NCBI RefSeq assembly: GCF_000211475.1 | Contig: NC_015474.1 | Coordinates: 1,612,001 to 1,676,000, forward strand | Source of the DNA: Pyrococcus sp. NA2 | Lineage (GTDB): Archaea > Methanobacteriota_B > Thermococci > Thermococcales > Thermococcaceae | Direction of reading: 5' to 3' | Length of the DNA stretch: 64,000 bases | Part shown: in pieces, positions 1-64,000 of the stretch | How positions within the stretch are numbered: the first letter of the stretch is position 1 | How the letters are laid out: every line of letters begins with the position of its first letter | Program-made: the position numbers and the translations under genes | The notes under the pieces: model-generated | Database searches by the model: none | Seen by the model: only the letters and a program-made list of their open reading frames with translations | Told to the model about the DNA's origin: nothing

Positions 1-47
1 TTCTTCAATGTTGAAGTCTGACAACTTCCTCACCTTTTGTCACTTTG

Positions 48-305
48 ATGAAAACTATCTTATTAAGTATTTTGACCATAGCACCCTATGAGCAAACTGA
101 TATTTATGTATGTGGGAATGGAAAAAGAGAGTACTGGGAACATGCATACAAGGTTGAGGAGCTAATACTCAAGGTTTCTGAGTATCCTATAAGCATGAAA
201 GATGCTTTGCAGCTGGTAGATAAGGAATCATTGGCTTATCCCCTTCCCCTCTACCTTCTACCTTATTATGAAAGCATGCCTCTGCTGTCCAGTTCCCTTC
301 TCTAA
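48..305 (+). CDS. Hypothetical protein, 85 aa, possibly a remnant
   Basis: Open frame with a plausible mix of charged and hydrophobic residues, including an amphipathic stretch around residues 28-55 (motif KVEELILKVSEYP). I do not recognise a family. The start at 48 has no clear ribosome binding site, and an in-frame TTG lies just upstream at 45. The end of the protein is hydrophobic and proline-rich. The surroundings look decayed, so this may be a fragment of a longer gene rather than a working one. Confidence 0.35.
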   Translation: MKTILLSILTIAPYEQTDIYVCGNGKREYWEHAYKVEELILKVSEYPISMKDALQLVDKESLAYPLPLYLLPYYESMPLLSSSLL

Positions 306-560
306 TGGAATCGCATATTCACCAAAGATCAGACTTTCTAGATCCCTAAAGTATCGTTTGGTATAAAAGCTATGTTTCCTGTTCTCTTAAGTTCAACTGA
401 TTTAAATTTGCGGGGAGTTCCAGCTCATGCTTTTTAACTTCAGAAATTCCAATTCTATGAAACTCAACAATGACATCTTCAAGACTCACATGTACTATGT
501 AACTAAGACACATTTAAAGTTTTTGTACTATCCAAATGATACAAAAATAAAACTTAGAAA
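300..560 (-). pseudogene. Possible decayed coding remnants on the minus strand
   Basis: This stretch has no intact gene. On the minus strand a 47-codon frame (513 to 370, beginning MCLSYIVHVSLED) and two neighbouring frames each read as protein-like for 25-35 residues and then stop. One of them contains KRTGNIAFIPNDTLG. Protein-like segments hopping between frames suggest a frameshifted pseudogene, but I cannot name the parent family and chance is not excluded. Confidence 0.22.
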
Positions 561-563
561 AAC

Positions 564-1976
564 TCATTCTACAACTTTAATTTCCCAAATTTCAATTCTG
601 CCATTCTCGTTTAAGTCCTTCCAGTTGAGAAGTGTTAATGTCTTCGGCTTCTTCTCCTTATAATACAGAAGACAAGCTTTGGTTCCATACCTATGAGTTC
701 CAACTATGAAAACCCTACCATTCTTTGGTTGAATTAGACAGTAGTCCTCTTTCTTCCAAATGCTTCTATAGGTAACTCCATTGAATCCCATTGTATCCCG
801 TGTAAAGCTTGCATTAACGAACTTAGCTGCAGCCTTCCCGAGGATTATTTGGAACTCAGGAACCTCATTCGAGAAAACTTCCCCGGCTATGTTCTCGTCA
901 ACATCAGTAACGGTTACGAATGGCTCAAAGGTGAAGAAGTACACTTTCTGAGGGCTTGCAATTATAGTGTTCAAACCATATAGGGCAACTCGTCTGGCTT
1001 TAATGTTTCTACTCCCAAAGAGTCCAGACTTTGAAATGAAATATATTCTACTTGGTGTAATGGCTACAGCCAAACGATTCGACGCTTCTAAGTCTGTAAC
1101 ATTTTCTTCCAATGTGAAATTTCTGACAAGCGTGCCATCTAAAGAATAAACCTCAATCCTATCGTCTATGCCAACAAGGATATCATCCCCAAGGAACCTC
1201 ACCTTCGCATATACCGGAGATATGTGAGTATCATAGAGACATTCATGAATCTTGCCTTCCCTAAACTCTAGGTCTCTCGCCCACAATACTTTTGTGTTTT
1301 CCATCAAACGTAAGGAACCATTCATGAGCAGGATTACGAGGAAGTTTTCGTGGACATCGAAACTCTTTGGATAGTTACATACTGGAAATTTTAGATTGAG
1401 TTTTTTGCCGTCCACAAACTTCTGGATAACGTTAACACCTTTAACATAGATTGAGTCACTTCTCATCAATATTTTTGAGGGATATACTGAGAGGTTTGTT
1501 GAGAACGATACTCCATCTCTCTCAAGGACATAAAGCTTTGAGTATCCAATTGGTTCAAGATCAACAAGAGCTATTCGTTCACCTCCCTTCGTGATTAACC
1601 ACCAAGCGAGATCTTTTATCCTGAGTGTGTAGCTCTTTGAGGAGTTATCTCGTAAATTCACCCAGAGAACATGAAAAACTTTCACTCCAATACCATTTAC
1701 TATCTCAGTAGAATTTTCCTCAATTATCACGAGATGTCCTTTGAGAATTCCGACCCATAGTGGAGCTGGTTTCTTTAATATTATGTTTCCAGCTTTATCG
1801 AACACGTAAAGGGTATCATTGGATACTATCACCACGAAGTCTTCAGAAACGTCGACATGTTCTGCTTGTATCTTTAAGCTCCATAGGGGATGTATCGTCT
1901 CATCCACTGCAAGCACTTCAGAAAATAGACTAAACACGAGAATTAAAAAAGAGATAAGTCTAAAGATCTCTTTCAT
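564..1976 (-). CDS. Secreted beta-propeller-like protein with a C-terminal calcium-binding loop
   Basis: 470 aa. Residues 1-23 form a typical signal peptide (charged MKEIFR, hydrophobic core, then SEVLA), so the protein is probably exported. The body is a series of short beta-strand repeats of the type DTLYVFDKAGNI and DRIEVYSLDGTLV, which is the look of PQQ/WD-like propeller blades. The last 20 residues contain DLNENGRIEIWE, which fits an EF-hand/dockerin-type Ca2+ loop (D-x-N-x-N-G-x-I-x3-E). Function is unknown; a surface-bound or extracellular binding role is inference. It stands alone, with its promoter side facing the decayed region at 2.0-2.6 kb. The start is the first ATG and fits the signal peptide. 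Confidence 0.8.
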   Translation of the reverse strand: MKEIFRLISFLILVFSLFSEVLAVDETIHPLWSLKIQAEHVDVSEDFVVIVSNDTLYVFDKAGNIILKKPAPLWVGILKGHLVIIEENSTEIVNGIGVKVFHVLWVNLRDNSSKSYTLRIKDLAWWLITKGGERIALVDLEPIGYSKLYVLERDGVSFSTNLSVYPSKILMRSDSIYVKGVNVIQKFVDGKKLNLKFPVCNYPKSFDVHENFLVILLMNGSLRLMENTKVLWARDLEFREGKIHECLYDTHISPVYAKVRFLGDDILVGIDDRIEVYSLDGTLVRNFTLEENVTDLEASNRLAVAITPSRIYFISKSGLFGSRNIKARRVALYGLNTIIASPQKVYFFTFEPFVTVTDVDENIAGEVFSNEVPEFQIILGKAAAKFVNASFTRDTMGFNGVTYRSIWKKEDYCLIQPKNGRVFIVGTHRYGTKACLLYYKEKKPKTLTLLNWKDLNENGRIEIWEIKVVE

Positions 1977-2163
1977 ATTACCTCCTCTCCTTTAATTTTT
2001 CATTGTATTTGTGCCATTAAAAGTTTTCGTAGTCTTAAATTATCTCCTGACTTAGTTTGATATAAATACTGCTAGGATAATTAGAACATCACTTCCTGAA
2101 ATCCTCAGTAACATCACAAGGCATTCATCAGCCCTATGGTTTTAGTCCAACGTATTCCCAGTC

Positions 2164-2206
2164 GCTGATCTCCTCCCCGTCCTGAAAGACGAGGCATTCA
2201 AAAAGA
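2164..2206 (-). mobile_element. Relic A of an IS200/IS605 (TnpB) 3-prime end with hairpin
   Basis: Read on the minus strand, this gives GAATGCCTCGTCTTTCAGG followed by ACGGGGAGGAGATCAGC. It matches the usual end of archaeal tnpB genes, where a hairpin encodes a tail like EAPPFRAGEEVS. Here the frame would read ECLVFQDGEEIS. The stem is CCTCGTC paired with GACGGGG (about 2175-2194). Similar segments occur at 7892-7936 and 36038-36083. No transposase is attached. Confidence 0.5.
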
Positions 2207-2239
2207 AAAGATAATTTTTAAATACTCACCCCTCCAATA

Positions 2240-2312
2240 TTGAAATGCTAGGGCGGCAATGACAGGATTCATCCCTCCTGATCGGTGATGAGGCGGTCCC
2301 CCTGGAGCCGTT
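2240..2312 (+). ncRNA. GC-rich candidate C/D-like RNA or tnpB-derived segment
   Basis: A GC-rich block in an AT-rich gap. On the plus strand it contains CTGA-TCG-GTGATGA, the D-prime/C-prime core of an archaeal C/D box sRNA, flanked by CGGC and GCCG that could close a terminal stem. The outer boxes are poor (ATGACAG for C, CTGG for D). On the minus strand the same bases can be read as a proline/glycine-rich peptide like a TnpB C-terminus, so the identity is unresolved. Confidence 0.25.
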
Positions 2313-2434
2313 TCTAACTGTTCTTCTTTTTGTATAATAATTTCGTTATTGAAAAATATATAAAGGTGTGTTGTGTATAGTTGCCAGCGGTTAATATGAA
2401 AGGGGAAGCTTCGAAAATCCTTGGAGTTACTGTA

Positions 2435-2625
2435 AATGGATAAAATAAAAGTAATCTTCAAAAACGTGCCCCGCATGCGGTACCCCAAAAGTCTGAAACT
2501 CGATGAAAGGCCAATGAAAACAACTCCTTCGGGGTCATGGCAGTAGAAAAAACAGAGAATTGAGATGAAATTCCACAAAGTCACACTAAAACCTCGTAGG
2601 GGAACCCCGTTATTGGAGGGAGCAA
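2435..2625 (+). pseudogene. Remnant of a TnpB zinc-ribbon region
   Basis: One plus-strand frame reads SSKTCPACGTPK (about 2455-2490) and the next reads KSLKLDERPM. TnpB proteins of IS200/IS605 elements have the order SSKTC-x2-CG, then LKL-x2-R, before a second CxxC. The match is split over two frames with stops, as expected of a decayed gene. It ends just before the ribosome binding site of the gene at 2628. The second Cys pair and the catalytic RuvC motifs are not visible. Confidence 0.4.
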
Positions 2626-2627
2626 AA

Positions 2628-3017
2628 ATGCATCCAGGAATAATAATAGCCGGTTTAGGTGCTTTATTCTTTCTCGCCATATTAATAGCGTTAGTCATAG
2701 CTGGATTATTCATGTATGTAGCTGCAAAGCTCGTTGGGATAGAAAAGGCTAGCCTCGGAAGGTCAATACTTGTTGTCCTACTAGGAGGAATCTTACAGGC
2801 AATAGTCACGATTGCACTTTCATTCCTTCCTGGAATAAACATCTTATTAGGGATAATCGCCTACGTAGCCGTCATAAAATCTCTGTTCGAGACTGGGTGG
2901 TTGAAGGCCTTCCTAGCCTGGATAATGGTGTTCGTTCTTGAGCTCATAATAGTGCTATTCCTACTCTCATTGTTTGGAGTTGGGATAGTTGGCTTCATGC
3001 ACTTTTTAAGGCCTTAA
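2628..3017 (+). CDS. Small integral membrane protein, unknown function
   Basis: 129 aa with about four hydrophobic segments (residues about 5-37, 46-67, 69-87 and 92-122) and few charged residues, so it is an inner membrane protein. I recognise no family. The start ATG at 2628 follows the strong site GGAGGGA; the frame is open further upstream, but that part overlaps decayed transposon sequence. The next gene begins 16 bp after its stop on the same strand. Confidence 0.75.
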   Translation: MHPGIIIAGLGALFFLAILIALVIAGLFMYVAAKLVGIEKASLGRSILVVLLGGILQAIVTIALSFLPGINILLGIIAYVAVIKSLFETGWLKAFLAWIMVFVLELIIVLFLLSLFGVGIVGFMHFLRP

Positions 3018-3033
3018 ACGCTTAACATGATTG

Positions 3034-3699
3034 ATGGTCCCGATAATAATAAGGCCCAACATACTCATGCTTAGAGGAATTCACCTTGATTCAAACGTGT
3101 ATTTCCTAAAAAGTGGAAGCGAGTTGCTCATCGTTGACACGGGAACAGGAGTGTACTGGAATAGATATCTAGATGTTGCCAAAAGGGAGGGATGGCTCCA
3201 GGGAGTTGGCAGGGTCGTGATATTTAACACCCATGAGCATTTCGATCACGTCGGTGGGAATCTAATTTTTAAGGAGAAGCTGAATGCAGAATTTGCATCC
3301 CACATTTTAACGGCAAAAGTCCTAGAGGAGGGCGATGACTATGTTATACTTTCTTATTATTATGGAAGGAAATTCGAGCCCCACAAAGTTGACATCAAGC
3401 TTGAAGATGGAGAGAAAGTTAAAGTTGGAAAGGTCAAGCTAACTCTCATCCATACTCCAGGACACACGAGAGGAAGTTCCTGCCTTTACTATGAGGAGGA
3501 AAGGATAATGTTCACAGGGGACACGGTGTTCGCTGGAACCTATGGGAGGACTGATCTTCCAACGGGTAGTCAGGAAAAGATCGTTGAATCCCTGGAATTA
3601 TTGAGGGACTTTGATGTCAGACTCGGCCTTCCTGGGCATGGAAAGGTCATAAAGAATTGGAAAGAAAATATAGAGAAAATACTGAGGGTTCTAAAATGA
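3034..3699 (+). CDS. Metallo-beta-lactamase-fold hydrolase
   Basis: 221 aa, the normal size for a glyoxalase II-like MBL protein. The metal ligands are all present: THEHFDH (H67, H69, D71, H72), HTPGH (H144), TGDT (D163) and PGHGK (H202). Expected to bind two metal ions and hydrolyse a thioester or similar bond in the cytoplasm; the substrate cannot be told from sequence. No obvious ribosome site precedes ATG 3034, so an upstream TTG (3031) cannot be ruled out. Its stop overlaps the start of the next gene by 4 bp (ATGA), so the two are translationally coupled. Confidence 0.85.
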   Translation: MVPIIIRPNILMLRGIHLDSNVYFLKSGSELLIVDTGTGVYWNRYLDVAKREGWLQGVGRVVIFNTHEHFDHVGGNLIFKEKLNAEFASHILTAKVLEEGDDYVILSYYYGRKFEPHKVDIKLEDGEKVKVGKVKLTLIHTPGHTRGSSCLYYEEERIMFTGDTVFAGTYGRTDLPTGSQEKIVESLELLRDFDVRLGLPGHGKVIKNWKENIEKILRVLK

Positions 3700-3944
3700 G
3701 GAAGGGAACGGTGAAGGAGGTTCTTGCTAAAATAAAATACGATCCCAGGGAGAACGAAGAAGATTACTTCATAATAATAGAGCACAGAGGAGCGTACGGG
3801 AACGTCAGGAAGATACCCGTAAAGCTCATAGAACTCGGTCACGGATACTTCTTCATTGGAGAAACTCAGATCCCATATCACAGAATCCTTAAGGTAGTGA
3901 GGAAAGATGGGAAGGTTGTATGGGAGACCAGGAAGGGTAGGTAG
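3696..3944 (+). CDS. DUF504 family protein
   Basis: 82 aa. Starts MRKGTVKEVLAKIKYDPRE and carries the IPYHRI(L/V) motif near the end (QIPYHRILKVVR), both hallmarks of the small archaeal DUF504 family, whose function is unknown to me. The family is usually fused to, or next to, nucleotide-handling genes; here it is coupled to an MBL hydrolase upstream and overlaps a nuclease-like lipoprotein downstream by 38 bp. Confidence 0.8.
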   Translation: MRKGTVKEVLAKIKYDPRENEEDYFIIIEHRGAYGNVRKIPVKLIELGHGYFFIGETQIPYHRILKVVRKDGKVVWETRKGR

Positions 3945-4434
3945 CCTAATTATAATCATAATCCTCATCCTCGGGTGTCTATCCCAACAGCCAAGAGAAC
4001 TCCATGGAAAAGTTGTTAAGGTAGTTGATGGAGATACCTTGTACGTTAGAATTGATGGAGATACAGTTAAGGTAAGGCTCGTTGGAATAGATGCCCCCGA
4101 GCTTGAGCCCGAGCTCATGAAGCCTGGGGAATACAGGGGAATCCACAATCTCAGCTGTCTGGTCAAATACGGCTACATGGCAAAAGAATTCCTTGAGAAT
4201 TTGACCCTTGGAAAGTACGTTACACTGAAATTCGACTCGAGGCAGGGAGAAAAAGATAAGTACGGTAGGTTGCTCGTTTACCTTTACTTGGACTCCAAGG
4301 ACGTAAATGCCCTGCTGGTTGAGAAAGGCTTAGCGAGGGTTTTCTACGAAAAGAAATTTGACAAAATTAAAGAGTACTCAGAGCTTGAAGACAAAGCGAG
4401 GAGGGAAAGGCGTGGACTTTGGAGCTGTAATTAG
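3907..4434 (+). CDS. Lipoprotein with staphylococcal nuclease-like (SNase) domain
   Basis: 175 aa. A hydrophobic segment ending in LGC (Cys24) is a lipobox-like anchor, which would place the enzyme outside the membrane. Residues about 33-172 form an SNase/thermonuclease fold: VVDGDTLYVR, VRLVGIDAPE with the catalytic Arg/Asp, and KYGRLLVYLYL with the second Arg, ending in ERRGLWSC. Likely a Ca2+-dependent nuclease acting on exogenous nucleic acid. The start at 3907 overlaps the upstream gene by 38 bp; a later TTG at 3916 is possible. Confidence 0.83.
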   Translation: MGRLYGRPGRVGSLIIIIILILGCLSQQPRELHGKVVKVVDGDTLYVRIDGDTVKVRLVGIDAPELEPELMKPGEYRGIHNLSCLVKYGYMAKEFLENLTLGKYVTLKFDSRQGEKDKYGRLLVYLYLDSKDVNALLVEKGLARVFYEKKFDKIKEYSELEDKARRERRGLWSCN

Positions 4435-4999
4435 CACCTTGCTACTCTACGCAATATTAATAGCATTTCTCTCAATCAAGCTCTTCCTCTCAATGTTGAG
4501 GTTCATGGGCAAAGTTATCGTTAGATCAGAGGACGTCGATAAGAGGGCATGGCCGGACATAATTTTTAACATTGTGACGATAGTAGGTGGCATCTTCCTC
4601 TTCCTGCACTTTTATAAAAGATCAATACTCCTAGCCATAACATTGCCCTTGGCATTCAGGAGTGGTTCTAATTTCGGGAGGTTTCTCATGTATCTTTCTC
4701 ATGACTTAAAGATTCTCAAAGACGAGAGGGGAAAGTTTGAGATCATAAGCACCGCGCTCCTTACCATCGAGGGAACGTTCCTGGTAGCTCTCATACTCCT
4801 CCCTCAGGTGATAAATGTAACACTCAAGGGGATATCAAGGCCAATCTATGTTTGGGTTATAGGCCTCGTATTCGGAATGATTCTCGGCTTAATCGTTTCA
4901 AGGACATCAAGGAAGATACTGATGAAGGATTCCATTTCATTACTTGCACTTTTTGGAGTAAGAAAAGTTAAGAGGAGACTCTCTCGATTGTATCCTTAA
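4412..4999 (+). CDS. Membrane protein, unknown function
   Basis: 195 aa with hydrophobic segments at residues about 4-30, 50-85, 118-137 and 145-165, so it is an integral membrane protein. No recognised family. The start is taken as GTG 4412 because GGAGGGAAAGG lies just upstream; this overlaps the nuclease gene by 23 bp. The C-terminus is basic ([12 protein letters not shown]) and overlaps the convergent phosphohexomutase gene by 32 bp. Confidence 0.7.
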
Positions 5000-6323
5000 C
5001 GAGCCTTTCAGCCTTCTCCATTAATGATTTGGCCTTATCTTTGGTGTGTGCCTCAAGGGTTATCCTCATTATAGGCTCGGTTCCACTGGGCCTAAAGAGT
5101 ATCCACCAGTCATCGTTTTCAATTCTGATGCCATCAATGGTTATGATCCTCTCATATGAGAACTCCCTGGGAATTAACTTGGCTATTTCCTCCATAACTT
5201 TTCTTTTTAGCTCGTTTGGACAAGGTATCTTCCTCCTTAAAGTTACATATCTCGGAACTTCCTTTGCCAACTCTCCTATTGGGCCAAGCCTATCGATCAT
5301 CTCCAGAATTAATGCCCCTGCAAAGATTCCATCAGGTGTTAGGTTCCACTGAGGAATTATCCACGTTCCACTTGGCTCTCCTCCAAATATTCCTCCATGC
5401 TCTAGCAATTCTTCAGCCACGGCAACGTCTCCAACCTTCGTCCTAACAACTTTTCCTCCGAGCTTAGATACGTAGTCATCAAGGGCGAACCCAGCATCCA
5501 CCGTTGTTATTATCTTTCCCTTCCCATACTTCCTTAGCATGTATCCAGCTATTAGGGATAGCATAACTTCGTACTCCACGAAGTTCCCATTCTCATCAAC
5601 AACCCCAACTCTGTCTGCATCCCCGTCATGAGCTATTCCAACATCGGCTCCTATTACCCTAACGGACTTCGCTAGCATCTCCAGGCTCTCCCTATTTGGT
5701 TCCAGCTCCCTCACAAAGAATCCGCTCGTATGGGAATTTAGGGTTATTACCCTGTTCCCTAGTTCCCTCTGGACGTATGGGCTTAGAATTGCACCTGCTC
5801 CATTTCCAGGATCTATCACTACAGTGTAAGAATCTTCAAGCTTTATCTCCTTGAGAACAGCGTTAATATATTCCCTCCTAGGATCGGCCCTTGTCAATTT
5901 CCCAATCCTGTTCCAGGAAACCCTGTTAAACTTTCCAGAGTCTATTATCTCCTCAAGCTCCTTCTCCTTCTCCGGGGTGTATGCCATTCCATTTCTATCC
6001 CAAACCTTTATCCCATTATATTCTGGAGGATTGTGACTAGCTGTTATCGTGATGCCCGCATCGGCTCCATAGAGTTTTATCGCAAAACCGGTTAGGGGCG
6101 TTGGGGCGAGCCCTATATCTATAACGTTTATTCCAGTTGAGAGCAGACCACTTATCACCGCCCTCTTCAGCATCTCACTGCTGGTTCTAGTATCGCTCCC
6201 TATGACGACTGTTCCTTCTCCAAGGTACGTTCCAAGTGCTAGACCAACCTTCAAAGCTAGTTCAGGTGTTAACCTTTCATTGACGACCTCCCTAATTCCG
6301 CTCGTTCCAAAGTATTTCCCCAT
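4968..6323 (-). CDS. glmM: Phosphoglucosamine mutase / phosphomannomutase family
   Basis: 451 aa, the usual length for the alpha-D-phosphohexomutase family. All four active-site motifs are present: the phosphoserine loop TASHNPP (Ser96), the Mg2+ loop DGDADR (233-238), the sugar-binding loop GGEPSGT (314-320) and the phosphate loop RPSGTEP near residue 425. It interconverts hexose 1- and 6-phosphates; whether the in vivo sugar is glucosamine, mannose or glucose cannot be decided from sequence, so the symbol is provisional. It begins directly after the BtpA gene on the same strand (stop to start 0 bp), so they are probably co-transcribed. Confidence 0.85.
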
Positions 6324-7073
6324 TTAAATCACCTCTTTCTTAAGCTTGACTAACTTCTTAGCCCTTTCAAGGTTCCCTTCAACCCAAGTACCAACTATTA
6401 TCCCATCAGCGTACTTCAAAAACTTCTTTATGTTCCTATCGTTAACACCAGAACCAACGATAACTGGAACTGAGCTGATTTCCTTAGCCCTCTTTACTTC
6501 CTCGATTCCGGGAGGCTCTCCAGTTCTACTTCCGGTAATTATTATTGCATCGGCCATTCCCCTTTCAATGGTATCTTTTATTGCATCCTCAAATCTCGAG
6601 AAGTGGACAGCGTGCTTTACGTGGACATCTGCAAGCACCTCTATTTTCCCTGGGAGCCTAACCTTGAGCATGGCCAACTCCCTAGCACAACCCTCTATGA
6701 TTCCCTGGTCTGTAAAGGCAACACCCGTTAGAACGTTCACCCTTATGAAGTTCCCTCCTATCGCGTAAGCTATTGAATATGCAGAGATGCAATCGTTTCT
6801 CAGGGCATTTATCCCGAGGGGAATCGATATACTATCTTTGATGGCCTTCGCAACCACAGCAAAAGATGCCAATGTTTCCTTGGACAGCTCCTTTCCATAG
6901 GGAACGTCTCCAAAGTTTTCTATTATAACGCCATCAAAACCTGCCTCCTCGTACACCTTTGCCTTTCTAATCCCATCATCTATTATCTCCTTAATGCTTC
7001 CAGAATACTTGGGAGCCCCAGGGAGAGGCTTCAGGTGAACAACCCCTATTAGGGGTTTATCCTCAAAGTTCAT
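6324..7073 (-). CDS. BtpA family TIM-barrel protein
   Basis: 249 aa. Contains IGVVHLKPLPGAPKY at the N-terminus and ENFGDVPYG, signatures of the BtpA family (named after a cyanobacterial protein needed for photosystem I stability). The fold is a phosphate-binding beta/alpha barrel: GSGVND and DGIIVGT near the end look like the phosphate site. The archaeal role is unknown. The frame is open far upstream, but the start is set at ATG 7073 because the family begins there and the upstream part lies in the divergent promoter. It is transcribed divergently from the TatD gene. Confidence 0.83.
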   Translation of the reverse strand: MNFEDKPLIGVVHLKPLPGAPKYSGSIKEIIDDGIRKAKVYEEAGFDGVIIENFGDVPYGKELSKETLASFAVVAKAIKDSISIPLGINALRNDCISAYSIAYAIGGNFIRVNVLTGVAFTDQGIIEGCARELAMLKVRLPGKIEVLADVHVKHAVHFSRFEDAIKDTIERGMADAIIITGSRTGEPPGIEEVKRAKEISSVPVIVGSGVNDRNIKKFLKYADGIIVGTWVEGNLERAKKLVKLKKEVI

Positions 7074-7121
7074 GGTCAAGATTAAAAGTCGACTTGGTAA
7101 AAACATTTTCGGGAGGTGGAG

Positions 7122-7880
7122 ATGATAGACGCTCACGCTCACATAGAGTTCTATAGGAGAAATCACGAAGCTATAATAAGTGAATCCAGGGAGAAGCTCA
7201 AGGCCATAATTGATTCCATAACGGAATATAGAAAAGCTCACGTATGGAAGAGCTGGGAAATTTTAAAACCCTATTTTGGCTTCATATTCCCAACTCTAGG
7301 ATATCATCCAAACGAAGCGAGAAGGGGAAATTGGGATAAAGTTAGAAGAGTTGAGAACTTCATCGTTGAACACAGGGAGGAAATATTTGCAATAGGGGAG
7401 ATTGGACTCGATTATTATCATGCCAAAACTAAAAAGGAGAGGGAAAATCAGAGAAGGATATTCGAACATTTCCTTAACCTTGCACTTGAGTTGAATTTAC
7501 CAGTCGTGATTCATGCAAGGGAAGCTGAGCGTGAAGCCTTCGAAATAGTTCAGTGCTATGGAATAGATGCATATTTTCACTCCTATACTGGAGATGCAAA
7601 GCTTGCAAAAGAGATTAGCGAAAATGGGCACTACATAGGGATAAGCACTGGTATAGCGTTCATTCCAGAGGTCAGGGAAGTGGCTAGAGTTGTTGAACTC
7701 GATAGAATGCTTGTCGAGACTGATTCTCCCTACATGAGCCCCTACAAGGGCACGAAAAATAGGCCTTGGTTCGTTCGCGTTGCCATAGAGGAGATATCCA
7801 AAATTAAGGAGATGTCAGCAGATGATGTAGAGGAAAAGACAGAGGAAAATACAAGGAAGTTCTTCTCGTTAAGGATATAG
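7122..7880 (+). CDS. TatD-family metal-dependent hydrolase/nuclease
   Basis: 252 aa. Metal ligands of the TatD amidohydrolase-like barrel are present: MIDAHAH (HxH), IGEIGLDYY (Glu), VVIHARE (His), YFHSY (His) and VETDSPY (Asp). Family members are Mg2+-dependent DNA exonucleases or deoxyribonucleases; the archaeal substrate is not established. ATG 7122 is chosen because GGGAGGTG lies directly upstream; an upstream GTG would bury that site. The stop is followed at once by a TnpB-tail relic. Confidence 0.83.
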   Translation: MIDAHAHIEFYRRNHEAIISESREKLKAIIDSITEYRKAHVWKSWEILKPYFGFIFPTLGYHPNEARRGNWDKVRRVENFIVEHREEIFAIGEIGLDYYHAKTKKERENQRRIFEHFLNLALELNLPVVIHAREAEREAFEIVQCYGIDAYFHSYTGDAKLAKEISENGHYIGISTGIAFIPEVREVARVVELDRMLVETDSPYMSPYKGTKNRPWFVRVAIEEISKIKEMSADDVEEKTEENTRKFFSLRI

Positions 7881-7891
7881 GACCAACATCG

Positions 7892-7936
7892 AGGAGCTGA
7901 CCTCTTCCCGGCCTTGAAGGGCAAGGCTTTCAAAAG
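7892..7936 (-). mobile_element. Relic B of an IS200/IS605 (TnpB) 3-prime end with hairpin
   Basis: Minus-strand sequence GAAAGCCTTGCCCTTCAAGG then CCGGGAAGAGGTCAGCTCC. It aligns base for base with relics A and C and would encode ESLALQGREEVS, like the conserved tail EAPPFRAGEEVS of archaeal TnpB. Hairpin CCTTGCC/GGCCGGG, about 7907-7926, with one mismatch. It starts 12 bp after the TatD stop codon. No tnpB body remains. Confidence 0.5.
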
Positions 7937-8267
7937 AAAAAGGTAATGTTGATCTCCAACTCAATAGAGAGTGACTTTAGAAGACGGGCGCTGTAAGATC
8001 AAAGAAATGTACCTTCAAGCTTTCTTCTAGGCTTCAAAGGTCTCTAACCCGAAGGGATTGCTTCTGATATGTCCTTTGATCCGATAACTTCTCACAAAAG
8101 CTTTTCTCTTCGTTGGAACGACCGTAGAATTCCTCCAAACCTATCGGTTCCGGGAAGGAAGTTGATTAGAATTAGCGAATCCATAGTTATTTATTTTTCT
8201 ATCAAAGCTAAGTTCTTGGAATTACCACAAACTTTAAAAAATATTGTTGGTATAAATTATCACGGTA
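7937..8267. other. Gap without a gene, probably decayed accessory DNA
   Basis: Some 330 bases between the TatD gene and the secreted protein. No intact gene seen. On the minus strand around 8040-8066 the sequence reads GAAGCAATCCCTTCGGG, which faintly resembles another tnpB tail (EAIPSG). The 60 bases before 8268 are AT-rich (TTTAAAAAATATT at about 8232) and probably hold the promoter of the next gene. Confidence 0.35.
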
Positions 8268-9623
8268 ATGTCAATGATAGGACAATTAAGAATTTCTATA
8301 ACATTATTGATAGTAACATTCTTAATAGCAACATTAGTATCAGCAGAGTGGATGTCCCCAAGGGACAGAATTGCCATAGTTCTGATAGATGAGGAGGGAA
8401 AGGTTCTCAGAGGTTTCTCGGGAGATTATGAGATTCAAGTTCAGGTTGACGTTGCAACTCCTTCGGGTATCAAGACTCTCGGCCACTATAGAATCAAACG
8501 CACTGGGATATGGAAGCTCGATACGACAAGAAGCGTTGTGAAGGTGGTGAACCTGCGGGAAGCTCTTCCACGGATAAGCAGAGAGAAACGTTATGGAGTC
8601 AGAATTTCCGTCTGGATTATAGACAGGGAAAACAGTATTCTTTACAGGGGGATTGGCTCAACCCTCCTCTCAGCGGAAGATCTGAGCGGAACGACCAAGA
8701 GAGTCTCAGTGACGATTCTCGAAAAAGAATCTCTCCCAAAACCTGGCCACGAAGGATGGTATTACTACGAATGGAGGCCTGCAGATGATTCCTGGGAAGC
8801 GAGAGACTACGTCAAGGTTCCCCTGTTAATTATTGACAACAGAAATGGAAAAGGAAGGCTACAAGGTTCAATCTCACTGGAGGGTACATACAAAACAGAG
8901 TTCTCGGCAACACTTGCATATGGAATAGACTTAGAGACAAAGTTCAAAAATGATGACCCAGTTAGAGCCCTTTCATCCTCAGTAACAATATATGGGAAGA
9001 AATGGGTTCCCATAGAAGGATACTACTATTTTTATCGCTCGGTAGATGTTCCCAAAGGTAAGATAGGGCACATATACATCTGGGCCAAGCCATATTATCG
9101 GCATGAGAAGGAGTACCTCTGTGCTGGAGGGATGGGAACATACGGTTGCAGTGAAACAGGCAAGGAAAGAATAGACGTTGGAATCTATGATGTAAAGGCC
9201 CTCAAAGGAGTCAACGGATACATAATGGAAGGTGGTTATGAAGTCGAGTCTCCAGAACTTGATTCAAGGTTCTACAAATTTATAAAAGATGACTTTCAGC
9301 ATCTTCTTTCGAGAGACGATGGAATAAGCCTCCGATACCTTTTCAAAGGCATTGGTGGAGATTGTGGCGTTAAGTTTGGAATTGGAATTCCAGTTGGAGC
9401 CATTGCAGTTGCCTTTGGAGCACCCGCTCCAGTTGCAGGGCTTGTTGCTTCAGTACAGTATGAAAAAGCTGGAAGTGTTAGCGTTGATGGCGGAATACAA
9501 AATTATGGACCCTCGATAACACTGCATGCCTTCAAGAGCTCCCAAAAGTATAAGTTTAGGACAGACTGGTTCAGTTCCTGTTCAGTCGAAGTTCCCATGG
9601 GATTCTATGTGAAGAGTGAGTGA
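8268..9623 (+). CDS. Secreted protein of unknown function
   Basis: 451 aa. Residues 1-26 are a signal peptide (hydrophobic ITLLIVTFLIATLVSA, cleavage likely after VSA). The mature part is rich in beta-strand and aromatic residues, with a Cys pair in YLCAGGMGTYGC and further Cys in GGDCGVKFG and SSCSVEVP, consistent with disulfides outside the cell. Residues about 370-398 are a Gly/Ala-rich apolar stretch (GIPVGAIAVAFGAPAPVAG) that could be a membrane-active loop or buried strand. I recognise no family. Two ATGs (8268, 8274) are possible starts. It is flanked by transposon relics and looks like an accessory gene. Confidence 0.75.
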   Translation: MSMIGQLRISITLLIVTFLIATLVSAEWMSPRDRIAIVLIDEEGKVLRGFSGDYEIQVQVDVATPSGIKTLGHYRIKRTGIWKLDTTRSVVKVVNLREALPRISREKRYGVRISVWIIDRENSILYRGIGSTLLSAEDLSGTTKRVSVTILEKESLPKPGHEGWYYYEWRPADDSWEARDYVKVPLLIIDNRNGKGRLQGSISLEGTYKTEFSATLAYGIDLETKFKNDDPVRALSSSVTIYGKKWVPIEGYYYFYRSVDVPKGKIGHIYIWAKPYYRHEKEYLCAGGMGTYGCSETGKERIDVGIYDVKALKGVNGYIMEGGYEVESPELDSRFYKFIKDDFQHLLSRDDGISLRYLFKGIGGDCGVKFGIGIPVGAIAVAFGAPAPVAGLVASVQYEKAGSVSVDGGIQNYGPSITLHAFKSSQKYKFRTDWFSSCSVEVPMGFYVKSE

Positions 9624-9780
9624 GTTTTCTACTCTCTCCTGAAGAGTCTCGCTTTCACAGTATAAAATAATCTCGATCACAACTGTTTCCGTAGGGACAT
9701 GCCTAGTCTTTGCTCGGCTTATAAACAGCGTTGTCCAAGCAAACTCTAGAAACGACTCGGAAAGGTCCACATCCACTTCC
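9624..9780 (-). mobile_element. Possible relic D of a tnpB C-terminus
   Basis: A minus-strand frame ends with HVPTETVVIEII, then LYCESETLQER, which resembles the pattern of TnpB C-termini (P-x-E-T, then ExxxL). The plus strand carries ACTCT (9631-9635) and AGAGT (9643-9647), a small hairpin placed like those in relics A-C. The resemblance is weaker than for the other three. Confidence 0.25.
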
Positions 9781-9917
9781 TCGTAGCGATGTTTCTTCCT
9801 CTTTTTTTACTTTCGTTATTAGCACCTAATATGTTTGATTTCCGTATATATTTTAACGATTTTTGAACCTTTCTTCCAAAATTTCGGACAAAAGGCATTT
9901 AAACTAATTGAGAAGAA
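9781..9917. promoter_or_regulatory. Promoter region of the feo operon
   Basis: AT-rich gap upstream of feoA. TTTAAA at 9898-9903, preceded by purines, is a likely TATA box. A start of transcription about 25 bases downstream would fall inside the inverted repeat at 9918-9933. Nothing else is recognisable here. Confidence 0.5.
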
Positions 9918-9933
9918 ATTAGGTTGACCTAAT
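9918..9933. promoter_or_regulatory. DtxR/IdeR-like operator of feoAB
   Basis: Perfect inverted repeat ATTAGGT-TG-ACCTAAT. The half site TTAGGT is the core of the bacterial DtxR/IdeR iron box. It overlaps the expected transcription start and lies 20 bases before the feoA ATG, where a bound repressor would block transcription. A DtxR/MntR family gene is encoded at 17735-18196. Confidence 0.65.
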
Positions 9934-9952
9934 AAAATGGGAGGGCCCTAAC

Positions 9953-10180
9953 ATGTATGTTCCATTGACGGCACTGAAGGAAGGGGAGGCAGGGGTTGTT
10001 GTGAACATCCTTGGAGGTCCAAACGCAAGGGCTAGACTACTTTCAATGGGTATAGCTCCAGGCGTAACCGTTAGGGTAATCAAGGGGAGAGGGCCGGGTC
10101 CAATGATAATAGGCGTTGGAGCTTCGAGAATAGCCATTGGATGGGGCATAGCGAAGAAGATTCTCGTTAGGAGGGTCTGA
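9953..10180 (+). CDS. feoA: Ferrous iron transport protein FeoA
   Basis: 75 aa, a single SH3-like FeoA domain: MYVPLTALKEGE, then VVNILGG, RLLSMGIAPG and GRGPGPMIIGVG, typical for the small cytoplasmic partner that is thought to modulate the FeoB GTPase. It is first in the operon and is followed by feoB after 1 bp. The ribosome site is GGGAGGGCC. The DtxR-like operator upstream suggests repression when iron (or manganese) is plentiful. Confidence 0.92.
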   Translation: MYVPLTALKEGEAGVVVNILGGPNARARLLSMGIAPGVTVRVIKGRGPGPMIIGVGASRIAIGWGIAKKILVRRV

Positions 10181-10181
10181 C

Positions 10182-12167
10182 ATGCTGAAGGTTGTTGCCC
10201 TAGTGGGCAATCCAAACGTTGGAAAAACAACGATTTTCAACGCCTTAACTGGAATGAGACAACACGTTGGCAACTGGCCAGGAGTTACAGTTGAGAAGAA
10301 GGAGGGTATACTGGAGTATAAGGGGAAAGAGTACCTCGTCGTTGACCTTCCTGGGATATACTCCTTAACAGCTCATAGCGTGGATGAACTCATTGCGAGG
10401 AATTTCATACTTGAGGGAAATGCAGATGTGATAGTTGATATAGTGGATTCCACGTGTCTCATGAGGAACCTCTTCCTGACCCTCGAGCTCTTTGAAATGG
10501 GAGTGAAGAACATAATAATAGTCCTCAATAAGATCGATTTGATAAAGAAGAAGGGAGTTAAGATAAATATCAAGGAAATGGAGAAGATCCTTGGCGTTCC
10601 GGTGGTGCCCACCAACGCCAAGAGAGGGGAGGGCCTCGAAGAACTCAAGAGAAAGATATCACTCATGGTTGAAGGAAAGATAACGACCAACCCGATAATG
10701 CCAAGATATGATGATGACATTGAGAGGGAGATAGCTCACATCTCAAAGGTTCTTGAGGGAACTCCATTAGTGGAGAAGTATCCAATTAGATGGCTAGCAA
10801 TTAAGTTGCTTCAAAGAGATGAAGAAGTGATTAAGCTAGTTCTTAAATATCTTGGTCAAACCAAGATGGATGAGATTCTAAAACATGTGGGTGAGCTTGA
10901 AGAGAAGTACAAGAGATCCCTCGATATAGTCATGGCAAGTCAGAAGTATGAATTCCTGGAGGGAATTCTCAGGAAATTTGTTGAACATCCAGCCGAAATA
11001 AGGGAAACTCTTAGCGACCAGCTCGACAGACTTTTGACGCATCCAGTGTATGGAATAATGTCCATGTTGTTGGTGTTCTATCTCCTATTCCAGTTTGTGT
11101 TCACACTGGGAGGACCCTTGCAGGAGCTCCTTGACGATTCGTTCTCATCCCTGGGGGAGTGGCTTGGTGAGAGAATAGCAAATGATGCTGTGAGAGGTCT
11201 AATTGTTGATGGAATAATTGGAGGAGTTGGAACAGTATTGAGCTTCTTCCCCCTTGTCTTTCTTCTCTTCGTTGGCATGTCTATCCTCGAAGATTCCGGT
11301 TACATGGCTAGAATTGCCGCTGTAATGGAGAAGTACCTCAGAATGTTCAAGCTTCCAGGGAAAGCCATAATTCCAATGGTACTTGCCTTTGGATGTAACG
11401 TTCCAGCGATAATGGCAACAAGAACACTAGATGAGGAAAAGGATAGGATATTAACAATGCTGATAAATCCGCTAATTCCGTGTGTGGCGAGAATGGCAGT
11501 GATAACGTTCCTTGCGAAGACGTTCTTCCCGGAGAATCCAGCAATAGTTGCCATAAGCATATATGCAATAGCAATAGCACTAGCCCTACTCTCGGGATTA
11601 ATACTGGGTCGTTTCGTTGTGAAAAGCGAAGAAAGTCCATTCATAATTGAGCTTCCCGACTACTCAGTCCCCTCATGGAGGACGGTCATCATACATTCCT
11701 GGGAGAGAAGTAAGGAATTCCTAAAGAAGGCGGCGACAGTGATACTCCTTGGTTCTGTATTGATCTGGTATCTCTCAAGTTATCCAGAACCCGTGGGAAG
11801 TGGACTTAGCTATGCTGAAATGCTTGGAAGGGCATTTGAACCCATAGCAAGGTTAATGGGTCTAGACTGGAAGGCTGCGGTAAGTCTCATATTTGGAATA
11901 ATAGCAAAGGAGAACGTTATAGCAACTTACAGTGTTCTCTACGGAGTTAGCGAAGAATCCCTGGGAGCAACCATGAGTAGCATAATGACACCCCTCCAAG
12001 CCTACGTCCTCGCCCTAGTGACGACACTTTATCTCCCCTGCATAGCTACTATTGCAGCCATAAGAGCCGAGGGAGGATGGAAGTGGGCCGGCATTGCAGT
12101 GCTCTATAACTTAACCTTGGCTACCCTAATTGGGATACTTGCCTATAATATAGGACTGCTACTCTAG
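10182..12167 (+). CDS. feoB: Ferrous iron transporter FeoB
   Basis: 661 aa. The N-terminal G domain has G1 GNPNVGKT (9-16), G3 DLPGIYSL and G4 NKID; a helical spacer follows to about residue 285. From about residue 290 onward come two Gate-type transmembrane repeats with the conserved Cys motifs AFGCNVPA and LYLPCIAT. It takes up Fe2+ across the cytoplasmic membrane, powered or gated by nucleotide hydrolysis. Length and architecture are complete. It is co-transcribed with feoA (1 bp gap) and the feoC-like gene (8 bp gap). Confidence 0.95.
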   Translation: MLKVVALVGNPNVGKTTIFNALTGMRQHVGNWPGVTVEKKEGILEYKGKEYLVVDLPGIYSLTAHSVDELIARNFILEGNADVIVDIVDSTCLMRNLFLTLELFEMGVKNIIIVLNKIDLIKKKGVKINIKEMEKILGVPVVPTNAKRGEGLEELKRKISLMVEGKITTNPIMPRYDDDIEREIAHISKVLEGTPLVEKYPIRWLAIKLLQRDEEVIKLVLKYLGQTKMDEILKHVGELEEKYKRSLDIVMASQKYEFLEGILRKFVEHPAEIRETLSDQLDRLLTHPVYGIMSMLLVFYLLFQFVFTLGGPLQELLDDSFSSLGEWLGERIANDAVRGLIVDGIIGGVGTVLSFFPLVFLLFVGMSILEDSGYMARIAAVMEKYLRMFKLPGKAIIPMVLAFGCNVPAIMATRTLDEEKDRILTMLINPLIPCVARMAVITFLAKTFFPENPAIVAISIYAIAIALALLSGLILGRFVVKSEESPFIIELPDYSVPSWRTVIIHSWERSKEFLKKAATVILLGSVLIWYLSSYPEPVGSGLSYAEMLGRAFEPIARLMGLDWKAAVSLIFGIIAKENVIATYSVLYGVSEESLGATMSSIMTPLQAYVLALVTTLYLPCIATIAAIRAEGGWKWAGIAVLYNLTLATLIGILAYNIGLLL

Positions 12168-12175
12168 GTGGGAAT

Positions 12176-12427
12176 ATGAGCAAACTTGATGAAGCTCTGA
12201 AGATCATTGAAGAGGGTCCAATCTCAATCGAAGATCTTGCTAGAAGACTTAGGGTTAGCAGGGAAGAGGCCGAAGGAATAATTGAAATACTCAAAAGCCT
12301 TGGCTACATTAGGGAATTTGAAGGGAAAGCGTCATCGTGTGAGAATTGTCCATTGAAGAATATCTGCGGTGGGAAATGCGTTAGAGCCGGAATAAAAATA
12401 TTCATTCCGACATTTCAAATTCGATAG
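12176..12427 (+). CDS. FeoC-like winged-helix protein with Cys cluster
   Basis: 83 aa. Residues 1-50 form a winged helix (DLARRLRVSREEAEGII). Residues 54-69 hold four cysteines spaced as C-x2-C-x5-C-x3-C (CENCPLKNICGGKC), like the Fe-S cluster region of bacterial FeoC. Its position as last gene of feoAB supports a role in sensing or modulating FeoB, but this is by analogy. Its last 26 bases overlap the convergent gene. Confidence 0.8.
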   Translation: MSKLDEALKIIEEGPISIEDLARRLRVSREEAEGIIEILKSLGYIREFEGKASSCENCPLKNICGGKCVRAGIKIFIPTFQIR

Positions 12428-12950
12428 TCCCTATCTTTATCTTTTTGACCTTCAGCTCAACGTACTCTTCAAGCCTCTTCAGCTTAATCTCCATCTCAAC
12501 GCTCTCCCTGGGATTGAGATGTGAAAATGGCTCGATTCTCCTTAGTTTTGAGTTGAAAGTTATCCTCATTTCATCCCCTTTTATCTCCTCTCTAACTTTT
12601 CTCACATCCTCGAATAACATGACCATCTCGGCGATCCTTTTTCCACAATTTTCTGGACCAACATTTATGTAGAATACAATCTTACTCGGTATGTATGGTG
12701 ATTTATCGTAGAATGCTATCATTGCATACTTGTTATCTCCATCTCTCAGTATTCTTGCCTCTCCAACGCTCCTCTTTCCTTTAACTATTGAAATTTCCTT
12801 ATTTCCCACGTAGTCTGACAGCTTTAATATGGTGTTCACGAGCTTTTCCTTGGATGTAGTGACCCTAACAATGTCCCATTCTCTCTTATATCTCACGGGT
12901 AATTTCACGCGATTTGGCATTTCAAAAACCAATTTGTAACCACACAACAT
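12402..12950 (-). CDS. Hypothetical protein, 182 aa
   Basis: Soluble protein with alternating strands and helices, rich in Lys/Glu, no signal peptide and no membrane segment. It contains FYINVGPENCGKRIAEMVMLFEDV in two halves, but I recognise no family or catalytic motif. ATG 12950 is preferred over GTG 12956 because GGGTGATT precedes it. Convergent with and overlapping the feoC-like gene by 26 bp, so probably unrelated to iron uptake. Confidence 0.65.
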   Translation of the reverse strand: MLCGYKLVFEMPNRVKLPVRYKREWDIVRVTTSKEKLVNTILKLSDYVGNKEISIVKGKRSVGEARILRDGDNKYAMIAFYDKSPYIPSKIVFYINVGPENCGKRIAEMVMLFEDVRKVREEIKGDEMRITFNSKLRRIEPFSHLNPRESVEMEIKLKRLEEYVELKVKKIKIGTIEFEMSE

Positions 12951-13039
12951 AATCACCCTACTATATTAATTTTTGTGTAAAATAAAATAAGAGGAAGTTA
13001 ATAAAGCTTTTGCTCAAATAAAAAGGAAATATATGCCAA

Positions 13040-14155
13040 CTACTTGAACCTAGACCTTAGATAAGCATTTAAGTCAATCCTTTGGCTAAGCCACTCTCTG
13101 ACGAATCCAGTAATTACAAGGGGCACCTTTCTTAGTTCCTTAACATTCTTGGCCCCGACGAGAAACATTGCATTCCTTATCTCTTCAGCGTAATTCTTAA
13201 TTATTCTAACAACTCCTTCAACGTCTCCTCGTGCGGCGGGCTTTAGAACTGGTAATGCTATTCCAACCATAGTTGCACCCATCGCTAAAGCCTTGGCCAT
13301 CGATATTCCATCTCTCATTCCACCGCTCGCTATTATTGGAAGATTTGTTGCCCATCTAACTTCAGCTAAACTTATAGCAGTTTTTATGCCCCAGTCCCAG
13401 AATCTCAAGGCCAACCTTCTTTTCCCTTCGTCCTTTGCTCTGTAGTACTCAACTGCACTCCAACTAGTTCCACCGAGCCCACTGATATCTATTGCATCAA
13501 TACCAATTGCTTCGAGCTCTATTGCAACCTCTTTGGAAACTCCTGCCCCGGTTTCTTTGGCTATAATGGGATAGCTAATATTTGCCTTGATCTCGGCTAA
13601 GGCCTCTAAAACTCCAGCAAATGTCGTATCTCCTTCGGGTTGAACGCTCTCCTGAAGAGGATTCATGTGAATTGCTATTGCATCGGCCTCTATCTTCTCT
13701 ATTGCATATAAGACTTCTTCAACTGAATATCTTTTCTTAGCATTCCTTCCAAATTGAGGTGCTCCGAGATTTCCTATTAAAAACACATCGGGAGCCACAT
13801 CTCTCACGTAATAGCTTTCCCAAGTTTCTGGTTTCTCTATCATTGCCCTCTGACTGCCGAGTCCTAGTGGGATGTTCAATTCTTCAGCGGCTTGAGCAAG
13901 GGTTCTGTTAATTTTCCCCGCTATTTCATCTTTTCTCGTTCCTCCTGTCATTCCGGTTATCATTATTGGATAATCAAACTTTCTTCCAAAGAATTCCACA
14001 GTTAAATCAATTTCATCTCTATCTACCTCAGGTAAGCTCTTATGAACGAAATGAATATCCTCAAAGCCGTTGGTTACGTGGGCCTCAACGTTCCTCTTGA
14101 GACAATGCTCTATATGCTCAAATTTTCTTGAAATTGTAATCTCCCCAAAATCCAT
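13040..14155 (-). CDS. fni: Isopentenyl-diphosphate delta-isomerase, type 2
   Basis: 371 aa, the usual length. FMN-dependent TIM barrel that interconverts IPP and DMAPP for the isoprenoid chains of archaeal lipids. Motifs seen: MITGMTGGT near the N-terminus, [22 protein letters not shown] with the conserved H-x-N-x2-[20 protein letters not shown] and the flavin phosphate loop [11 protein letters not shown] 14155 is used since GGTGATA lies just upstream. Works with the GGGP synthase encoded at 48.2 kb in lipid synthesis. Confidence 0.93.
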
Positions 14156-14374
14156 TATCACCACTCAAATTTCCTGGGCCTTTAAGTTGCTTAAAAGAAT
14201 TATGATTAGTTAAGTACCTTCTTTAACATCCTCGCGAAGATGAGAGAATGAATTTGAGAGTGACCAGACTTAGTATACTGGGTACTGCAAAATAAGATGA
14301 GCCATTAGAGCGGGAAAGAGTAAGAAATAATTGGCAAACTTACTCTCTTCTCAACGAACAAGCGAAAGAAACGC
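14156..14374. other. Gap without a clear gene
   Basis: Promoter side of the IPP isomerase gene (AT-rich to about 14215) followed by about 150 bases in which I see no gene, no tRNA and no strong repeat. Confidence 0.3.
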
Positions 14375-14510
14375 TTGCATATTACCGTTGATGAGGAGGT
14401 AGTCGGAGTTATGGATAAGTTGGCTATTAGTAAATCCAAATTTTTCAACCAAACGGCTAGGTGGGTTTTCTTTGGTGAAGATCTGCCAGAATTGATTAGA
14501 AGATTTAGAA
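14375..14510 (+). pseudogene. Truncated ribbon-helix-helix (CopG/VapB-like) protein
   Basis: The frame RKKRLHITVDEEVVGVMDKL, then SKSKFFNQTARWVFFGEDL and PELIRRF, is a typical ribbon-helix-helix DNA-binding protein as found in archaeal antitoxins. There is no ATG or GTG: only TTG 14375, without a ribosome site, and the RHH-like sequence already begins upstream of it. At its 3-prime end the frame runs straight into tRNA-Ala on the other strand instead of stopping. It is therefore a broken gene cut off at the tRNA. Confidence 0.5.
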
Positions 14511-14587
14511 TGGTGGACCGGGCGGGATTTGAACCCGCGGCCTCCGCCTTGCGAGGGCGGCGCTCTCCCAGGCTGAGCTACCGGCCC
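14511..14587 (-). tRNA. tRNA-Ala (anticodon CGC)
   Basis: Minus strand begins GGGCCGGTAGCTCAG. Acceptor GGGCCGG pairs with CCGGTCC; anticodon stem CCGCC/GGCGG encloses loop CTCGCAA, giving anticodon CGC for codon GCG. T loop TTCAAAT is present. The 3-prime CCA is encoded (14511-14513). A TATA-like stretch (TTTTTAAAATT on the minus strand, about 14609-14622) lies upstream. Confidence 0.97.
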
Positions 14588-14655
14588 ACGCATTTCCCTA
14601 TAGGTTCCCACAATTTTAAAAATTTTTGGATAAAATATCAAGGGGGAGGGCAATA

Positions 14656-15528
14656 ATGGTCGCCATGAGATCATTTGGGGAAGCAATAAGTAAGGTCATT
14701 GAGAATCCAAAGGTGATAATATTCCCACTCATCGTGTTACTCTTATTTTCAGCTCCCTTTGCCTACTTACAGAAAGATATGCCCCTCTTCGAGCCCCTGA
14801 AACCTATAGAAGAGTATGGAAATGTAATAATCGAAAAGCATGGAGCCACAGAACTTCCAGTCGGAGTGAACATTTGGGCACTAATTATCCTCGCAATATT
14901 CCAAGTGATATTATTGTCTGGGATGGAATACTCCGTGATCTATTATATTGACGCTGAAGCAGGATTAAGGGAAGCGTTCATTCAGGGACTTAAAAACACA
15001 ATCCCAGCGTTCATAATAAATATCGTGATAATTTTGATAGTTTTTGGAGTAGCCATATTGGTAGCAATTCCATTTATAGCTCTTCTAGTCCTTGGAGGAG
15101 GTGCCATCGCACTTCTGTTATTATTATTGGCAGAGATCGTTGTTCTTGGCTTTTTAGCGGGGGCAACCTCAATAATTTTGCCAGCGTACGTGAGAAGTGG
15201 GAGTATGGGAAAGGCATTTGGTGAGATATCATTGACCTTCAAGAGAAAGATTTCAACATTTGGGTTTGGAATTTTGCTCATTTTAGCCTCAATAGCCCTT
15301 ATATTAGCTGGAGGAATAGCTGGAGGTGTTGTGATAATATTCTCCCACAGTTTCATAGCCCTGCTAATTGCTCGCATTCTCCAGGCTCCCTTCTTGGCCA
15401 TCCTATATGCTTTCAGTGCAATAGCAGGTTTAATCTACTACGATAACCTTTTAAACTTGGAGTCTGCGCTAACCTCAGATGTACGAGTTGACAGAGGATT
15501 TGAGATTGAGGAAGATAACCAAGTATGA
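14656..15528 (+). CDS. Multispanning membrane protein, unknown function
   Basis: 290 aa, with about six hydrophobic segments (residues about 22-42, 76-98, 123-150, 152-184, 208-240 and 245-270). The layout resembles archaeal membrane proteins of the DUF4013/DUF7847 kind, but I am not sure of the family. Start ATG 14656 follows GGGGGAGGG. Its last 50 bases overlap the radical SAM gene downstream, suggesting coupled expression. Confidence 0.7.
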
Positions 15529-16555
15529 ACTCGATGGGGTAGATGAAAGGGAGGATCTACTCGTCATCCCTCCTTCCTCAAAGGCTGGACCCTGCGGTAA
15601 TGGTTGCGTCTTTTGTTATCTCCTTCAAAATCCCCCCGAAATGATATACAAAGTGCCCAGACACGACACCCTAAACGATCCCAAACTTGAAGATAGAATT
15701 AGGTATGCCAGGGAACATTACGATCTATGGATAAGGGTAACGGACACCTCGGGTAACGTTAAGTTCGACATTGATAGGATCAAGAGCCTGTACTCTGCTG
15801 GACTTGATGAGATCCAAATTTCGGTTCATACCACCAAGAAGGATGTTAGAGCAAGATTGATGAGGAATAGACATGCTGGAAAGTTAATAGATCTTCTCCC
15901 AATTGCGGCTGAACACTTTAGGGTTATCGCCGACATAATCCTAACTCCTGGCTATAATGTCCGAGATATAGGGGAAATAATCGAGGATCTTGATGAAATG
16001 GGAGTTCATGAAGTTAGGCTCTTCCCTGTGGGAGTAACTAGGTACAATAAATTCGGGGTCAGGCCCCTAACTAGAGAAGAGCTACGCTATGTTAAAGAAG
16101 TTGCCCTTAAAAAGGATAGAGAGCTTGATATAAAGGTCGTAATACCCCCAATATTTGAAGCATTGCTGGGAGAGTTCACCACGGGGCTTGAGCCCTTCGA
16201 CATTGAACCTGACTTTCCAACCTACATATTCACAGGAGAGCTAGCATACAATGAGATGAAAAGGCTATTTCCAAAGTTGAATATCGTGATGGTTAAGAAC
16301 GAATTCTTTGGGGGTAACATTGGAACCGCCGGGTTATTAACAGGAAAAGATGTTCTCAGGGAAGTGGAAAAGTTACCTGAAGTTGACTTTGGGCTGCTAC
16401 TCCTCCCAGAGTTGATGTTCTATGGAGACATGACGCTCGATGGCTGGAACAGAAGAGAGCTCTCAACGAAGATCCTCATGGAAAAAGGTTATATAGTTGA
16501 GACAGCCCTAGAACCCCAAGAGATACCCAGGATCATAGAGAAGGTCTCCCTATGA
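15479..16555 (+). CDS. Radical SAM protein, unknown substrate
   Basis: 358 aa. The [4Fe-4S] motif is C39-GNG-C43-VF-C46 (C-x3-C-x2-C), so it cleaves S-adenosylmethionine to start radical chemistry. A TIM-barrel-like middle ([16 protein letters not shown]) and a C-terminal half ending in [14 protein letters not shown] resemble the DUF512-linked radical SAM group. Substrate unknown. ATG 15479 overlaps the upstream gene by 50 bp and has no clear ribosome site; a TTG near 15500 behind AGAGG is an alternative. A second radical SAM gene follows at 16613. Confidence 0.8.
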
Positions 16556-16611
16556 TGAGAGAGCTGTTAAATGATTTGATGATTACAGGATGGCTGGCTG
16601 AGGGGATTTAG
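16552..16611 (+). CDS. Possible 19-residue leader peptide
   Basis: ATGATGAGAGAGCTG overlaps the stop of the upstream gene and runs 19 codons ([19 protein letters not shown]) to TAG, ending 1 base before the next ATG and containing that gene's ribosome site. It could be a coupling peptide between two radical SAM genes, or chance. Confidence 0.25.
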
Positions 16612-16612
16612 G

Positions 16613-17701
16613 ATGGTGAAGGAAACCCCCTACTATTCTTATCTTGTCGGCGAACTTCCGGAAGGGTGTAAGTACTGTGTTAGAGGAGAGAAGCTAGTCC
16701 TATTTGTAACTGGGGTTTGTCCGAGAAATTGCTTCTACTGTCCCTTAAGTCCTTGGAGGAGAAGGGATGTTGTGTATGCAAATGAAAGACCGGTGAAGAG
16801 CATTAACGATATTTTAGAAGAGGTCAAGATTCAAGAGGCCAGGGGAGCTGGAATAACGGGAGGAGATCCTCTCGCAAGGCTTGAAAGGACTGTAGAATAC
16901 ATAAAGTTGCTGAAGGAGGAGTTTGGTAATAAATTTCACATTCATTTGTATACCACTGGAATACTAAGTAACGAGAAGGCCCTACAAAAGTTGTATGATG
17001 CTGGATTGGACGAGATAAGGTTTCATCCCGATCTGTTTGAGCCAAACTCGAAGTTCTTAGAGAAGGAGATAGAAAATATGAAGAAAGCCTTTGACTTCGA
17101 TTGGGACGTTGGCGGCGAGGTTCCAGCGGTTCCAGGATTTGAGGACAGGATTAAATGGTTTGCTGGATTGCTGGATAAGCTGGGGGGTAAATTCTTGAAC
17201 GTTAATGAACTAGAGTTCAGTGAAACAAACCTTAGAAACCTAATCACAAGGGGTTATGAACCCATAAGCGATGAAAGCTCAGCCATAAAAGGATCCCTGG
17301 AGATGGGACTCAAGATACTCGAGTGGGGAGAGAAAAATACATCTCTAAGCTACCATCTCTGCACAGCAAAGTTAAAGGATGCGGTTCAGCTCAGAAATAG
17401 GCTAAGGAGAATGGCAAAAAATGTTGCCAAACCCTATATGGAAATTACAGAGGATGGAACACTGCGCTTTGGCATAGCCGAATATGAGGATCTAGAGGAG
17501 CTCTATGAATTCCTGATTAACGAGGCCGAGGTTCCAAAGGAATGGCTCTACATAAATTGGGAAAAGAAGAGGATAGAGATGCCGGCTGAAGTCGCGGAGG
17601 AGCTCGCCGAGGCAATAGAAGGGGATGTAAAATTCTACATAGTAGAGGAGTATCCGACCTGGGACAGAATAGAGGTTGAAAGGATACCCTTAAGAATTTA
17701 A
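16613..17701 (+). CDS. Radical SAM protein (COG2108-like)
   Basis: 362 aa. Radical SAM motif C36-PRN-C40-FY-C43, preceded by a further pair C19-KY-C22 that might hold or assist a second metal site. TGGDPLARL is the SAM-binding GGE-like motif. The C-terminal third (VPKEWLYINWEKKRIEMP) matches the archaeal COG2108 group as I recall it, with unknown substrate. Ribosome site GAGGGG, start ATG 16613. Probably in one transcript with the genes at 14656 and 15479. Confidence 0.8.
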   Translation: MVKETPYYSYLVGELPEGCKYCVRGEKLVLFVTGVCPRNCFYCPLSPWRRRDVVYANERPVKSINDILEEVKIQEARGAGITGGDPLARLERTVEYIKLLKEEFGNKFHIHLYTTGILSNEKALQKLYDAGLDEIRFHPDLFEPNSKFLEKEIENMKKAFDFDWDVGGEVPAVPGFEDRIKWFAGLLDKLGGKFLNVNELEFSETNLRNLITRGYEPISDESSAIKGSLEMGLKILEWGEKNTSLSYHLCTAKLKDAVQLRNRLRRMAKNVAKPYMEITEDGTLRFGIAEYEDLEELYEFLINEAEVPKEWLYINWEKKRIEMPAEVAEELAEAIEGDVKFYIVEEYPTWDRIEVERIPLRI

Positions 17702-17706
17702 AATCT

Positions 17707-17712
17707 TTAGGT
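17707..17712 (+). promoter_or_regulatory. Half-site like the feo operator before the DtxR gene
   Basis: TTAGGT followed by TAA, 23 bases before the chosen start. Same half site as in the feo operator at 9918-9933, but the second half is missing (TCGAA instead of ACCTAA). Possible weak autoregulatory site. Confidence 0.25.
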
Positions 17713-17734
17713 TAATCGAATTTTGGTGAGGATT

Positions 17735-18196
17735 GTGATATCAAAGAGAGAGGAGGAATACCTGGAGGTCATGTACCTTCTCCAAAAGAATAAGGGGGTC
17801 ATTAGGGTAAAGGACATTGCAAAAATTTTGAAGGTCAAGCCACCAAGCGTCGTTGACGCCCTTAAAAAGTTGAGTAAGAAGGGATTAATAGAATATGAAA
17901 AGTACGATAGGATAACGCTCACGCCTGAGGGTAAAAGAATAGCGGAGAGCACTTATTCAAAGCACGTTCTCCTGACAGAATTTTTTGTTAACGTTCTTGG
18001 AATTCCACCTGAGATAGCCGAAGAGGATGCATGCCAGTTTGAGCACTATGTTAGTGAGGTGACTGTAAAAAGAATAAGGGAGTTCATAGAGTACATCCAG
18101 GAACACTGTCCTTATGTGCTAAAACAGTTCTTAAAAAAAGTTCAAGAAGAATCAAAAGACTCCAGCAAGGTAGGCGAAGTATCCGATGAATACTAG
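17735..18196 (+). CDS. DtxR/MntR-family metal-dependent repressor
   Basis: 153 aa. N-terminal winged helix (KDIAKILKVKPPSVVDALKKL) and a metal/dimerisation domain with His77, Glu82, Cys100, Glu103 and His104 (DACQFEH), the ligands used by DtxR, with Cys favouring iron over manganese. The C-terminal SH3 domain of DtxR is absent, as in the shorter MntR type. Start GTG 17735 follows GGTGAGG; GTG 17726 is also possible. Likely regulates iron genes such as feoAB (operator at 9918); this is inference. The 3-prime end overlaps the convergent permease by 45 bp. Confidence 0.88.
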   Translation: MISKREEEYLEVMYLLQKNKGVIRVKDIAKILKVKPPSVVDALKKLSKKGLIEYEKYDRITLTPEGKRIAESTYSKHVLLTEFFVNVLGIPPEIAEEDACQFEHYVSEVTVKRIREFIEYIQEHCPYVLKQFLKKVQEESKDSSKVGEVSDEY

Positions 18197-19483
18197 GGCC
18201 AGTATGTACATCAGTGGATGAACTTCCTTCCACCTTCCCGTGAACACCTTGAGGAGGGTGTAGCTTATGAAGCCAACCCCAATACCATCGGCTATTGAGT
18301 ACGTGAATGGTATCGTTATCAGAACGAGAAACGCTGGTATAGCTTCTGTTGGATCGCTGAAGTCAACTTCCTTTATTGCACTTATCATGTAGTAACCAAC
18401 TATTATCAACGCCGGTGCTGTAGCGAAGGATGGAATGGCCTTCGCTATTGGGGCTATGAAGAGGCCCACCAAGAGCAATAGCAAACCAGTTGTTACTGCA
18501 GTAAGTCCCGTTCTTCCGCCTTCCTCAATACCTGCAGCACTCTCTATGTAGGTGGTCACCGTTGAGGTACCCAATAAAGCTCCAAACGTCGTTCCTATTG
18601 CGTCAGTCAGCAAGATCTTCTCGGCATCTGGTATTTTGCCCTCCTTTGTAAGGAAGCCAGCCTTTGCACTAAGTCCTGTAACAGTTCCAAGGGTGTCGAA
18701 GAAGTCCACCATGAAGAATGCAAAGACGACTCCAAGGGCACCAGCGTTTATTAGCCCATGGAGATCCAACTTCAGGAAAGTGTAGCTTATCGTTGGAAGC
18801 GATACAATCCCCTCAGGCCTTGGTGCTATGTTGAATATCCATCCCAATATGCTCGTTGCAAGTATTGATATCAATAGGGCTCCCTTTATTCTAAGCCCTA
18901 TCAATATTCCTGCAAAGATAACTCCAAATACGAAGAGTATGCCCTCAGGAGTTGCAAGGAAGTTAGCATTTAGTCCTGTAAACTGGAGAACTCCCTTGTC
19001 AGTTGTTGAAGCCGTGAGAAGTCCAACATTGTTAAGGCCTATGAACGTTAGGAACAACCCTATTCCAGCACCTACAGCGTACTTTTGACTCAATGGAATT
19101 GCGTGAATTATTGCACTTCTAACCTTCGTGATGCTCAGAATTATGAAGATTATACCTTCAACGAAGACAGCTGCTAAGGCAACTTTCCATCCATACTTCG
19201 GTGCCACCGTGTAGGCAAAGTAGGCATTTAAGCCCATTCCTGGGGCCAAGGCAAATGGCTTCTTGGCGTAAACTCCCATGAGTATCGTTGTTAATCCTGC
19301 TGAGAGAGCTGTAACGGCCACTAGAGAATCAAAAGCTTCCTTACCCATTGCATTGCTGAGGATTATGGGGTTGACAAGGAGGATATATGCCATGGTCATG
19401 AAGGTCGTTAATCCAGCGAGAACCTCCGTCTTGACATCGGTGCCGTACTTGTCAAGCTCAAAATATCTCTCAATCCAACCCAT
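18152..19483 (-). CDS. Purine permease, AzgA-type (NCS2)
   Basis: 443 aa with some twelve or more membrane segments. Family motifs: GLTTFMTMAYILLVNP near the N-terminus and LAPGMGLNAYFAYTV, plus SSTVTTYIES-like GTSTVTTYIESAAG in the second half. Expected to import adenine, guanine or hypoxanthine with H+ or Na+. ATG 19483 follows GGAGGGGAGGAG. It lies beside a purine nucleoside phosphorylase on the same strand, which fits purine salvage. Confidence 0.88.
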   Translation of the reverse strand: MGWIERYFELDKYGTDVKTEVLAGLTTFMTMAYILLVNPIILSNAMGKEAFDSLVAVTALSAGLTTILMGVYAKKPFALAPGMGLNAYFAYTVAPKYGWKVALAAVFVEGIIFIILSITKVRSAIIHAIPLSQKYAVGAGIGLFLTFIGLNNVGLLTASTTDKGVLQFTGLNANFLATPEGILFVFGVIFAGILIGLRIKGALLISILATSILGWIFNIAPRPEGIVSLPTISYTFLKLDLHGLINAGALGVVFAFFMVDFFDTLGTVTGLSAKAGFLTKEGKIPDAEKILLTDAIGTTFGALLGTSTVTTYIESAAGIEEGGRTGLTAVTTGLLLLLVGLFIAPIAKAIPSFATAPALIIVGYYMISAIKEVDFSDPTEAIPAFLVLITIPFTYSIADGIGVGFISYTLLKVFTGRWKEVHPLMYILALVFIGYFAYLAGVF

Positions 19484-19580
19484 CTCCTCCCCTCCAATTG
19501 CCTTTGTTTTGTCAAATATTATCAGGTTTTTAAGATTTATTTTACAGAAAAATGTCAAAAAGTCGAGAGAATTGGATTTT

Positions 19581-20378
19581 TCAACCAGTTGCCCCTTTTA
19601 GAGCGTCCTTGCATGGACAGTTTCTCTCCCTGGGAATGAGGGGAATTGTCTTAAGAATTAGTGAAACTATCTCCTGAGACTTCTTCTGCATTAGTTCAAC
19701 GACTTCTGTATGGGTCAACTTTTTTCCACTGATACCTGCAGCGTAGTTCGTTACTATGGCAACGCTGGCATAGCACATCTCAAGTTCTCTGGCCAGTATG
19801 GCCTCTGGGCACTGAGTCATTCCAACAACATCACCACCAAGGATTCTGTAAGCTCTTATCTCAGCCGCGGTCTCAAACCTAGGACCTTCAGTACATACAT
19901 AGGTTCCCTTTGGATGGTATGGAAGGGATAAATCCTTAGCTGCCGTTATGAGGGCCCTCCTTATCTCTGGACAGTAAGGTTCAGTAAAGTCAACGTGAGC
20001 CACAAACTTCCTATCGTGGGGGCTCTCTTCTCCATCGTAAAATGTTCTAGGCCTTGAAACTGTGAAATCCATGAGTTGATCTAGAATAACAAAGTCTCCC
20101 GGTCTCATGGCTGGATTTAGAGAGCCAACAGCCGATGTCGCTATTATCCTTTCAACGCCAAGCTCATGGAGAGCCCATATGTTTGCCCTGTAGTTTATCT
20201 TGTGGGGAGGTATTGAGTGTCCCTTGCCGTGTCTAGCCAAGAAAGCAACTTCTTCACCATTGACAACCCCTATCGTTACAGTGACTTTTCCATAGGGTGT
20301 GTTAACTGTCACTTCCCTCTTGTTCTCAGCAGGGAAGTCGTAAACGCCTGAGCCACCTATAACCCCAACTCTGACCAT
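19581..20378 (-). CDS. Purine nucleoside / methylthio-nucleoside phosphorylase
   Basis: 265 aa, MTAP/PNP class of trimeric or hexameric phosphorylases. Motifs: GVIGGSGVYD, RHGKGH, RANIWALHELG, TSAVGSLN, GTYVCTEGPRFET, GMTQCPEA and TNYAAG. The Asn in TNYAAG (instead of Asp as in TDYD of true MTA phosphorylases) points to 6-oxopurines such as inosine, guanosine or methylthioinosine. A CPC motif near the end matches the CXC disulfide motif of hyperthermophilic homologues. ATG 20378 is used; the frame extends into tRNA-Arg upstream, which cannot be coding. Confidence 0.87.
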   Translation of the reverse strand: MVRVGVIGGSGVYDFPAENKREVTVNTPYGKVTVTIGVVNGEEVAFLARHGKGHSIPPHKINYRANIWALHELGVERIIATSAVGSLNPAMRPGDFVILDQLMDFTVSRPRTFYDGEESPHDRKFVAHVDFTEPYCPEIRRALITAAKDLSLPYHPKGTYVCTEGPRFETAAEIRAYRILGGDVVGMTQCPEAILARELEMCYASVAIVTNYAAGISGKKLTHTEVVELMQKKSQEIVSLILKTIPLIPRERNCPCKDALKGATG

Positions 20379-20429
20379 CTGGGTCACCGATAATAAATTA
20401 AACCCTTGCAGAATTAAAAAGGTGCGGGA

Positions 20430-20504
20430 GGGCCGGTAGTTTAGCCAGGATAAAACGCCGGCCTCCGGAGCCGGAGATCCCGGGTTCAAATCCCGGCCGG
20501 CCCG
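20430..20504 (+). tRNA. tRNA-Arg (anticodon CCG)
   Basis: Acceptor GGGCCGG (20430-20436) pairs with CCGGCCC (20497-20503), discriminator G. Anticodon stem CCGGC/GCCGG with loop CTCCGGA gives anticodon CCG. T stem CCGGG/CCCGG with loop TTCAAAT. CCA is not encoded (CTA follows). AATAAATTAAA about 30 bases upstream serves as TATA box and may be shared with the divergent phosphorylase gene. Confidence 0.97.
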
Positions 20505-20550
20505 CTATAAATTTTGAATCTTCATTACTTCTTTTAACTGGGAATTAATT

Positions 20551-21966
20551 CTACGAAGTCATGATTTCTATAATTTCAACGCCTTCTACCCTAAAAACCA
20601 CTTTTCCAATACAACTCATATTATAAGCCTCAGTTAGGGAGTCAATTATTAAGTATTTGAGTTTGTATTTTTGCAGTACAAGTGTTTTCTCACGACAATT
20701 CCCCAGGAATAAAAGCCTCAAATCATTCCTCCTCTCTGCATTATTTAGGAAGGGGTTCCCGTGTCCATACATAGTTGCGATAATTGGCCTTCCGGTTAGG
20801 GCATTTATCATCATTCCCATCTCCTCCCCTGCTCCCACGACTTCATCCCTCGCCGTGTTCTTGATAATCCACTCTGCAACTTCAACGAAATGTTCCTGGG
20901 GAAAGTACTCCCTAAGTTCGAGATTTGAGGCTTGAATAAATGGATCACTTAAAACTGAATGCCAGAAATTGACCGAGGCAAGTATAGGAATTAAAGCAAG
21001 AACAAGGAACTCTCGAATTTTTCCATTAAAGTTTCGAACACCATAAGAGGACAGCAAGATGTAAGTGTAGGGTAATAAACCCGTAAACCTAGAGGACCAG
21101 ATATCAATTCCAAAAGGCTTCAATATCTCTGGAAATAACCTCATTCCACCTATTATTAAGACAAGCAAGAACAACCCCCTAGAACATTCACCCTTCTCCT
21201 CGTACATCTTAATCAAGGCTAAAGCGACAAAAGGAATAATGTACAGAGGAGGAAGCAAACTCATAAGTTTCTTCTCCAAGGTGTCAGTAATCCAGAACAT
21301 GTAGATGTCTTCTATATGAGGAAATAGGAATTGAGCATGGAGAACTATGTTAACGACAAAAGGAGAGAAAATGAGCAAGGTTAAAGCGAGAGAAATTAAA
21401 TGCCTCCTATCCTTAATAGCCAAGATCAGTAAGAAAACTATTAAAGGAGCTGCAACAGCGTAATGGGTCCACAAGGATAACCCTGTGAAAAAACCTGCCA
21501 GATAGTATTTCCTCCGCAGGGAAAAATATATTGAAGCTATGCCCAAAAGTGGAGCCAATTCTTTAGGATTTGGATACCTATGCGCTGGAAGCAGTAAAAG
21601 GGAAAGTGATAAAGCGAATATTCCAGCTTTCTCCCCCCACAAATTTTTAGCTATCCAGAACATCGTAAGTATCATGGCAAGAGAAAATATTGCCTGTAGT
21701 GATAGCATGCTCTTCTCTATGCTCCCCATTACCTTGGCGAAGGTTGCGACGATTAGATGGTAAAGGAAGGGATACCAATTGGGAGAGACATTATAGGTTT
21801 GATCCAAGAAGGGATTCCTCCCAAGATAAATTCCCCTCGCAATAGCCGCGTGAACTAGTGTATCTCCTCCTATTATGTAACCTGGGGGACTTTTCCTAGT
21901 CACTATATAAGGAAGGAAGATAAGGGCCCAGGAAACAATTAAAAATAAGACCCTCTTATCCTTCAT
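20551..21966 (-). CDS. Multispanning membrane protein, probable GT-C glycosyltransferase
   Basis: 471 aa with about ten to eleven membrane helices in the first 350 residues and a soluble C-terminal part. The first outer loop has GGDTLVHAA, placed like the catalytic acidic loop of GT-C enzymes that use lipid-linked sugars, and the helix with SLWTHYAVAAP follows the pattern seen in STT3/ArnT-like proteins. The STT3 signature WWDYG is absent, so it is not the main oligosaccharyl transferase. Its start overlaps the stop of the amidohydrolase by 4 bp, so the two are co-transcribed. Confidence 0.65.
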   Translation of the reverse strand: MKDKRVLFLIVSWALIFLPYIVTRKSPPGYIIGGDTLVHAAIARGIYLGRNPFLDQTYNVSPNWYPFLYHLIVATFAKVMGSIEKSMLSLQAIFSLAMILTMFWIAKNLWGEKAGIFALSLSLLLLPAHRYPNPKELAPLLGIASIYFSLRRKYYLAGFFTGLSLWTHYAVAAPLIVFLLILAIKDRRHLISLALTLLIFSPFVVNIVLHAQFLFPHIEDIYMFWITDTLEKKLMSLLPPLYIIPFVALALIKMYEEKGECSRGLFLLVLIIGGMRLFPEILKPFGIDIWSSRFTGLLPYTYILLSSYGVRNFNGKIREFLVLALIPILASVNFWHSVLSDPFIQASNLELREYFPQEHFVEVAEWIIKNTARDEVVGAGEEMGMMINALTGRPIIATMYGHGNPFLNNAERRNDLRLLFLGNCREKTLVLQKYKLKYLIIDSLTEAYNMSCIGKVVFRVEGVEIIEIMTS

Positions 21967-23393
21967 TTCATCACCAATGGATCTCTGTCCATGACTATGT
22001 ACTCTGCTTTGAATCCTGGTTCCAGCTTTCCAATATCATTTGCAAGTGAAACCTTTGCAGAGCCATAAGTGTAGTGGTGCATCGCTTCCTCAAATGTTAG
22101 CGCTTGATCTTTTGTGAGTTCGTAAAGCTTAACCTTTCCTTTACCCCTGTTTATCGCTGCATCAATCGTTAACCAAGGATCAGCTGGTTCTATTGGCGAA
22201 TCCGTGCTAAAGCCGAGTTCAGTAACGTTTGCTAAATCTTTGAACCTATAGACCCACCTAGCCCTTCTCTCTCCAACCCTCTCAACAACCCACCAGTCGC
22301 TAATTATGAAGTGGGGCTGAACCGAGAGTCTCACCTTGAGCCTTTTTATCCTTTCAAGCTGATCATCCCTAACAACTGATGCATGCTCAATCCTTCCGGA
22401 GAATCCAGCCTCCTCAAAGGCATTCAATGCAACGTCCAATCCTTTGTCCCCGATTGCATGTATCGCAACGTCCAATCCCAGGGCTTTCGCCCTCTCAATG
22501 ACCTTCACTAGCTCTTCCTCTTCCATGACAAGCTGTCCAGAGGTAGAGGGGTCATCCTCATATGGCTCGCTTAGAAGAGCTGTTCTTGCCCCAAGGCTTC
22601 CATCCGTGAATAGCTTCACTCCAGAGATGACGAGCCTATCACTTCCGAACCTTCCCATACCTATACGCTCGAGATAATCGAGTAGACTTGGATTGAGGTA
22701 TGCAAAAACGTTTATCTTGAGCTTACCTTCACGTTCAAGCGCAAACAGAGCCCTTAGGGATTTCTCGTTGACGCTCATGAAGGCAACTGATTTAACGCCC
22801 AAGTTGAGTAGGTGTTCCTGGGCTTTCTCTATGTAATGTATGTAATCCTCCAAGCTAAGAACCTTCTCGTTTATTATCCTCCTGGCCTCTCCAAGGGCAT
22901 TCTCCTTTATTATTCCCGTGTCCTCCTCAAAATCTTCCGATGATGGTAAGTTCAATAGCTTAAGCATCTCATCGTTTGCCACGGCCACGTGAAAACATTT
23001 TCTATAAATGAACACGGGCCTATCAATTTCATTCAGAACATCCTTTGTCGGCCACTCACCGAGTTCATCTTGATCCCATCCAAAGCCAAAGACTATCCTT
23101 CCTCTTCCCCTCTTTAGTCTCTCCAGGAGCTCCTCCATTGACTTAACTCCCCTAAGGTCAACCATCTCAAGGCTCATTCCAAGTTCATCGAGGTGTAAGT
23201 GAGAATCAAAAAACGCAGGTATGACGTACTTTCCCTTCAAATCCTGGACTTCTCCATTGGCCATCTTGGCAATTCTTTTAGCAACTTCCGAATCCCCAGC
23301 ATAAATTACCCTCCCATTTGATATCACAATCCCAGAAACCCTTCTTAAGGGCTTGAAGGAGGTATAGATGTTTCCATTGATAAGGGCCTTCAT
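21963..23393 (-). CDS. Amidohydrolase (YtcJ-like, Amidohydro_3)
   Basis: 476 aa. Metal-dependent amidohydrolase with DSHLHLDELG (HxH), FGFGWDQDE, VAIHAIGDKGLD (His), RIEHASVV (His) and STDSPIEP (Asp), ending in GKLEPGFKAEYIVMDRDP, the typical closing motif of the group. The substrate is unknown; relatives hydrolyse N-substituted formamides and related amides. The start at ATG 23393 follows GGTGATAAC. Divergent from iorA, which starts 70 bp away. Confidence 0.87.
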   Translation of the reverse strand: MKALINGNIYTSFKPLRRVSGIVISNGRVIYAGDSEVAKRIAKMANGEVQDLKGKYVIPAFFDSHLHLDELGMSLEMVDLRGVKSMEELLERLKRGRGRIVFGFGWDQDELGEWPTKDVLNEIDRPVFIYRKCFHVAVANDEMLKLLNLPSSEDFEEDTGIIKENALGEARRIINEKVLSLEDYIHYIEKAQEHLLNLGVKSVAFMSVNEKSLRALFALEREGKLKINVFAYLNPSLLDYLERIGMGRFGSDRLVISGVKLFTDGSLGARTALLSEPYEDDPSTSGQLVMEEEELVKVIERAKALGLDVAIHAIGDKGLDVALNAFEEAGFSGRIEHASVVRDDQLERIKRLKVRLSVQPHFIISDWWVVERVGERRARWVYRFKDLANVTELGFSTDSPIEPADPWLTIDAAINRGKGKVKLYELTKDQALTFEEAMHHYTYGSAKVSLANDIGKLEPGFKAEYIVMDRDPLVMK

Positions 23394-23463
23394 GTTATCA
23401 CCAATTTAGATACGTGAAGATTTTTAATAGCTTTGTTGCACAACCAATTGGAGGGGGTTAAAC

Positions 23464-25305
23464 GTGAAGAGACTTCTAATGGGTAACGAGGCCATAGCTT
23501 ACGGTGCTCTAGAGGCTGGTGTTGAATTTGCAACGGGTTATCCTGGAACGCCTTCGACGGAGGTTATAGAAACGATAGCAAGGCTGAAACCAGATGTATT
23601 TGCTGAATGGGCTCCAAATGAAAAAGTGGCTCTGGAAGAAGCTGCGGGAGTTTCCTATGCTGGCTTGAGGAGCTTAGTTACGATGAAATGTGTTGGACTG
23701 AATGTCGCCGCTGACCCCTTAATGAGCCTAGCTTACTCGGGAGTTGAAGGAGGCCTAGTTATCCTGGTTGCTGATGATCCAGGACCTCATACAAGCCAAA
23801 CTGAACAGGACGATAGATACTATGGTAAGATATCTCTCCTACCTGTTCTCGAGCCTTACGATCCCCAAGAAGCTCATGATCTAATAATCTACGCTTATGA
23901 GCTCAGTGAAAAGTACAAGGTTCCCGTTATATTCAGAACTACAACGAGAGTGAACCATACAACGGCTGACGTTGAAGTTGGAGAGTTTAAGAGGCTAAGT
24001 AGAAAGCCCGTTTTCAAGAAGGACATTGAGAGGTACGTTAGAGCTAGCATGGAGGGGAACAGAAAGAGACATAAGTGGCTAAACGAAACTTTGAGAAATA
24101 TTGAGGAGGAATTCAACAATCTGAAGTTCAACTGGGTGGAAGGGAAGGGTGAGATAGGAGTAATAGTTGAGGGAGTTCCTTACAATTATGTCAAGGAAGT
24201 CCTGCCGAGCATAGATGGAGAATTTAAGATCCTCAAGTTGTCAACGCCTCATCCTCTCCCAAGGAAGCTCGTTATAGACTTTCTAAAGTCAGTTAAGAAG
24301 GCCATTGTTATAGAGGAGGGTGCTCCCTTCCTGGAAGAGGAGATAAAGATAGTGGCCTATGAGGAAGGTCTATCGATCCCAATCTATGGAAAGAGAACGG
24401 GTCATCTACCATTGGAGGGTGAACTAACTCCAAGGCTAGTCAAGAATGCTCTGCTCAAGCTCCTTGGGAAGGAGGGTGAGGAGGTTAAGCTTCCTAAGGA
24501 AGTTGAGGAAGCCCAAGCATTGGCTCCCAAGAGGCCTCCCGTGATGTGTCCAGGGTGTCCACATAGGGGAAGTTATAGGGCCCTTCTTGATGGTTTAAGG
24601 GAATTGGGCTATGGAAAGTTCGACATCCCCGTTCATGGAGATATTGGCTGTTACGCTCTATCACTCCTACCTCCTCTTGAAGCCATATGGACGGAATTCG
24701 TCATGGGAGCTAGCATAAGCCTGGCCAATGGACAGAGCGTTGTCATGGGGAAGAAGATAGTGGCCACAATTGGAGACTCGACTTTCTTCCACAATGGAAT
24801 ACAACCCTTGATAGATGCCGTATACAAGGATTTAGACGTACTCGTCATAATCCTTGACAATAGAACCACCGCAATGACCGGACATCAGCCACATCCGGGA
24901 ACGGGAGGAAGTGAGACCGGTAGGAAGTTCAGAGAAATTGACATAGAGAAACTCGTTAAGGCCATTGGTGTCAAATACGTCAAAACTGTGGATCCATACG
25001 ACTTAAAGGCTACAAAAGAGGCCATAAAAGAGGCAATGAAAGTTAAAGGACCTGCAGTTATAATAGCCAAGAGGGAATGTGTAATTCCCGTGATCAGGAG
25101 AGGAGAGACCAGAGAACCACCAATAATAATAGAGGATAAATGTACAGGCTGTAAGGCATGTATATTACTCTCAGGCTGTCCTGCATTGATTTACGATCCA
25201 GAGACGAGGAAGGTCAAGATAGATGAGCTTATATGCACAGGCTGTGGTATCTGTAACCAGCTCTGTCCATTTGACGCAATAAAGTTCAAGGAAGAGCTCT
25301 CCTAA
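23464..25305 (+). CDS. iorA: Indolepyruvate ferredoxin oxidoreductase, alpha subunit
   Basis: 613 aa, full length. N-terminal pyruvate-binding half (GNEAIAYGALEAGVEFATGYPGTPS), then the TPP-binding half with GDIGCYAL, GDSTFFHNGIQPL and DNRTTAMTGHQ, and a C-terminal ferredoxin part with two [4Fe-4S] motifs (CTGCKACILLSGCP and CTGCGICNQLCP; the first is atypical). It oxidises aryl pyruvates from aromatic amino acids to aryl-CoA and reduces ferredoxin. It needs the beta subunit IorB, which is not next to it here. Start GTG 23464, ribosome site GGAGGGGG. Confidence 0.93.
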   Translation: MKRLLMGNEAIAYGALEAGVEFATGYPGTPSTEVIETIARLKPDVFAEWAPNEKVALEEAAGVSYAGLRSLVTMKCVGLNVAADPLMSLAYSGVEGGLVILVADDPGPHTSQTEQDDRYYGKISLLPVLEPYDPQEAHDLIIYAYELSEKYKVPVIFRTTTRVNHTTADVEVGEFKRLSRKPVFKKDIERYVRASMEGNRKRHKWLNETLRNIEEEFNNLKFNWVEGKGEIGVIVEGVPYNYVKEVLPSIDGEFKILKLSTPHPLPRKLVIDFLKSVKKAIVIEEGAPFLEEEIKIVAYEEGLSIPIYGKRTGHLPLEGELTPRLVKNALLKLLGKEGEEVKLPKEVEEAQALAPKRPPVMCPGCPHRGSYRALLDGLRELGYGKFDIPVHGDIGCYALSLLPPLEAIWTEFVMGASISLANGQSVVMGKKIVATIGDSTFFHNGIQPLIDAVYKDLDVLVIILDNRTTAMTGHQPHPGTGGSETGRKFREIDIEKLVKAIGVKYVKTVDPYDLKATKEAIKEAMKVKGPAVIIAKRECVIPVIRRGETREPPIIIEDKCTGCKACILLSGCPALIYDPETRKVKIDELICTGCGICNQLCPFDAIKFKEELS

Positions 25306-25314
25306 CCACAACTA

Positions 25315-25321
25315 TTTTTTT
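25315..25321 (+). terminator. Probable U-tract terminator of iorA
   Basis: Seven T in a row, 9 bases after the iorA stop, as in archaeal oligo-T terminators. Confidence 0.4.
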
Positions 25322-25325
25322 AAGT

Positions 25326-25348
25326 TATCCCAAGAAGATCCTGGGATA
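25326..25348. promoter_or_regulatory. Inverted repeat before the m5U methyltransferase
   Basis: TATCCCA and TGGGATA separated by 9 bases, ending 4 bases before the ATG at 25353. Could be an operator or a hairpin over the start; no normal ribosome site is visible there. Confidence 0.35.
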
Positions 25349-25352
25349 GCTA

Positions 25353-26579
25353 ATGAAAGGGGAGATCAAGAGACTTAACGAAGAGGGCTTTGGCGTTCTA
25401 TCTGGAATACTTGTTCCCTTTTCGGCTCCAGGTGATGGGGTTCTTATCTTAGAGGTTGAGAGAGTAAAGAAGAGGAGAATTGCATCAAAATGGGAGCTTT
25501 TAAGATCATCCCCCCTGAGAGTTGGAGCTAGATGCAGGGTCTTTGGAAGGTGTGGAGGTTGCATTCTGCAACACATAGCTTACGATTACCAACTTGAGTT
25601 TAAGAGGGAAATCCTTAGAAGAATTCTAGGCTTTGAAGTGGACATAATTCCCTCTCCTCGGATATTTGGACACAGGAACAGGATCGATGTTGCAATAACA
25701 TCCGAGGGAATTGGATTTAGGGAGAGGGGAAAGTGGTGGAAGGTTGTTGACATAGATGAGTGCCCAGTCTTCGGAAAGACTTCAAAGAAGGCATTGGAGA
25801 GGCTAAGGGAATTCATAGAGGAAGAGAAAATAGAAGTCTGGAAAATTAAGGAGGATAAAGGCTTTCTGAGGTACCTGGTTCTGAGGGAGGGAAAGTTCAC
25901 GGGAGAAGTGATGGTGAACTTCGTGACAAAGGAGGGGGAGTTACCAAGTCCAGTTGAGTACTTTGATTTCGCCGATTCGATATACTGGAGCATAAACAGG
26001 ACGATGAGCGATGTATCCTACGGGGACGTGGAGAAGTGGTGGGGCAAGGAGTTCATAACTGAAAGGATAGATGACGTGAAATATTTGATACATCCAAACT
26101 CCTTCTTCCAAACTAACAGTTATCAGGCTATTAACTTAGTTAGAAAGGTTAGTGAGTTCGTTGAAGGGGAGAAGATACTTGACATGTATTCCGGTGTTGG
26201 AACGTTTGGGATATACTTGGCGAAGAGAGGAATGAAAGTTGTTGGATTCGACTCAAATGAATTCGCGATAGAGATGGCAAGAAGAAATGTTGAGATAAAT
26301 GAAGTTGAAGCTGAATTCTTTGTTGGCACTGATAGAGCTGTTGAGGTTAAGGGATTCGACACTGTAATAGTTGATCCGCCAAGAGCAGGGTTACATCCAA
26401 AGCTTGTGAGGAGGTTGAACAGGGAAAAACCTGATGCAATAGTTTACGTCTCGTGCAATCCAAAGACATTTGCGAGGGACATAAAAATGCTCAAATACAA
26501 AATAGAAGATATAATAGCCTTGGACATGTTTCCACACACCCCACACGTCGAGTTGGTGGCAAAGTTATCAAAGATCTAG
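25353..26579 (+). CDS. RNA m5U methyltransferase, TrmU54/RumA type
   Basis: 408 aa. N-terminal TRAM-like domain, then the [4Fe-4S] cysteines C-RVFGR-C-GG-C (about residues 60-69) with the fourth in DECPVFG. The C-terminal SAM domain has DMYSGVGTFG (SAM loop), DPPRAG and the catalytic Cys in YVSCNPKTF. Archaeal members methylate U54 in tRNA (TrmU54) or a U in 23S rRNA; Pyrococcus has both types and I cannot tell which this is. The 3-prime end overlaps a thioesterase on the other strand by 12 bp. Confidence 0.88.
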   Translation: MKGEIKRLNEEGFGVLSGILVPFSAPGDGVLILEVERVKKRRIASKWELLRSSPLRVGARCRVFGRCGGCILQHIAYDYQLEFKREILRRILGFEVDIIPSPRIFGHRNRIDVAITSEGIGFRERGKWWKVVDIDECPVFGKTSKKALERLREFIEEEKIEVWKIKEDKGFLRYLVLREGKFTGEVMVNFVTKEGELPSPVEYFDFADSIYWSINRTMSDVSYGDVEKWWGKEFITERIDDVKYLIHPNSFFQTNSYQAINLVRKVSEFVEGEKILDMYSGVGTFGIYLAKRGMKVVGFDSNEFAIEMARRNVEINEVEAEFFVGTDRAVEVKGFDTVIVDPPRAGLHPKLVRRLNREKPDAIVYVSCNPKTFARDIKMLKYKIEDIIALDMFPHTPHVELVAKLSKI

Positions 26580-26954
26580 AACATGCTTCTCCAGGACATA
26601 GCAGTGGAATTTACCCTCAAGGACGATATCCTCTCCTCTATAAACCTTAACATCGACGATTTTCTTCCTTCCGAGATCTTCAGTGACTTTGGCCCTAGCG
26701 ATCAACTTCTCTCCAACTTTTACCGGTCTCGTGAATCTGACCTCCGCTTTCCCTAGAACAACTGTAGGCTCGTTCACAGCTAACATTGCCGCATAGTCAG
26801 CCAAGCCAAACGTGAAACCACCATGAACGAGGCCTTTTTCGTCAACCTTCATTTCATCTATGGTCATCAACTCAACCTCCGCATATCCCTCCCCAATCTT
26901 AATGGGCTTTCCAACTAATCTCTCCGAGGTTAACTTATGGGTTCTTTGCTCCAT
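26568..26954 (-). CDS. Hotdog-fold thioesterase (PaaI/FlK-like)
   Basis: 128 aa, the size of a single hotdog domain. DEKGLVHGGFTFGLADYAAMLAVNEP is the typical helix region (in two halves: EKGLVHGG and LADYAAML), followed by ARAKVTEDLGRKKIVDVKVY. Probably hydrolyses an acyl-CoA; substrate unknown. ATG 26954 follows GGTGATCTCAA. Convergent with the methyltransferase. Confidence 0.82.
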   Translation of the reverse strand: MEQRTHKLTSERLVGKPIKIGEGYAEVELMTIDEMKVDEKGLVHGGFTFGLADYAAMLAVNEPTVVLGKAEVRFTRPVKVGEKLIARAKVTEDLGRKKIVDVKVYRGEDIVLEGKFHCYVLEKHVLDL

Positions 26955-27020
26955 TTGAGATCACCAAATATGGAAAAGGTTTTTTGATATAAAAGTGATT
27001 GTTGAGTGGGGATAAGATTG

Positions 27021-27428
27021 GTGAGATACAAGGCCCTTTTAGAGGCTGTGAAGGTGAAGGGGGATTACGTGTTCTCAAGTAAAAGCGAGTTAATAGGGAT
27101 ATTGGCCTTTAAACTTAATATCATGAGCGTTAGTGAGGCTAAAGAACTCATTAAAGAGGCACTTGAAGAGGGGATAATTGAGGAGGGCCCAGAGGGTTTA
27201 GTTGTTCATACTGACCTGATAGAGGAAGAAGAGGAAAGGAAGGATTTATTTGGTGAGATGGTTGAACACATAGCAAAGGAACTTAACATTAGCGAACTTG
27301 AAGTTCTCGAAGGTATAGAAAGATTGCGAGAGAGATATGGCAATCTAGATAAAAAGATCCTTGCCTACCTTTATGGACTTGAAAAAGGAGTAGATATGAG
27401 CAGATTTAAAGAGGAACTCGAAGAATAG
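27021..27428 (+). CDS. DUF2240-like archaeal protein
   Basis: 135 aa, mostly helical and acidic (stretch IEEEEERKDLFGEM). N-terminal part (YVFSSKSELIGILAFKLNIMS in two pieces) resembles the archaeal DUF2240 family, which has a winged-helix look; the function is unknown. The start is uncertain: GTG 27021 fits GGGGAT upstream, but GTG 27006 and TTG 27018 are possible. Followed 11 bp later by a methyltransferase gene. Confidence 0.65.
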   Translation: MRYKALLEAVKVKGDYVFSSKSELIGILAFKLNIMSVSEAKELIKEALEEGIIEEGPEGLVVHTDLIEEEEERKDLFGEMVEHIAKELNISELEVLEGIERLRERYGNLDKKILAYLYGLEKGVDMSRFKEELEE

Positions 27429-27439
27429 GGGGTGAAAAA

Positions 27440-28354
27440 ATGCCAAAGATTAAACCATTTGAGGAGCACACTGAAAGATACGATAACTGGTTTGAAAGAC
27501 ACAAGTATGCTTATCTTAGCGAGCTTAATGCAATTAGAGAAATAATGCCGAGCAGGGACTGTGTCGAAGTTGGAGTTGGAACTGGTAGGTTTGCCGAACC
27601 CCTAGGGATAAAATTAGGTGTTGAACCCTCAAAGAAAATGGCAGAGATTGCCGAAAAGAGAGGAATAAAAGTCATTGAGGGAGTTGCTGAGAATTTACCA
27701 TTTCCCGACAATTCGCTTGATTGTATTTTGATGGTCACAACCATATGCTTCGTTGATGACCCCGAGAAGGCAATAAAAGAAGCTTATAGGGTTCTCAAGC
27801 CAGGAGGACACATAATTATTGGGTTCATAGATAGAGAAAGTGAAATTGGAAGGGAGTATGAAAGGAATAAAGAGAAGAGCGTATTTTACAGGGAGGCTAG
27901 GTTTTTCTCAACAAGAGAAATAATAGATCTACTCGAGAAATCTGGATTTAAAGTTGAAAGAATTGTTCAAACTCTCTTTCACCCCCTTAATGAGATAAAG
28001 GACATTGAGCCTGTCGAAGAAGGCTTTGGAAAGGGAAGTTTCGTTGGGATAAGAGCGAGAAAAAAGGATGTAAATGACATAGTTGAGGACGTCAAATCAC
28101 TCGCAAGAGAGGTTGGGGAAGAAGGCATAATTGAGACAATTGATAGGTTCATTAAACTCAACGAGGGTCTTGAGAAAACGAGGGGAGAGCACTTTGTGAA
28201 AGCAGGTATCTATGGATTTTTAGAGGGATTGTTAACGACGCTTAAACTTAAACATAACAATGATAACATAATAAAACTTCTGGACACTGTTAAAAGAATG
28301 AGAGAGCAGGAGGAGTATTTTCTAAGGAAGAGCAATCCACCAATTAGCGAATAG
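27440..28354 (+). CDS. SAM-dependent methyltransferase with helical C-terminal extension
   Basis: 304 aa. Residues 1-205 are a class I methyltransferase: CVEVGVGTGRFAEPL (SAM loop), GVEPS, GVAENLPFPDNSLD and RVLKPGGHIIIGFIDRE, close to UbiE/MenG-like enzymes. Residues about 210-304 are an extra, charged helical region (DIVEDVKSLAREVGEEG) that I do not recognise. The substrate is unknown. Ribosome site GGGGGTG, start ATG 27440. Confidence 0.83.
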   Translation: MPKIKPFEEHTERYDNWFERHKYAYLSELNAIREIMPSRDCVEVGVGTGRFAEPLGIKLGVEPSKKMAEIAEKRGIKVIEGVAENLPFPDNSLDCILMVTTICFVDDPEKAIKEAYRVLKPGGHIIIGFIDRESEIGREYERNKEKSVFYREARFFSTREIIDLLEKSGFKVERIVQTLFHPLNEIKDIEPVEEGFGKGSFVGIRARKKDVNDIVEDVKSLAREVGEEGIIETIDRFIKLNEGLEKTRGEHFVKAGIYGFLEGLLTTLKLKHNNDNIIKLLDTVKRMREQEEYFLRKSNPPISE

Positions 28355-28383
28355 AAATGTCTATAAATGGACTTGCCTAGATA

Positions 28384-29661
28384 ATGTTGATGAGAGCAAT
28401 AGGAGTAATAAGGAAATCGTGGCGAGAGAGAGTTAGTAGAGAGGAGTTTGAGGAATTATTAAAGAGTGCAGGTTATGAAGTTGTTGCAATGGTTGAACAA
28501 GTTCGAGAGGAGCATCCTAGGTATAACATAGGACCTGGAAAACTTGAGGAGGTAAAGAGGCTTGTGAGAGAGTTGAAACCGGATAAGGTTGTGTTCGCGA
28601 ATAGATTAACTCCTTCTCAAGCTTACAACCTCTGGAAGGAGCTTAGGATTGATATAATTGACAAGTGGCAACTTGTACTTGAGATATTCGAGAAAAGGGC
28701 CCATTCAAAAGAGGCAAAATTACAAGTTGAACTTGCAAACCTTCAATACGAGTTGCCTCTTGTCAAAGAAGCAATAAGAAGAATCAAGATGGGAGATAGA
28801 GCTGGATTCAAAGGTATGGGTGAGTACCAAGTTCACCAGTACTTCAAGCACATAAGGTATAGAATGGGGAAGATAAGAGAAGAGCTGGAAAAGATTAGAA
28901 GGGAAAGAGAAATTAGAAGGAAAAAGAGAACTGATGAAGGATTCGTTCTGGTTGCACTTGCAGGCTATACAAATGCCGGAAAATCAACGCTGCTAAATGC
29001 CTTGACAGGGGAAGAAGTTGAGGCTAAATCTCAAATGTTCACGACCCTGGACACGACTACTAGGAGGTTCAAGGTCAAGGGGAAAATGCTCCTGGTTACC
29101 GATACGGTAGGATTCATAGATGGCCTTCCTCCCTTCATAGTTGAAGCCTTTCACTCAACGCTTGAGGAAATTGTCAAGTCAGACATAATAATCCTAGTTC
29201 TTGATGGAAGCGAATCGTGGAAGGAAATCAGGAGAAAATTCTTTGCATCCCTAGATGTGCTTAGAGAGTTAAAGGCATTGGACAGACCAATGATAATTGC
29301 ACTAAATAAGGTTGACCTTATAAGTGAGGAAGATGCGAGAGAGAAGGAACTCCTCCTAAGGGAACTTGCCAACGGAAGGGCTGACGTAATTGGAGTTGCC
29401 AAGATATCAGCAAAGCTTGGGCATTTAAAGGAACTCTACGATCTAATAGAGAAGGCCCTATCTAAGCTACCGAAGTTCCAAAAATTCGAGATAAGAATAA
29501 ACGATCCATCTAAGTTAGGAAAGGTCATGGCAATGGTTCATTCAATGGGAGAACTCTTGGATGTTGAATACAGTGAAGAGACGAGAATAAAGGCTTACAT
29601 TCAGACTGGACTCATAAGAGAGTTAACGAAGCTTGGGGTAAGCGTTAGGAAGATAAGCTGA
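28384..29661 (+). CDS. hflX: GTPase HflX
   Basis: 425 aa. N-terminal HflX domain with RYNIGPGKLEEVKRL, a coiled-coil linker (EELEKIRREREIRRKKR) and the G domain: G1 GYTNAGKST (about residues 194-202), DTVGFIDGLPP (G3) and ALNKVD (G4). HflX binds the large ribosomal subunit and helps recycle or rescue ribosomes under stress. Two ATGs (28384 and 28390) are possible and neither has a strong ribosome site. The 3-prime end overlaps the convergent phosphate permease by 17 bp. Confidence 0.92.
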   Translation: MLMRAIGVIRKSWRERVSREEFEELLKSAGYEVVAMVEQVREEHPRYNIGPGKLEEVKRLVRELKPDKVVFANRLTPSQAYNLWKELRIDIIDKWQLVLEIFEKRAHSKEAKLQVELANLQYELPLVKEAIRRIKMGDRAGFKGMGEYQVHQYFKHIRYRMGKIREELEKIRREREIRRKKRTDEGFVLVALAGYTNAGKSTLLNALTGEEVEAKSQMFTTLDTTTRRFKVKGKMLLVTDTVGFIDGLPPFIVEAFHSTLEEIVKSDIIILVLDGSESWKEIRRKFFASLDVLRELKALDRPMIIALNKVDLISEEDAREKELLLRELANGRADVIGVAKISAKLGHLKELYDLIEKALSKLPKFQKFEIRINDPSKLGKVMAMVHSMGELLDVEYSEETRIKAYIQTGLIRELTKLGVSVRKIS

Positions 29662-30610
29662 GAAGTCCAAATGCAAGGAACAGCTTTCCAAGAGAGTAAC
29701 CAAGGATCGCTCCACCTAAGGGCGTTGCAGCCCAGCTAATAACAATTTCTTTCAGCGTTTTAGTTTTAAACCCCTCACCTGCCGCGAGTCCTGCTCCCAT
29801 TACACCTCCAACTATCGCTTGACTTGAACTTACTGGAAGTCCAAAATAATTTGCAAGACTCACTGAGATTGCCGAACCAAATTGAGCTGAAAATGCCGAA
29901 ATTGGACCCAATGCTGTTATCTTTTTTCCCACAGTGTACATTACAGGGTAACTAAATGTTAAGCTACCTATGGCTAGGCTTAATGCCCCAAATATTCCGG
30001 CGTGAAATGAACTCAATACTCCAGCTCCAACTAGGGGAGCAACTGCATTTGCAACCTCGTTTGAGCCGAAGTTAAATGCTATATAAGATCCTCCTGAAAT
30101 TGCCATCCACTTGTAAAGTATCTCGAGTCGTCTAATACCCTTTATCCTCCTAAAAACCTTTGAATAAAACTTGTAAAGTAGGAATGCAAAAATTCCGGAA
30201 AGTATAGGAGACATTATCCAGGCGAGCACTATCCTTGTAAGAATGCTCCAATTGATTTTGACCCCCAAGGCTAAACCAGTGCCAATCATTCCTCCAATCA
30301 GAACTTGAGTTACGGAGGTTGGCAATCCCTTAATTGTTCCTATTGTAACTAGAACCCCGGCCGAGAGAAAAATTAGAACGGCCATGTCAGGTGTCATAGT
30401 TGGTATTACCTTTTTGCCAACGGTTTCCATTACCTTTCCTCCACCCAAGCAGGATCCAAGGATGGCGAAAATACCCATGATGAAAACTGCCTGCCTAAAA
30501 CTCAGAATCTCCGAACCAACAGCAGTTCCCATAGCACTTCCAGATCCATTCGCACCTATGTTCCAGCTTATGTAAAAGGCTATTGCAATTAGAACCAACG
30601 CTAATTCCAT
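29645..30610 (-). CDS. pitA: Inorganic phosphate transporter, PiT family
   Basis: 321 aa with about ten membrane segments and the two PiT signature repeats: GANGSGSAMGTAVGSEIL near the N-terminus and FGSNEVANAVAPLVGAG in the middle. Imports phosphate with H+ or Na+. Short members of this size are normal in archaea. A small winged-helix gene lies 35 bp upstream on the same strand and may regulate it. Confidence 0.9.
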   Translation of the reverse strand: MELALVLIAIAFYISWNIGANGSGSAMGTAVGSEILSFRQAVFIMGIFAILGSCLGGGKVMETVGKKVIPTMTPDMAVLIFLSAGVLVTIGTIKGLPTSVTQVLIGGMIGTGLALGVKINWSILTRIVLAWIMSPILSGIFAFLLYKFYSKVFRRIKGIRRLEILYKWMAISGGSYIAFNFGSNEVANAVAPLVGAGVLSSFHAGIFGALSLAIGSLTFSYPVMYTVGKKITALGPISAFSAQFGSAISVSLANYFGLPVSSSQAIVGGVMGAGLAAGEGFKTKTLKEIVISWAATPLGGAILGYSLGKLFLAFGLLSLSS

Positions 30611-30645
30611 TTAATCACCTTTAAAAGTGTAGAAAGTAAAGGGGT

Positions 30646-30915
30646 TTAAAAAGAGTAATCATTCATCGTCTTTGCTCTAACGGTGATCTCCTTATTATAT
30701 ATTATTTCAACCAAACCGTCATCTTCAAGTTTTTTAAGGGTTTGAAGAAGTCTCGGCATAGGGGTTTCTAGTTCAGAACTAAGCTTCTTCAAGGTTATGG
30801 CCTTCTTCTTTGTGGCCAAAACCTTGTACACAAACTCTTTGGAGTGCATATAGGACACCAAATAATAATACCCAAACGTCTTAATTAATGTTTCTTGGTC
30901 ATTATTGTTCACCAA
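30646..30915 (-). CDS. Small winged-helix transcriptional regulator
   Basis: 89 aa. Residues 30-80 form a winged helix (ITLKKLSSELETPMPRLLQTLKKLEDDGLVEI). Likely DNA-binding; target unknown. It stands directly before the phosphate permease, so a link to phosphate uptake is possible but only by position. The start is uncertain (TTG 30915 or GTG 30912); GGTGA sits right at the start. It overlaps the upstream lipoprotein gene by 14 bp. Confidence 0.65.
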   Translation of the reverse strand: MVNNNDQETLIKTFGYYYLVSYMHSKEFVYKVLATKKKAITLKKLSSELETPMPRLLQTLKKLEDDGLVEIIYNKEITVRAKTMNDYSF

Positions 30916-31402
30916 GCTTAAACCATGATGTCAAATTCCCTATTATCTTAGTTTCATTCCCTGGAATTATAAATTGGCCACTTGAAATTATGAGGATAAC
31001 TCCATTGTCCTTCATAGCCTCCTTGACTATTCTGGGGATTACCTTCGGATCTATCTCTCCTTCAACTATCGCGTATAACTTGTTATCATAGAATATCCCG
31101 ATTAAGGGAACGCCTGTAATCTTCAATGTTGTTGCAAAGTTCAAGTAGAATTCGTAAGCTTTTTTGTTCTCCCTTAGCTCATAGAAGGTCAGGCTTCCAT
31201 TACCATAATACTCTGGAAGGAGTCTCTTCATCTTTTGACAATGGGGACAAGTGTTAACCCCGAACATATAGAAGTGGAACTTCTCCTTCTCTAGACCTTC
31301 AAGCCAACTTTCTGTTTTAGTTTGAGTCGGAGTATTACTCGATAGGCACCCGAGGGATGAAGTAAGTAAAATTAGGAGGATAACTGTAAAGGCCTTCCTC
31401 AT
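30902..31402 (-). CDS. Lipoprotein with thioredoxin-like fold
   Basis: 166 aa. Signal with lipobox SLGC (Cys19), so it is anchored outside the membrane. The mature domain has FGVNTCPHCQKMKRLLPEY, a CPHC redox site as in DsbA/thioredoxin-like proteins, and a cis-Pro loop TGVPLIG. Probably a thiol oxidoreductase acting on exported proteins. Same strand as its neighbours, 3 bp downstream of the gene at 31406. Confidence 0.8.
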   Translation of the reverse strand: MRKAFTVILLILLTSSLGCLSSNTPTQTKTESWLEGLEKEKFHFYMFGVNTCPHCQKMKRLLPEYYGNGSLTFYELRENKKAYEFYLNFATTLKITGVPLIGIFYDNKLYAIVEGEIDPKVIPRIVKEAMKDNGVILIISSGQFIIPGNETKIIGNLTSWFKLGEQ

Positions 31403-31405
31403 CTT

Positions 31406-31819
31406 TTAGCCCCTCTTAATTTTCTCCTTTTCCTTTAATACTTTTCCCATCTGGAGAAAATCCAATAGATTTCTTGCCTTCATAATTCTCTTTAGTTCAA
31501 AATAGGCCAAGTTCCCATCACAGTTCTCTACGTATTCAATACCTGCCTCCTCAAGAATGAACTTCATGATTCCAAATGCATACACGGCCTTTTTACCCTC
31601 GACTTCCACAGCGATAAATGGTCTCTGTCTAACCCCTACTATCACATCAAAGTTTAGGCCATCGCAAATGTCGACGTCTATGAAACTTATCTTTTCTCCT
31701 GTTCTGGTTTTCCTAGAGAAGGAAGTTGAAAATCTCTCTTGAAGCTTTTTAATCACTTCTAAAACCTTCTCATACTGGTCTTCATTTAACTCTTCTCTTA
31801 TTCTAAGCCTCTCTATCAT
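31406..31819 (-). CDS. Hypothetical protein, 137 aa
   Basis: Soluble protein. The stretch ISFIDVDICDGLNFDVIVGVRQRPFIAVEV (in three pieces) suggests a compact alpha/beta domain, with a Glu/Lys-rich end. No family recognised. ATG 31819 follows GGGGGCTGGGAG, which makes this start secure. The first gene of a four-gene run ending with the phosphate permease. Confidence 0.7.
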   Translation of the reverse strand: MIERLRIREELNEDQYEKVLEVIKKLQERFSTSFSRKTRTGEKISFIDVDICDGLNFDVIVGVRQRPFIAVEVEGKKAVYAFGIMKFILEEAGIEYVENCDGNLAYFELKRIMKARNLLDFLQMGKVLKEKEKIKRG

Positions 31820-31835
31820 TCTCCCAGCCCCCACC

Positions 31836-31843
31836 TTTAAAAG
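31836..31843 (+). promoter_or_regulatory. TATA-like box before the RNA candidate
   Basis: CTTTAAAA-type box about 25-28 bases before the putative RNA start near 31866. Confidence 0.35.
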
Positions 31844-31865
31844 ATCTCTTGCATACTTAAGTTTA

Positions 31866-31928
31866 GCCGATGACGAAGGTGGGCACTCTCCGATTTGATG
31901 AGGATGTGGGGCGAGGAGCCAGAGGCTA
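31866..31928 (+). ncRNA. Candidate C/D-like small RNA
   Basis: AGCC and GGCT would close a terminal stem around GATGACGA, an internal CCGA-TT-TGATGA and a final CCAGA. This is the layout C / D-prime / C-prime / D of an archaeal C/D box sRNA, with a good C-prime box but degenerate others. GC-rich in an intergenic gap between divergent genes, with a TATA-like box at the right distance. Confidence 0.35.
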
Positions 31929-31971
31929 CCTTTATAACACCCTTCTTTTTATAGAGCATTAGGTGAGCCGA

Positions 31972-33027
31972 ATGAAAACTGAGAGAGCTAAGGAGATATT
32001 GCTCCAACTACTGAAGATACCATCTCCCTCAGGAAGGGAGGATAGAATAGCACTCTATATTATGGAATTCCTCCATAAACTGGACTATGACGTTCACATT
32101 GAGAGCGATGGTGAGGTGATAGACCTAGTCGTGAATCCTGAAGCTGAACTATTCTTTGAGGTTCATATGGATACAATAGAACCGAGGGCTGAACCCTTCG
32201 TAAGAGGAAACATAGTCTATGGAACGGGAGCGAGTGATATAAAGGGTGGAATAGCCTCTATTCTATTAATGCTTGAGCAACTAAGAAAGGAGAAAAAGGA
32301 TTTAAACGTTGGAATAGTCTTTGTCAGCGACGAAGAAAAAGGAGGGAAAGGTTCTGCTCTCTTTATGGAACGTTATAAGCCAAAAATGGCAATAGTGCTT
32401 GAGCCAACAGATCTAGAGGTTCACATTGCTCATGCTGGAAACATAGAGGCTTATTTTGAAGTGGATGGAAAAGAGGCCCACGGAGCATGTCCTGAGAGTG
32501 GAGTGAATGCAATCGAGCAGGTCTTTGAAATGCTTAGAGAGCTCAAAGAGTTAGAACCTTTCAAAGTTAAGGGGAAGTACTTCGATCCACACATAGGAAT
32601 TCAGGAGTTGATCTGTGAGAACCCCTACTACCTAATTCCGGCCTTATGTAAGGGTAGACTCGAGGCTAGACTGCTACCTGAGCAGGAAGTTGAGGATGTT
32701 CTGGACTTAATTGACCCAATTCTGGATGAATACACGGTAAGATACGAATACACGGAGATATGGGATGGTTATGAGCTAAGCGAGGATGAGGAGATAGTTC
32801 AAATAGCGAAGAGGGCAATGGAAAAAGTTGGCCTAGACGAGTTCGGGGCTATGAGGAGCTGGACAGATGCGATAAACTTTACCTACAATGGAACCAAGAC
32901 GATAGTATTTGGCCCAGGGAACCTTGATATATCTCACACCAAGAATGAAAGAATAGATGTGAGAGACGTCGTCAAGGCCAGCGAATTTCTACTTGCGGTT
33001 AATGATATATTCGAAAGAACAAGTTAA
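31972..33027 (+). CDS. M20-family deacylase/peptidase (ArgE/DapE-like)
   Basis: 351 aa. Di-metal ligands of the M20 family: FFEVHMDTIEP (HxD), GTGASDIKGG (Asp), SDEEKGGKG (Glu-Glu), LEPTDLEVH and the C-terminal ISHTKNE (His). Removes an acyl group from an amino acid or cleaves a small peptide; relatives include acetylornithine, acetyl-lysine and succinyl-diaminopimelate deacylases. No amino acid biosynthesis genes are adjacent, so the substrate is open. ATG 31972 is used because TTAGGTGAGC precedes it. Confidence 0.85.
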   Translation: MKTERAKEILLQLLKIPSPSGREDRIALYIMEFLHKLDYDVHIESDGEVIDLVVNPEAELFFEVHMDTIEPRAEPFVRGNIVYGTGASDIKGGIASILLMLEQLRKEKKDLNVGIVFVSDEEKGGKGSALFMERYKPKMAIVLEPTDLEVHIAHAGNIEAYFEVDGKEAHGACPESGVNAIEQVFEMLRELKELEPFKVKGKYFDPHIGIQELICENPYYLIPALCKGRLEARLLPEQEVEDVLDLIDPILDEYTVRYEYTEIWDGYELSEDEEIVQIAKRAMEKVGLDEFGAMRSWTDAINFTYNGTKTIVFGPGNLDISHTKNERIDVRDVVKASEFLLAVNDIFERTS

Positions 33028-33062
33028 ACACATCCTCTCAAATTTTTCAAATCGGTGAAAGA

Positions 33063-33260
33063 GTGAATGTAGTCAGCTACAGTGCAAAGATAGTGACGTT
33101 GTTTGTCTTGCCAGGTCTTATTTGTCACCCCAATAGTCGACGATTTAGAGACAGTCGAGGCGCTGTTGAATATCTTTGGACATCTCTTGCTTATGCAATG
33201 AAGAAAAAATGAGCCTGTGAATGACAGGAAGTGGGGAGGATCGGTTAGTTAAAGGAAAAG
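33063..33260 (+). other. Gap with possible coding remnant and hairpin
   Basis: A 49-codon frame from GTG 33063 to about 33212 (start VNVVSYSAKIVTL) has no ribosome site and no family match. Downstream, CCTGT-GAATG-ACAGG followed by GTGGGGAGGATCGG forms a hairpin that faintly recalls the tnpB tails elsewhere in the window. Probably decayed DNA. Confidence 0.25.
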
Positions 33261-33269
33261 AAGTTAATA

Positions 33270-34610
33270 TCAGAGGAGTAGCCTAAGCTTGTCAAGAACA
33301 TCCCTAGGATCCTTGCCAAAGATAAGGATCATGGGCTCCTTACCAACATCTCCCAAGTGATAGATCACATCAGGCCTCTCGTTGATTCTCTTGATTGCAG
33401 TTTCAATTCCCCAGGGGATCGTTGCACCTTCCCTCTCCTTAACTTCAGGTGGCTCTTCCTTCCTATCGTAGAAGGAAACCTTTAATCCTTTCTTCCTGGC
33501 TAAATTCACTAACTCCTTGGAGTACCTTATGTTAATTGCACTCCTGTACTCGGGATAGAACCTCATGTAAGTTAGGATTGCCCTAGCAAGGTGGTCACTT
33601 GCTCCAAACTCAACGGGACCAACAGCCCTTACTGAGTTTCCATACCTCACTATCCTTCCCTTAACTCCAGCAACATCCTTGGTGGTTCTTGCATACGGAA
33701 GCGGAAGGGAATAGACGAAGTTCGTTCCAACCTCCGGTATCAACTTTACCGGATTCATTATCTCAAACTCTTTAACTGCCTTGCTTAGCTCCTCATATAT
33801 TCTCCACTTTTCGGCGGGAATCTCGATCCATGCTGACTGATTAACTGGGCAGTGACCCTTTCCTATTCTATGACCAGTAGCTATTCCAAGGGTTATGAAT
33901 TGCTTTGCTATCTCTATTGCTTCTTCAAGCTCAAAACCTTTGGCTAAATTTGCTGTTATCGCTGCAGAGAAGCTACAACCAGTCCCATGCGTACATCCTT
34001 CAACTTTAGGAGCCCTATAGAGTTTGTATGAGCCGTTATGATATAGAACGTCTATGGCTTCTTCACCCTCTATGTGACCACCCTTAACTATTACAGCCTT
34101 AGCTCCAGTTTCTTCAGCTATCTTCTTTGCAGCTTTTTTAGCATCTTCAATTGTTCTTATCTTCATTCTACTCAACTTTTCAGCCTCAAATCTATTTGGG
34201 GTAACCAATGTTGCAAGAGGGAGGATGTATTTTACCAGAGCATCAACTGCATCTTCCCTTAGAAGTGGAGCACCGCTCTTAGCTATCATCACTGGATCGA
34301 CGACAAGTGGAAAGTCATAATTTTTAACGGTCTTTGCAACGGCCTTTATTATCTCAGCATTACTGAGCATTCCCGTCTTTGCAGCATCAACACCAATGTC
34401 CTCCGCAACGGCTTTGATCTGCTCCGCTACAACCTCCGGAGGTATATCATGGATCGCAGTTACAGCCTGAGTGTTCTGAGCTGTGACCGAAGTTATCGCC
34501 ACCAGTCCATGAACTCCAAAGGCCGTGAAAGTCTTTAGATCAGCCTCTATACCTGCTCCTCCCCCACTATCGCTTCCAGCTATCGTTAAAGCAGTTTTAA
34601 CGAGCCTCAT
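33270..34610 (-). CDS. thiDN: HMP/HMP-P kinase fused to ThiN thiamin-phosphate synthase
   Basis: 446 aa fusion. Residues 1-260 are ThiD (TIAGSDSGGGAGIEADLKTF, VTAQNTQAV, DPVMIAKSG, GTGCSFSAAITANLAKG): phosphorylates hydroxymethylpyrimidine to the diphosphate. Residues about 262-446 are ThiN (MNPVKLIPEVGTNFVYSLP, GRIVRYGNSVRAVGPVEFGASDHLARA in parts), which joins HMP-PP and thiazole phosphate to thiamin phosphate in archaea. The last gene of the operon, overlapping thiE by 4 bp. Note the redundancy with ThiE. Confidence 0.93.
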   Translation of the reverse strand: MRLVKTALTIAGSDSGGGAGIEADLKTFTAFGVHGLVAITSVTAQNTQAVTAIHDIPPEVVAEQIKAVAEDIGVDAAKTGMLSNAEIIKAVAKTVKNYDFPLVVDPVMIAKSGAPLLREDAVDALVKYILPLATLVTPNRFEAEKLSRMKIRTIEDAKKAAKKIAEETGAKAVIVKGGHIEGEEAIDVLYHNGSYKLYRAPKVEGCTHGTGCSFSAAITANLAKGFELEEAIEIAKQFITLGIATGHRIGKGHCPVNQSAWIEIPAEKWRIYEELSKAVKEFEIMNPVKLIPEVGTNFVYSLPLPYARTTKDVAGVKGRIVRYGNSVRAVGPVEFGASDHLARAILTYMRFYPEYRSAINIRYSKELVNLARKKGLKVSFYDRKEEPPEVKEREGATIPWGIETAIKRINERPDVIYHLGDVGKEPMILIFGKDPRDVLDKLRLLL

Positions 34611-35230
34611 CCTAACACCTCCTCAACAATTTTTCTTAACTCTTGAGTAGCCCTCCTAACATCTTCAGCCCCCATAACTGCAGAGATAACTGCAATTCCA
34701 CTAACTCCAGTTAGAAGGACATCTCTAGCATTCCCAGCGTTGATACCTCCAATTGCAACCACCGGTATTCTTACGGCCCTAACTATTTCTTTCAATCCAT
34801 CAAGTCCTATCACCTTCACATCCCTCTTAGTTTTGGTTGGAAATACAGATCCAGCTCCCAAGTAGTCAGCCCCCATCCTTTCGGCCTTCAAGGCTTCTTC
34901 AAGGGAATAAACTGAAGCACCTATAATTAGATTTGGCGCGATCTCCCTTGCAATCTCTATTGGCATGTCTTCGGGACCTAGCTGTACGCCATCCGCATTT
35001 ACCGCCAATGCAACGTCGATTCTATCATCGACGAAGAATAGTGCATCGTATTCATTTGTTAGCTTTCTTATCTCCTTCCCAATTTCGTACATTTCCCTGG
35101 TTGAAGCGTCTTTAATCCTCAGTTGTATCGCCGTAGCACCCCCTTCCAAGGCCTGTTTGACACTCTCAATTTCAGGTTTAAGCCTTCTATCGGTTATTGT
35201 ATATAGCTTGAGTTTTTCTCTAAGGCCCAA
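34607..35230 (-). CDS. thiE: Thiamin-phosphate synthase ThiE
   Basis: 207 aa, complete. TIM barrel with LYTITDRRL, AIQLRIKDA, FFVDDRIDVALAVNADGVQLGPEDMP in parts, and IPVVAIGGINAGN (phosphate loop). Joins HMP-PP and HET-P. Starts with TTG 35230 and overlaps the end of thiM by 11 bp; stop overlaps thiDN by 4 bp. The same reaction is predicted for the ThiN domain encoded next. Confidence 0.93.
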   Translation of the reverse strand: MGLREKLKLYTITDRRLKPEIESVKQALEGGATAIQLRIKDASTREMYEIGKEIRKLTNEYDALFFVDDRIDVALAVNADGVQLGPEDMPIEIAREIAPNLIIGASVYSLEEALKAERMGADYLGAGSVFPTKTKRDVKVIGLDGLKEIVRAVRIPVVAIGGINAGNARDVLLTGVSGIAVISAVMGAEDVRRATQELRKIVEEVLG

Positions 35231-36017
35231 CTTCCCTCACCTTTGCATACTCCATTATAACTTCTCCATTAATCCTGTAGAGCCAGTCATATAGCTTCAC
35301 ATGGAAGCTTCCAGGATATTTAGCCTCTTCATAAGCTTTCTCTGCTGCAATTCCAAAAACTGTTAAAGCTGAAACTGCGGCCTTCAGAGGATCCGTTACA
35401 GCCACAAATGCTCCAGTTATCGCTGAAACAATGCACCCGGTTCCAGTCACCCTTCCAAGCATTTCATGGCCGTTATATACGGCAAAGATCTTATTACCAT
35501 CACTCACGTAATCAACTTTTCCCGTTACAGCCACGACAGTATTGAATTCTTTTGAGGCAGCAAATGAAATTTCTTTTGCCATTCTTTCATCGTAACTAGC
35601 GGAGTCCACACCTCTAGTCTTCCCATGTTCTCCCAGTAGTGCGGATATCTCTCCAAAGTTCCCCTTAAGAATTGCAACTCCAATGTCTAATATCTTTCTA
35701 GAGACCTCTGTCCTAAATTTTGTTGCCCCAGCCCCAACCGGATCCAAAACAACCGGCTTGTCAAGTTCCTTGGCTATTTTTGCAGCTTTGATCATCGATT
35801 TCTTCCAAGAAGAGTCCAATGTTCCTATATTTATCACAACGGCATCCGCTATCCTTATCATCTCCTCGAGCTCCTCTTCCGCATGTGCCATGACAGGCGA
35901 AGCTCCCAAGGCAAGGAGAGCGTTTGCGGTTGTGTTCATAACCACGAAGTTCGTTATATTGTGAACTAGAGGTCTTCTATCCCTGACCCTTTCCAGGGAA
36001 TCAATCACAAACTTCAA
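35220..36017 (-). CDS. thiM: Hydroxyethylthiazole kinase ThiM
   Basis: 265 aa, complete. Ribokinase-like fold with PLVHNITNFVVMNTTANALLALGASPVM (in parts), LDPVGAGATKFR, ILKGNFGEI and RVTGTGCIVSAITGAF (anion hole and catalytic base). Phosphorylates salvaged thiazole alcohol. The start codon is TTG 36017 behind an unusually strong ribosome site GGAGGTGATA. The 50 bases before it contain a TnpB-tail relic on the opposite strand. Confidence 0.93.
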   Translation of the reverse strand: MKFVIDSLERVRDRRPLVHNITNFVVMNTTANALLALGASPVMAHAEEELEEMIRIADAVVINIGTLDSSWKKSMIKAAKIAKELDKPVVLDPVGAGATKFRTEVSRKILDIGVAILKGNFGEISALLGEHGKTRGVDSASYDERMAKEISFAASKEFNTVVAVTGKVDYVSDGNKIFAVYNGHEMLGRVTGTGCIVSAITGAFVAVTDPLKAAVSALTVFGIAAEKAYEEAKYPGSFHVKLYDWLYRINGEVIMEYAKVREVGP

Positions 36018-36037
36018 GGTATCACCTCCTTGCGGGT

Positions 36038-36083
36038 TGGAAGTCTCGCTCTTTAGGGTGAGGAGGAGGTCAGCTCCTTGAGA
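36038..36083 (+). mobile_element. Relic C of an IS200/IS605 (TnpB) 3-prime end with hairpin
   Basis: GGAAGTCTCGCTCTTTAGG then GTGAGGAGGAGGTCAGCTCC, aligning with relics A and B. Stem CTCGCTC (36045-36051) and GGGTGAG (36056-36062). The three stems differ in sequence but keep pairing, which speaks for a conserved hairpin. It overlaps the last codons and the stop of cytX on the other strand. Confidence 0.5.
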
Positions 36084-37314
36084 GTAGATAATATATCAGA
36101 GCCGTTATTAAGAATACCGGAATGCTTGCTCCAATTTCGTTTCCGAGTGAGCTGAAGAAGGGTACTGAAACTCCAATTAGACTTTCCGCCGTTAAACTTA
36201 TGTAAAGTGCAAAGCCAATTAGCCAGGAAAGTATTCCTGGTATGCTGAAGCTGTTATCTTTGAGTAGCTCCTCTGGATCATACTTCTTCTTTACAACGAA
36301 GTAGTCCGTGATCATTATCGCTGCCAGCGGTACGAATGCCCCTCCTATTAGCAATAGGAATGCCTCATATTTGTCAACTGGGAACACCAGGGCCAATAGA
36401 GTTCCGAGTGCTCCAACAAGAAGGATGTGCAATTTAATGTTCGCCTTTGGATTGACGTTCTTCCATGTTATCGATGCAGAGTATATGTCCATGAACGTTG
36501 TATTGAGCGTTGAAACCAATATCATTAACATCGCAGGAATTCCCAAGCCATAGGCTGCTATCAAGCTTATTGGATCCTGCTTGCCCATCGCAACATTGCT
36601 TAAAGCTCCTAGGAAGTAACAGAACGCTGAACCGGCTAGATGGCCCAAGTAAGTTCCCCATGCAGCATCACTCTTTTTCCTACTGAATCTCGAGTAATCA
36701 GCTATAGTTGGAGCCCAACTCAGTGGCATTGCTATAACCAAGTCAAGGGCTATTAGAAGAGGTAGTCCCCCACTCCCGGGCTTGTTCCATAGCTGGGAGA
36801 ATGAATAATTCGTGAAGATCACGTAGAGTAACCATATGCTTAGTATACCCAGCAAGATCACTGAGAGCTTCTCAAGCCATCTCCATCTTTCAGGCCCAAC
36901 TAGAGTCCAAACGGTAACCAGTATTCCAAGAACAATGACCCACATGAAGTACGTTCCAGGGAATATCACATCCAGCGCTCTGGCTCCAACTATCAACATT
37001 ATCGCTGTCCATCCTATCAGTTGGAGATAGTTGAGCAAGGATGGTAATACGGACCCCTTTCCTCCCAAGGGCCCTCTTGAGAGAACCATGGTTGGTAGTC
37101 CAGTTTCATAACCCTCTATCGCAATTAAACTCATCACGGCGTTCCCAAGTAGATGGCCTAAGATTATTATGGCGAGGGCCTCCTTAAGCGAAAGGTATGG
37201 AGTTAACAATGCACCTGCCCATATGACTGCTATTCCGAAATCCGCCCCAAACCATATTGAGAAGTTGCTCCAGAAGTCAAATATTCTATCCTTAATGGGC
37301 CTTATCTCCTGCAT
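36070..37314 (-). CDS. cytX: Hydroxymethylpyrimidine permease CytX (NCS1 family)
   Basis: 414 aa with about twelve membrane helices. NCS1 features: FGADFGIAVIWAGALL, GLPTMVLSRGPLGGKG and ADYSRFSRKKSD. Located in a thiamin salvage operon between tenA genes and thiM, so it probably imports HMP or a related pyrimidine. The last residues SRS and the TGA stop lie inside TnpB-tail relic C, suggesting the original 3-prime end was replaced. ATG directly follows the stop of the upstream tenA gene. Confidence 0.87.
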   Translation of the reverse strand: MQEIRPIKDRIFDFWSNFSIWFGADFGIAVIWAGALLTPYLSLKEALAIIILGHLLGNAVMSLIAIEGYETGLPTMVLSRGPLGGKGSVLPSLLNYLQLIGWTAIMLIVGARALDVIFPGTYFMWVIVLGILVTVWTLVGPERWRWLEKLSVILLGILSIWLLYVIFTNYSFSQLWNKPGSGGLPLLIALDLVIAMPLSWAPTIADYSRFSRKKSDAAWGTYLGHLAGSAFCYFLGALSNVAMGKQDPISLIAAYGLGIPAMLMILVSTLNTTFMDIYSASITWKNVNPKANIKLHILLVGALGTLLALVFPVDKYEAFLLLIGGAFVPLAAIMITDYFVVKKKYDPEELLKDNSFSIPGILSWLIGFALYISLTAESLIGVSVPFFSSLGNEIGASIPVFLITALIYYLLSRS

Positions 37315-37944
37315 TCACTCACCCCCATAGGCTATCTCCCAGAAGAGCAGTTCAAACTTTGAAACTTCTCTGAAAACTTTCTTTGCCTTCTCTTTTTCAA
37401 ACTCTCCATGTTTCTTAGCCAAAGAATTCAAGATATCCTCTATTTTCTTAACGTATTCGCCAAAGGCCTTTGAACTCCAATGATTTATGAATTCAATGTA
37501 CGGACTTTCTCCCTTGAGGTGCTCCTTTACCCATCTCCAGGCCTCATAGTATGCTTTCTCCTCACAGTAAAATGCCGTGAATCCCTCAAGGAAGCTCCCA
37601 TTGTATGCAACGTTTATAAGGTAATTCACATAGGCTTTTGCCCTTAGGTCAATTTCATCCTCAAGGTTTATGCCTAGTTTCTCCGCGTTTCTCTCAAACA
37701 TCTCGAGTTCCCTTGATATGTAATATATCGATTCGGCGAAAAAGTTCAGGAGCTCGTCGGGAGCTTTTGCCATTAAAATTGCCATAAATCTGAGGGCGTT
37801 CTTGACGAAGTAGTAATCGTTAATTAGCCATCTTGCAAAGGCCTCATGAGTTATCTTATTCTCACTTACCTCAATTAGGAATCGATGAGGTAGAAACTTC
37901 TCCCATATATCCTTGGAACTCCTCATTAATTCTTCAGAAAACAT
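37315..37944 (-). CDS. tenA2: TenA-family protein, Glu type (TenA_E)
   Basis: 209 aa helical TenA protein. The position of the catalytic Cys (LPCFWSY in its neighbour) reads FYCEEKAYYEAW, so Glu takes the place of Cys, as in the TenA_E group, which is thought to act on other degraded pyrimidine compounds. The other active-site acidic residues (FELLFWEIAYGG at the end) are kept. ATG 37944 follows GGAGGGGTGGAG. Overlaps the first tenA by 11 bp. Confidence 0.85.
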   Translation of the reverse strand: MFSEELMRSSKDIWEKFLPHRFLIEVSENKITHEAFARWLINDYYFVKNALRFMAILMAKAPDELLNFFAESIYYISRELEMFERNAEKLGINLEDEIDLRAKAYVNYLINVAYNGSFLEGFTAFYCEEKAYYEAWRWVKEHLKGESPYIEFINHWSSKAFGEYVKKIEDILNSLAKKHGEFEKEKAKKVFREVSKFELLFWEIAYGGE

Positions 37945-38578
37945 CTCCACCCCTCCAGGCCATCTCCCAGAATGCCAACTCAAACTTACTGCCAATTAAG
38001 AATATCTTCTTGAGTCTTTCATACTCGGCATTCGAAGAATCTATTATCTCCCTTAGCCTCCTTACTAGCTCGAGATACTCTTCGCTTAGATAAACCTCTC
38101 CCCACTCCCTGTAGATTTTTACTGGATTGTTCTTCAACTTCTCCCTGTGGTATTCAGCTATTTCCGCATAACTCCAGAAACATGGGAGCAAGGCCGTGAG
38201 TCCCTCTACAACCGTTCCCCTATACGCGGTAGATAGCATGAAGTCCATATAGGCCGAGTTAACTAATGTAACCTCAGCGTTCTTTGCATCTTCAAGTGTC
38301 AGGTCAAGCTCCTTAAGGAGATCCTCATAGTTCTTCATCTCAACGACTATTTCTTCCCTGGCCAGCTCAATTATCTCAGATAATAACGGATAATCTGCCT
38401 TAGAAGCTATTACGCTCAGTGCCCTCGTTAATCCTACGAGGTAGTTGAAATCCTGGAGAACGTAAAACTTGAACTTCTCGAGTGGTAAACTTCCTGAATA
38501 CAGTTCAACAACAAAAGGATGCTCAAAGATCCTCTTCCATATGTGATCTGCATCTTTCCTTAACTTCTCTGTTATCAT
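37934..38578 (-). CDS. tenA1: TenA-family aminopyrimidine aminohydrolase, Cys type
   Basis: 214 aa. Helical bundle with FYVLQDFNYLVGL near residue 40, the nucleophile Cys in LLPCFWSYAEIAEY and FELAFWEMAW at the C-terminus (catalytic Glu). Hydrolyses amino-aminomethyl-methylpyrimidine to HMP (and thiamin in some relatives), feeding the salvage operon. The first gene of tenA1-tenA2-cytX-thiM-thiE-thiDN. ATG 38578 follows GGTGGTTGGG; TATA-like AT-rich sequence lies 40-70 bases upstream. Confidence 0.9.
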   Translation of the reverse strand: MITEKLRKDADHIWKRIFEHPFVVELYSGSLPLEKFKFYVLQDFNYLVGLTRALSVIASKADYPLLSEIIELAREEIVVEMKNYEDLLKELDLTLEDAKNAEVTLVNSAYMDFMLSTAYRGTVVEGLTALLPCFWSYAEIAEYHREKLKNNPVKIYREWGEVYLSEEYLELVRRLREIIDSSNAEYERLKKIFLIGSKFELAFWEMAWRGGDVF

Positions 38579-38666
38579 CCCAACCACCGCTATCTATTTC
38601 CAATACCTTCTTATAACCTTTTTGTTGAAATTAATAACTGAGTTATAATAGGTCACAAAATAAAAA

Positions 38667-39320
38667 TCAGAATGCATCTTCAAGAGGAAGCTTTATCTCC
38701 CTTATTTTAGACTCCAATGACCATGGATCCTTAATTAGTTCTATTGTTAGGATACCCTTTTCTTGGGTCAGCCTAATCACGGAGGTCACAAGATCCTCTA
38801 AAACGAGTAACGGATTCATTCTAAGGTTTTCAACGATTCCTCCTTCAACAAAGTAAAAGGCAAGCCTATTTTCCCTGGTTGTATACTGTTTAAGCGAATT
38901 TAATATTTCAACTGTAAGGGCTGAGGACTCGTCAAGAGCGAATAGCCTATCAAAACCAAAGACCATGTCAATGAAATTGTCTTCGGGCATTACCCTCGAG
39001 AACTCCTCCCCGTATCTTGAGAGGTATATCGAAGGATCGCTCTCCAGTTTGAGTCTAGATACTATGTTCCCAACCTCTTCGCTTCCTCCAATCTTCATGA
39101 CATTTATGTTGGAGAAGTCAATATCAACTCCTATGAACTTGAGATGCTTTACATAAACTGAAAATGTATCCAAAATGTCTTCAACAAGTATCGGAATCTT
39201 ATTTTCAATTGCATACCTTAGAATTTGTGTCAACATGATTTCTACTCCCAGGGAGGAGTAATTCTCAACAAGCACTGTTTCTCCAAACTTTTTGTTCTTC
39301 AAAAACTCATTTATTATCAT
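38667..39320 (-). CDS. DUF257 family protein, copy 2
   Basis: 217 aa. Belongs, with the next gene, to DUF257, a family known to me only from Thermococcales. The pattern FGETVLVENYSSLGVE, PILVEDILDTFSVYVKHLKFIGVD (in parts) looks like a RecA-like fold in which the P-loop is replaced by GETV-x-(Y/V)-x-S-S. No Walker A motif. Function unknown. It overlaps its paralogue by 4 bp (ATGA), so both are made together and could form a heteromer. Confidence 0.75.
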   Translation of the reverse strand: MIINEFLKNKKFGETVLVENYSSLGVEIMLTQILRYAIENKIPILVEDILDTFSVYVKHLKFIGVDIDFSNINVMKIGGSEEVGNIVSRLKLESDPSIYLSRYGEEFSRVMPEDNFIDMVFGFDRLFALDESSALTVEILNSLKQYTTRENRLAFYFVEGGIVENLRMNPLLVLEDLVTSVIRLTQEKGILTIELIKDPWSLESKIREIKLPLEDAF

Positions 39321-39973
39321 TTCACTCCCTCCAATTCAAGGGTTATCTCCTTACCCACAAGCCCAGGATTTGGGCTCTTTTCTATGTCCAAATGAGCCAC
39401 GATAAAATCTTGAGTTGCCCTCACAACTGTTGTTGCTATCCTCTTTAGCTCCAATTTAATGTGAGGTGGTAGGATGTCGAGTATGTCTTCATTTAGGAGG
39501 TAGAATGCCTTTCTCTTTGTGTTTCCTAAGAACCTCTGGAGGTTTAGTATCAAGGAATATATTTCATGTGCTGAATTTAAGTATCTAAAAAGATCTTCAA
39601 TTCCAAAAACTATGTTTATGAACCTTTCAACCTCCTTTAGTTCCTCAGCAACCTCTGCATACCATTGGATGTAAACCCTTGGATCAGAGTGAAAACCTAC
39701 CCTTAGGATTTTTCCACCAATATCTTGCTTTCCTCCAGTTTTAATTACATAGACATCCTTGAAATCCTCTTCTATTCCTAGAATTTTTAGATTCCTCTGA
39801 ACTATTGACAAACTGTCAAGGTTGTCATCTATCACAATTTTAATACCCTTGTTCCTTGAGTACTCTAGCAACTTTACTGTTATAAACTCCCTTACATATG
39901 ACGAACCTGGGTAAAACATTATTACAGTCTCACCAAACCTTATTTCGTCTACTAGTTTTTCAAACGTCCACAT
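39317..39973 (-). CDS. DUF257 family protein, copy 1
   Basis: 218 aa, paralogue of the downstream gene: FGETVIMFYPGSSYVREF corresponds to FGETVLVENYSSLGVEIM, and GGKQDIGGKILRVGFHSDPRVYI to GGSEEVGNIVSRLKLESDPSIYL (each in parts). Roughly one third identical by eye. A RecA/KaiC-like core without a P-loop is inferred. ATG 39973 fits GTGAG upstream; GTG 39982 is possible. Confidence 0.75.
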   Translation of the reverse strand: MWTFEKLVDEIRFGETVIMFYPGSSYVREFITVKLLEYSRNKGIKIVIDDNLDSLSIVQRNLKILGIEEDFKDVYVIKTGGKQDIGGKILRVGFHSDPRVYIQWYAEVAEELKEVERFINIVFGIEDLFRYLNSAHEIYSLILNLQRFLGNTKRKAFYLLNEDILDILPPHIKLELKRIATTVVRATQDFIVAHLDIEKSPNPGLVGKEITLELEGVK

Positions 39974-40014
39974 ACATCTCACTAAAAATAAAAATTGAAC
40001 AAATGCTTAAAAAT

Positions 40015-41211
40015 TTATGTCTCCCTAAATAGCCCATACTTCTTGGGATCATAGAAGGGTGGCGTAACCGTTACCGCCTTCTTCCTTGCTCCCCTGACAT
40101 CTATTTCAATCTCGATTCCTGGCTTTGCATACTCTTCTTTAACAAAGGCAATTCCTATTCCGACGTTTAGGAGTGGTGAGAGTGTTCCACTAGTGACCTC
40201 CCCGATAAGTTCTCCATTGGCGTAAACTTTGTACCCTTCTCTTGGAATTCCCTTGTCCACCATCTTAAAGTGAACGATCTTCCTTCCAAGGCCTCTCTCC
40301 TTCTGCTTTAACAGGGCCTCTTTTCCTATGAAGTCCTTATCCCAGTAAATTGCGAACTCCAAGTTAGCTTGTAATGGAGTTACCTCATCTATGTCAGTGC
40401 TTAGGAGCTGGAGCTCCTTGGTTTCGTTACCGTAGAGAGTGTAACCTGCTTCAAGTCTTAGAGTATCCCTAGCTCCCAACCCAGCAGGCTTTATGCCGTA
40501 CTTCTTTCCAGCCTCAAGGATGGTCTCCCATACGTGAAGAGCCTTCTCTGGCTTCCCTCTCTTGCTCTCATCTGGATGGTATGGATTTGCATCCTCAATG
40601 TAGACCTCGAATCCGTTCTCGCCTGTGTAACCACTCCTCGAAAGAAGCATCTTTATTCCATCGAGCTCAACCCATCTAGCCTGGAACCACCACATCTCAT
40701 TTATGTCTATTCCAAAGAGATCCATTGCTAAATCTCTAGCCTTTGGTCCCTGGACTGCAAACATCGCTATGTCGTACGTCTTAAGCTCAATCTCAAGGTC
40801 GAGCTTCGTGAACTGCTCTATGGTTTTCTTCAAGTAGGTGAACCAGGCATAGAGTTTCTCAAAGGCGTCAGCGTCACATATCATTAGGTACTCGTTATTT
40901 CCCAAGTTAAAGATAAGCGTCTCATCCTTTATCGCACCTCTTTCGTTAAGGACTAGGGTGTAGATACCGCTTATAGCTGGAGGCTTGCTAACATCATTTG
41001 TTGTAACGTATTGAAGGAACTTCAGGGCATCTTTTCCTCTAAATAGTATTTCACCCATGTGGGACACATCGAACATTCCAACGGCGTTTCTAACTGCCAA
41101 ATGCTCCTCTTTTATGCTGGAATACCATATTGGCATTTCCCATCCAGCAAACTCTTCAATCTTCTTTGCATGTTCCTTGTGCCAATCAAATAAGTGAACC
41201 CTCTTTGCCAT
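40015..41211 (-). CDS. gcvT: Glycine cleavage system T protein (aminomethyltransferase)
   Basis: 398 aa, complete. Motifs: [62 protein letters not shown] and [18 protein letters not shown] (in parts). Transfers the methylene of glycine to tetrahydrofolate or, in archaea, a modified pterin. gcvH and gcvP are not in the window. ATG 41211 follows GGTGATTGAG. Confidence 0.95.
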
Positions 41212-41329
41212 CTCAATCACCAAGAGTCAACTTTGGAGTTTTACCTTAAAATGTTTAGCATAAGGACACTCTCAAATGTTCAAATCTCCCTGGGATATAG
41301 TTATAAATTTGGATCTATAACATTGAACG

Positions 41330-41872
41330 ATGAAGAGGGCCATAATTCCTTATGTGATTTTCAAAACTAAGAGCGGAATATACGGGATAGATGCCTACAC
41401 ATCCCTGAGAGTTGAGAAGCCCGAGAGAATCGCAACGCTTGTCAAGAAGTTTAATACCATCCCAGAGTTAATAGATGAACATAAATTAGCCCTGCTGTCA
41501 GCCGATGAGCTTCCCACCTTCCTTGAACTCTTGAGAGAGGACCTCCAGGGAAAGGCCAATTCAACGATGAGAAGAAGGGTAAGTAAAATGAGAAGATGGA
41601 ACATATTCAGGCTTCTCGGAATCCCAACTGGTCATTCGAGGCATATCCAAGAAGAGGAGAAACTTGCAAAGGAGAACAGAGAAGCACTACTAGCTCTGAG
41701 CATACTGGATGTTGTTCTTAAAGGGGGCGTGAAACCCCTAGGTTATTCTCTTCTTGAACTTGAATTTGAGGGAGATAAAGTATATATAAATGGAAAACTA
41801 GATGGGGTTTATACCGAGCTTATAAAAGTCGATATGAGAGCGGCAATGGCTCTACTTGAAATATCTAGATAA
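41330..41872 (+). CDS. Hypothetical protein, 180 aa
   Basis: Soluble, basic in the middle (RRRVSKMRRWN) and with a helical segment followed by a small beta hairpin (VYINGKLDGVYTEL). No family recognised; probably restricted to Thermococcales. A TATA-like box (AGTTATAAATTT, about 41298) lies upstream, and ATG 41330 has only a weak ribosome site. Overlaps the end of the convergent prolidase gene by 8 bp. Confidence 0.65.
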   Translation: MKRAIIPYVIFKTKSGIYGIDAYTSLRVEKPERIATLVKKFNTIPELIDEHKLALLSADELPTFLELLREDLQGKANSTMRRRVSKMRRWNIFRLLGIPTGHSRHIQEEEKLAKENREALLALSILDVVLKGGVKPLGYSLLELEFEGDKVYINGKLDGVYTELIKVDMRAAMALLEISR

Positions 41873-42911
41873 GCTCTCTTTCTGTTTTTGTCAATCTTTT
41901 CGCTCCGTTCTTAGTTAAAAGGACTGTATCTTCTATTCTAACACCTCCAAGCTTTGGAATGTATATCCCTGGCTCAATCGTGATTACCATACCTTCCCTA
42001 AGAACAGTCTCGTCATGCTGACTAACCCTTGGCCATTCGTGAATTTCAAGTCCTACTCCATGGCCCAAACTATGGTTAAAGTATTCGCCATACCCGTATT
42101 CGGCTATTATATTCCTGGCTATTGAATCTAGTTCCTTAGCCGTCATTCCTGGCTTAGCAGATTCAACTGCCTTCTTCTGGGCCTCAAGAACTATCTCGTA
42201 AATCTCTCTTTGCTTCTCATTTGGAGAACCAACAACTATTGTTCTCGTTATATCTGAGTTGTAGTGTCTGTATAATGCTCCAAGGTCTATGACCACTAGA
42301 TCTCCCTTCTCAATCCTCTTGTCACTCGCAACTCCATGAGGTAGGGCTGACCTGTACCCGCTCGCAATGATTGTGTCGAATGCAGGTTTTTCGGCTCCAT
42401 TCATTTTCATTAAATATTCAACCTTTGCCGCAACTTCTCTCTCCTTTTTTCCCTCAGTTATTTCCTCAATTGCAGCCATTACAGCTTTATCAGCAATTTC
42501 ACAAGCTTTTTCAATCAATTCAACTTCTTCCTTTGATTTAATTATTCTCATATCCTTTATCACATCGTCAATTTTTTTAAACTCCTTAATATTGGCCTTC
42601 TCTTTTAGATCTTCTATAAAAGCGTAACTAACGGTTCCTTCAACTCCAAGTGCCTTAACACCGTCTAATATCTTATAAAGTTCTTCCATCTTTTTAAATT
42701 TCTCAACAGGGAGCCTACTTTCTTCCTTGGCCATTTCATATTCAAGCTCGGGGACATATAAGGTTGCAGAGTCGTCCTTTACGAGAATGTAACCACCTGC
42801 TATGGGCGAAGTCCCAGAAAGGTAGTAAACGTTTGGGGCCTTAGCTATAAGAACTGCATCCAGGGAATTTTTGTCCATGAATTCGATTATTTTCTTCACT
42901 TTTTCGTTCAT
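41865..42911 (-). CDS. pepQ: Xaa-Pro dipeptidase (prolidase)
   Basis: 348 aa, exactly the length of the characterised P. furiosus enzyme. Pita-bread metallopeptidase with all five metal ligands: DLGALYRHYNSD (Asp209, Asp220), HSLGHGVGLEIHE (His284), ITIEPGIY (Glu313) and VRIEDTV (Glu327). Cleaves X-Pro dipeptides with Co2+ or Mn2+/Fe2+; important for growth on peptides. Close to the P. horikoshii prolidase as I recall it. The start is ATG 42911; the frame extends upstream through the divergent promoter, which I reject. Confidence 0.95.
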   Translation of the reverse strand: MNEKVKKIIEFMDKNSLDAVLIAKAPNVYYLSGTSPIAGGYILVKDDSATLYVPELEYEMAKEESRLPVEKFKKMEELYKILDGVKALGVEGTVSYAFIEDLKEKANIKEFKKIDDVIKDMRIIKSKEEVELIEKACEIADKAVMAAIEEITEGKKEREVAAKVEYLMKMNGAEKPAFDTIIASGYRSALPHGVASDKRIEKGDLVVIDLGALYRHYNSDITRTIVVGSPNEKQREIYEIVLEAQKKAVESAKPGMTAKELDSIARNIIAEYGYGEYFNHSLGHGVGLEIHEWPRVSQHDETVLREGMVITIEPGIYIPKLGGVRIEDTVLLTKNGAKRLTKTERELI

Positions 42912-43005
42912 TAGACTCACCAAACTTTTTGAGCTTGAGAAAGTTATAAAACTTTTGAAACAAAAACGTTTAAACTCAAGGAAACTAAGGCCTTTAGGTG
43001 AAACC

Positions 43006-43716
43006 ATGTTTGGCTGGAGAGGAAGGATAGGCCTTATCGTGCCATCTTCAAACACCACCATGGAAATGGAGTTTCATTCTATGTTACCCGAGGGAGTCTC
43101 TTTACATGTCTCTAGAATGCCACTAAAGAACGTTACCGAGGAGGAACTATTGAAGATGACAAGTTATGCTATCGAAGCTGCCAAGCTACTTTCTGATGCA
43201 GGAGTTGAGATAATAGCCTTCGGATGTACAAGCGGATCCTTTATAGGAGGGAAAGACTTCGAAAGAGAACTGGAAATGAAGATTGAAGATGAAGTCAATA
43301 TAGAGACCTTCACGACAAGTACTGCCGTTTTAGAAGCCTTGTCAGTTCTAGATATCCAAACTGTTCTCGTAGTTACACCTTACATCGAAGAGATAAACCA
43401 GAGAGAAAAGGAATTTCTAGAAGCAAATGGATTTGACGTTTTGGATATAAAAGGACTCAACATTCAGGACAATCTTGAGATTGGAAAGCTAGAGCCCTAT
43501 GTAGCTTATAGACTTGCAAAGGCAACCTTCACTGGAGATGCCGATGGAATATTCATCAGTTGCACGAACTTCAGAACATTTGAGATAATAGAGAAACTTG
43601 AAAGAGACTTGGGAGTTCCAGTTGTTACGAGCAATCAAGCAACGCTCTGGATGGCTCTGAGAGAAATTGATGTGAGAGATCCACTTCCCTTAGGAAAACT
43701 CCTGAGGGAATACTAA
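43006..43716 (+). CDS. Asp/Glu racemase superfamily (maleate isomerase-like)
   Basis: 236 aa. Two-domain racemase fold with paired catalytic cysteines: AFGCTSGSFIGG in the first half and FISCTNFRTFE in the second, plus VPSSNTTME at the N-terminus. This matches the arylmalonate decarboxylase / maleate cis-trans isomerase branch. The substrate is not predictable. ATG 43006 follows AGGTGA; the tRNase Z gene starts 4 bp after its stop. Confidence 0.82.
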   Translation: MFGWRGRIGLIVPSSNTTMEMEFHSMLPEGVSLHVSRMPLKNVTEEELLKMTSYAIEAAKLLSDAGVEIIAFGCTSGSFIGGKDFERELEMKIEDEVNIETFTTSTAVLEALSVLDIQTVLVVTPYIEEINQREKEFLEANGFDVLDIKGLNIQDNLEIGKLEPYVAYRLAKATFTGDADGIFISCTNFRTFEIIEKLERDLGVPVVTSNQATLWMALREIDVRDPLPLGKLLREY

Positions 43717-43720
43717 AACT

Positions 43721-44644
43721 ATGATAGAGGTAATATTCTTAGGGACTGGAGGGATAAAACCGACTCCCGAGAGAAACGTTCCTTCGATAGCAATTAGGAT
43801 AGATGGTGAGATAACTCTATTTGATGCTGGAGAAGGAACTTTAAGACAAATGGAAATAGCTGGCATAAGCCCAATGAAAGTCAAAAGGATATTCATAACA
43901 CATTTTCATGGTGACCATTACCTTGGAATTCCAGCTCTAGTACAGACGATGAGCCTGTGGAAGAGGAGAGATCCATTGCACATTTATGGTCCCGAAGGAG
44001 CTTCAACATTCATTGAGAACTTACTTAAAAGTGGTTATTTTGAGCCTCCATTTGATGTCATAGTCCATGAAATCCCAGGGAAATATAGACTGAAGTTTGA
44101 AAATTATGAAATTTGGAGCTTCGAAGTCTCTCACGGGATCCCCGCTTTAGGTTACGTGTTCAAGGAGAGAGATAAGAGGGGGAACTTTGATCTTGAAAAA
44201 ATAAAAAGACTCGGACTAAAACCGGGCTCTTGGATGAAGGAACTTGAAAAGAAAAAAATTCTAGAGATAAATGGGACGATTATAAGACTCTCCGACGTTA
44301 CTGGACCTAAAAAGAGAGGAGCGAAGATTGTTTACACTGGGGATACAGAACCCTGTGAAAATGTGACCTTATTCTCAAAAAGGGCAACCATTTTAATACA
44401 TGAAGCAACATATGTAAGTGAGGAAGATAGGGGAGAAAGTTATCACACAACGATAAGAGAAGCATGTGAAACTTGGCATGATTCAAAGGCAAAGATGTTA
44501 GTCATGTTTCATAGGGGACCAAGATATTCCTATGCTGAGTACAAAAGGAAAGTATTTGAAATATGTCCCCAAGCAATAGTTCCCAGGGATTTCGACAGAA
44601 TCATCGTGAAGGGGGAGAATGATGTCCTACTTAAGGTACGTTAA
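43721..44644 (+). CDS. rnz: tRNase Z (ribonuclease Z)
   Basis: 307 aa, short form. MBL fold with FLGTGGIKPTPERNVPS, ITHFHGDHYLG (HxHxDH), YTGDTEPC (Asp) and ILIHEATY (His), and the flexible arm region around residues 150-190 used for tRNA binding. Removes the 3-prime trailer from pre-tRNA. ATG 43721 lies 4 bp after the upstream stop. The end overlaps the TraB-family gene by 26 bp. Confidence 0.95.
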   Translation: MIEVIFLGTGGIKPTPERNVPSIAIRIDGEITLFDAGEGTLRQMEIAGISPMKVKRIFITHFHGDHYLGIPALVQTMSLWKRRDPLHIYGPEGASTFIENLLKSGYFEPPFDVIVHEIPGKYRLKFENYEIWSFEVSHGIPALGYVFKERDKRGNFDLEKIKRLGLKPGSWMKELEKKKILEINGTIIRLSDVTGPKKRGAKIVYTGDTEPCENVTLFSKRATILIHEATYVSEEDRGESYHTTIREACETWHDSKAKMLVMFHRGPRYSYAEYKRKVFEICPQAIVPRDFDRIIVKGENDVLLKVR

Positions 44645-45284
44645 GGTCATTGGAACAGTGCATGTCTCTCAAGACAGCGTGAAAAAGGTTAGGCAAGTTA
44701 TCCTTTCTGAGGATCCTGATGCAATAGCTCTAGAGTTGGACTACGAGAGGTTGTTAGCATTATTAAGCGGTGCAACTCTTACGTTTTCTCAGGCATTAAA
44801 GCTTGGAAAAAGAGGAATTTTAGCATATATTCTTCAGGAAATCGAAATTGCAATTGGAAAAGAAGCCGGAACTATCCCAGGAGGGGAGATGATAGAAGCG
44901 TTTAACGTTGCACGCTCCCTTGGGATTCCTATATACGTTATAGATAGACCAATCCAAATTACGCTTTCAAGACTGCTCACAATCCCACTTTCCGAAAAGA
45001 TAAGAGGATTAGTTGAGATCCTTGGAGTTTTGCTATTTCCCAGAGTCCAGGCGAATGAAGATTATACAAGCTTAAGAATGGAGTTTCAAAGGAAGTATCC
45101 CACGATGTATAAGATTCTAGTCGAGGAGAGAGATGAATTCATGGCCCAAAACCTAATGAGGATAGTCGATGCACTCCTAGAGAGAAAGAAAAAGATAAAA
45201 GTTATTGCTGTTGTGGGACTTGGACATAAGAGGGGGATAGAAAGGATTTTATCCCGGCACTCTCCTGAGGGCATTAATCAGTAA
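44619..45284 (+). CDS. TraB/PrgY-family protein, soluble form
   Basis: 221 aa. VIGTVHVSQDSVKKVRQ carries the GTxH motif, DAIALELDYERL the E-x2 motif, and VGLGHKRGI the GxGH motif of the TraB/PrgY/GumN (Tiki-like) superfamily. Here there are no C-terminal membrane helices, unlike the longer TraB proteins. A metalloprotease-like function is suggested for the superfamily. ATG 44619 follows GGGGGAG. Confidence 0.8.
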   Translation: MMSYLRYVKVIGTVHVSQDSVKKVRQVILSEDPDAIALELDYERLLALLSGATLTFSQALKLGKRGILAYILQEIEIAIGKEAGTIPGGEMIEAFNVARSLGIPIYVIDRPIQITLSRLLTIPLSEKIRGLVEILGVLLFPRVQANEDYTSLRMEFQRKYPTMYKILVEERDEFMAQNLMRIVDALLERKKKIKVIAVVGLGHKRGIERILSRHSPEGINQ

Positions 45285-45531
45285 CTCCTTGTAAAGTTCT
45301 AGCTTTCTCAGTTCTTTCTCGCTTATTCTGTCCTTTCTGCTTACTTCCTCGTAGAATCTTTCAAGTTCATCCAGTATCTCTTCCAGAAGGGAGGAATCTC
45401 CGTTTATGGACAGAAGTTTACCTCTCAGAAAAGCCATAACTTCTTTTGGTCTTCCCAAGTAGGCCCAATAGAGACCCTCTCTTAAGACACTCTCCAGTAT
45501 CTCAACGTTCGGTTTCTCGACCCCTCCTCAT
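45249..45531 (-). pseudogene. Hypothetical gene with a one-base frameshift at its start
   Basis: A clear coding frame runs VEKPNVEILESVLREGLYW, then AYLGRPKEVMAFLRGKLL and a Glu/Lys-rich helical end, but it has no start codon upstream of TTG 45458 in frame. At 45531 an ATG sits behind a good ribosome site (GGTGAT) and a TATA box (TTTATATAT, about 45570), but it is out of frame by one base across a GGAGGGG run. One G fewer would give MRRVEKPNVEI. So there is a frameshift (real or a sequence error). Family unknown. The 3-prime end overlaps the TraB gene by 36 bp. Confidence 0.6.
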
Positions 45532-45600
45532 CAATCATCACCAAAACTCTTCGAGACTTAGACGATATATAAAATTTTTGAAAGTCGAATTGACGGAATG

Positions 45601-45807
45601 TCAGCTAGAATCGTCATATACAACTCCAGCAAACTCCCCGTCATCTAGCGTAACAAAGCTAACCTTTATCTTCTTTCCTGTTTTCGGATCGACAACAACA
45701 AAGTCTGGGTTCTTTAGGTATTCACTTGAAGGGATCTTCATTACTAGGTCATAATGCCTCTTCAACTCCCTTAAAAACCTCTCTGGATTCCTCCTTATAA
45801 CTCCCAT
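45601..45807 (-). CDS. Hypothetical small protein, 68 aa
   Basis: MGVIRRNPERFLRELKRHY followed by SEYLKNPDFVVVDPKTGKKIKVSF. A basic helix and then a beta-rich part. No family recognised. ATG 45807 follows GGTGATGAGG; ATGs at 45813 and 45822 would overlap that site. Confidence 0.65.
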   Translation of the reverse strand: MGVIRRNPERFLRELKRHYDLVMKIPSSEYLKNPDFVVVDPKTGKKIKVSFVTLDDGEFAGVVYDDSS

Positions 45808-45897
45808 CCTCATCACCTCCAAAATAGCATACTACTTCAAAGTATAAAAGGTTTTCCATAGCCGTTTGTTAAAATTGAATTAGACGATAGTCGAAAG

Positions 45898-46446
45898 TTA
45901 GGCTTTGGAAACTCCAGCAGCTTCAAAGAGTTCACTCACCAAAACCAATGGATGCAAACTAAATCCTTCCTTTTCGATGTTTTCCCTGGCACCCTCCTCT
46001 CTATCAACAACCACAAATATCCCGACGACGTTGGCTCCATGTTCCCTGAGAATCTTAGCAGCTCTTATTACGCTACCTCCAGTTGTGGTCACGTCCTCAA
46101 CTAACAGAACCCTATCTCCTTCCCTCACTTCTCCCTCAATTATTTTTCCAGTACCATGCTCCTTTTTCTTCTTCCTTATTATTAATAATGGCTTATTAGT
46201 TTCTAGAGAAAGAGCCGTTGCTATTGGCACTGCTCCAAGTTCCGGTCCCGCAACTTTATCATACTCTAGCCCAAGTTCCTCGGCTTTCTCCTTGATTAAC
46301 CTTGCTATTATCTTTAAGGCCTCTGGGTTCGTTATTAACTTCTTAATGTCGATGTAATAGTTGCTTTCTTTTCCTGATGTTAATATGAAGTGGCCGAACT
46401 TTATGCAACCCTCCTTTATTATCAGCTCGATTAACTTATCCTTCAT
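45898..46446 (-). CDS. pyrE: Orotate phosphoribosyltransferase
   Basis: 182 aa. Type I PRTase with [14 protein letters not shown] (PRPP loop), [15 protein letters not shown] and [12 protein letters not shown] (flexible loop). Converts orotate and PRPP to OMP in pyrimidine synthesis. ATG 46446 follows GGTGAGGTGGG. Divergent from the eL21-Rpo4 operon. Confidence 0.94.
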
Positions 46447-46470
46447 CACTTTCCCACCTCACCTTAGGAA

Positions 46471-46590
46471 CCTCGAAAAGTTTTATAAGCTTCCCCTTGA
46501 ACCAAAGGCTTGAAAGTTAGGGGTAAGACCCGTTAAGTATTGGGCGTGTTAAAACCATTTGTTCAAGAAATTAATGAGGGAGGGATTAAA
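46471..46590 (+). promoter_or_regulatory. Promoter and long leader of the eL21-rpo4 operon
   Basis: GTTTTATAAGC (46471-46481) is a good TATA box. A start about 25 bases on gives a leader of about 85 bases before ATG 46591, long for this organism. It might hold autoregulatory structure, but no clear fold is seen. Confidence 0.4.
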
Positions 46591-46884
46591 ATGGTCCAAA
46601 AGCCTCACAGTTTCAGAAGAAAAACTAGGAAAAAGCTTCGCAAACATCCGAGAAGGAGAGGTTTACCCCCACTCACGAGATTCCTCCAGGAGTTTGAAGT
46701 TGGACAGAAAGTCCACATAGTAATAGAACCGAGCTATCACAAGGGGATGCCAGATCCAAGGTTTCACGGAAGAACTGGAACAGTAGTTGGCAAGAGAGGA
46801 GAGGCATATATAGTTGAAGTTCCAGATGGAAACAAGGTAAAGACATTATTCGTTCATCCAGTACACCTTAGGCCTCAGAAGTGA
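46591..46884 (+). CDS. rpl21e: Ribosomal protein eL21
   Basis: 97 aa. [19 protein letters not shown], then [25 protein letters not shown] (in parts) and HPVHLRPQK at the end are diagnostic for archaeal/eukaryotic L21e of the large subunit. ATG 46591 follows GGAGGGA; the open frame further upstream is the leader. The gene order eL21 then Rpo4 is widely kept in Euryarchaeota. Confidence 0.97.
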
Positions 46885-46890
46885 AGAGCC

Positions 46891-47253
46891 ATGATAGGAA
46901 GGAAAAAACTTGGAGAGAGATATATAACAATAGCCGAAGCCAAAGAGATACTAAAAAAGAGATATGAAGAAGGAATAAAAGCTGGGATAGAGGAACCATT
47001 GTTCTATGAGGCAAGGCTTGCATTGGAGCATGCAGAGAAATTCGCCAAACTTCCAGCTGAAAAGGCAAGAGAGGCAGTTGAAGAACTGCTATCATCTTTT
47101 GAGTGGATGACCGACAGGATAGCAGGGAAGATCGTTGATATCATGCCAGAAGATAACTTTGACTTAAGGGTGATATTTGCCAAAGAAGAACATCAGCCAA
47201 CCCCTGAAGAAATGAAGAAGATCCTCGAGATACTCGATAAATATAGGGAATAG
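46891..47253 (+). CDS. rpo4: RNA polymerase subunit Rpo4 (RpoF)
   Basis: 120 aa. ITIAEAKEILKKR, EARLALEHAEKFAKL and IVDIMPEDNFDLRVIFAKE are typical of RpoF, the archaeal RPB4 counterpart that forms the stalk with Rpo7 (RpoE). Starts 6 bp after eL21, with GTGAAGAG as ribosome site. Confidence 0.96.
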   Translation: MIGRKKLGERYITIAEAKEILKKRYEEGIKAGIEEPLFYEARLALEHAEKFAKLPAEKAREAVEELLSSFEWMTDRIAGKIVDIMPEDNFDLRVIFAKEEHQPTPEEMKKILEILDKYRE

Positions 47254-47352
47254 TGGAATTCCTCTCAGTTCTTTTTCCATATTTCCCTCATTCTTGCCAT
47301 GAATGAAAACCGTTTTATAGGACTTCTTTTCAAAAATAAATCGGTGAAGTTA

Positions 47353-47562
47353 ATGAACGTTTTCGAAATAGACCTCGAAGTTCCCTATGATAAAAAAGGT
47401 GAGGTAATAAGGAAGTTAGCTTACATGGTAAGGGGGAAGGTAAAGAAGGCTAAACTACTTCCCCCAGACATGTTTGGTCGCAGTAGAATTATATTAGACT
47501 TGGAAATAGACAAGAAGACTATGGGAAATATAATTAATGAGATAAAAAGCCTAAGCCATTAG
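47353..47562 (+). CDS. Hypothetical small protein, 69 aa
   Basis: MNVFEIDLEVPYDKKGEV, later MVRGKVKKAKLLPPDMFG. A small alpha/beta protein of unknown function. ATG 47353 follows GGTGAAG. A TATA-like CGTTTTATAGG at about 47310 suggests its own promoter. Overlaps the next convergent gene by 12 bp. Confidence 0.65.
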   Translation: MNVFEIDLEVPYDKKGEVIRKLAYMVRGKVKKAKLLPPDMFGRSRIILDLEIDKKTMGNIINEIKSLSH

Positions 47563-48174
47563 GATATTTTCGAGAACCTTTACTGCCTCAATGATTCTTT
47601 TTTCAGGCTTTTCTTCGGTCTTTGGAAGCTCAAGGTTTATGACGACTCTCTCTTCCCTTCCCTCCTCATCAACTTCATACACGTCCAATTCCTCTATATC
47701 GACACTTTCAAAGAATGACTCCAACTCAGGAGCCAGGAGCTTCTTGTTCTTTCCGTAGACTTCCACTCTCACTATATCATCCTTTGAAGAGACCATTATT
47801 GCAACCTCATAATCTCCAATCTTCTTTATGAACCTCACAACCTCTCCGTATCCCATCGGTTCCTCTTTGAAGCCCATCTCAATTAAGGTCTTCCTAATCC
47901 TCTCTATCTTGCTCTTCATTTTCCTAAGCAATCTCTCTCTCAGGCTAGCACTCTCTTCAAGGGCCTTCTTAATTGCCTCACCAACCTCACTTATCTCTCC
48001 TTCCCATATTCCAACAAGCTTAATTCCAGAGCTAGTCGCCCTTATCTCAAGCTTAATTTCCTTCGTGTTAAACTCTGAGAGGTCATCAATTTTAAGCTCA
48101 CCAAGACGAAGAATCTCAAACTCAAGTCTCACAAATTTTCCAAAAGTACTCCCCTTAAATTTCACGGGGATCAC
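47551..48174 (-). CDS. Hypothetical protein, 207 aa
   Basis: Soluble, strongly charged. The first 60 residues look like a beta-rich domain (GKFVRLEFEILRLGELK), then a coiled-coil-like helix (SLRERLLRKMKSKIERIRKT), then an alpha/beta end. No family recognised; it looks like an archaeal conserved hypothetical. ATG 48174 follows GGTGATC. Confidence 0.7.
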   Translation of the reverse strand: MIPVKFKGSTFGKFVRLEFEILRLGELKIDDLSEFNTKEIKLEIRATSSGIKLVGIWEGEISEVGEAIKKALEESASLRERLLRKMKSKIERIRKTLIEMGFKEEPMGYGEVVRFIKKIGDYEVAIMVSSKDDIVRVEVYGKNKKLLAPELESFFESVDIEELDVYEVDEEGREERVVINLELPKTEEKPEKRIIEAVKVLENILMA

Positions 48175-48237
48175 CTAATGATGGGGGATGTTGAGGATTT
48201 AAAAATGTTGCTAGCCTAGGGATAAAAGGTGAGTAAT

Positions 48238-48987
48238 GTGAAAATTGGAAAAGTTGAGAGTTATATTCATGAAAGACTTGAAAAGAAAAAGCTTCACTTC
48301 GTTCTAATAGATCCCGATGACACATCTCCAGAACTTGCTGGTAAGTTATCAAAACTTTGCGAAGAGATTGGAATTGATGCAATAATGGTTGGAGGTTCAA
48401 CGGGAGCCGAAGGGGAAATACTTGATGATGTAGTTAAGGCAATAAAGGAGAACTCATCCCTGCCAGTTATACTGTTTCCTGGATCTCATGTAGGAGTAAG
48501 CAAATATGCCGATGCAATATTTTTCATGAGCCTTCTAAACTCCAGAAATCCATTCTTCATAACAGGAGCTCAAGCTCTTGGGGCCTTTACAGTAAAGAAA
48601 TACGGCATAGAACCAATTCCAATGGCCTATATAATAGTTGAACCGGGAGAAACCGTTGGATGGGTAGGAGATGCAAAGCCAATTCCTAGACATAAGCCAA
48701 AACTTGCAGCAGCCTATGCACTGGCAGGTCAGTACCTTGGAATGAGACTCGTCTACTTAGAGGCCGGTAGCGGAGCTCCCGAGCCAGTCCCTCCGGAAAT
48801 GGTCAGGACTGTAAAGCTAACAATAGAGATTCCCTTAATAGTAGGGGGAGGAATAAAGACTGGAGAGCAGGTAAGAGAATTAACTAGGGCAGGCGCAGAT
48901 ATAATAGTAACTGGAACGGCAATAGAATCAGCAAGAAGTTTAGAAGAGGCAAGAAAAAGGCTTGAAAACTTAAGAAAGGGCCTATAA
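48238..48987 (+). CDS. Geranylgeranylglyceryl phosphate synthase
   Basis: 249 aa. PcrB/GGGPS TIM barrel: VLIDPDDTSPE, VGGSTGAEG, LFPGSHVGVSKYADA, YLEAGSGAPEPVP and VGGGIKTGEQ. Makes the first ether bond of archaeal lipids between sn-glycerol-1-phosphate and GGPP. GTG 48238 is preferred, as GGTGAG precedes it (GTG 48229 would include that site). It overlaps the convergent PINA gene by 6 bp. Confidence 0.95.
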   Translation: MKIGKVESYIHERLEKKKLHFVLIDPDDTSPELAGKLSKLCEEIGIDAIMVGGSTGAEGEILDDVVKAIKENSSLPVILFPGSHVGVSKYADAIFFMSLLNSRNPFFITGAQALGAFTVKKYGIEPIPMAYIIVEPGETVGWVGDAKPIPRHKPKLAAAYALAGQYLGMRLVYLEAGSGAPEPVPPEMVRTVKLTIEIPLIVGGGIKTGEQVRELTRAGADIIVTGTAIESARSLEEARKRLENLRKGL

Positions 48988-50787
48988 TGAGGCCCAAATT
49001 TCACTGCCTTCCCTTAAATATCTCTCAAGCAATTTTCCAACAGGAGAGTTCTTCGAGACCTTAACAACTCCCTTCTTACTTGGTGTTGCCGTAAAGACAT
49101 AGTCATTCCCAGCGTAGAATCTCAGGGGTTTCCTTGAGTAGTCAGGGGAGACCCTGAGGACTATACTCTTCTTCTTTTCTTCAACTTCAACTGGAATCCT
49201 TTCTTTGGCTTCAGGAGCTTTTTCGCTTAGATTTTTAACTTCTATGCTTATTCCAAGCCTCTTTTCCAATTCCTGTATTCTCTTACCCTTCTTTCCTATT
49301 ATTAGAGGAATGTCAAATTCATCAGCATAGACAATGGCCTTATGAGGACTAACTATCTCGACCTCAGTGTAGACATCCGGCAGGAACTTCTGAATCTCTT
49401 GCTTCAATTTCTTTTCCGCTAGTTTCAATGCAGGTGCCTTCTCTTCCTTCTTAATTGGAACAACGCTTATCTCCTCTCCAAATGTGTAGATCTCATACTC
49501 AAGTTGGCCTGTTTCAAAATCCCTGACCTCTATTACTGGCCTAGCAAGGTCTTCCTCCTTCATTCCAGTGGGCACTTTGACCTTGTACTCCAACGTTAAA
49601 ACCTTGGCCACCCTACCTCCCTTGATAAATATTACGGTATCCACTATCTGGGGTATCATTCCCAGTTCAACCCTCCCAATGAACCTCTGAATTGCATCTA
49701 TTGGTTTAGTTGCGTGAACAACTCCAACCATTCCAACACCAGCTAATCTCAGGTCTGTGTAAATTAGGAAATCGCTCGTCTTCCTCATCTCATCAAAGAT
49801 CGTGTAGTCGGGTCTTACAAGTAATAACACATCTCCTGTCTTCTCCATGCTTCCATTCAGAGCTGTATATTGAGTTATCTCCTCTCTAACTTGTAGATCC
49901 CTGGGCTTCTCCATCGTCTTAACTATCCTTCCCATGCTTGCGTACCACTCTGCCAATGCTTGAACGAATGTAGTCTTTCCGGCTCCCGGAGGTCCAGCAA
50001 CCAAAATTCCTTCGGCCTTCTCTTTAAGTCTCTCAAGAAGCTTCTCGCTTAAATTGTAATCCTCTATGCTCAATTTCTTTATTGGTCTAACGGCGGTTAT
50101 CTCGATTCTATCCGAGAACGGGGGTCTTGCTATCACTATCCTATAATTTCTAAGTTGAACTACAGTAGCTCCTGGCTCATCTAACTCTATGAAGCTCTCA
50201 GGATCTCTCCTTGCCCTTTCAACGATATCGTCTGCTATCTCCTCTACCTCCTCCTCAGTTAAAGGTTCTTCCCTTATGGGAACTAGTCTCCACTCCCCAG
50301 GCTTACCCTTCTTTGCCAAAGGCTTAACCCCTGCTTTAAGATGTACACTCATCGTTTCGTCATCAAAGAAATCTTCAAGTCTAGTCTTTGGTTCCCTCTT
50401 GCTTTCTAGGTATATTACCTCTATTCCCTTCGCTATAGCTATGTCCCTTTGAACTTGATCACCTGTAATTAGTGTCGCATTGAGTTCCCTTGCAACTTCT
50501 CTCACCATATGATCAATTTCTCCAGCTTTGGCTCTCTTTATTTGCCACAACTCAGGCCTCTCACCGTAGAACTCCAGTAGTATCTTTCCTTTGTTGGCAA
50601 GCTCTCTGAGCTTTTTAAGCTCCTCTAGTCCAGTGTGACCAATTGCTTTACCTTCATTCGCCTGATGCTCTATCTCAGCTACCACAGCCTCAGGAACAAC
50701 GACCTTAACTTTCTCCTTTATCCTCTTTAAATACTGAGTGAGCCTCCCATCAACTATCACGCTTGTGTCAGGCACTATAACTCTCAC
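48982..50787 (-). CDS. PIN-domain ATPase PINA (PIN + PilT-like ATPase + KH)
   Basis: 601 aa. Residues 1-140 are a PIN nuclease-like domain (VIVPDTSVIVDGR, LITGDQVQRDIA). Residues about 235-440 form a PilT/VirB11-like secretion-type ATPase with Walker A GPPGAGKTT (about 263-271) and FDEMRKTSD. Residues about 490-520 hold a KH-like RNA/DNA-binding motif (IGKKGKRIQELEKRLG). This is the architecture of archaeal PINA, reported as a hexameric Holliday junction branch-migration ATPase working with Hjc and Hjm. ATG 50787 follows GGTGAGAG. Confidence 0.9.
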   Translation of the reverse strand: MRVIVPDTSVIVDGRLTQYLKRIKEKVKVVVPEAVVAEIEHQANEGKAIGHTGLEELKKLRELANKGKILLEFYGERPELWQIKRAKAGEIDHMVREVARELNATLITGDQVQRDIAIAKGIEVIYLESKREPKTRLEDFFDDETMSVHLKAGVKPLAKKGKPGEWRLVPIREEPLTEEEVEEIADDIVERARRDPESFIELDEPGATVVQLRNYRIVIARPPFSDRIEITAVRPIKKLSIEDYNLSEKLLERLKEKAEGILVAGPPGAGKTTFVQALAEWYASMGRIVKTMEKPRDLQVREEITQYTALNGSMEKTGDVLLLVRPDYTIFDEMRKTSDFLIYTDLRLAGVGMVGVVHATKPIDAIQRFIGRVELGMIPQIVDTVIFIKGGRVAKVLTLEYKVKVPTGMKEEDLARPVIEVRDFETGQLEYEIYTFGEEISVVPIKKEEKAPALKLAEKKLKQEIQKFLPDVYTEVEIVSPHKAIVYADEFDIPLIIGKKGKRIQELEKRLGISIEVKNLSEKAPEAKERIPVEVEEKKKSIVLRVSPDYSRKPLRFYAGNDYVFTATPSKKGVVKVSKNSPVGKLLERYLREGSEIWASL

Positions 50788-50882
50788 CTTCTCTCACCTC
50801 CTACGAACAATGAAATGCTTGCTTTTTAACCATTAGCCAAATCATTTTAAATACATTTAGTAATTAAAATATGGTGAGCAGG

Positions 50883-51476
50883 ATGACACTCGTAGAGATC
50901 ATTAGAGATGCTAAAAAGGCCGAAGAAAGAGCATTAAAGGAGTATAAGAAGATAATAAACGAGTTAAAATCTCCAGAAGAGGCAGAATTAAAGAGAGTGT
51001 TCCTAAGGTTGGCAGTTGATAAGATCTTCCACAAAGAGTTAATGGAGGCCATAGAGAGAGCATACAAAGAGGCTACAAAACTGTTAAGAGAGCACATTGA
51101 ACCTTACTATCCAGAGTTAAGTCCAATAAAGGAATCGATAAATCAGCTTGAAGAGGGAACAATATTAATTCCAGGAGTTCCAGCGTTGGTTATCTCCCAA
51201 GCCCTTGGAACACTGGGCTACAGAATACCACCCGAGGATATACTCGAGGAGATAATGAACGTACCCCCCGATGCATCAATAGTTCCAAAAGACAAGACAG
51301 AGACAATCAAAGACAAGCTCAGTGAAATTCTGAGGGATCAGGAAGAGATGCAAAGGAATTATGAAAAGCTTGAAGATCTCGCTAAGCATCCGACAATAAG
51401 GGATATTGCACGCTCGTTGCTTTACAATGAAGCCCAACATAGGGCAATTTTAAAGAGTATCTCAAAAAAGATTTAA
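50883..51476 (+). CDS. Ferritin-like/rubrerythrin-like helical protein
   Basis: 197 aa, nearly all helical. Two halves each contain acidic helix motifs: EERALKEYKKI with later FHKELMEAIERA, and EEMQRNYEKL with NEAQHRAIL (ExxH as in rubrerythrin). This suggests a four-helix diiron protein, but the ligands are not complete enough to be sure. The middle (ILIPGVPALVISQALG) is hydrophobic and may pack in the core. ATG 50883 follows GGTGAGC. Confidence 0.55.
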   Translation: MTLVEIIRDAKKAEERALKEYKKIINELKSPEEAELKRVFLRLAVDKIFHKELMEAIERAYKEATKLLREHIEPYYPELSPIKESINQLEEGTILIPGVPALVISQALGTLGYRIPPEDILEEIMNVPPDASIVPKDKTETIKDKLSEILRDQEEMQRNYEKLEDLAKHPTIRDIARSLLYNEAQHRAILKSISKKI

Positions 51477-51478
51477 TT

Positions 51479-51484
51479 TTTTAT
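51479..51484 (+). terminator. Probable U-tract terminator
   Basis: Run of T just after the stop of the ferritin-like gene, before the next promoter region. Confidence 0.3.
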
Positions 51485-51567
51485 AACTTATCCCTTCTAA
51501 TAAGATAAGAACAACTAGTGTTCAGTAAAGATTTTAAATGTATATGTCTAGGACAATAAGGATACTT

Positions 51568-52755
51568 ATGAAACTGAGGACTGGGATACCAACGCTTGAT
51601 GCAATTTTAGAGGGTGGATTTGAAAAAGAGTGCAACATTGCATTAGTTGGTGGTATAGACAACGACTACATACTTCTGGCACATCAGTTGATATCTTCCT
51701 TCCTATCTCAGGGGAGTAGAGTATTGTTAGTCGAACTTCGTCAGGATCCTTCATCTTTAGTTAGATGGCTTAAACAATATGGAATAAACTATGAAGGATA
51801 CATAAAAGAGGGTCAATTGAAGATACTAGATGGATTCACAAATCTTTATTCGCCTTCTAGTGTTAGTGGTCCCGATATCCTTCCAAATCCCTTAGATTTG
51901 GGAATAACAACCGCTATAATAAGGGATAATGTGAGTAGGGAAATGTACGACATTGTGGTTTTCGATGATGTAACTTCTCTCTATGCACTACAAACGGATT
52001 ATAGGGCTTACATAAGAGTTATTGTTAGGCTAATAAACTCAATTAGGAAGCTGGGTGCATCTTCCCTTGTAGCCGTTAACTCCGATGTTCTCTCAATTAA
52101 AGATCTTTCCATGGTGTTAATGCCTTTTGAGTATCTAATCGAGGTTAAGGAAAATGTAATTAGGATAAAAAGGTCTTTCTCTTTTATCAGCGTTCCAGGA
52201 ATCCCATACGTAAAGACGAGCAAGGGAATAGTTCCCACGGGAGATGTTTTAAAAGATGCGAATACCCTTAGAGAGTCCCTTACAGTGGAGAACGAGGGAA
52301 CAATCAAACTTGGAATGGCTAGGGTTCAAATAGTTTCGGAATCCTCAGAGAGATCACTAATTGAATATGTTTACCAATTCCTTGGAGCCGAGAAGGGGAG
52401 AGAGTTCCTCTATGGCTGGGGAAGATATGAGTTAGAAAGAGTCAATGTAACACCAATAAAGGGTTCAATAAAGGAACTTAAGGCACTTTTAGAGGATATG
52501 TTTGAGGTAACCAAGACAACTGGCGGAGGAAACCTAAGAATAGTTGAAATAACTGAGAACACGATAGTGATTGAAGGCAAAGATTTATTCCCTAAGTTTG
52601 AGAAGTTCCCCTATCCAGTTCACATTCACTATGCTGGATCAATGGCAAAGTTATTGGAGAAGGCGACTGGAGATAAGTGGATCGGAGATGAAGTTGAATG
52701 CGAAAGCCAATCCGATGAGAGATGCGTATTCGTCCTTAAGAGGATTCAAGAGTAA
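51568..52755 (+). CDS. RecA/KaiC-like domain without Walker A fused to a V4R sensor domain
   Basis: 395 aa. Residues 1-225 start KLRTGIPTLDAILEGGFEK as in RadA/KaiC-like ATPases, but the P-loop is replaced by LVGGIDNDYILLAHQL and lacks GKT; the Walker B-like YDIVVFDDVTSLY is kept. Residues about 260-395 are a V4R (4-vinyl reductase) small-molecule-binding domain, ending in a Cys pair VECESQSDERCVF. A ligand or metal sensor coupled to a non-hydrolysing RecA fold is likely. The start is ATG 51568 (AAGGATA before it); ATG 51538 is possible. Confidence 0.7.
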   Translation: MKLRTGIPTLDAILEGGFEKECNIALVGGIDNDYILLAHQLISSFLSQGSRVLLVELRQDPSSLVRWLKQYGINYEGYIKEGQLKILDGFTNLYSPSSVSGPDILPNPLDLGITTAIIRDNVSREMYDIVVFDDVTSLYALQTDYRAYIRVIVRLINSIRKLGASSLVAVNSDVLSIKDLSMVLMPFEYLIEVKENVIRIKRSFSFISVPGIPYVKTSKGIVPTGDVLKDANTLRESLTVENEGTIKLGMARVQIVSESSERSLIEYVYQFLGAEKGREFLYGWGRYELERVNVTPIKGSIKELKALLEDMFEVTKTTGGGNLRIVEITENTIVIEGKDLFPKFEKFPYPVHIHYAGSMAKLLEKATGDKWIGDEVECESQSDERCVFVLKRIQE

Positions 52756-53212
52756 GGTTGAGAGATTTTCCAATTTCTCCAATGGGGGTATTAACCCCAA
52801 ACCTACATACGAGATTCCAAGAAACGGCTGAGGTTCTGTTCTCGACTATGACTTTGAGAAGTTTCACGTCAAGTGAAGAATAGGTAACAGTGTAGTTAAG
52901 GGTCAACTCTATCTCTTGCCCAGGTTTTAGGGTTACGTTCTCAAGATTAACATCACCCATATAAGTTCCATTCATGTACAGAGAGAACCTCAAGATGTCA
53001 ACCCTAACATCCTTGTCAACGGGATTCTTGATTTTAACAGAAACATCTAGAACTGCATGATCAAGTTCAAGCTTAGACACCGTGACATTGATAAACTTAA
53101 CCTCAAGATTTTTAACATCCCCAATCATGAGATTCCCAACGACAAAGTACATGGCAGCTATTATTATCGTCCCAAATAAGAGGAATAATGGAACCAAAAA
53201 AGTCTTCCTCAT
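52736..53212 (-). CDS. LEA14/WHy-domain membrane-anchored protein
   Basis: 158 aa. Residues 4-28 are a membrane anchor. The rest is a beta sandwich with LDVSVKIKNPVDKDVRVDILRFSLYMNG (in parts), the signature N-P pattern of LEA14/WHy domains found in stress proteins, exposed on the outer side. Overlaps the convergent RecA/V4R gene by 20 bp; stop adjoins the DUF2258 gene region. Confidence 0.8.
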   Translation of the reverse strand: MRKTFLVPLFLLFGTIIIAAMYFVVGNLMIGDVKNLEVKFINVTVSKLELDHAVLDVSVKIKNPVDKDVRVDILRFSLYMNGTYMGDVNLENVTLKPGQEIELTLNYTVTYSSLDVKLLKVIVENRTSAVSWNLVCRFGVNTPIGEIGKSLNLTLESS

Positions 53213-53213
53213 G

Positions 53214-53660
53214 CTACTCCCCCTTTAATTTTAAACCTGTATGCTCCTGCTTGATCCTCTCCACTAATGCTAAAATTTCGTCCGTAACCCCCTTCAACTT
53301 GTTCGCAAGATTTTCAAGTTCAACAACGACATTTTCAAGCGTTCTCTCCATTTGTTCAACTTCTTCCATAGCTAGGGCAAGCTTTTCCTCCTCTTCCTTC
53401 TTATACACCTCAAGGCTTAGGGTCTCAGGCTTCCAAACGATCTTACCGTCTTCAATTTCAAAATCGAGAGTTATTCTCACAACGTCTTCCTTTTTCACTC
53501 CCATTTCTTGGAACTTCTCAAAGATGACTTTGTTTATATCTGCTGCAGCCTTCACGACCTCTTCAGGTGGAACCTTACCTCGAGTGGCAGCGAAAAGGAC
53601 ACGTCTAACTTTGTTAGCATAGCCTGATGCCCTTACGAATCCAGTCATTAGCTTAGGCAC
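53214..53660 (-). CDS. DUF2258 archaeal protein
   Basis: 148 aa. TGFVRASGYANKVRRVLFAA, then KIVWKPETLSLEVYKK, followed by a long coiled coil (about residues 85-145). This matches DUF2258; members may bind single-stranded nucleic acid (ThermoDBP-related), which I recall only loosely. GTG 53660 (VPKLMTGFVRAS) is chosen, since GGTGATT precedes it. Divergent from adenylate kinase and followed 1 bp later by the WHy-domain gene. Confidence 0.7.
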   Translation of the reverse strand: MPKLMTGFVRASGYANKVRRVLFAATRGKVPPEEVVKAAADINKVIFEKFQEMGVKKEDVVRITLDFEIEDGKIVWKPETLSLEVYKKEEEEKLALAMEEVEQMERTLENVVVELENLANKLKGVTDEILALVERIKQEHTGLKLKGE

Positions 53661-53717
53661 GGCAATCACCGTTATTATTTTAGCGTTCAAAATATAAATC
53701 CTTGATGGTGTTTGCAA

Positions 53718-54380
53718 ATGAATATCTTGATTTTCGGACCTCCAGGAAGTGGAAAGTCAACACAAGCAAGGAAGATAACGGAAAGATACGGGCTAACGTA
53801 CATATCTTCAGGAGACATAATAAGAGCAGAGATAAAGGCAAGAACTCCCATCGGCATTGAAATGGAACATTATCTATCCCGAGGAGACCTAATCCCAGAT
53901 ACAATAGTCAACACGCTGATAATCTCAAAGCTTAGGAGGGTAAGAGAGAACTTCATAATGGACGGCTACCCAAGAACACCTGAACAAGTGATAGCCCTTG
54001 AGAATTACCTGTATGACCATGGAATTAAGATAGATGTTGCAATTGATATCTTCATTACAAAAGAAGAGAGCATTAGAAGGATTTCTGGAAGAAGGATATG
54101 CTCGAAATGTGGGGCTGTTTATCATGTTGAATTCAATCCTCCAAAGATTCCTGGAAAATGTGACATTTGTGGAGGAGAATTAGTTCAGAGAGAAGATGAT
54201 AGGCCTGAGATTGTTGGGAAGAGATATGACATATACATCAAAAATATGTCCCCTATAATAAAATTCTATCAGAAACAGGGAATTTACGTTAAGATAGATG
54301 GACATGGTTCGATAAATGAGGTGTGGGAAAGGATAAGACCCCTACTCGATTACATTTATAACCAAGAAAAAAGGCGATGA
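53718..54380 (+). CDS. adk: Adenylate kinase with zinc-finger LID
   Basis: 220 aa. P-loop FGPPGSGKST, then YISSGDIIRAEI, FIMDGYPRTPEQ and a LID with four cysteines (CSKCGAVYHVEF then CDICGG), binding structural zinc. Balances AMP/ADP/ATP. This is the bacterial-type long form (not the archaeal AdkA). ATG 53718 follows GATGGTG. Confidence 0.95.
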   Translation: MNILIFGPPGSGKSTQARKITERYGLTYISSGDIIRAEIKARTPIGIEMEHYLSRGDLIPDTIVNTLIISKLRRVRENFIMDGYPRTPEQVIALENYLYDHGIKIDVAIDIFITKEESIRRISGRRICSKCGAVYHVEFNPPKIPGKCDICGGELVQREDDRPEIVGKRYDIYIKNMSPIIKFYQKQGIYVKIDGHGSINEVWERIRPLLDYIYNQEKRR

Positions 54381-54440
54381 TTTGACTCCGGAAAAGCTGA
54401 GCTGTGATGAAGTCCAGCCCAAATGAGCCGAGGTGATAAA

Positions 54441-56171
54441 ATGCTAAAGTTTGAAATAAAAGCCCGAGATGGAGCCGGAAGGCTTGGGAAGCTTGAGGTA
54501 AATGGAAAGAAAATTGAAACCCCAGCGATAATGCCTGTTGTTAATCCAAAACAAATGATAGTCGAGCCCAAAGAACTTGAAAAGATGGGATTCAAAATAA
54601 TAATAACAAATTCTTACATAATTTACAAAGATAAAGAGTTAAGGGAAAAGGCATTAGAGCATGGCATTCACAGATTACTCAACTACGATGGAATAATTGA
54701 GGTCGATTCTGGTTCGTTTCAGCTAATGAGATATGGAAAGGTCGATGTTAGCAACAGGGAAATAATAGATTTCCAACATAGGATAGGAGTTGACATAGGG
54801 ACTTTCCTTGACATACCAACACCCCCAGACGCCCCAAAAGATCAGGCAATTAAGGATCTAGAGATAACACTTCAAAGAGCTAAAGAAGCTGAAGAGATGA
54901 AAGAAATAGCAATGAACGCTACTGTACAAGGTTCAACATATACTGAGCTTAGAAGATATGCTGCCAGAAGATTGAGCAGTATGAACTTTGAGATTCATCC
55001 CATTGGTGGAGTTGTTCCTCTTCTAGAATCTTACAGATTTAAAGATGTCGTTGAAATAGTTATAGCATCCAAGATGGCTCTAAGACCCGACAGACCTGTG
55101 CATCTCTTTGGAGCAGGTCATCCAATGGTCTTTGCCTTGGCCGTTGCAATGGGAGTTGATCTATTTGATTCAGCAAGTTATGCATTGTACGCCAGGGATG
55201 ACAGGTATTTAACCCCACATGGAACCAAGAGATTAGAGGAACTTGAGTATTTTCCCTGTTCTTGTCCCGTATGTTCACGCTATACTCCTCAAGAGCTGAG
55301 AGAAATGCCAAAAGAGGAGAGGGCTAGATTATTAGCAATTCACAACCTATGGGTTATAAGGGAAGAGATAGAAAGGATAAAGCAAGCAATAAAGGAGGGA
55401 GAATTGTGGAGACTAGTTGACGAGAGAGCAAGGGCTCATCCAAAGCTGTATTCAGCCTATAAAAGACTTCTGGATCACTACACATTTCTAGAGGAGTTCG
55501 AGCCAATAACAAAGAAGTCAGCCGTGTTCAAAATCAGCGAGGAAAGCTTAAGATGGCCCATTGTTAAGAGGGCCAAGGAGAGAAGTAAAGTCGTTAATGA
55601 GAAATTTGGAGAAGTTGTTAGGCATCCAATATTTGGTGAAGTAACGAGATACCTAACGCTTACCTATCCCTTTGCACAGAGTGAGGCTGAAGAGGATTTC
55701 AACATAGAAAAACCAAGCAGAGACAATGCGATAAAATATGTAATGGCAATAGCCGAGTACCAATTTGGAGAAGGAGCATCAAAGGCATTTGAGGGCTCAG
55801 AAGTTGAGCTAGCAAAAACAGGAATGCCAAGACAGGTGAAGGTCAAGGGGATTAGACTCGCAACCGTTAGAGCAGAGGATGGGTTTTTAACTCTTAGCAT
55901 AGAAGGGGCTAAAAGGTTGCACAAAGTATTGCCATATCCGAGAATGAGAGTCGTTGTAAACGAGGAAGCTGAACCATTCGTCAGAAAAGGTAAAGACGTT
56001 TTTGCAAAGTTCGTTACTTTTGCCGATCCTGGAATAAGACCTTACGATGAGGTGCTAGTTGTGAATGAGAGAGACGAGCTACTGGCAACCGGACAGGCCC
56101 TACTCTCAGGAAGGGAAATGATAGTTTTTCAATATGGTAGAGCCGTCAAAGTTAGAAGGGGAATAGAATAG
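54441..56171 (+). CDS. tgtA: tRNA-guanine(15) transglycosylase (archaeosine)
   Basis: 576 aa (582 if counted from ATG 54423, as the P. horikoshii enzyme is usually numbered). Catalytic N-terminal half: EVDSGSFQLM (Asp near 89-95), IGGVVPL, HLFGAGHP, DSASY with the nucleophile Asp, and zinc ligands CSCPVC with a later His. C-terminal PUA domain (GREMIVFQYGRAVKV). Exchanges G15 of tRNA for preQ0 on the way to archaeosine. ATG 54441 follows GAGGTGATAAA. Confidence 0.96.
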   Translation: MLKFEIKARDGAGRLGKLEVNGKKIETPAIMPVVNPKQMIVEPKELEKMGFKIIITNSYIIYKDKELREKALEHGIHRLLNYDGIIEVDSGSFQLMRYGKVDVSNREIIDFQHRIGVDIGTFLDIPTPPDAPKDQAIKDLEITLQRAKEAEEMKEIAMNATVQGSTYTELRRYAARRLSSMNFEIHPIGGVVPLLESYRFKDVVEIVIASKMALRPDRPVHLFGAGHPMVFALAVAMGVDLFDSASYALYARDDRYLTPHGTKRLEELEYFPCSCPVCSRYTPQELREMPKEERARLLAIHNLWVIREEIERIKQAIKEGELWRLVDERARAHPKLYSAYKRLLDHYTFLEEFEPITKKSAVFKISEESLRWPIVKRAKERSKVVNEKFGEVVRHPIFGEVTRYLTLTYPFAQSEAEEDFNIEKPSRDNAIKYVMAIAEYQFGEGASKAFEGSEVELAKTGMPRQVKVKGIRLATVRAEDGFLTLSIEGAKRLHKVLPYPRMRVVVNEEAEPFVRKGKDVFAKFVTFADPGIRPYDEVLVVNERDELLATGQALLSGREMIVFQYGRAVKVRRGIE

Positions 56172-56217
56172 CGAAACCATTTTATTTCCCTAATTTCAAT
56201 AATTTTGGGGTGAAAGC

Positions 56218-56517
56218 ATGGACTTTAACATGTTCGGCATAACGGGAGATGTCGGCATAGGAGCCATAGTTGGCTTCATAACAGGCTACGCTTTAAAGAA
56301 GTTCATAAAAATAGTCATGGCCCTGATAGGAGCCTATATATTGAGCCTATTCTGGCTTCAACAAAAGGGCGTTATAACGATAAACACTGATGCATTATTC
56401 AACCTTGCAAAGAGTGCAACTGAGCAAACACTTAGCCTTGCAGACAAAGTCATAGGGATTCTCCCTGGAAGTGCAGCGTTTATAGCGGGATTTTATTTAG
56501 GATTTAAGAAAGGTTAA
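56218..56517 (+). CDS. FUN14-family membrane protein
   Basis: 99 aa, three hydrophobic segments (about residues 12-28, 31-48 and 80-96) rich in Gly: GIGAIVGFITGYALKKFIK and the end IAGFYLGFKKG are typical of FUN14. Function in archaea unknown. ATG 56218 follows GGGGTGAAAGC. Convergent with, and overlapping by 4 bp, the phosphatase-like gene. Confidence 0.82.
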   Translation: MDFNMFGITGDVGIGAIVGFITGYALKKFIKIVMALIGAYILSLFWLQQKGVITINTDALFNLAKSATEQTLSLADKVIGILPGSAAFIAGFYLGFKKG

Positions 56518-57623
56518 ATCAGCGAATCTCCAATCATCTCCCCCCTCTTCTCGATTCCAAAGAACTTGAGAATCGTGGGTGCAATGTCATAGAGCGTTGC
56601 CTCATCCTTCTTGACTTTCATTCCCCATAATATTAGGGGAACCTCGATCACCTTCTCATTGTTTGAGCCATGCATGCCTTTTACCCAGTAACTTCTCCCC
56701 CTTATCCCCTTACAATCCCGGTGATGGCAAAACCAGAAACCTTCCTTAGCTGAGACTATTAAATCTCCACTAACAGGAGCATCGAGATATGGCAAATCTT
56801 CCCTAAAGAAGACTTCCTTAACCCCAGGAGCTCTCCTGAGTATATCGTATGCCTCTTCTCTTTCATTTGGGTTCTTCAGGTAAACATGAACTCCCCCTCC
56901 TGAAGAGATTCTCAATGTCTCTATCCCATGTTTCTCAAGATATTCCTTGAGATTCACCCAAGTATGAACTTCTTCCTGACCATGATCGGCAAATATTATG
57001 AAAGCATATTCATTTCTAAGTCTCTCCCATAGTGTTCTAACAGCGGAATCCACAGTTTCAACAGCTTTAAGAGCCTCCTTGCTTTCAGGACCATTGTCAT
57101 GTTGCATACCGTCAATTGAGGCAAAGTGAATGAGCAGGAGATCAGGTCTACATTCTTCATAGAGGTAGAGGGCTGAATTTAACACCCAGACATCCTTCTT
57201 CCAGTCCCTTCCATGTTTTCTATAGAGCTCATCGCTAGAGAAGAAGGGAGGAAATATTCTGACATCAGTATTGCTAAAAGGAGGCATCGTATAACCAGAA
57301 ACGCTAGCAACCTTCACCCCTTTCACTCTCAACAAATCCTGAACTAAGGGAGCCCTTATGACCCTATGTGGGTTGAAGGCAACTTCATAGTCGTAAAATT
57401 TTACCCTAGTTCCACTTAATCTGTCGTAATAACCATTCTCAACAACCCAATGCACCCTTGGCTCCACCCCCGTCATGACTGTTGTGTGAACGAGATCAGT
57501 TAAGGTTGGGAATATTGATGTAACGGTGAAATAATCCCCGCTCTCTGCTAACTCACTGAGGAAAGGCATGTATTTCAAGTTGTAAACTCCATTGCCATCT
57601 ATACTTATCACAACCAGCTTCAT
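56514..57623 (-). CDS. Alkaline phosphatase-superfamily nucleotide pyrophosphatase/phosphodiesterase
   Basis: 369 aa. VVISIDGNGVYNLKYMPFL, TSIFPTLTDLVHTTVMTG (nucleophile Thr), HFASIDGMQHDNGPES (metal ligands Asp, His), FADHGQEEVH and WVKGMHGSN complete the two-metal site. Probably hydrolyses nucleotides or phosphodiesters; also related to phosphoglycerate mutase-like enzymes. No signal peptide, so cytoplasmic. Its promoter side contains the C/D box RNA at 57.6 kb. Confidence 0.85.
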   Translation of the reverse strand: MKLVVISIDGNGVYNLKYMPFLSELAESGDYFTVTSIFPTLTDLVHTTVMTGVEPRVHWVVENGYYDRLSGTRVKFYDYEVAFNPHRVIRAPLVQDLLRVKGVKVASVSGYTMPPFSNTDVRIFPPFFSSDELYRKHGRDWKKDVWVLNSALYLYEECRPDLLLIHFASIDGMQHDNGPESKEALKAVETVDSAVRTLWERLRNEYAFIIFADHGQEEVHTWVNLKEYLEKHGIETLRISSGGGVHVYLKNPNEREEAYDILRRAPGVKEVFFREDLPYLDAPVSGDLIVSAKEGFWFCHHRDCKGIRGRSYWVKGMHGSNNEKVIEVPLILWGMKVKKDEATLYDIAPTILKFFGIEKRGEMIGDSLI

Positions 57624-57629
57624 GATTCC

Positions 57630-57690
57630 ACCTCAGTCGGTAGGTGGCTCATCATCATTCAGCCGGGAGTAGTTCATCATCGAATTATCT
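57630..57690 (-). ncRNA. C/D box small RNA (2-prime-O-methylation guide)
   Basis: On the minus strand: C box ATGATGA (57680-57674), guide ACTACTCCCGG, D-prime CTGA (57662-57659), spacer 3 nt, C-prime ATGATGA (57655-57649), guide GCCACCTACCGA, D box CTGA (57636-57633). Box sequences are perfect and guide lengths are 11 and 12, as usual in Pyrococcus. By the N+5 rule it should methylate the fifth base of CCGGGAGTAGT (a G) and of TCGGTAGGTGGC (a T/U). TTAAATATT-like TATA lies about 30 bases upstream. Confidence 0.9.
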
Positions 57691-57755
57691 TCCCCCAGCT
57701 AATGTCTAGGGTTTAAGTTAAATATTTTAATGCCCCCGAAACTTATACTTAACCG

Positions 57756-58769
57756 ATGGGAGCCAAAGATGCTCTTCCAAAGTATTTTTCAATTTTAGAA
57801 GGTGAAGATGAGCCAAACTTTCTACTTGCAAAGAGAGTTAGCGTAAATTATGATCCCAGGGATAGTTTAGAAGAGCTTTGGCAGGCTCATGAGGAAGGAA
57901 TGGATAAGTTAAGGAATAATGAACTCAGTGAAAATGCCGAGAAGAATCTCCTGGATTTAAAGGCTTTGATAGCTGAGAAGATACTTGAGAAGTGCAGTCT
58001 ATGTGAGATAAAATGCGGAGTTAATAGGAAGGAGAACATTGGATATTGTAGGGTAAAAGAGAGCCTTGTTGCAAGTGATTTCCTACATTATGGGGAGGAG
58101 CCAGAGCTAGTTCCCTCCTATACCATATTTTTCTCAGGTTGCAATTTTAGGTGCGTTTTTTGTCAGAACTGGGACATAAGTCAATTTAGGGTTGGGTTAG
58201 AGATAGTTCCAGAGTATTTGGCCCTCAAAATTGAAAGGGCCTTTAGATTTGGAGCCAAGAATGTAAACTTTGTGGGAGGTGAACCCACTCCAAATCTCCC
58301 CTACATCCTAGAAGTCCTTAGACATGTCAATGTTCCAATCCCCGTGGTATGGAATTCTAACATGTATATGAGTGAAGAGACAATGAGGTTATTGGATGGA
58401 ATCGTCGACATATACCTTGGAGATTTTAAGTATGGAAACAATGAGTGTGCCAGGAAGTATTCAAAGATTCCTAGATATTGGGAAACAGTTACGAGGAACT
58501 TCCTATTAGCAAAGGAACATTTCAGAGCCGAGTTTCTAATCAGACACCTAGTCATGCCAAACCATCTAGAATGTTGCACCAAACCTGTTCTAGAGTGGAT
58601 AGCTGAGAATCTTGGAAGAGACGTCAGGATTAACGTCATGTTCCAGTATAGACCCGAGTACAAAGCCCTTGAGCATGAGGAGATAGCAAGAATGCTAACG
58701 TTAGAGGAAATGAAAAGAGCTGAAGAGCTAGTGGAAGAATTCGGATTTAAAAATGCGCTGGTTGGGTAA
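57756..58769 (+). CDS. Radical SAM protein (COG1313, PflA-like)
   Basis: 337 aa. FFSGCNFRCVFCQNWDIS is the radical SAM motif (C-x3-C-x2-C). An extra Cys set precedes it (CSLCEIKCGVNRKENIGYC in parts), as in the COG1313/PflA-like group. GGEPTPNLP is the SAM-binding GGE motif. Substrate unknown. Followed 3 bp later by a DUF192 gene, probably in one operon. Confidence 0.83.
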   Translation: MGAKDALPKYFSILEGEDEPNFLLAKRVSVNYDPRDSLEELWQAHEEGMDKLRNNELSENAEKNLLDLKALIAEKILEKCSLCEIKCGVNRKENIGYCRVKESLVASDFLHYGEEPELVPSYTIFFSGCNFRCVFCQNWDISQFRVGLEIVPEYLALKIERAFRFGAKNVNFVGGEPTPNLPYILEVLRHVNVPIPVVWNSNMYMSEETMRLLDGIVDIYLGDFKYGNNECARKYSKIPRYWETVTRNFLLAKEHFRAEFLIRHLVMPNHLECCTKPVLEWIAENLGRDVRINVMFQYRPEYKALEHEEIARMLTLEEMKRAEELVEEFGFKNALVG

Positions 58770-58772
58770 GAG

Positions 58773-59120
58773 ATGATAGTAAACGAGAATAAGGGCAAAG
58801 TTTGGACTGGAGAAGTGAAAATAGCGGACAACTTCTTTAAAAGAGCATTTGGTCTCATGTTTAGAAAACCCAGATACGTTTTAATCTTTGTGCTGCCGAT
58901 TGAAAGTAGGATAAATGCCTCAATACATGGATTCTTCATGAGAGAGACTATAGACGTCATATTCTTAAATTCGGGTTTTAAGATAGTGGACTTAACAAGA
59001 CTTAGACCATGGAGAATATACACACCAAAAGCTCCAGCCAAATATATAATAGAGGGGCCAACAGGCCTTATCAAGGAGCTCAGCGCTGAAGTTGGAGATA
59101 AGATTTCTTGGACAAAATAA
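58773..59120 (+). CDS. DUF192 family protein
   Basis: 115 aa. KRAFGLMFRKP, HGFFMRETIDVIFLN and DLTRLRPWRIYTPKAPAKYIIE (in parts) are the DUF192 hallmarks: a small beta barrel of unknown function. The family is often exported; here no signal peptide is present. ATG 58773 follows GTTGGGTAAGAG. Confidence 0.83.
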   Translation: MIVNENKGKVWTGEVKIADNFFKRAFGLMFRKPRYVLIFVLPIESRINASIHGFFMRETIDVIFLNSGFKIVDLTRLRPWRIYTPKAPAKYIIEGPTGLIKELSAEVGDKISWTK

Positions 59121-59139
59121 TTACATAATTGTGTTATTG

Positions 59140-59157
59140 CATAATTAAATAATTATG
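59140..59157. promoter_or_regulatory. Perfect inverted repeat upstream of lhr
   Basis: CATAATTA-AA-TAATTATG, 8-base arms with a 2-base spacer, 90 bases before the lhr start. A third CATAATT half site sits at 59124. The likely TATA box (TTTAAAAAA, about 59218) lies between it and the gene. Candidate operator. Confidence 0.4.
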
Positions 59158-59246
59158 TTTTTGTTTAAATATGTTTAAAAATTTGAACCATGGATTGTCG
59201 TATCTCGAACATAATAATTTAAAAAATCAAAACGTATTGAGGGGTG

Positions 59247-62200
59247 ATGGAGAGAATAAGATGGGCCGAAAGAGAATACAAGGATGAAGAGATATATGCG
59301 ATCCTCGATCCAATAGTTAGGGAGTGGTTTAGAAGGAAGTTCAAATCATTCACACCGCCTCAGAGGTATGCGATAGTTGAAATCCACAAAGGAGAAAACG
59401 TTTTGATATCCTCACCAACCGGTTCAGGCAAGACTCTCTCGGCTTTCCTAGCTATAATCAGTGAATTAATATCCCTGGGAAGGAGAGGCAAACTTGAGGA
59501 CAAAATATATTGTGTCTACGTTTCTCCTCTCAGGGCTCTAAATAATGACATAAGAAGGAATCTAGAAGAACCGTTAAATGAGATAATAGAGTTAGCGAGA
59601 GAACTTAAAGAGGAAATTCCAGAAATCAGAGTAAGTGTCAGAACGAGCGATACAAGCAGTTATGAAAAGAGTAAGATGTTAAAGAAGCCCCCTCACATTT
59701 TAATAACAACTCCAGAGAGCCTAGCCATAGCAATTAATGCCCCTAAGTTTAGAGAGAAACTGAGAGACGTAAAGTGGGTCATAGTTGATGAAGTTCATGC
59801 ACTAGCTGAGAATAAAAGGGGATCACACCTAACGTTAACCCTTGAAAGGTTGAGAGAACTATGCGGGAGGGACTTCGTAAGAATAGGGTTAAGTGCAACA
59901 ATTCATCCCTTGGAAGAAGTTGCAAAGTTCGTATTTGGCTTTGATGACAAAGGAAATCCAAGACCAGGATTGATAGTTGATGTTAGCTTTGCTAAGAAGA
60001 CCGAAATAAGAGTTGAAAGCGTTGTGGAGGATCTGATATACACTCCTGCAAACGTTCTAAGTGAGACCCTCTACCGTAGACTTGGCGAGCTCATAAGGAA
60101 ACATAGAACAACTTTAATATTCACCAACACCAGGAGTGGAGCTGAGAGAGTAGCTTATCATTTAAAGAAGATGTTTCCAGAGTGGGAGGATAAAATTGAA
60201 GCTCATCACTCTTCTCTGTCTAGAGAAGTTCGTTTGGATGTTGAAGAAAAATTAAAAAGAGGCGAATTAAAGGCCGTAGTTTGTGTCCCTGGGCACTCAA
60301 TTGTCTTTACTCCAATTGGGATTAAAAGAATTGACGAACTTGACAACGAGGATCAAGTTCTCGGTATTAAAAACGCCAAGGGAGATTTCGTCAAATTCGG
60401 TGGAGTCCAAAAAATCGAGTACAATTCAAAGGGGGTCAGGATAAGAACGAGGCTTGGCTTTGAAGTAGAGGCAACCCTAGAGCATAAGTTCCTAACGATG
60501 AAGAATGGGCAACTAATATGGAGGGAGGCAAGAGAGCTTAAGCCAGGAGACTACGTAGGGATAATTAGGAAGCTACCTGAGCTTGAGGATGAAACCCTAT
60601 CAAAGAAATTTACGCCTGAACTAGCTAGGTTATTGGGCTTTTATCTTGCTAACGGTTCAAAGCAAATGAACGTTTATGACAAGCTTGGCAAAGAAAGACC
60701 AGACCTTACATCCTTAAAACTGGAGGTATTACCCCTCCTCTCAAGGGAACACAAAATACAGTTCCTCTCAGGATATTTTGATGGTAATGGATACATCACC
60801 AAGAACGAAGTTGGGTTCATATTATCAGATCCAAAGCACATCGAGGTCATAAGGAGTATCTTACTTCAATTTGGGATAATACCTTCAATAAGCGGAAACA
60901 AACTGAAAATCCCTGGTGGAGAATCCTTCAAGAGGTTTAAAGAAATTATAGATCCCTGGAGGGATGATCTTAAGGAAGTTAAGATTCTCGATATACAAGG
61001 TGAGGAACTTACAAAGGGTGACATTCTCTTTGATAAGATAGAAGAGATAGAGGAGACATTCATTGGAGAGGCCTACGGAATCATAGACTCTGAAACTGGA
61101 AATTATGTGGTTAATTACTTCATATCAAAGAATAGCTCAACGAGTCTAGAACTTGGAATAGACATAGGAACAATAGACTTGGTGGTTCTCATAGGCTCGC
61201 CAAAGAGCGTTAACAGGGCCTTACAGAGGATAGGAAGGGCTGGACATAAACTTCATGAGGTTAGTAAGGGAATAATCCTTGCTTTAGACCGTGATGATCT
61301 CGTTGAGGTCACCGTTTTGGCACACAACGCAAGGAATAGGAGACTTGACAGAATCAAGATTCCAAAGAACCCACTCGATGTTCTTGTCCAACATCTTCTC
61401 GGGATGGCCCTTGAGAGAGTTTGGGATGTCAATGAGGCGTATAAAGTAGTTAGGAGGGCATATCCATTTAGGGATCTTCCATTTGAGGACTTTATGAACG
61501 TTCTCAAGTATCTAGCTGGGGAATATGCTGGCTTGGAAGAGAGGAAAGTTTATGCTAAGATATGGCTCGAGAATGGAAAATTTGGAAGAAGAGGAAAGAT
61601 GACAAGGGCCATATATTACATGAATACGGGAACAATTCCAGATGAGGCCAAAATAGATGTCTTCACAATGGACAAGAGATACATAGGAACAGTTGAAGAG
61701 GAGTTTGCAGAAAGATTAATGCCTGGAGACATCTTTGTATTAGCTGGAAGAACTTATGAATTCGTTAAAAGCAAGGGAAATAGAATATACGTTATTCCCA
61801 GGGAAGGAGCAAAACCTACAATCCCTTCATGGTTCTCCGAGATGTTACCCCTTAGTTTTGATTTAGCATTAGATATCCAGAGATTTAGGAGAGAAGTAAA
61901 GGCAATATTGAACAATAAGAGAGCCGAATCATTCCTGATGAAGAAGTATGGAATAGACAGGATGACTGCCAAAGCTATACTCTCTTACTTCAGGGAACAA
62001 GCAAAATATTCAATAATCCCAGACGATGAAACTATTCTAGTTGAGATAGTTGAAGATGGAATGGTCGTTAAGTACTTCTTCCATACTTTAATAGGTAGGA
62101 GAGCAAATGATGCCTTGAGTAGAGCCTTTGCATACCTAATAAGCAGGAAGAAGAAATGTAATGTGGGCATGGCAATAACTGACAATGGGTTTATGCTGAA

Positions 62201-62735
62201 AGTTCCGAGGAGCAAAGCTCTAACCGAGGCAGAGATACTTGAGTTGTTCAACATCGAAAATTTGAGAGATGTACTAATGAAAGCCCTTGAGAATACGGAG
62301 CTCCTGAAGAGGAGATTTAGGCATGTGGCCAACAGGGGTCTACTCATATTGAGGAGATACATGGGAAAGAAAAAGAGTTTGAGTAAACAGCAGATGAACG
62401 CACAGACTCTTCTTAACTTTCTAAAGAAAAATTATCCAGACTTCCCGCTCCTCAAAGAGGTTTACAGAGAAATAATGGAGGATAAGATGGACATAGAAAA
62501 CGCAGAGCTATTCCTGAGATGGATAAAGGAGGGGAAGATTAAGGTGATTGTCAAGAGACATCCATATCCAAGTCCTTTCGCCTTTAACCTTGAAGTTGTT
62601 GGAGCGAGTGACGTCGTACTCATGGAGGACAGGAGAGAGCTGATAAAGGAGTTACACAAGAAGATCATGGAACTAATAAAGGAGGGAGGTGTCCCCTCCC
62701 CGACCGCCCCCCGGTCACCTTTCGCGGGGGTGTGA
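59247..62735 (+). CDS. lhr: Lhr-type DNA/RNA helicase containing an intein
   Basis: 1162 aa precursor; 878 aa after splicing. Superfamily 2 helicase: Walker A SSPTGSGKT (55-63), VDEVHAL (about 181), SAT motif LSATIHP, then the intein at 346-629, then SSTSLELGIDIGTID (motif V) and QRIGRAGH (motif VI). C-terminal winged-helix and Lhr core follow. Lhr unwinds branched DNA and DNA-RNA hybrids in repair. ATG 59247 follows GAGGGGTG. The coding end lies in a GC-rich hairpin (GGVPSPTAPRSPFAGV). Confidence 0.93.
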   Translation: MERIRWAEREYKDEEIYAILDPIVREWFRRKFKSFTPPQRYAIVEIHKGENVLISSPTGSGKTLSAFLAIISELISLGRRGKLEDKIYCVYVSPLRALNNDIRRNLEEPLNEIIELARELKEEIPEIRVSVRTSDTSSYEKSKMLKKPPHILITTPESLAIAINAPKFREKLRDVKWVIVDEVHALAENKRGSHLTLTLERLRELCGRDFVRIGLSATIHPLEEVAKFVFGFDDKGNPRPGLIVDVSFAKKTEIRVESVVEDLIYTPANVLSETLYRRLGELIRKHRTTLIFTNTRSGAERVAYHLKKMFPEWEDKIEAHHSSLSREVRLDVEEKLKRGELKAVVCVPGHSIVFTPIGIKRIDELDNEDQVLGIKNAKGDFVKFGGVQKIEYNSKGVRIRTRLGFEVEATLEHKFLTMKNGQLIWREARELKPGDYVGIIRKLPELEDETLSKKFTPELARLLGFYLANGSKQMNVYDKLGKERPDLTSLKLEVLPLLSREHKIQFLSGYFDGNGYITKNEVGFILSDPKHIEVIRSILLQFGIIPSISGNKLKIPGGESFKRFKEIIDPWRDDLKEVKILDIQGEELTKGDILFDKIEEIEETFIGEAYGIIDSETGNYVVNYFISKNSSTSLELGIDIGTIDLVVLIGSPKSVNRALQRIGRAGHKLHEVSKGIILALDRDDLVEVTVLAHNARNRRLDRIKIPKNPLDVLVQHLLGMALERVWDVNEAYKVVRRAYPFRDLPFEDFMNVLKYLAGEYAGLEERKVYAKIWLENGKFGRRGKMTRAIYYMNTGTIPDEAKIDVFTMDKRYIGTVEEEFAERLMPGDIFVLAGRTYEFVKSKGNRIYVIPREGAKPTIPSWFSEMLPLSFDLALDIQRFRREVKAILNNKRAESFLMKKYGIDRMTAKAILSYFREQAKYSIIPDDETILVEIVEDGMVVKYFFHTLIGRRANDALSRAFAYLISRKKKCNVGMAITDNGFMLKVPRSKALTEAEILELFNIENLRDVLMKALENTELLKRRFRHVANRGLLILRRYMGKKKSLSKQQMNAQTLLNFLKKNYPDFPLLKEVYREIMEDKMDIENAELFLRWIKEGKIKVIVKRHPYPSPFAFNLEVVGASDVVLMEDRRELIKELHKKIMELIKEGGVPSPTAPRSPFAGV
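60282..61133 (+). other. Intein in Lhr, 284 aa, degenerate endonuclease
   Basis: Insert in motif V: ELKAVV / intein / SSTSLELG. N-terminus Cys1 (CVPGHSIVFTPIGIKRI, block A), block B ATLEHKF with T-x2-H, C-terminus NYVVNYFISKN with final Asn and Ser as +1. The penultimate residue is Lys instead of the usual His. LAGLIDADG motifs are LLGFYLANG and LSGYFDGNG, both with Asn where the catalytic Asp should be, and the domain is short. Self-splicing is expected, homing probably lost. Confidence 0.9.
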
Positions 62736-62745
62736 GAGGGGAGGG
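62690..62745 (+). other. GC-rich hairpin at the 3-prime end of lhr
   Basis: CCCCTCCCC and GGGGAGGGG form a perfect 9-bp stem; inside are GACCG-CCCCC-CGGTC and a run of five G. An ACA follows 5 bases after the stem. It covers the lhr stop codon. Very unusual GC content for this genome: a terminator-like or structured RNA element, possibly H/ACA-like. Confidence 0.45.
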
Positions 62746-62756
62746 GCATTTACACT

Positions 62757-63194
62757 TTACTTCCCTCCCTTTATTAATCTCTCGTGTTCTCTCATCATGC
62801 ATCTATGGGCAACGGCTATCAATCCGGCCTCCTTAGCCTTCCTAAACGCCTCCCTATTGTATGTATGATACTGAAACCAAACTACCTTGGCTCCTTTCTT
62901 TATGGCCTGCTCCACGTATTCCATCGTTAACTCAGGCCTAACAAATAGATCAACAACTTCTACTTCATCGGGTATATCAAGGACACTCGGATAACATTTC
63001 CTACCAAGAACTTCCTCATACTTTGGATTAACAGGATACACTTCATATCCATTCTCAAGCGGATACCTCATCACCCTATTTGCATCCCTCTCTGGTTTAG
63101 GAGATGCCCCAACTAGAGCTATTTTCCTGTACTTTAGGAGTATCTCTTTAACATCCTCATCCGTTAGCCTATCAACGGGCATTATCCTAACCAT
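62757..63194 (-). CDS. CoA-binding domain protein (YccU-like)
   Basis: 145 aa. Rossmann-like fold: KIALVGASPKPERDANRVMRY, YEVYPVNPKYEEVLG, VDLFVRPE and CMMREHERL at the end, all typical of the CoA_binding_2/YccU family. Binds CoA or a related nucleotide; role unknown. ATG 63194 follows GGTGATATA. Confidence 0.88.
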   Translation of the reverse strand: MVRIMPVDRLTDEDVKEILLKYRKIALVGASPKPERDANRVMRYPLENGYEVYPVNPKYEEVLGRKCYPSVLDIPDEVEVVDLFVRPELTMEYVEQAIKKGAKVVWFQYHTYNREAFRKAKEAGLIAVAHRCMMREHERLIKGGK

Positions 63195-63203
63195 TATATC
63201 ACC

Positions 63204-63632
63204 TTAAGAAGCTCTCACATACCCTATTAAAAAGTATTGAAGGGCCTTCCCAAAGTCCATGAGTATCAAGAATATTAGCAAAAGAACGGCCGTTGCCGTC
63301 CAGAACGATTCTCTTTTAACGAAACTAAGGAGCGAGTACAAGATCATCAAAACAACTCCAGCTAAGAGAACATGGAAACCTTCTTCAAATTTCTTCCCCT
63401 GGATTAGTCTCCATAATCCCCTCGCATCTCTGACCCAATAAACTTCCCCCACATACTTGCAGTCTTCGGCTAGGATAACTTTCCCCTCGCACTTAATAAG
63501 ACAAACTTCTCTCCTCAGCTCGAGAAAAGGTTCTATTTTTAGGTAAACTTCATACTCGCTTTCCTCTATTTCGACATAACTTCCCCTTATTAATTCAGAA
63601 CATGGCTCCTCAATTTCAAGCACCTTAACCAT
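63204..63632 (-). CDS. Small membrane protein with a soluble N-terminal domain
   Basis: 142 aa. Residues 1-88 are soluble and beta-rich with Cys in CSELIRG, CLIKCEGK and EDCKY; two or three membrane helices follow (about residues 84-105 and 110-130). No family recognised. ATG 63632 after GGGAAGG is preferred over ATG 63653. Probably co-transcribed with the CoA-binding protein. Confidence 0.65.
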   Translation of the reverse strand: MVKVLEIEEPCSELIRGSYVEIEESEYEVYLKIEPFLELRREVCLIKCEGKVILAEDCKYVGEVYWVRDARGLWRLIQGKKFEEGFHVLLAGVVLMILYSLLSFVKRESFWTATAVLLLIFLILMDFGKALQYFLIGYVRAS

Positions 63633-63726
63633 GTACCTTCCCTTGAATATCATTTGTCATCGTATGAACTCACGTGATGCGCAATATATTTTTATCTGAA
63701 CCCAGGAATGCGTATTGGTGGTGGCA

Positions 63727-63930
63727 ATGATAAGGGTTAAGGTCATTGGGAGGGGTATAGAGAAGGAGATCGAGTGGAGAGAGGGAATGAGGGTGAAGGA
63801 TGTATTAAGGGAGGTTGGATTTAATACTGAGAGTGCAATAGCTAAAGTTAATGGCAAAGTTGCCCTTGAAGAAAAGGAGGTCAAAGATGGTGACTTCATC
63901 GAGGTAATTCCCGTTGTCTCCGGAGGTTAA
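63727..63930 (+). CDS. MoaD/ThiS-like ubiquitin-like protein (SAMP)
   Basis: 67 aa beta-grasp protein ending in the double glycine VVSGG that is adenylated by an E1-like enzyme. IRVKVIGRGIEKEIEW, VKDVLREVGF and VKDGDFIEVIP are the usual strands. Could carry sulfur for molybdopterin or tRNA thiolation, or tag proteins as a SAMP. Start ATG 63727 follows GGTGGTGG. Confidence 0.87.
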   Translation: MIRVKVIGRGIEKEIEWREGMRVKDVLREVGFNTESAIAKVNGKVALEEKEVKDGDFIEVIPVVSGG

Positions 63931-64000
63931 TAATCTAACTTTTTGGCCATAAAAAACCTTATAAATGATTTTCACCCCACTTGGTTTGGACAAGGCACTC

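Follow-up and report, generated by a model that had tools for sequence, protein, structure and literature searches.

A KaiC-family domain without Walker A joined to a V4R domain in Pyrococcus sp. NA2: a putative sensor protein of the Thermococcaceae

The analysed window is a stretch of 64,000 nucleotides from the genome of Pyrococcus sp. NA2, which consists of one contig of 1,861,320 bases. An ORF on the plus strand of the window (51568-52755) encodes a protein of 395 residues, here called the KaiC-V4R protein, in which Pfam detects a KaiC domain (PF06745, residues 4-168, 53.1 bits, cut-off 26.6) and a V4R domain (PF02830, residues 333-391, 47.5 bits, cut-off 31). Both domains were detected in all 19 family members scanned (E 0.01). 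An extra in-frame ATG at 51538 might serve as a longer start, but ATG 51568 was preferred because the equivalent codon begins most of the orthologs of the genus. The KaiC-family RecA-fold domain spans approximately residues 1-205 (51568-52182). The V4R/MopR-type sensory domain extends beyond the stretch recognised by Pfam and fills approximately residues 222-395 (52231-52752); these two domains therefore make up almost the whole protein.

The gene located just upstream on the same strand (50871-51476) encodes what is, judging from profile matches to designed diiron bundles, at most a four-helix/diiron-like bundle, a borderline ferritin-like protein. Its designation as a rubrerythrin proper was rejected, since the PF02915 match is only borderline: the four members of the genus that were scanned, starting with the gene of the window, scored 23.7, 25.7, 20.5 and 21.5 bits against a cut-off of 22.8. 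The minus strand carries a gene for a LEA_2-like protein (52736-53212, 25.9 bits versus 25.4), which shares 20 bases with the KaiC-V4R gene at the 3' ends of the two. On the same strand, an ORF (48982-50787) encodes a single protein bearing a PIN domain, a type II/IV secretion-type ATPase and a KH domain.

The KaiC half was analysed in an alignment of 40 orthologs, i.e. the protein of the window and 39 proteins from other loci (pieces of a broken copy in genome G029 were excluded). The Walker A motif GxxxxGK[ST] occurs in none of the 40. Its place is taken here by GGIDNDYI (residues 28-35; 51649-51672), in which Asp33 occupies the position of the last P-loop glycine. The position of the P-loop Lys is held by N, H or Y (24, 14 and 2 sequences, respectively) and that of the Ser/Thr by V, I, R or L (16, 13, 7 and 4). 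As the motif is missing from the whole set, its loss is fixed throughout the family and not an accident of the Pyrococcus sp. NA2 genome. Searching at the DNA level with a pattern for the P-loop proved too unspecific to be of use, a control pattern having given two thirds as many matches.

The Walker B Asp and the second Asp that follows it (D133 and D134, at the end of the strand comprising residues 130-134; 51955-51969) are invariant in all 40 orthologs, and so are G28, D33, D88 and D110, whereas the strand-2 acid position varies (26 E, 10 D, 2 T, 1 N, 1 A). The invariance of these six residues suggests that the degenerate site is under selection and is not decaying. However, D88, D110 and D133 are also Asp in KaiC chains, so the conservation is partly family-wide and does not prove that a new function has arisen. 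Residues that are the same in at least 39 of the 40 sequences are more frequent in the catalytic-edge loops than in the rest of the KaiC domain (13/60 versus 13/145, Fisher p 0.02), but the comparison with the opposite-edge loops alone (5/42) revealed no significant enrichment (p 0.29); in both tests the loops were assigned by hand from the predicted secondary structure.

An AF2 model of the complete protein, built with 13 sequences, reached a mean pLDDT of 88.6 and a pTM of 0.72. Its first 226-252 residues resemble PH0284 (PDB 2dr3; VIA Z 26.6, rmsd 2.9, 226 residues aligned), and the same region resembles KaiC with a VIA Z of about 25. The earlier note, made from the letters of this stretch, had described a RadA/KaiC start and a Walker B-like strand without Walker A. 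The loss of Walker A and the presence of the Walker B strand were borne out by the alignment, and the structure prediction that the note had proposed as a check retained the KaiC fold in the N-terminal half; the lack of a RecA fold, which the note had named as a refutation, was thus not observed.

The V4R half, modelled alone (pLDDT 84.7, pTM 0.77), matches TRAPPC3 of Thorarchaeota (VIA Z 15.2), the sensory domains of MopR (5kbi, 14.5), DmpR (14.3) and PoxR (14.1), mouse Bet3 (13.2) and MJ1460 (12.4). Its similarity to MopR is also apparent from a sequence profile, which matches over nearly the whole half (1.2e-6). All 40 orthologs preserve a predicted metal site, H352-x22-E375-x2-C378-x7-C386 (52621-52725). 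The aligned sequences read C-x22-E-x2-C-x7-C in MopR and H-x22-E-x2-C-x7-C in MJ1460, an archaeal V4R protein (2osd/2oso) which, unlike the KaiC-V4R protein, is a chain of 163 residues without a KaiC domain. In DmpR the zinc ligands are Cys151, Glu172, Cys177 and Cys185 (PMC7264223); the spacing of the Cys residues agrees with that found here, while the Glu, as printed in that source, lies two residues off. The site of three Cys and one Glu typical of MopR and DmpR does not occur in its exact form in the 40 orthologs: the first zinc Cys is replaced by His352, and the Glu and two Cys are kept. Domain context differs as well, since in DmpR the V4R domain is followed by an AAA+ and a DNA-binding domain (PMC7264223). 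The phenol of MopR is anchored by a His and a Trp (PMC10715001), for which no obvious invariant equivalent was noticed among the orthologs of the KaiC-V4R protein.

A further relative is MsvR, a redox regulator of methanogens, whose V4R domain has the two later Cys in common with the KaiC-V4R protein. The MsvR Cys at the corresponding positions are 206, 232 and 240, and the C206A substitution makes DNA binding indifferent to the redox state, according to PMC3729527. In contrast to MsvR, which bears an HTH and this redox-critical first Cys, the KaiC-V4R protein has a KaiC N-terminal half and His352 in 40/40 sequences. Neither an N-terminal HTH nor three V4R Cys were found in it, and the MsvR model, matching weakly at residues 302-389 (E 0.0028), gives 17.4 bits versus 220. 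Because the position of the redox Cys is occupied by His, a zinc-stabilised ligand pocket, as read from the sequence, would be a better interpretation of this half than an MsvR-like redox switch. The Cys pair to which the earlier note had drawn attention is an invariant feature (C378/C386). That note had also described a RecA-like domain devoid of its P-loop and fused to a V4R sensor, an architecture supported by sequence, conservation and predicted structure.

A profile of the full-length family matched (E < 1e-150) in 40 of the 115 genomes of the phylum, all of them Thermococcaceae. The gene is present in 9/9 genomes of the genus to which the window belongs and is patchy in genus g2. An alignment-based scan of genome contigs recovered 13 loci, each with Thermococcus, Thermococci or Thermococcaceae in its title; the scan with a single protein gave no matches. 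At 1e-15 the full-length profile matched in none of 23 genomes of one other phylum, which is weak evidence given that the search had no positive control, and in 8 of 250 genomes of another phylum, through the KaiC part alone. Broken copies with stops or a short frame were observed in one further genome, of Thermococcus type, at G029:C100 (pieces and a fragment) and at locus L046, and result from either decay or assembly error.

PH0284, PH0186 (2zts) and cyanobacterial KaiC share with the KaiC-V4R protein the RecA/KaiC fold, the N-terminal TGIxxLDxxLxGG and the Walker B Asp. PH0284 and PH0186 are stand-alone, single-domain archaeal KaiC-like ATPases without V4R, and their homologs in Pyrococcus sp. 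NA2, unlike the protein described here, have an intact P-loop. PF06745 finds eight matches in this genome, including the KaiC-V4R gene; the other seven ORFs, inspected by eye, contain the P-loop, and presumably include RadA- and RadB-like proteins. The genome therefore offers possible partners for the KaiC-V4R protein, as would be required if, as the earlier note suggested, it regulated a true RecA-family ATPase by forming mixed complexes, but none of their genes lies near it. The KaiC-V4R protein is the only one in the genome with a V4R match over the cut-off. Elsewhere on the contig, a 219-aa ORF weakly related to KaiC and devoid of a P-loop (G000:C1:855900-857000, L133) could be a second protein with an inactivated KaiC domain, and two tandem KaiC-family genes, each with a P-loop, are located at G000:C1:628400-630300 (L128).

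Inactivated KaiC (iKaiC) is a published class of domains in archaeal signalling proteins that includes MEDS and DUF835 (PMC5847659). As presented there, MEDS (PF14417) and DUF835 (PF05763) are derived from KaiC, are thought to be dead as ATPases and occur in sensing and signalling proteins (PMC5847659). On the KaiC-V4R protein MEDS matches weakly and below the cut-off (E 0.0013, 19 bits versus 29.8); such a match appeared in three of the 19 family members scanned, and DUF835 is absent among the matches listed for the protein. We tentatively place the protein among the iKaiC proteins on the basis of the ATPase motif loss in 40/40 sequences and the presence of a V4R domain, from which its inactivity and signalling role are what we infer. 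It differs from known iKaiC proteins in that the fusion partner is V4R and there is no REC, PAS or kinase domain. As the category has already been published (PMC5847659), the KaiC-V4R protein would represent a lineage-specific variant of it. No description of a KaiC-V4R fusion was found in the titles, abstract openings and selected passages covered by our literature search.

The genomic context of the gene varies. The 40 neighbourhoods, grouped by hand, fall into sets of 8, 19, 8, 3 and 2 (some neighbour lists contain spurious antisense ORFs, and the Thermococcus-type neighbours are approximate). In the first set, confined to the genus of the window (8/9 genomes), the borderline ferritin-like four-helix gene lies just upstream on the same strand, separated from the KaiC-V4R ORF by 45-95 bases. 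The set of 19 lies in a ribosomal/NDK region, and in the second set of eight a phosphoribosyltransferase-HTH gene stands beside the KaiC-V4R gene. The set of three, Thermococcus-type, has a peroxiredoxin nearby, accompanied in two cases by a flavodiiron protein and in one by a true ferritin (154.9 bits); the Pfam scans covered the ferritin of L081 and the peroxiredoxin and flavodiiron protein of L087, the other such neighbours being their cluster mates. The last two neighbourhoods are located elsewhere. No conserved operon partner was found over the 40 neighbourhoods, and in none of them does a KaiC-family gene, as checked against the eight KaiC-related ORFs, adjoin the KaiC-V4R gene.

The ferritin-like gene, widespread in Thermococcaceae, was found in 50 of the 115 genomes (hand tally, E 1e-17), 28 with and 22 without the KaiC-V4R gene, and outside the genus of the window it never adjoins the latter. 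Since it also occurs in genomes lacking the KaiC-V4R gene, the link seen within the genus may be plain synteny, and the ferritin-like protein is a possible but unproven functional neighbour. On the other hand, the Pyrococcus sp. NA2 genome has nine PF02915 matches and one PF00578 match, so that ferritin-like or peroxiredoxin neighbours should be uncommon by chance.

These neighbours bear on the suggestion that the protein is a sensor of oxygen, peroxide or iron stress, a Thermococcaceae counterpart of MsvR in which an iKaiC output replaces the DNA-binding domain. Ferritin-like, ferritin, peroxiredoxin or flavodiiron genes in 11/40 neighbourhoods, together with the weak MsvR match, speak for such a role. 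However, the 11 cases amount to two separate contexts, the category was chosen after the neighbours had been seen, and the remaining 29 neighbourhoods, which were partly scanned, have no such gene among the recognised neighbours. Moreover, the Cys equivalent to the redox Cys C206 of MsvR (PMC3729527) is His in the entire family, and the 22 genomes with an unaccompanied ferritin-like gene, as well as its absence from the vicinity outside the genus, weaken the association further. We consider this role unlikely. It is more doubtful still whether the protein senses two inputs, with an acidic pocket of D33, D88, D110, D133 and D134 binding a metal ion, a cationic ligand or a peptide tail but no nucleotide triphosphate: the five Asp are invariant and the catalytic edge is enriched in invariant residues relative to the rest of the domain, but three of the five are also found in KaiC chains. 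A combination of both ideas, in which a dead KaiC ring-type domain with an acidic non-nucleotide pocket and a V4R domain would form a Thermococcaceae O2/iron-stress sensor that replaces an active subunit in KaiC-type complexes, seems to us quite improbable.

Retention of the Walker B Asp and the close KaiC fold of the model could also be taken to mean that the protein is a KaiC-family ATPase still binding or hydrolysing ATP through a non-canonical P-loop. Against this stands a loop that in all orthologs lacks the Lys and the Ser/Thr and carries an Asp in the phosphate loop, and to this the variability of the strand-2 acid may be added; we give this explanation little credence. Least plausible of all is that the P-loop was lost under relaxed selection in a decaying gene, as the patchiness in genus g2, the broken copies in G029 and the short L046 frame might indicate. 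None of the 40 compared orthologs is truncated; they share one loop pattern and an invariant V4R motif, and this conservation largely refutes decay.

The most likely role of the KaiC-V4R protein is that of a sensor or an adaptor, not that of a motor. As a whole, we propose, with a probability of about one half, that it is a Thermococcaceae-specific fusion of an iKaiC domain with a V4R sensor, inactive towards ATP and signalling to a partner in trans. Such a protein would not hydrolyse ATP. The fold of its V4R half would be organised around a metal ion with a structural role (probably zinc), and the molecule sensed by this half would be small and probably hydrophobic. The dead KaiC half would serve as a protein-protein module that passes the state of the V4R half to the partner, which could most readily be an active KaiC-family ATPase of the genome or further copies of the KaiC-V4R protein itself.

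A role as signalling hubs of archaea has been proposed for proteins of the KaiC family (PMC5847659). The KaiC-V4R protein raises the question of how a dead KaiC domain deals with an active one, whether by joining, blocking or recruiting it, and, being compact, derived from a hyperthermophile and present in every genome of its genus, constitutes a tractable case in which this question may be addressed.
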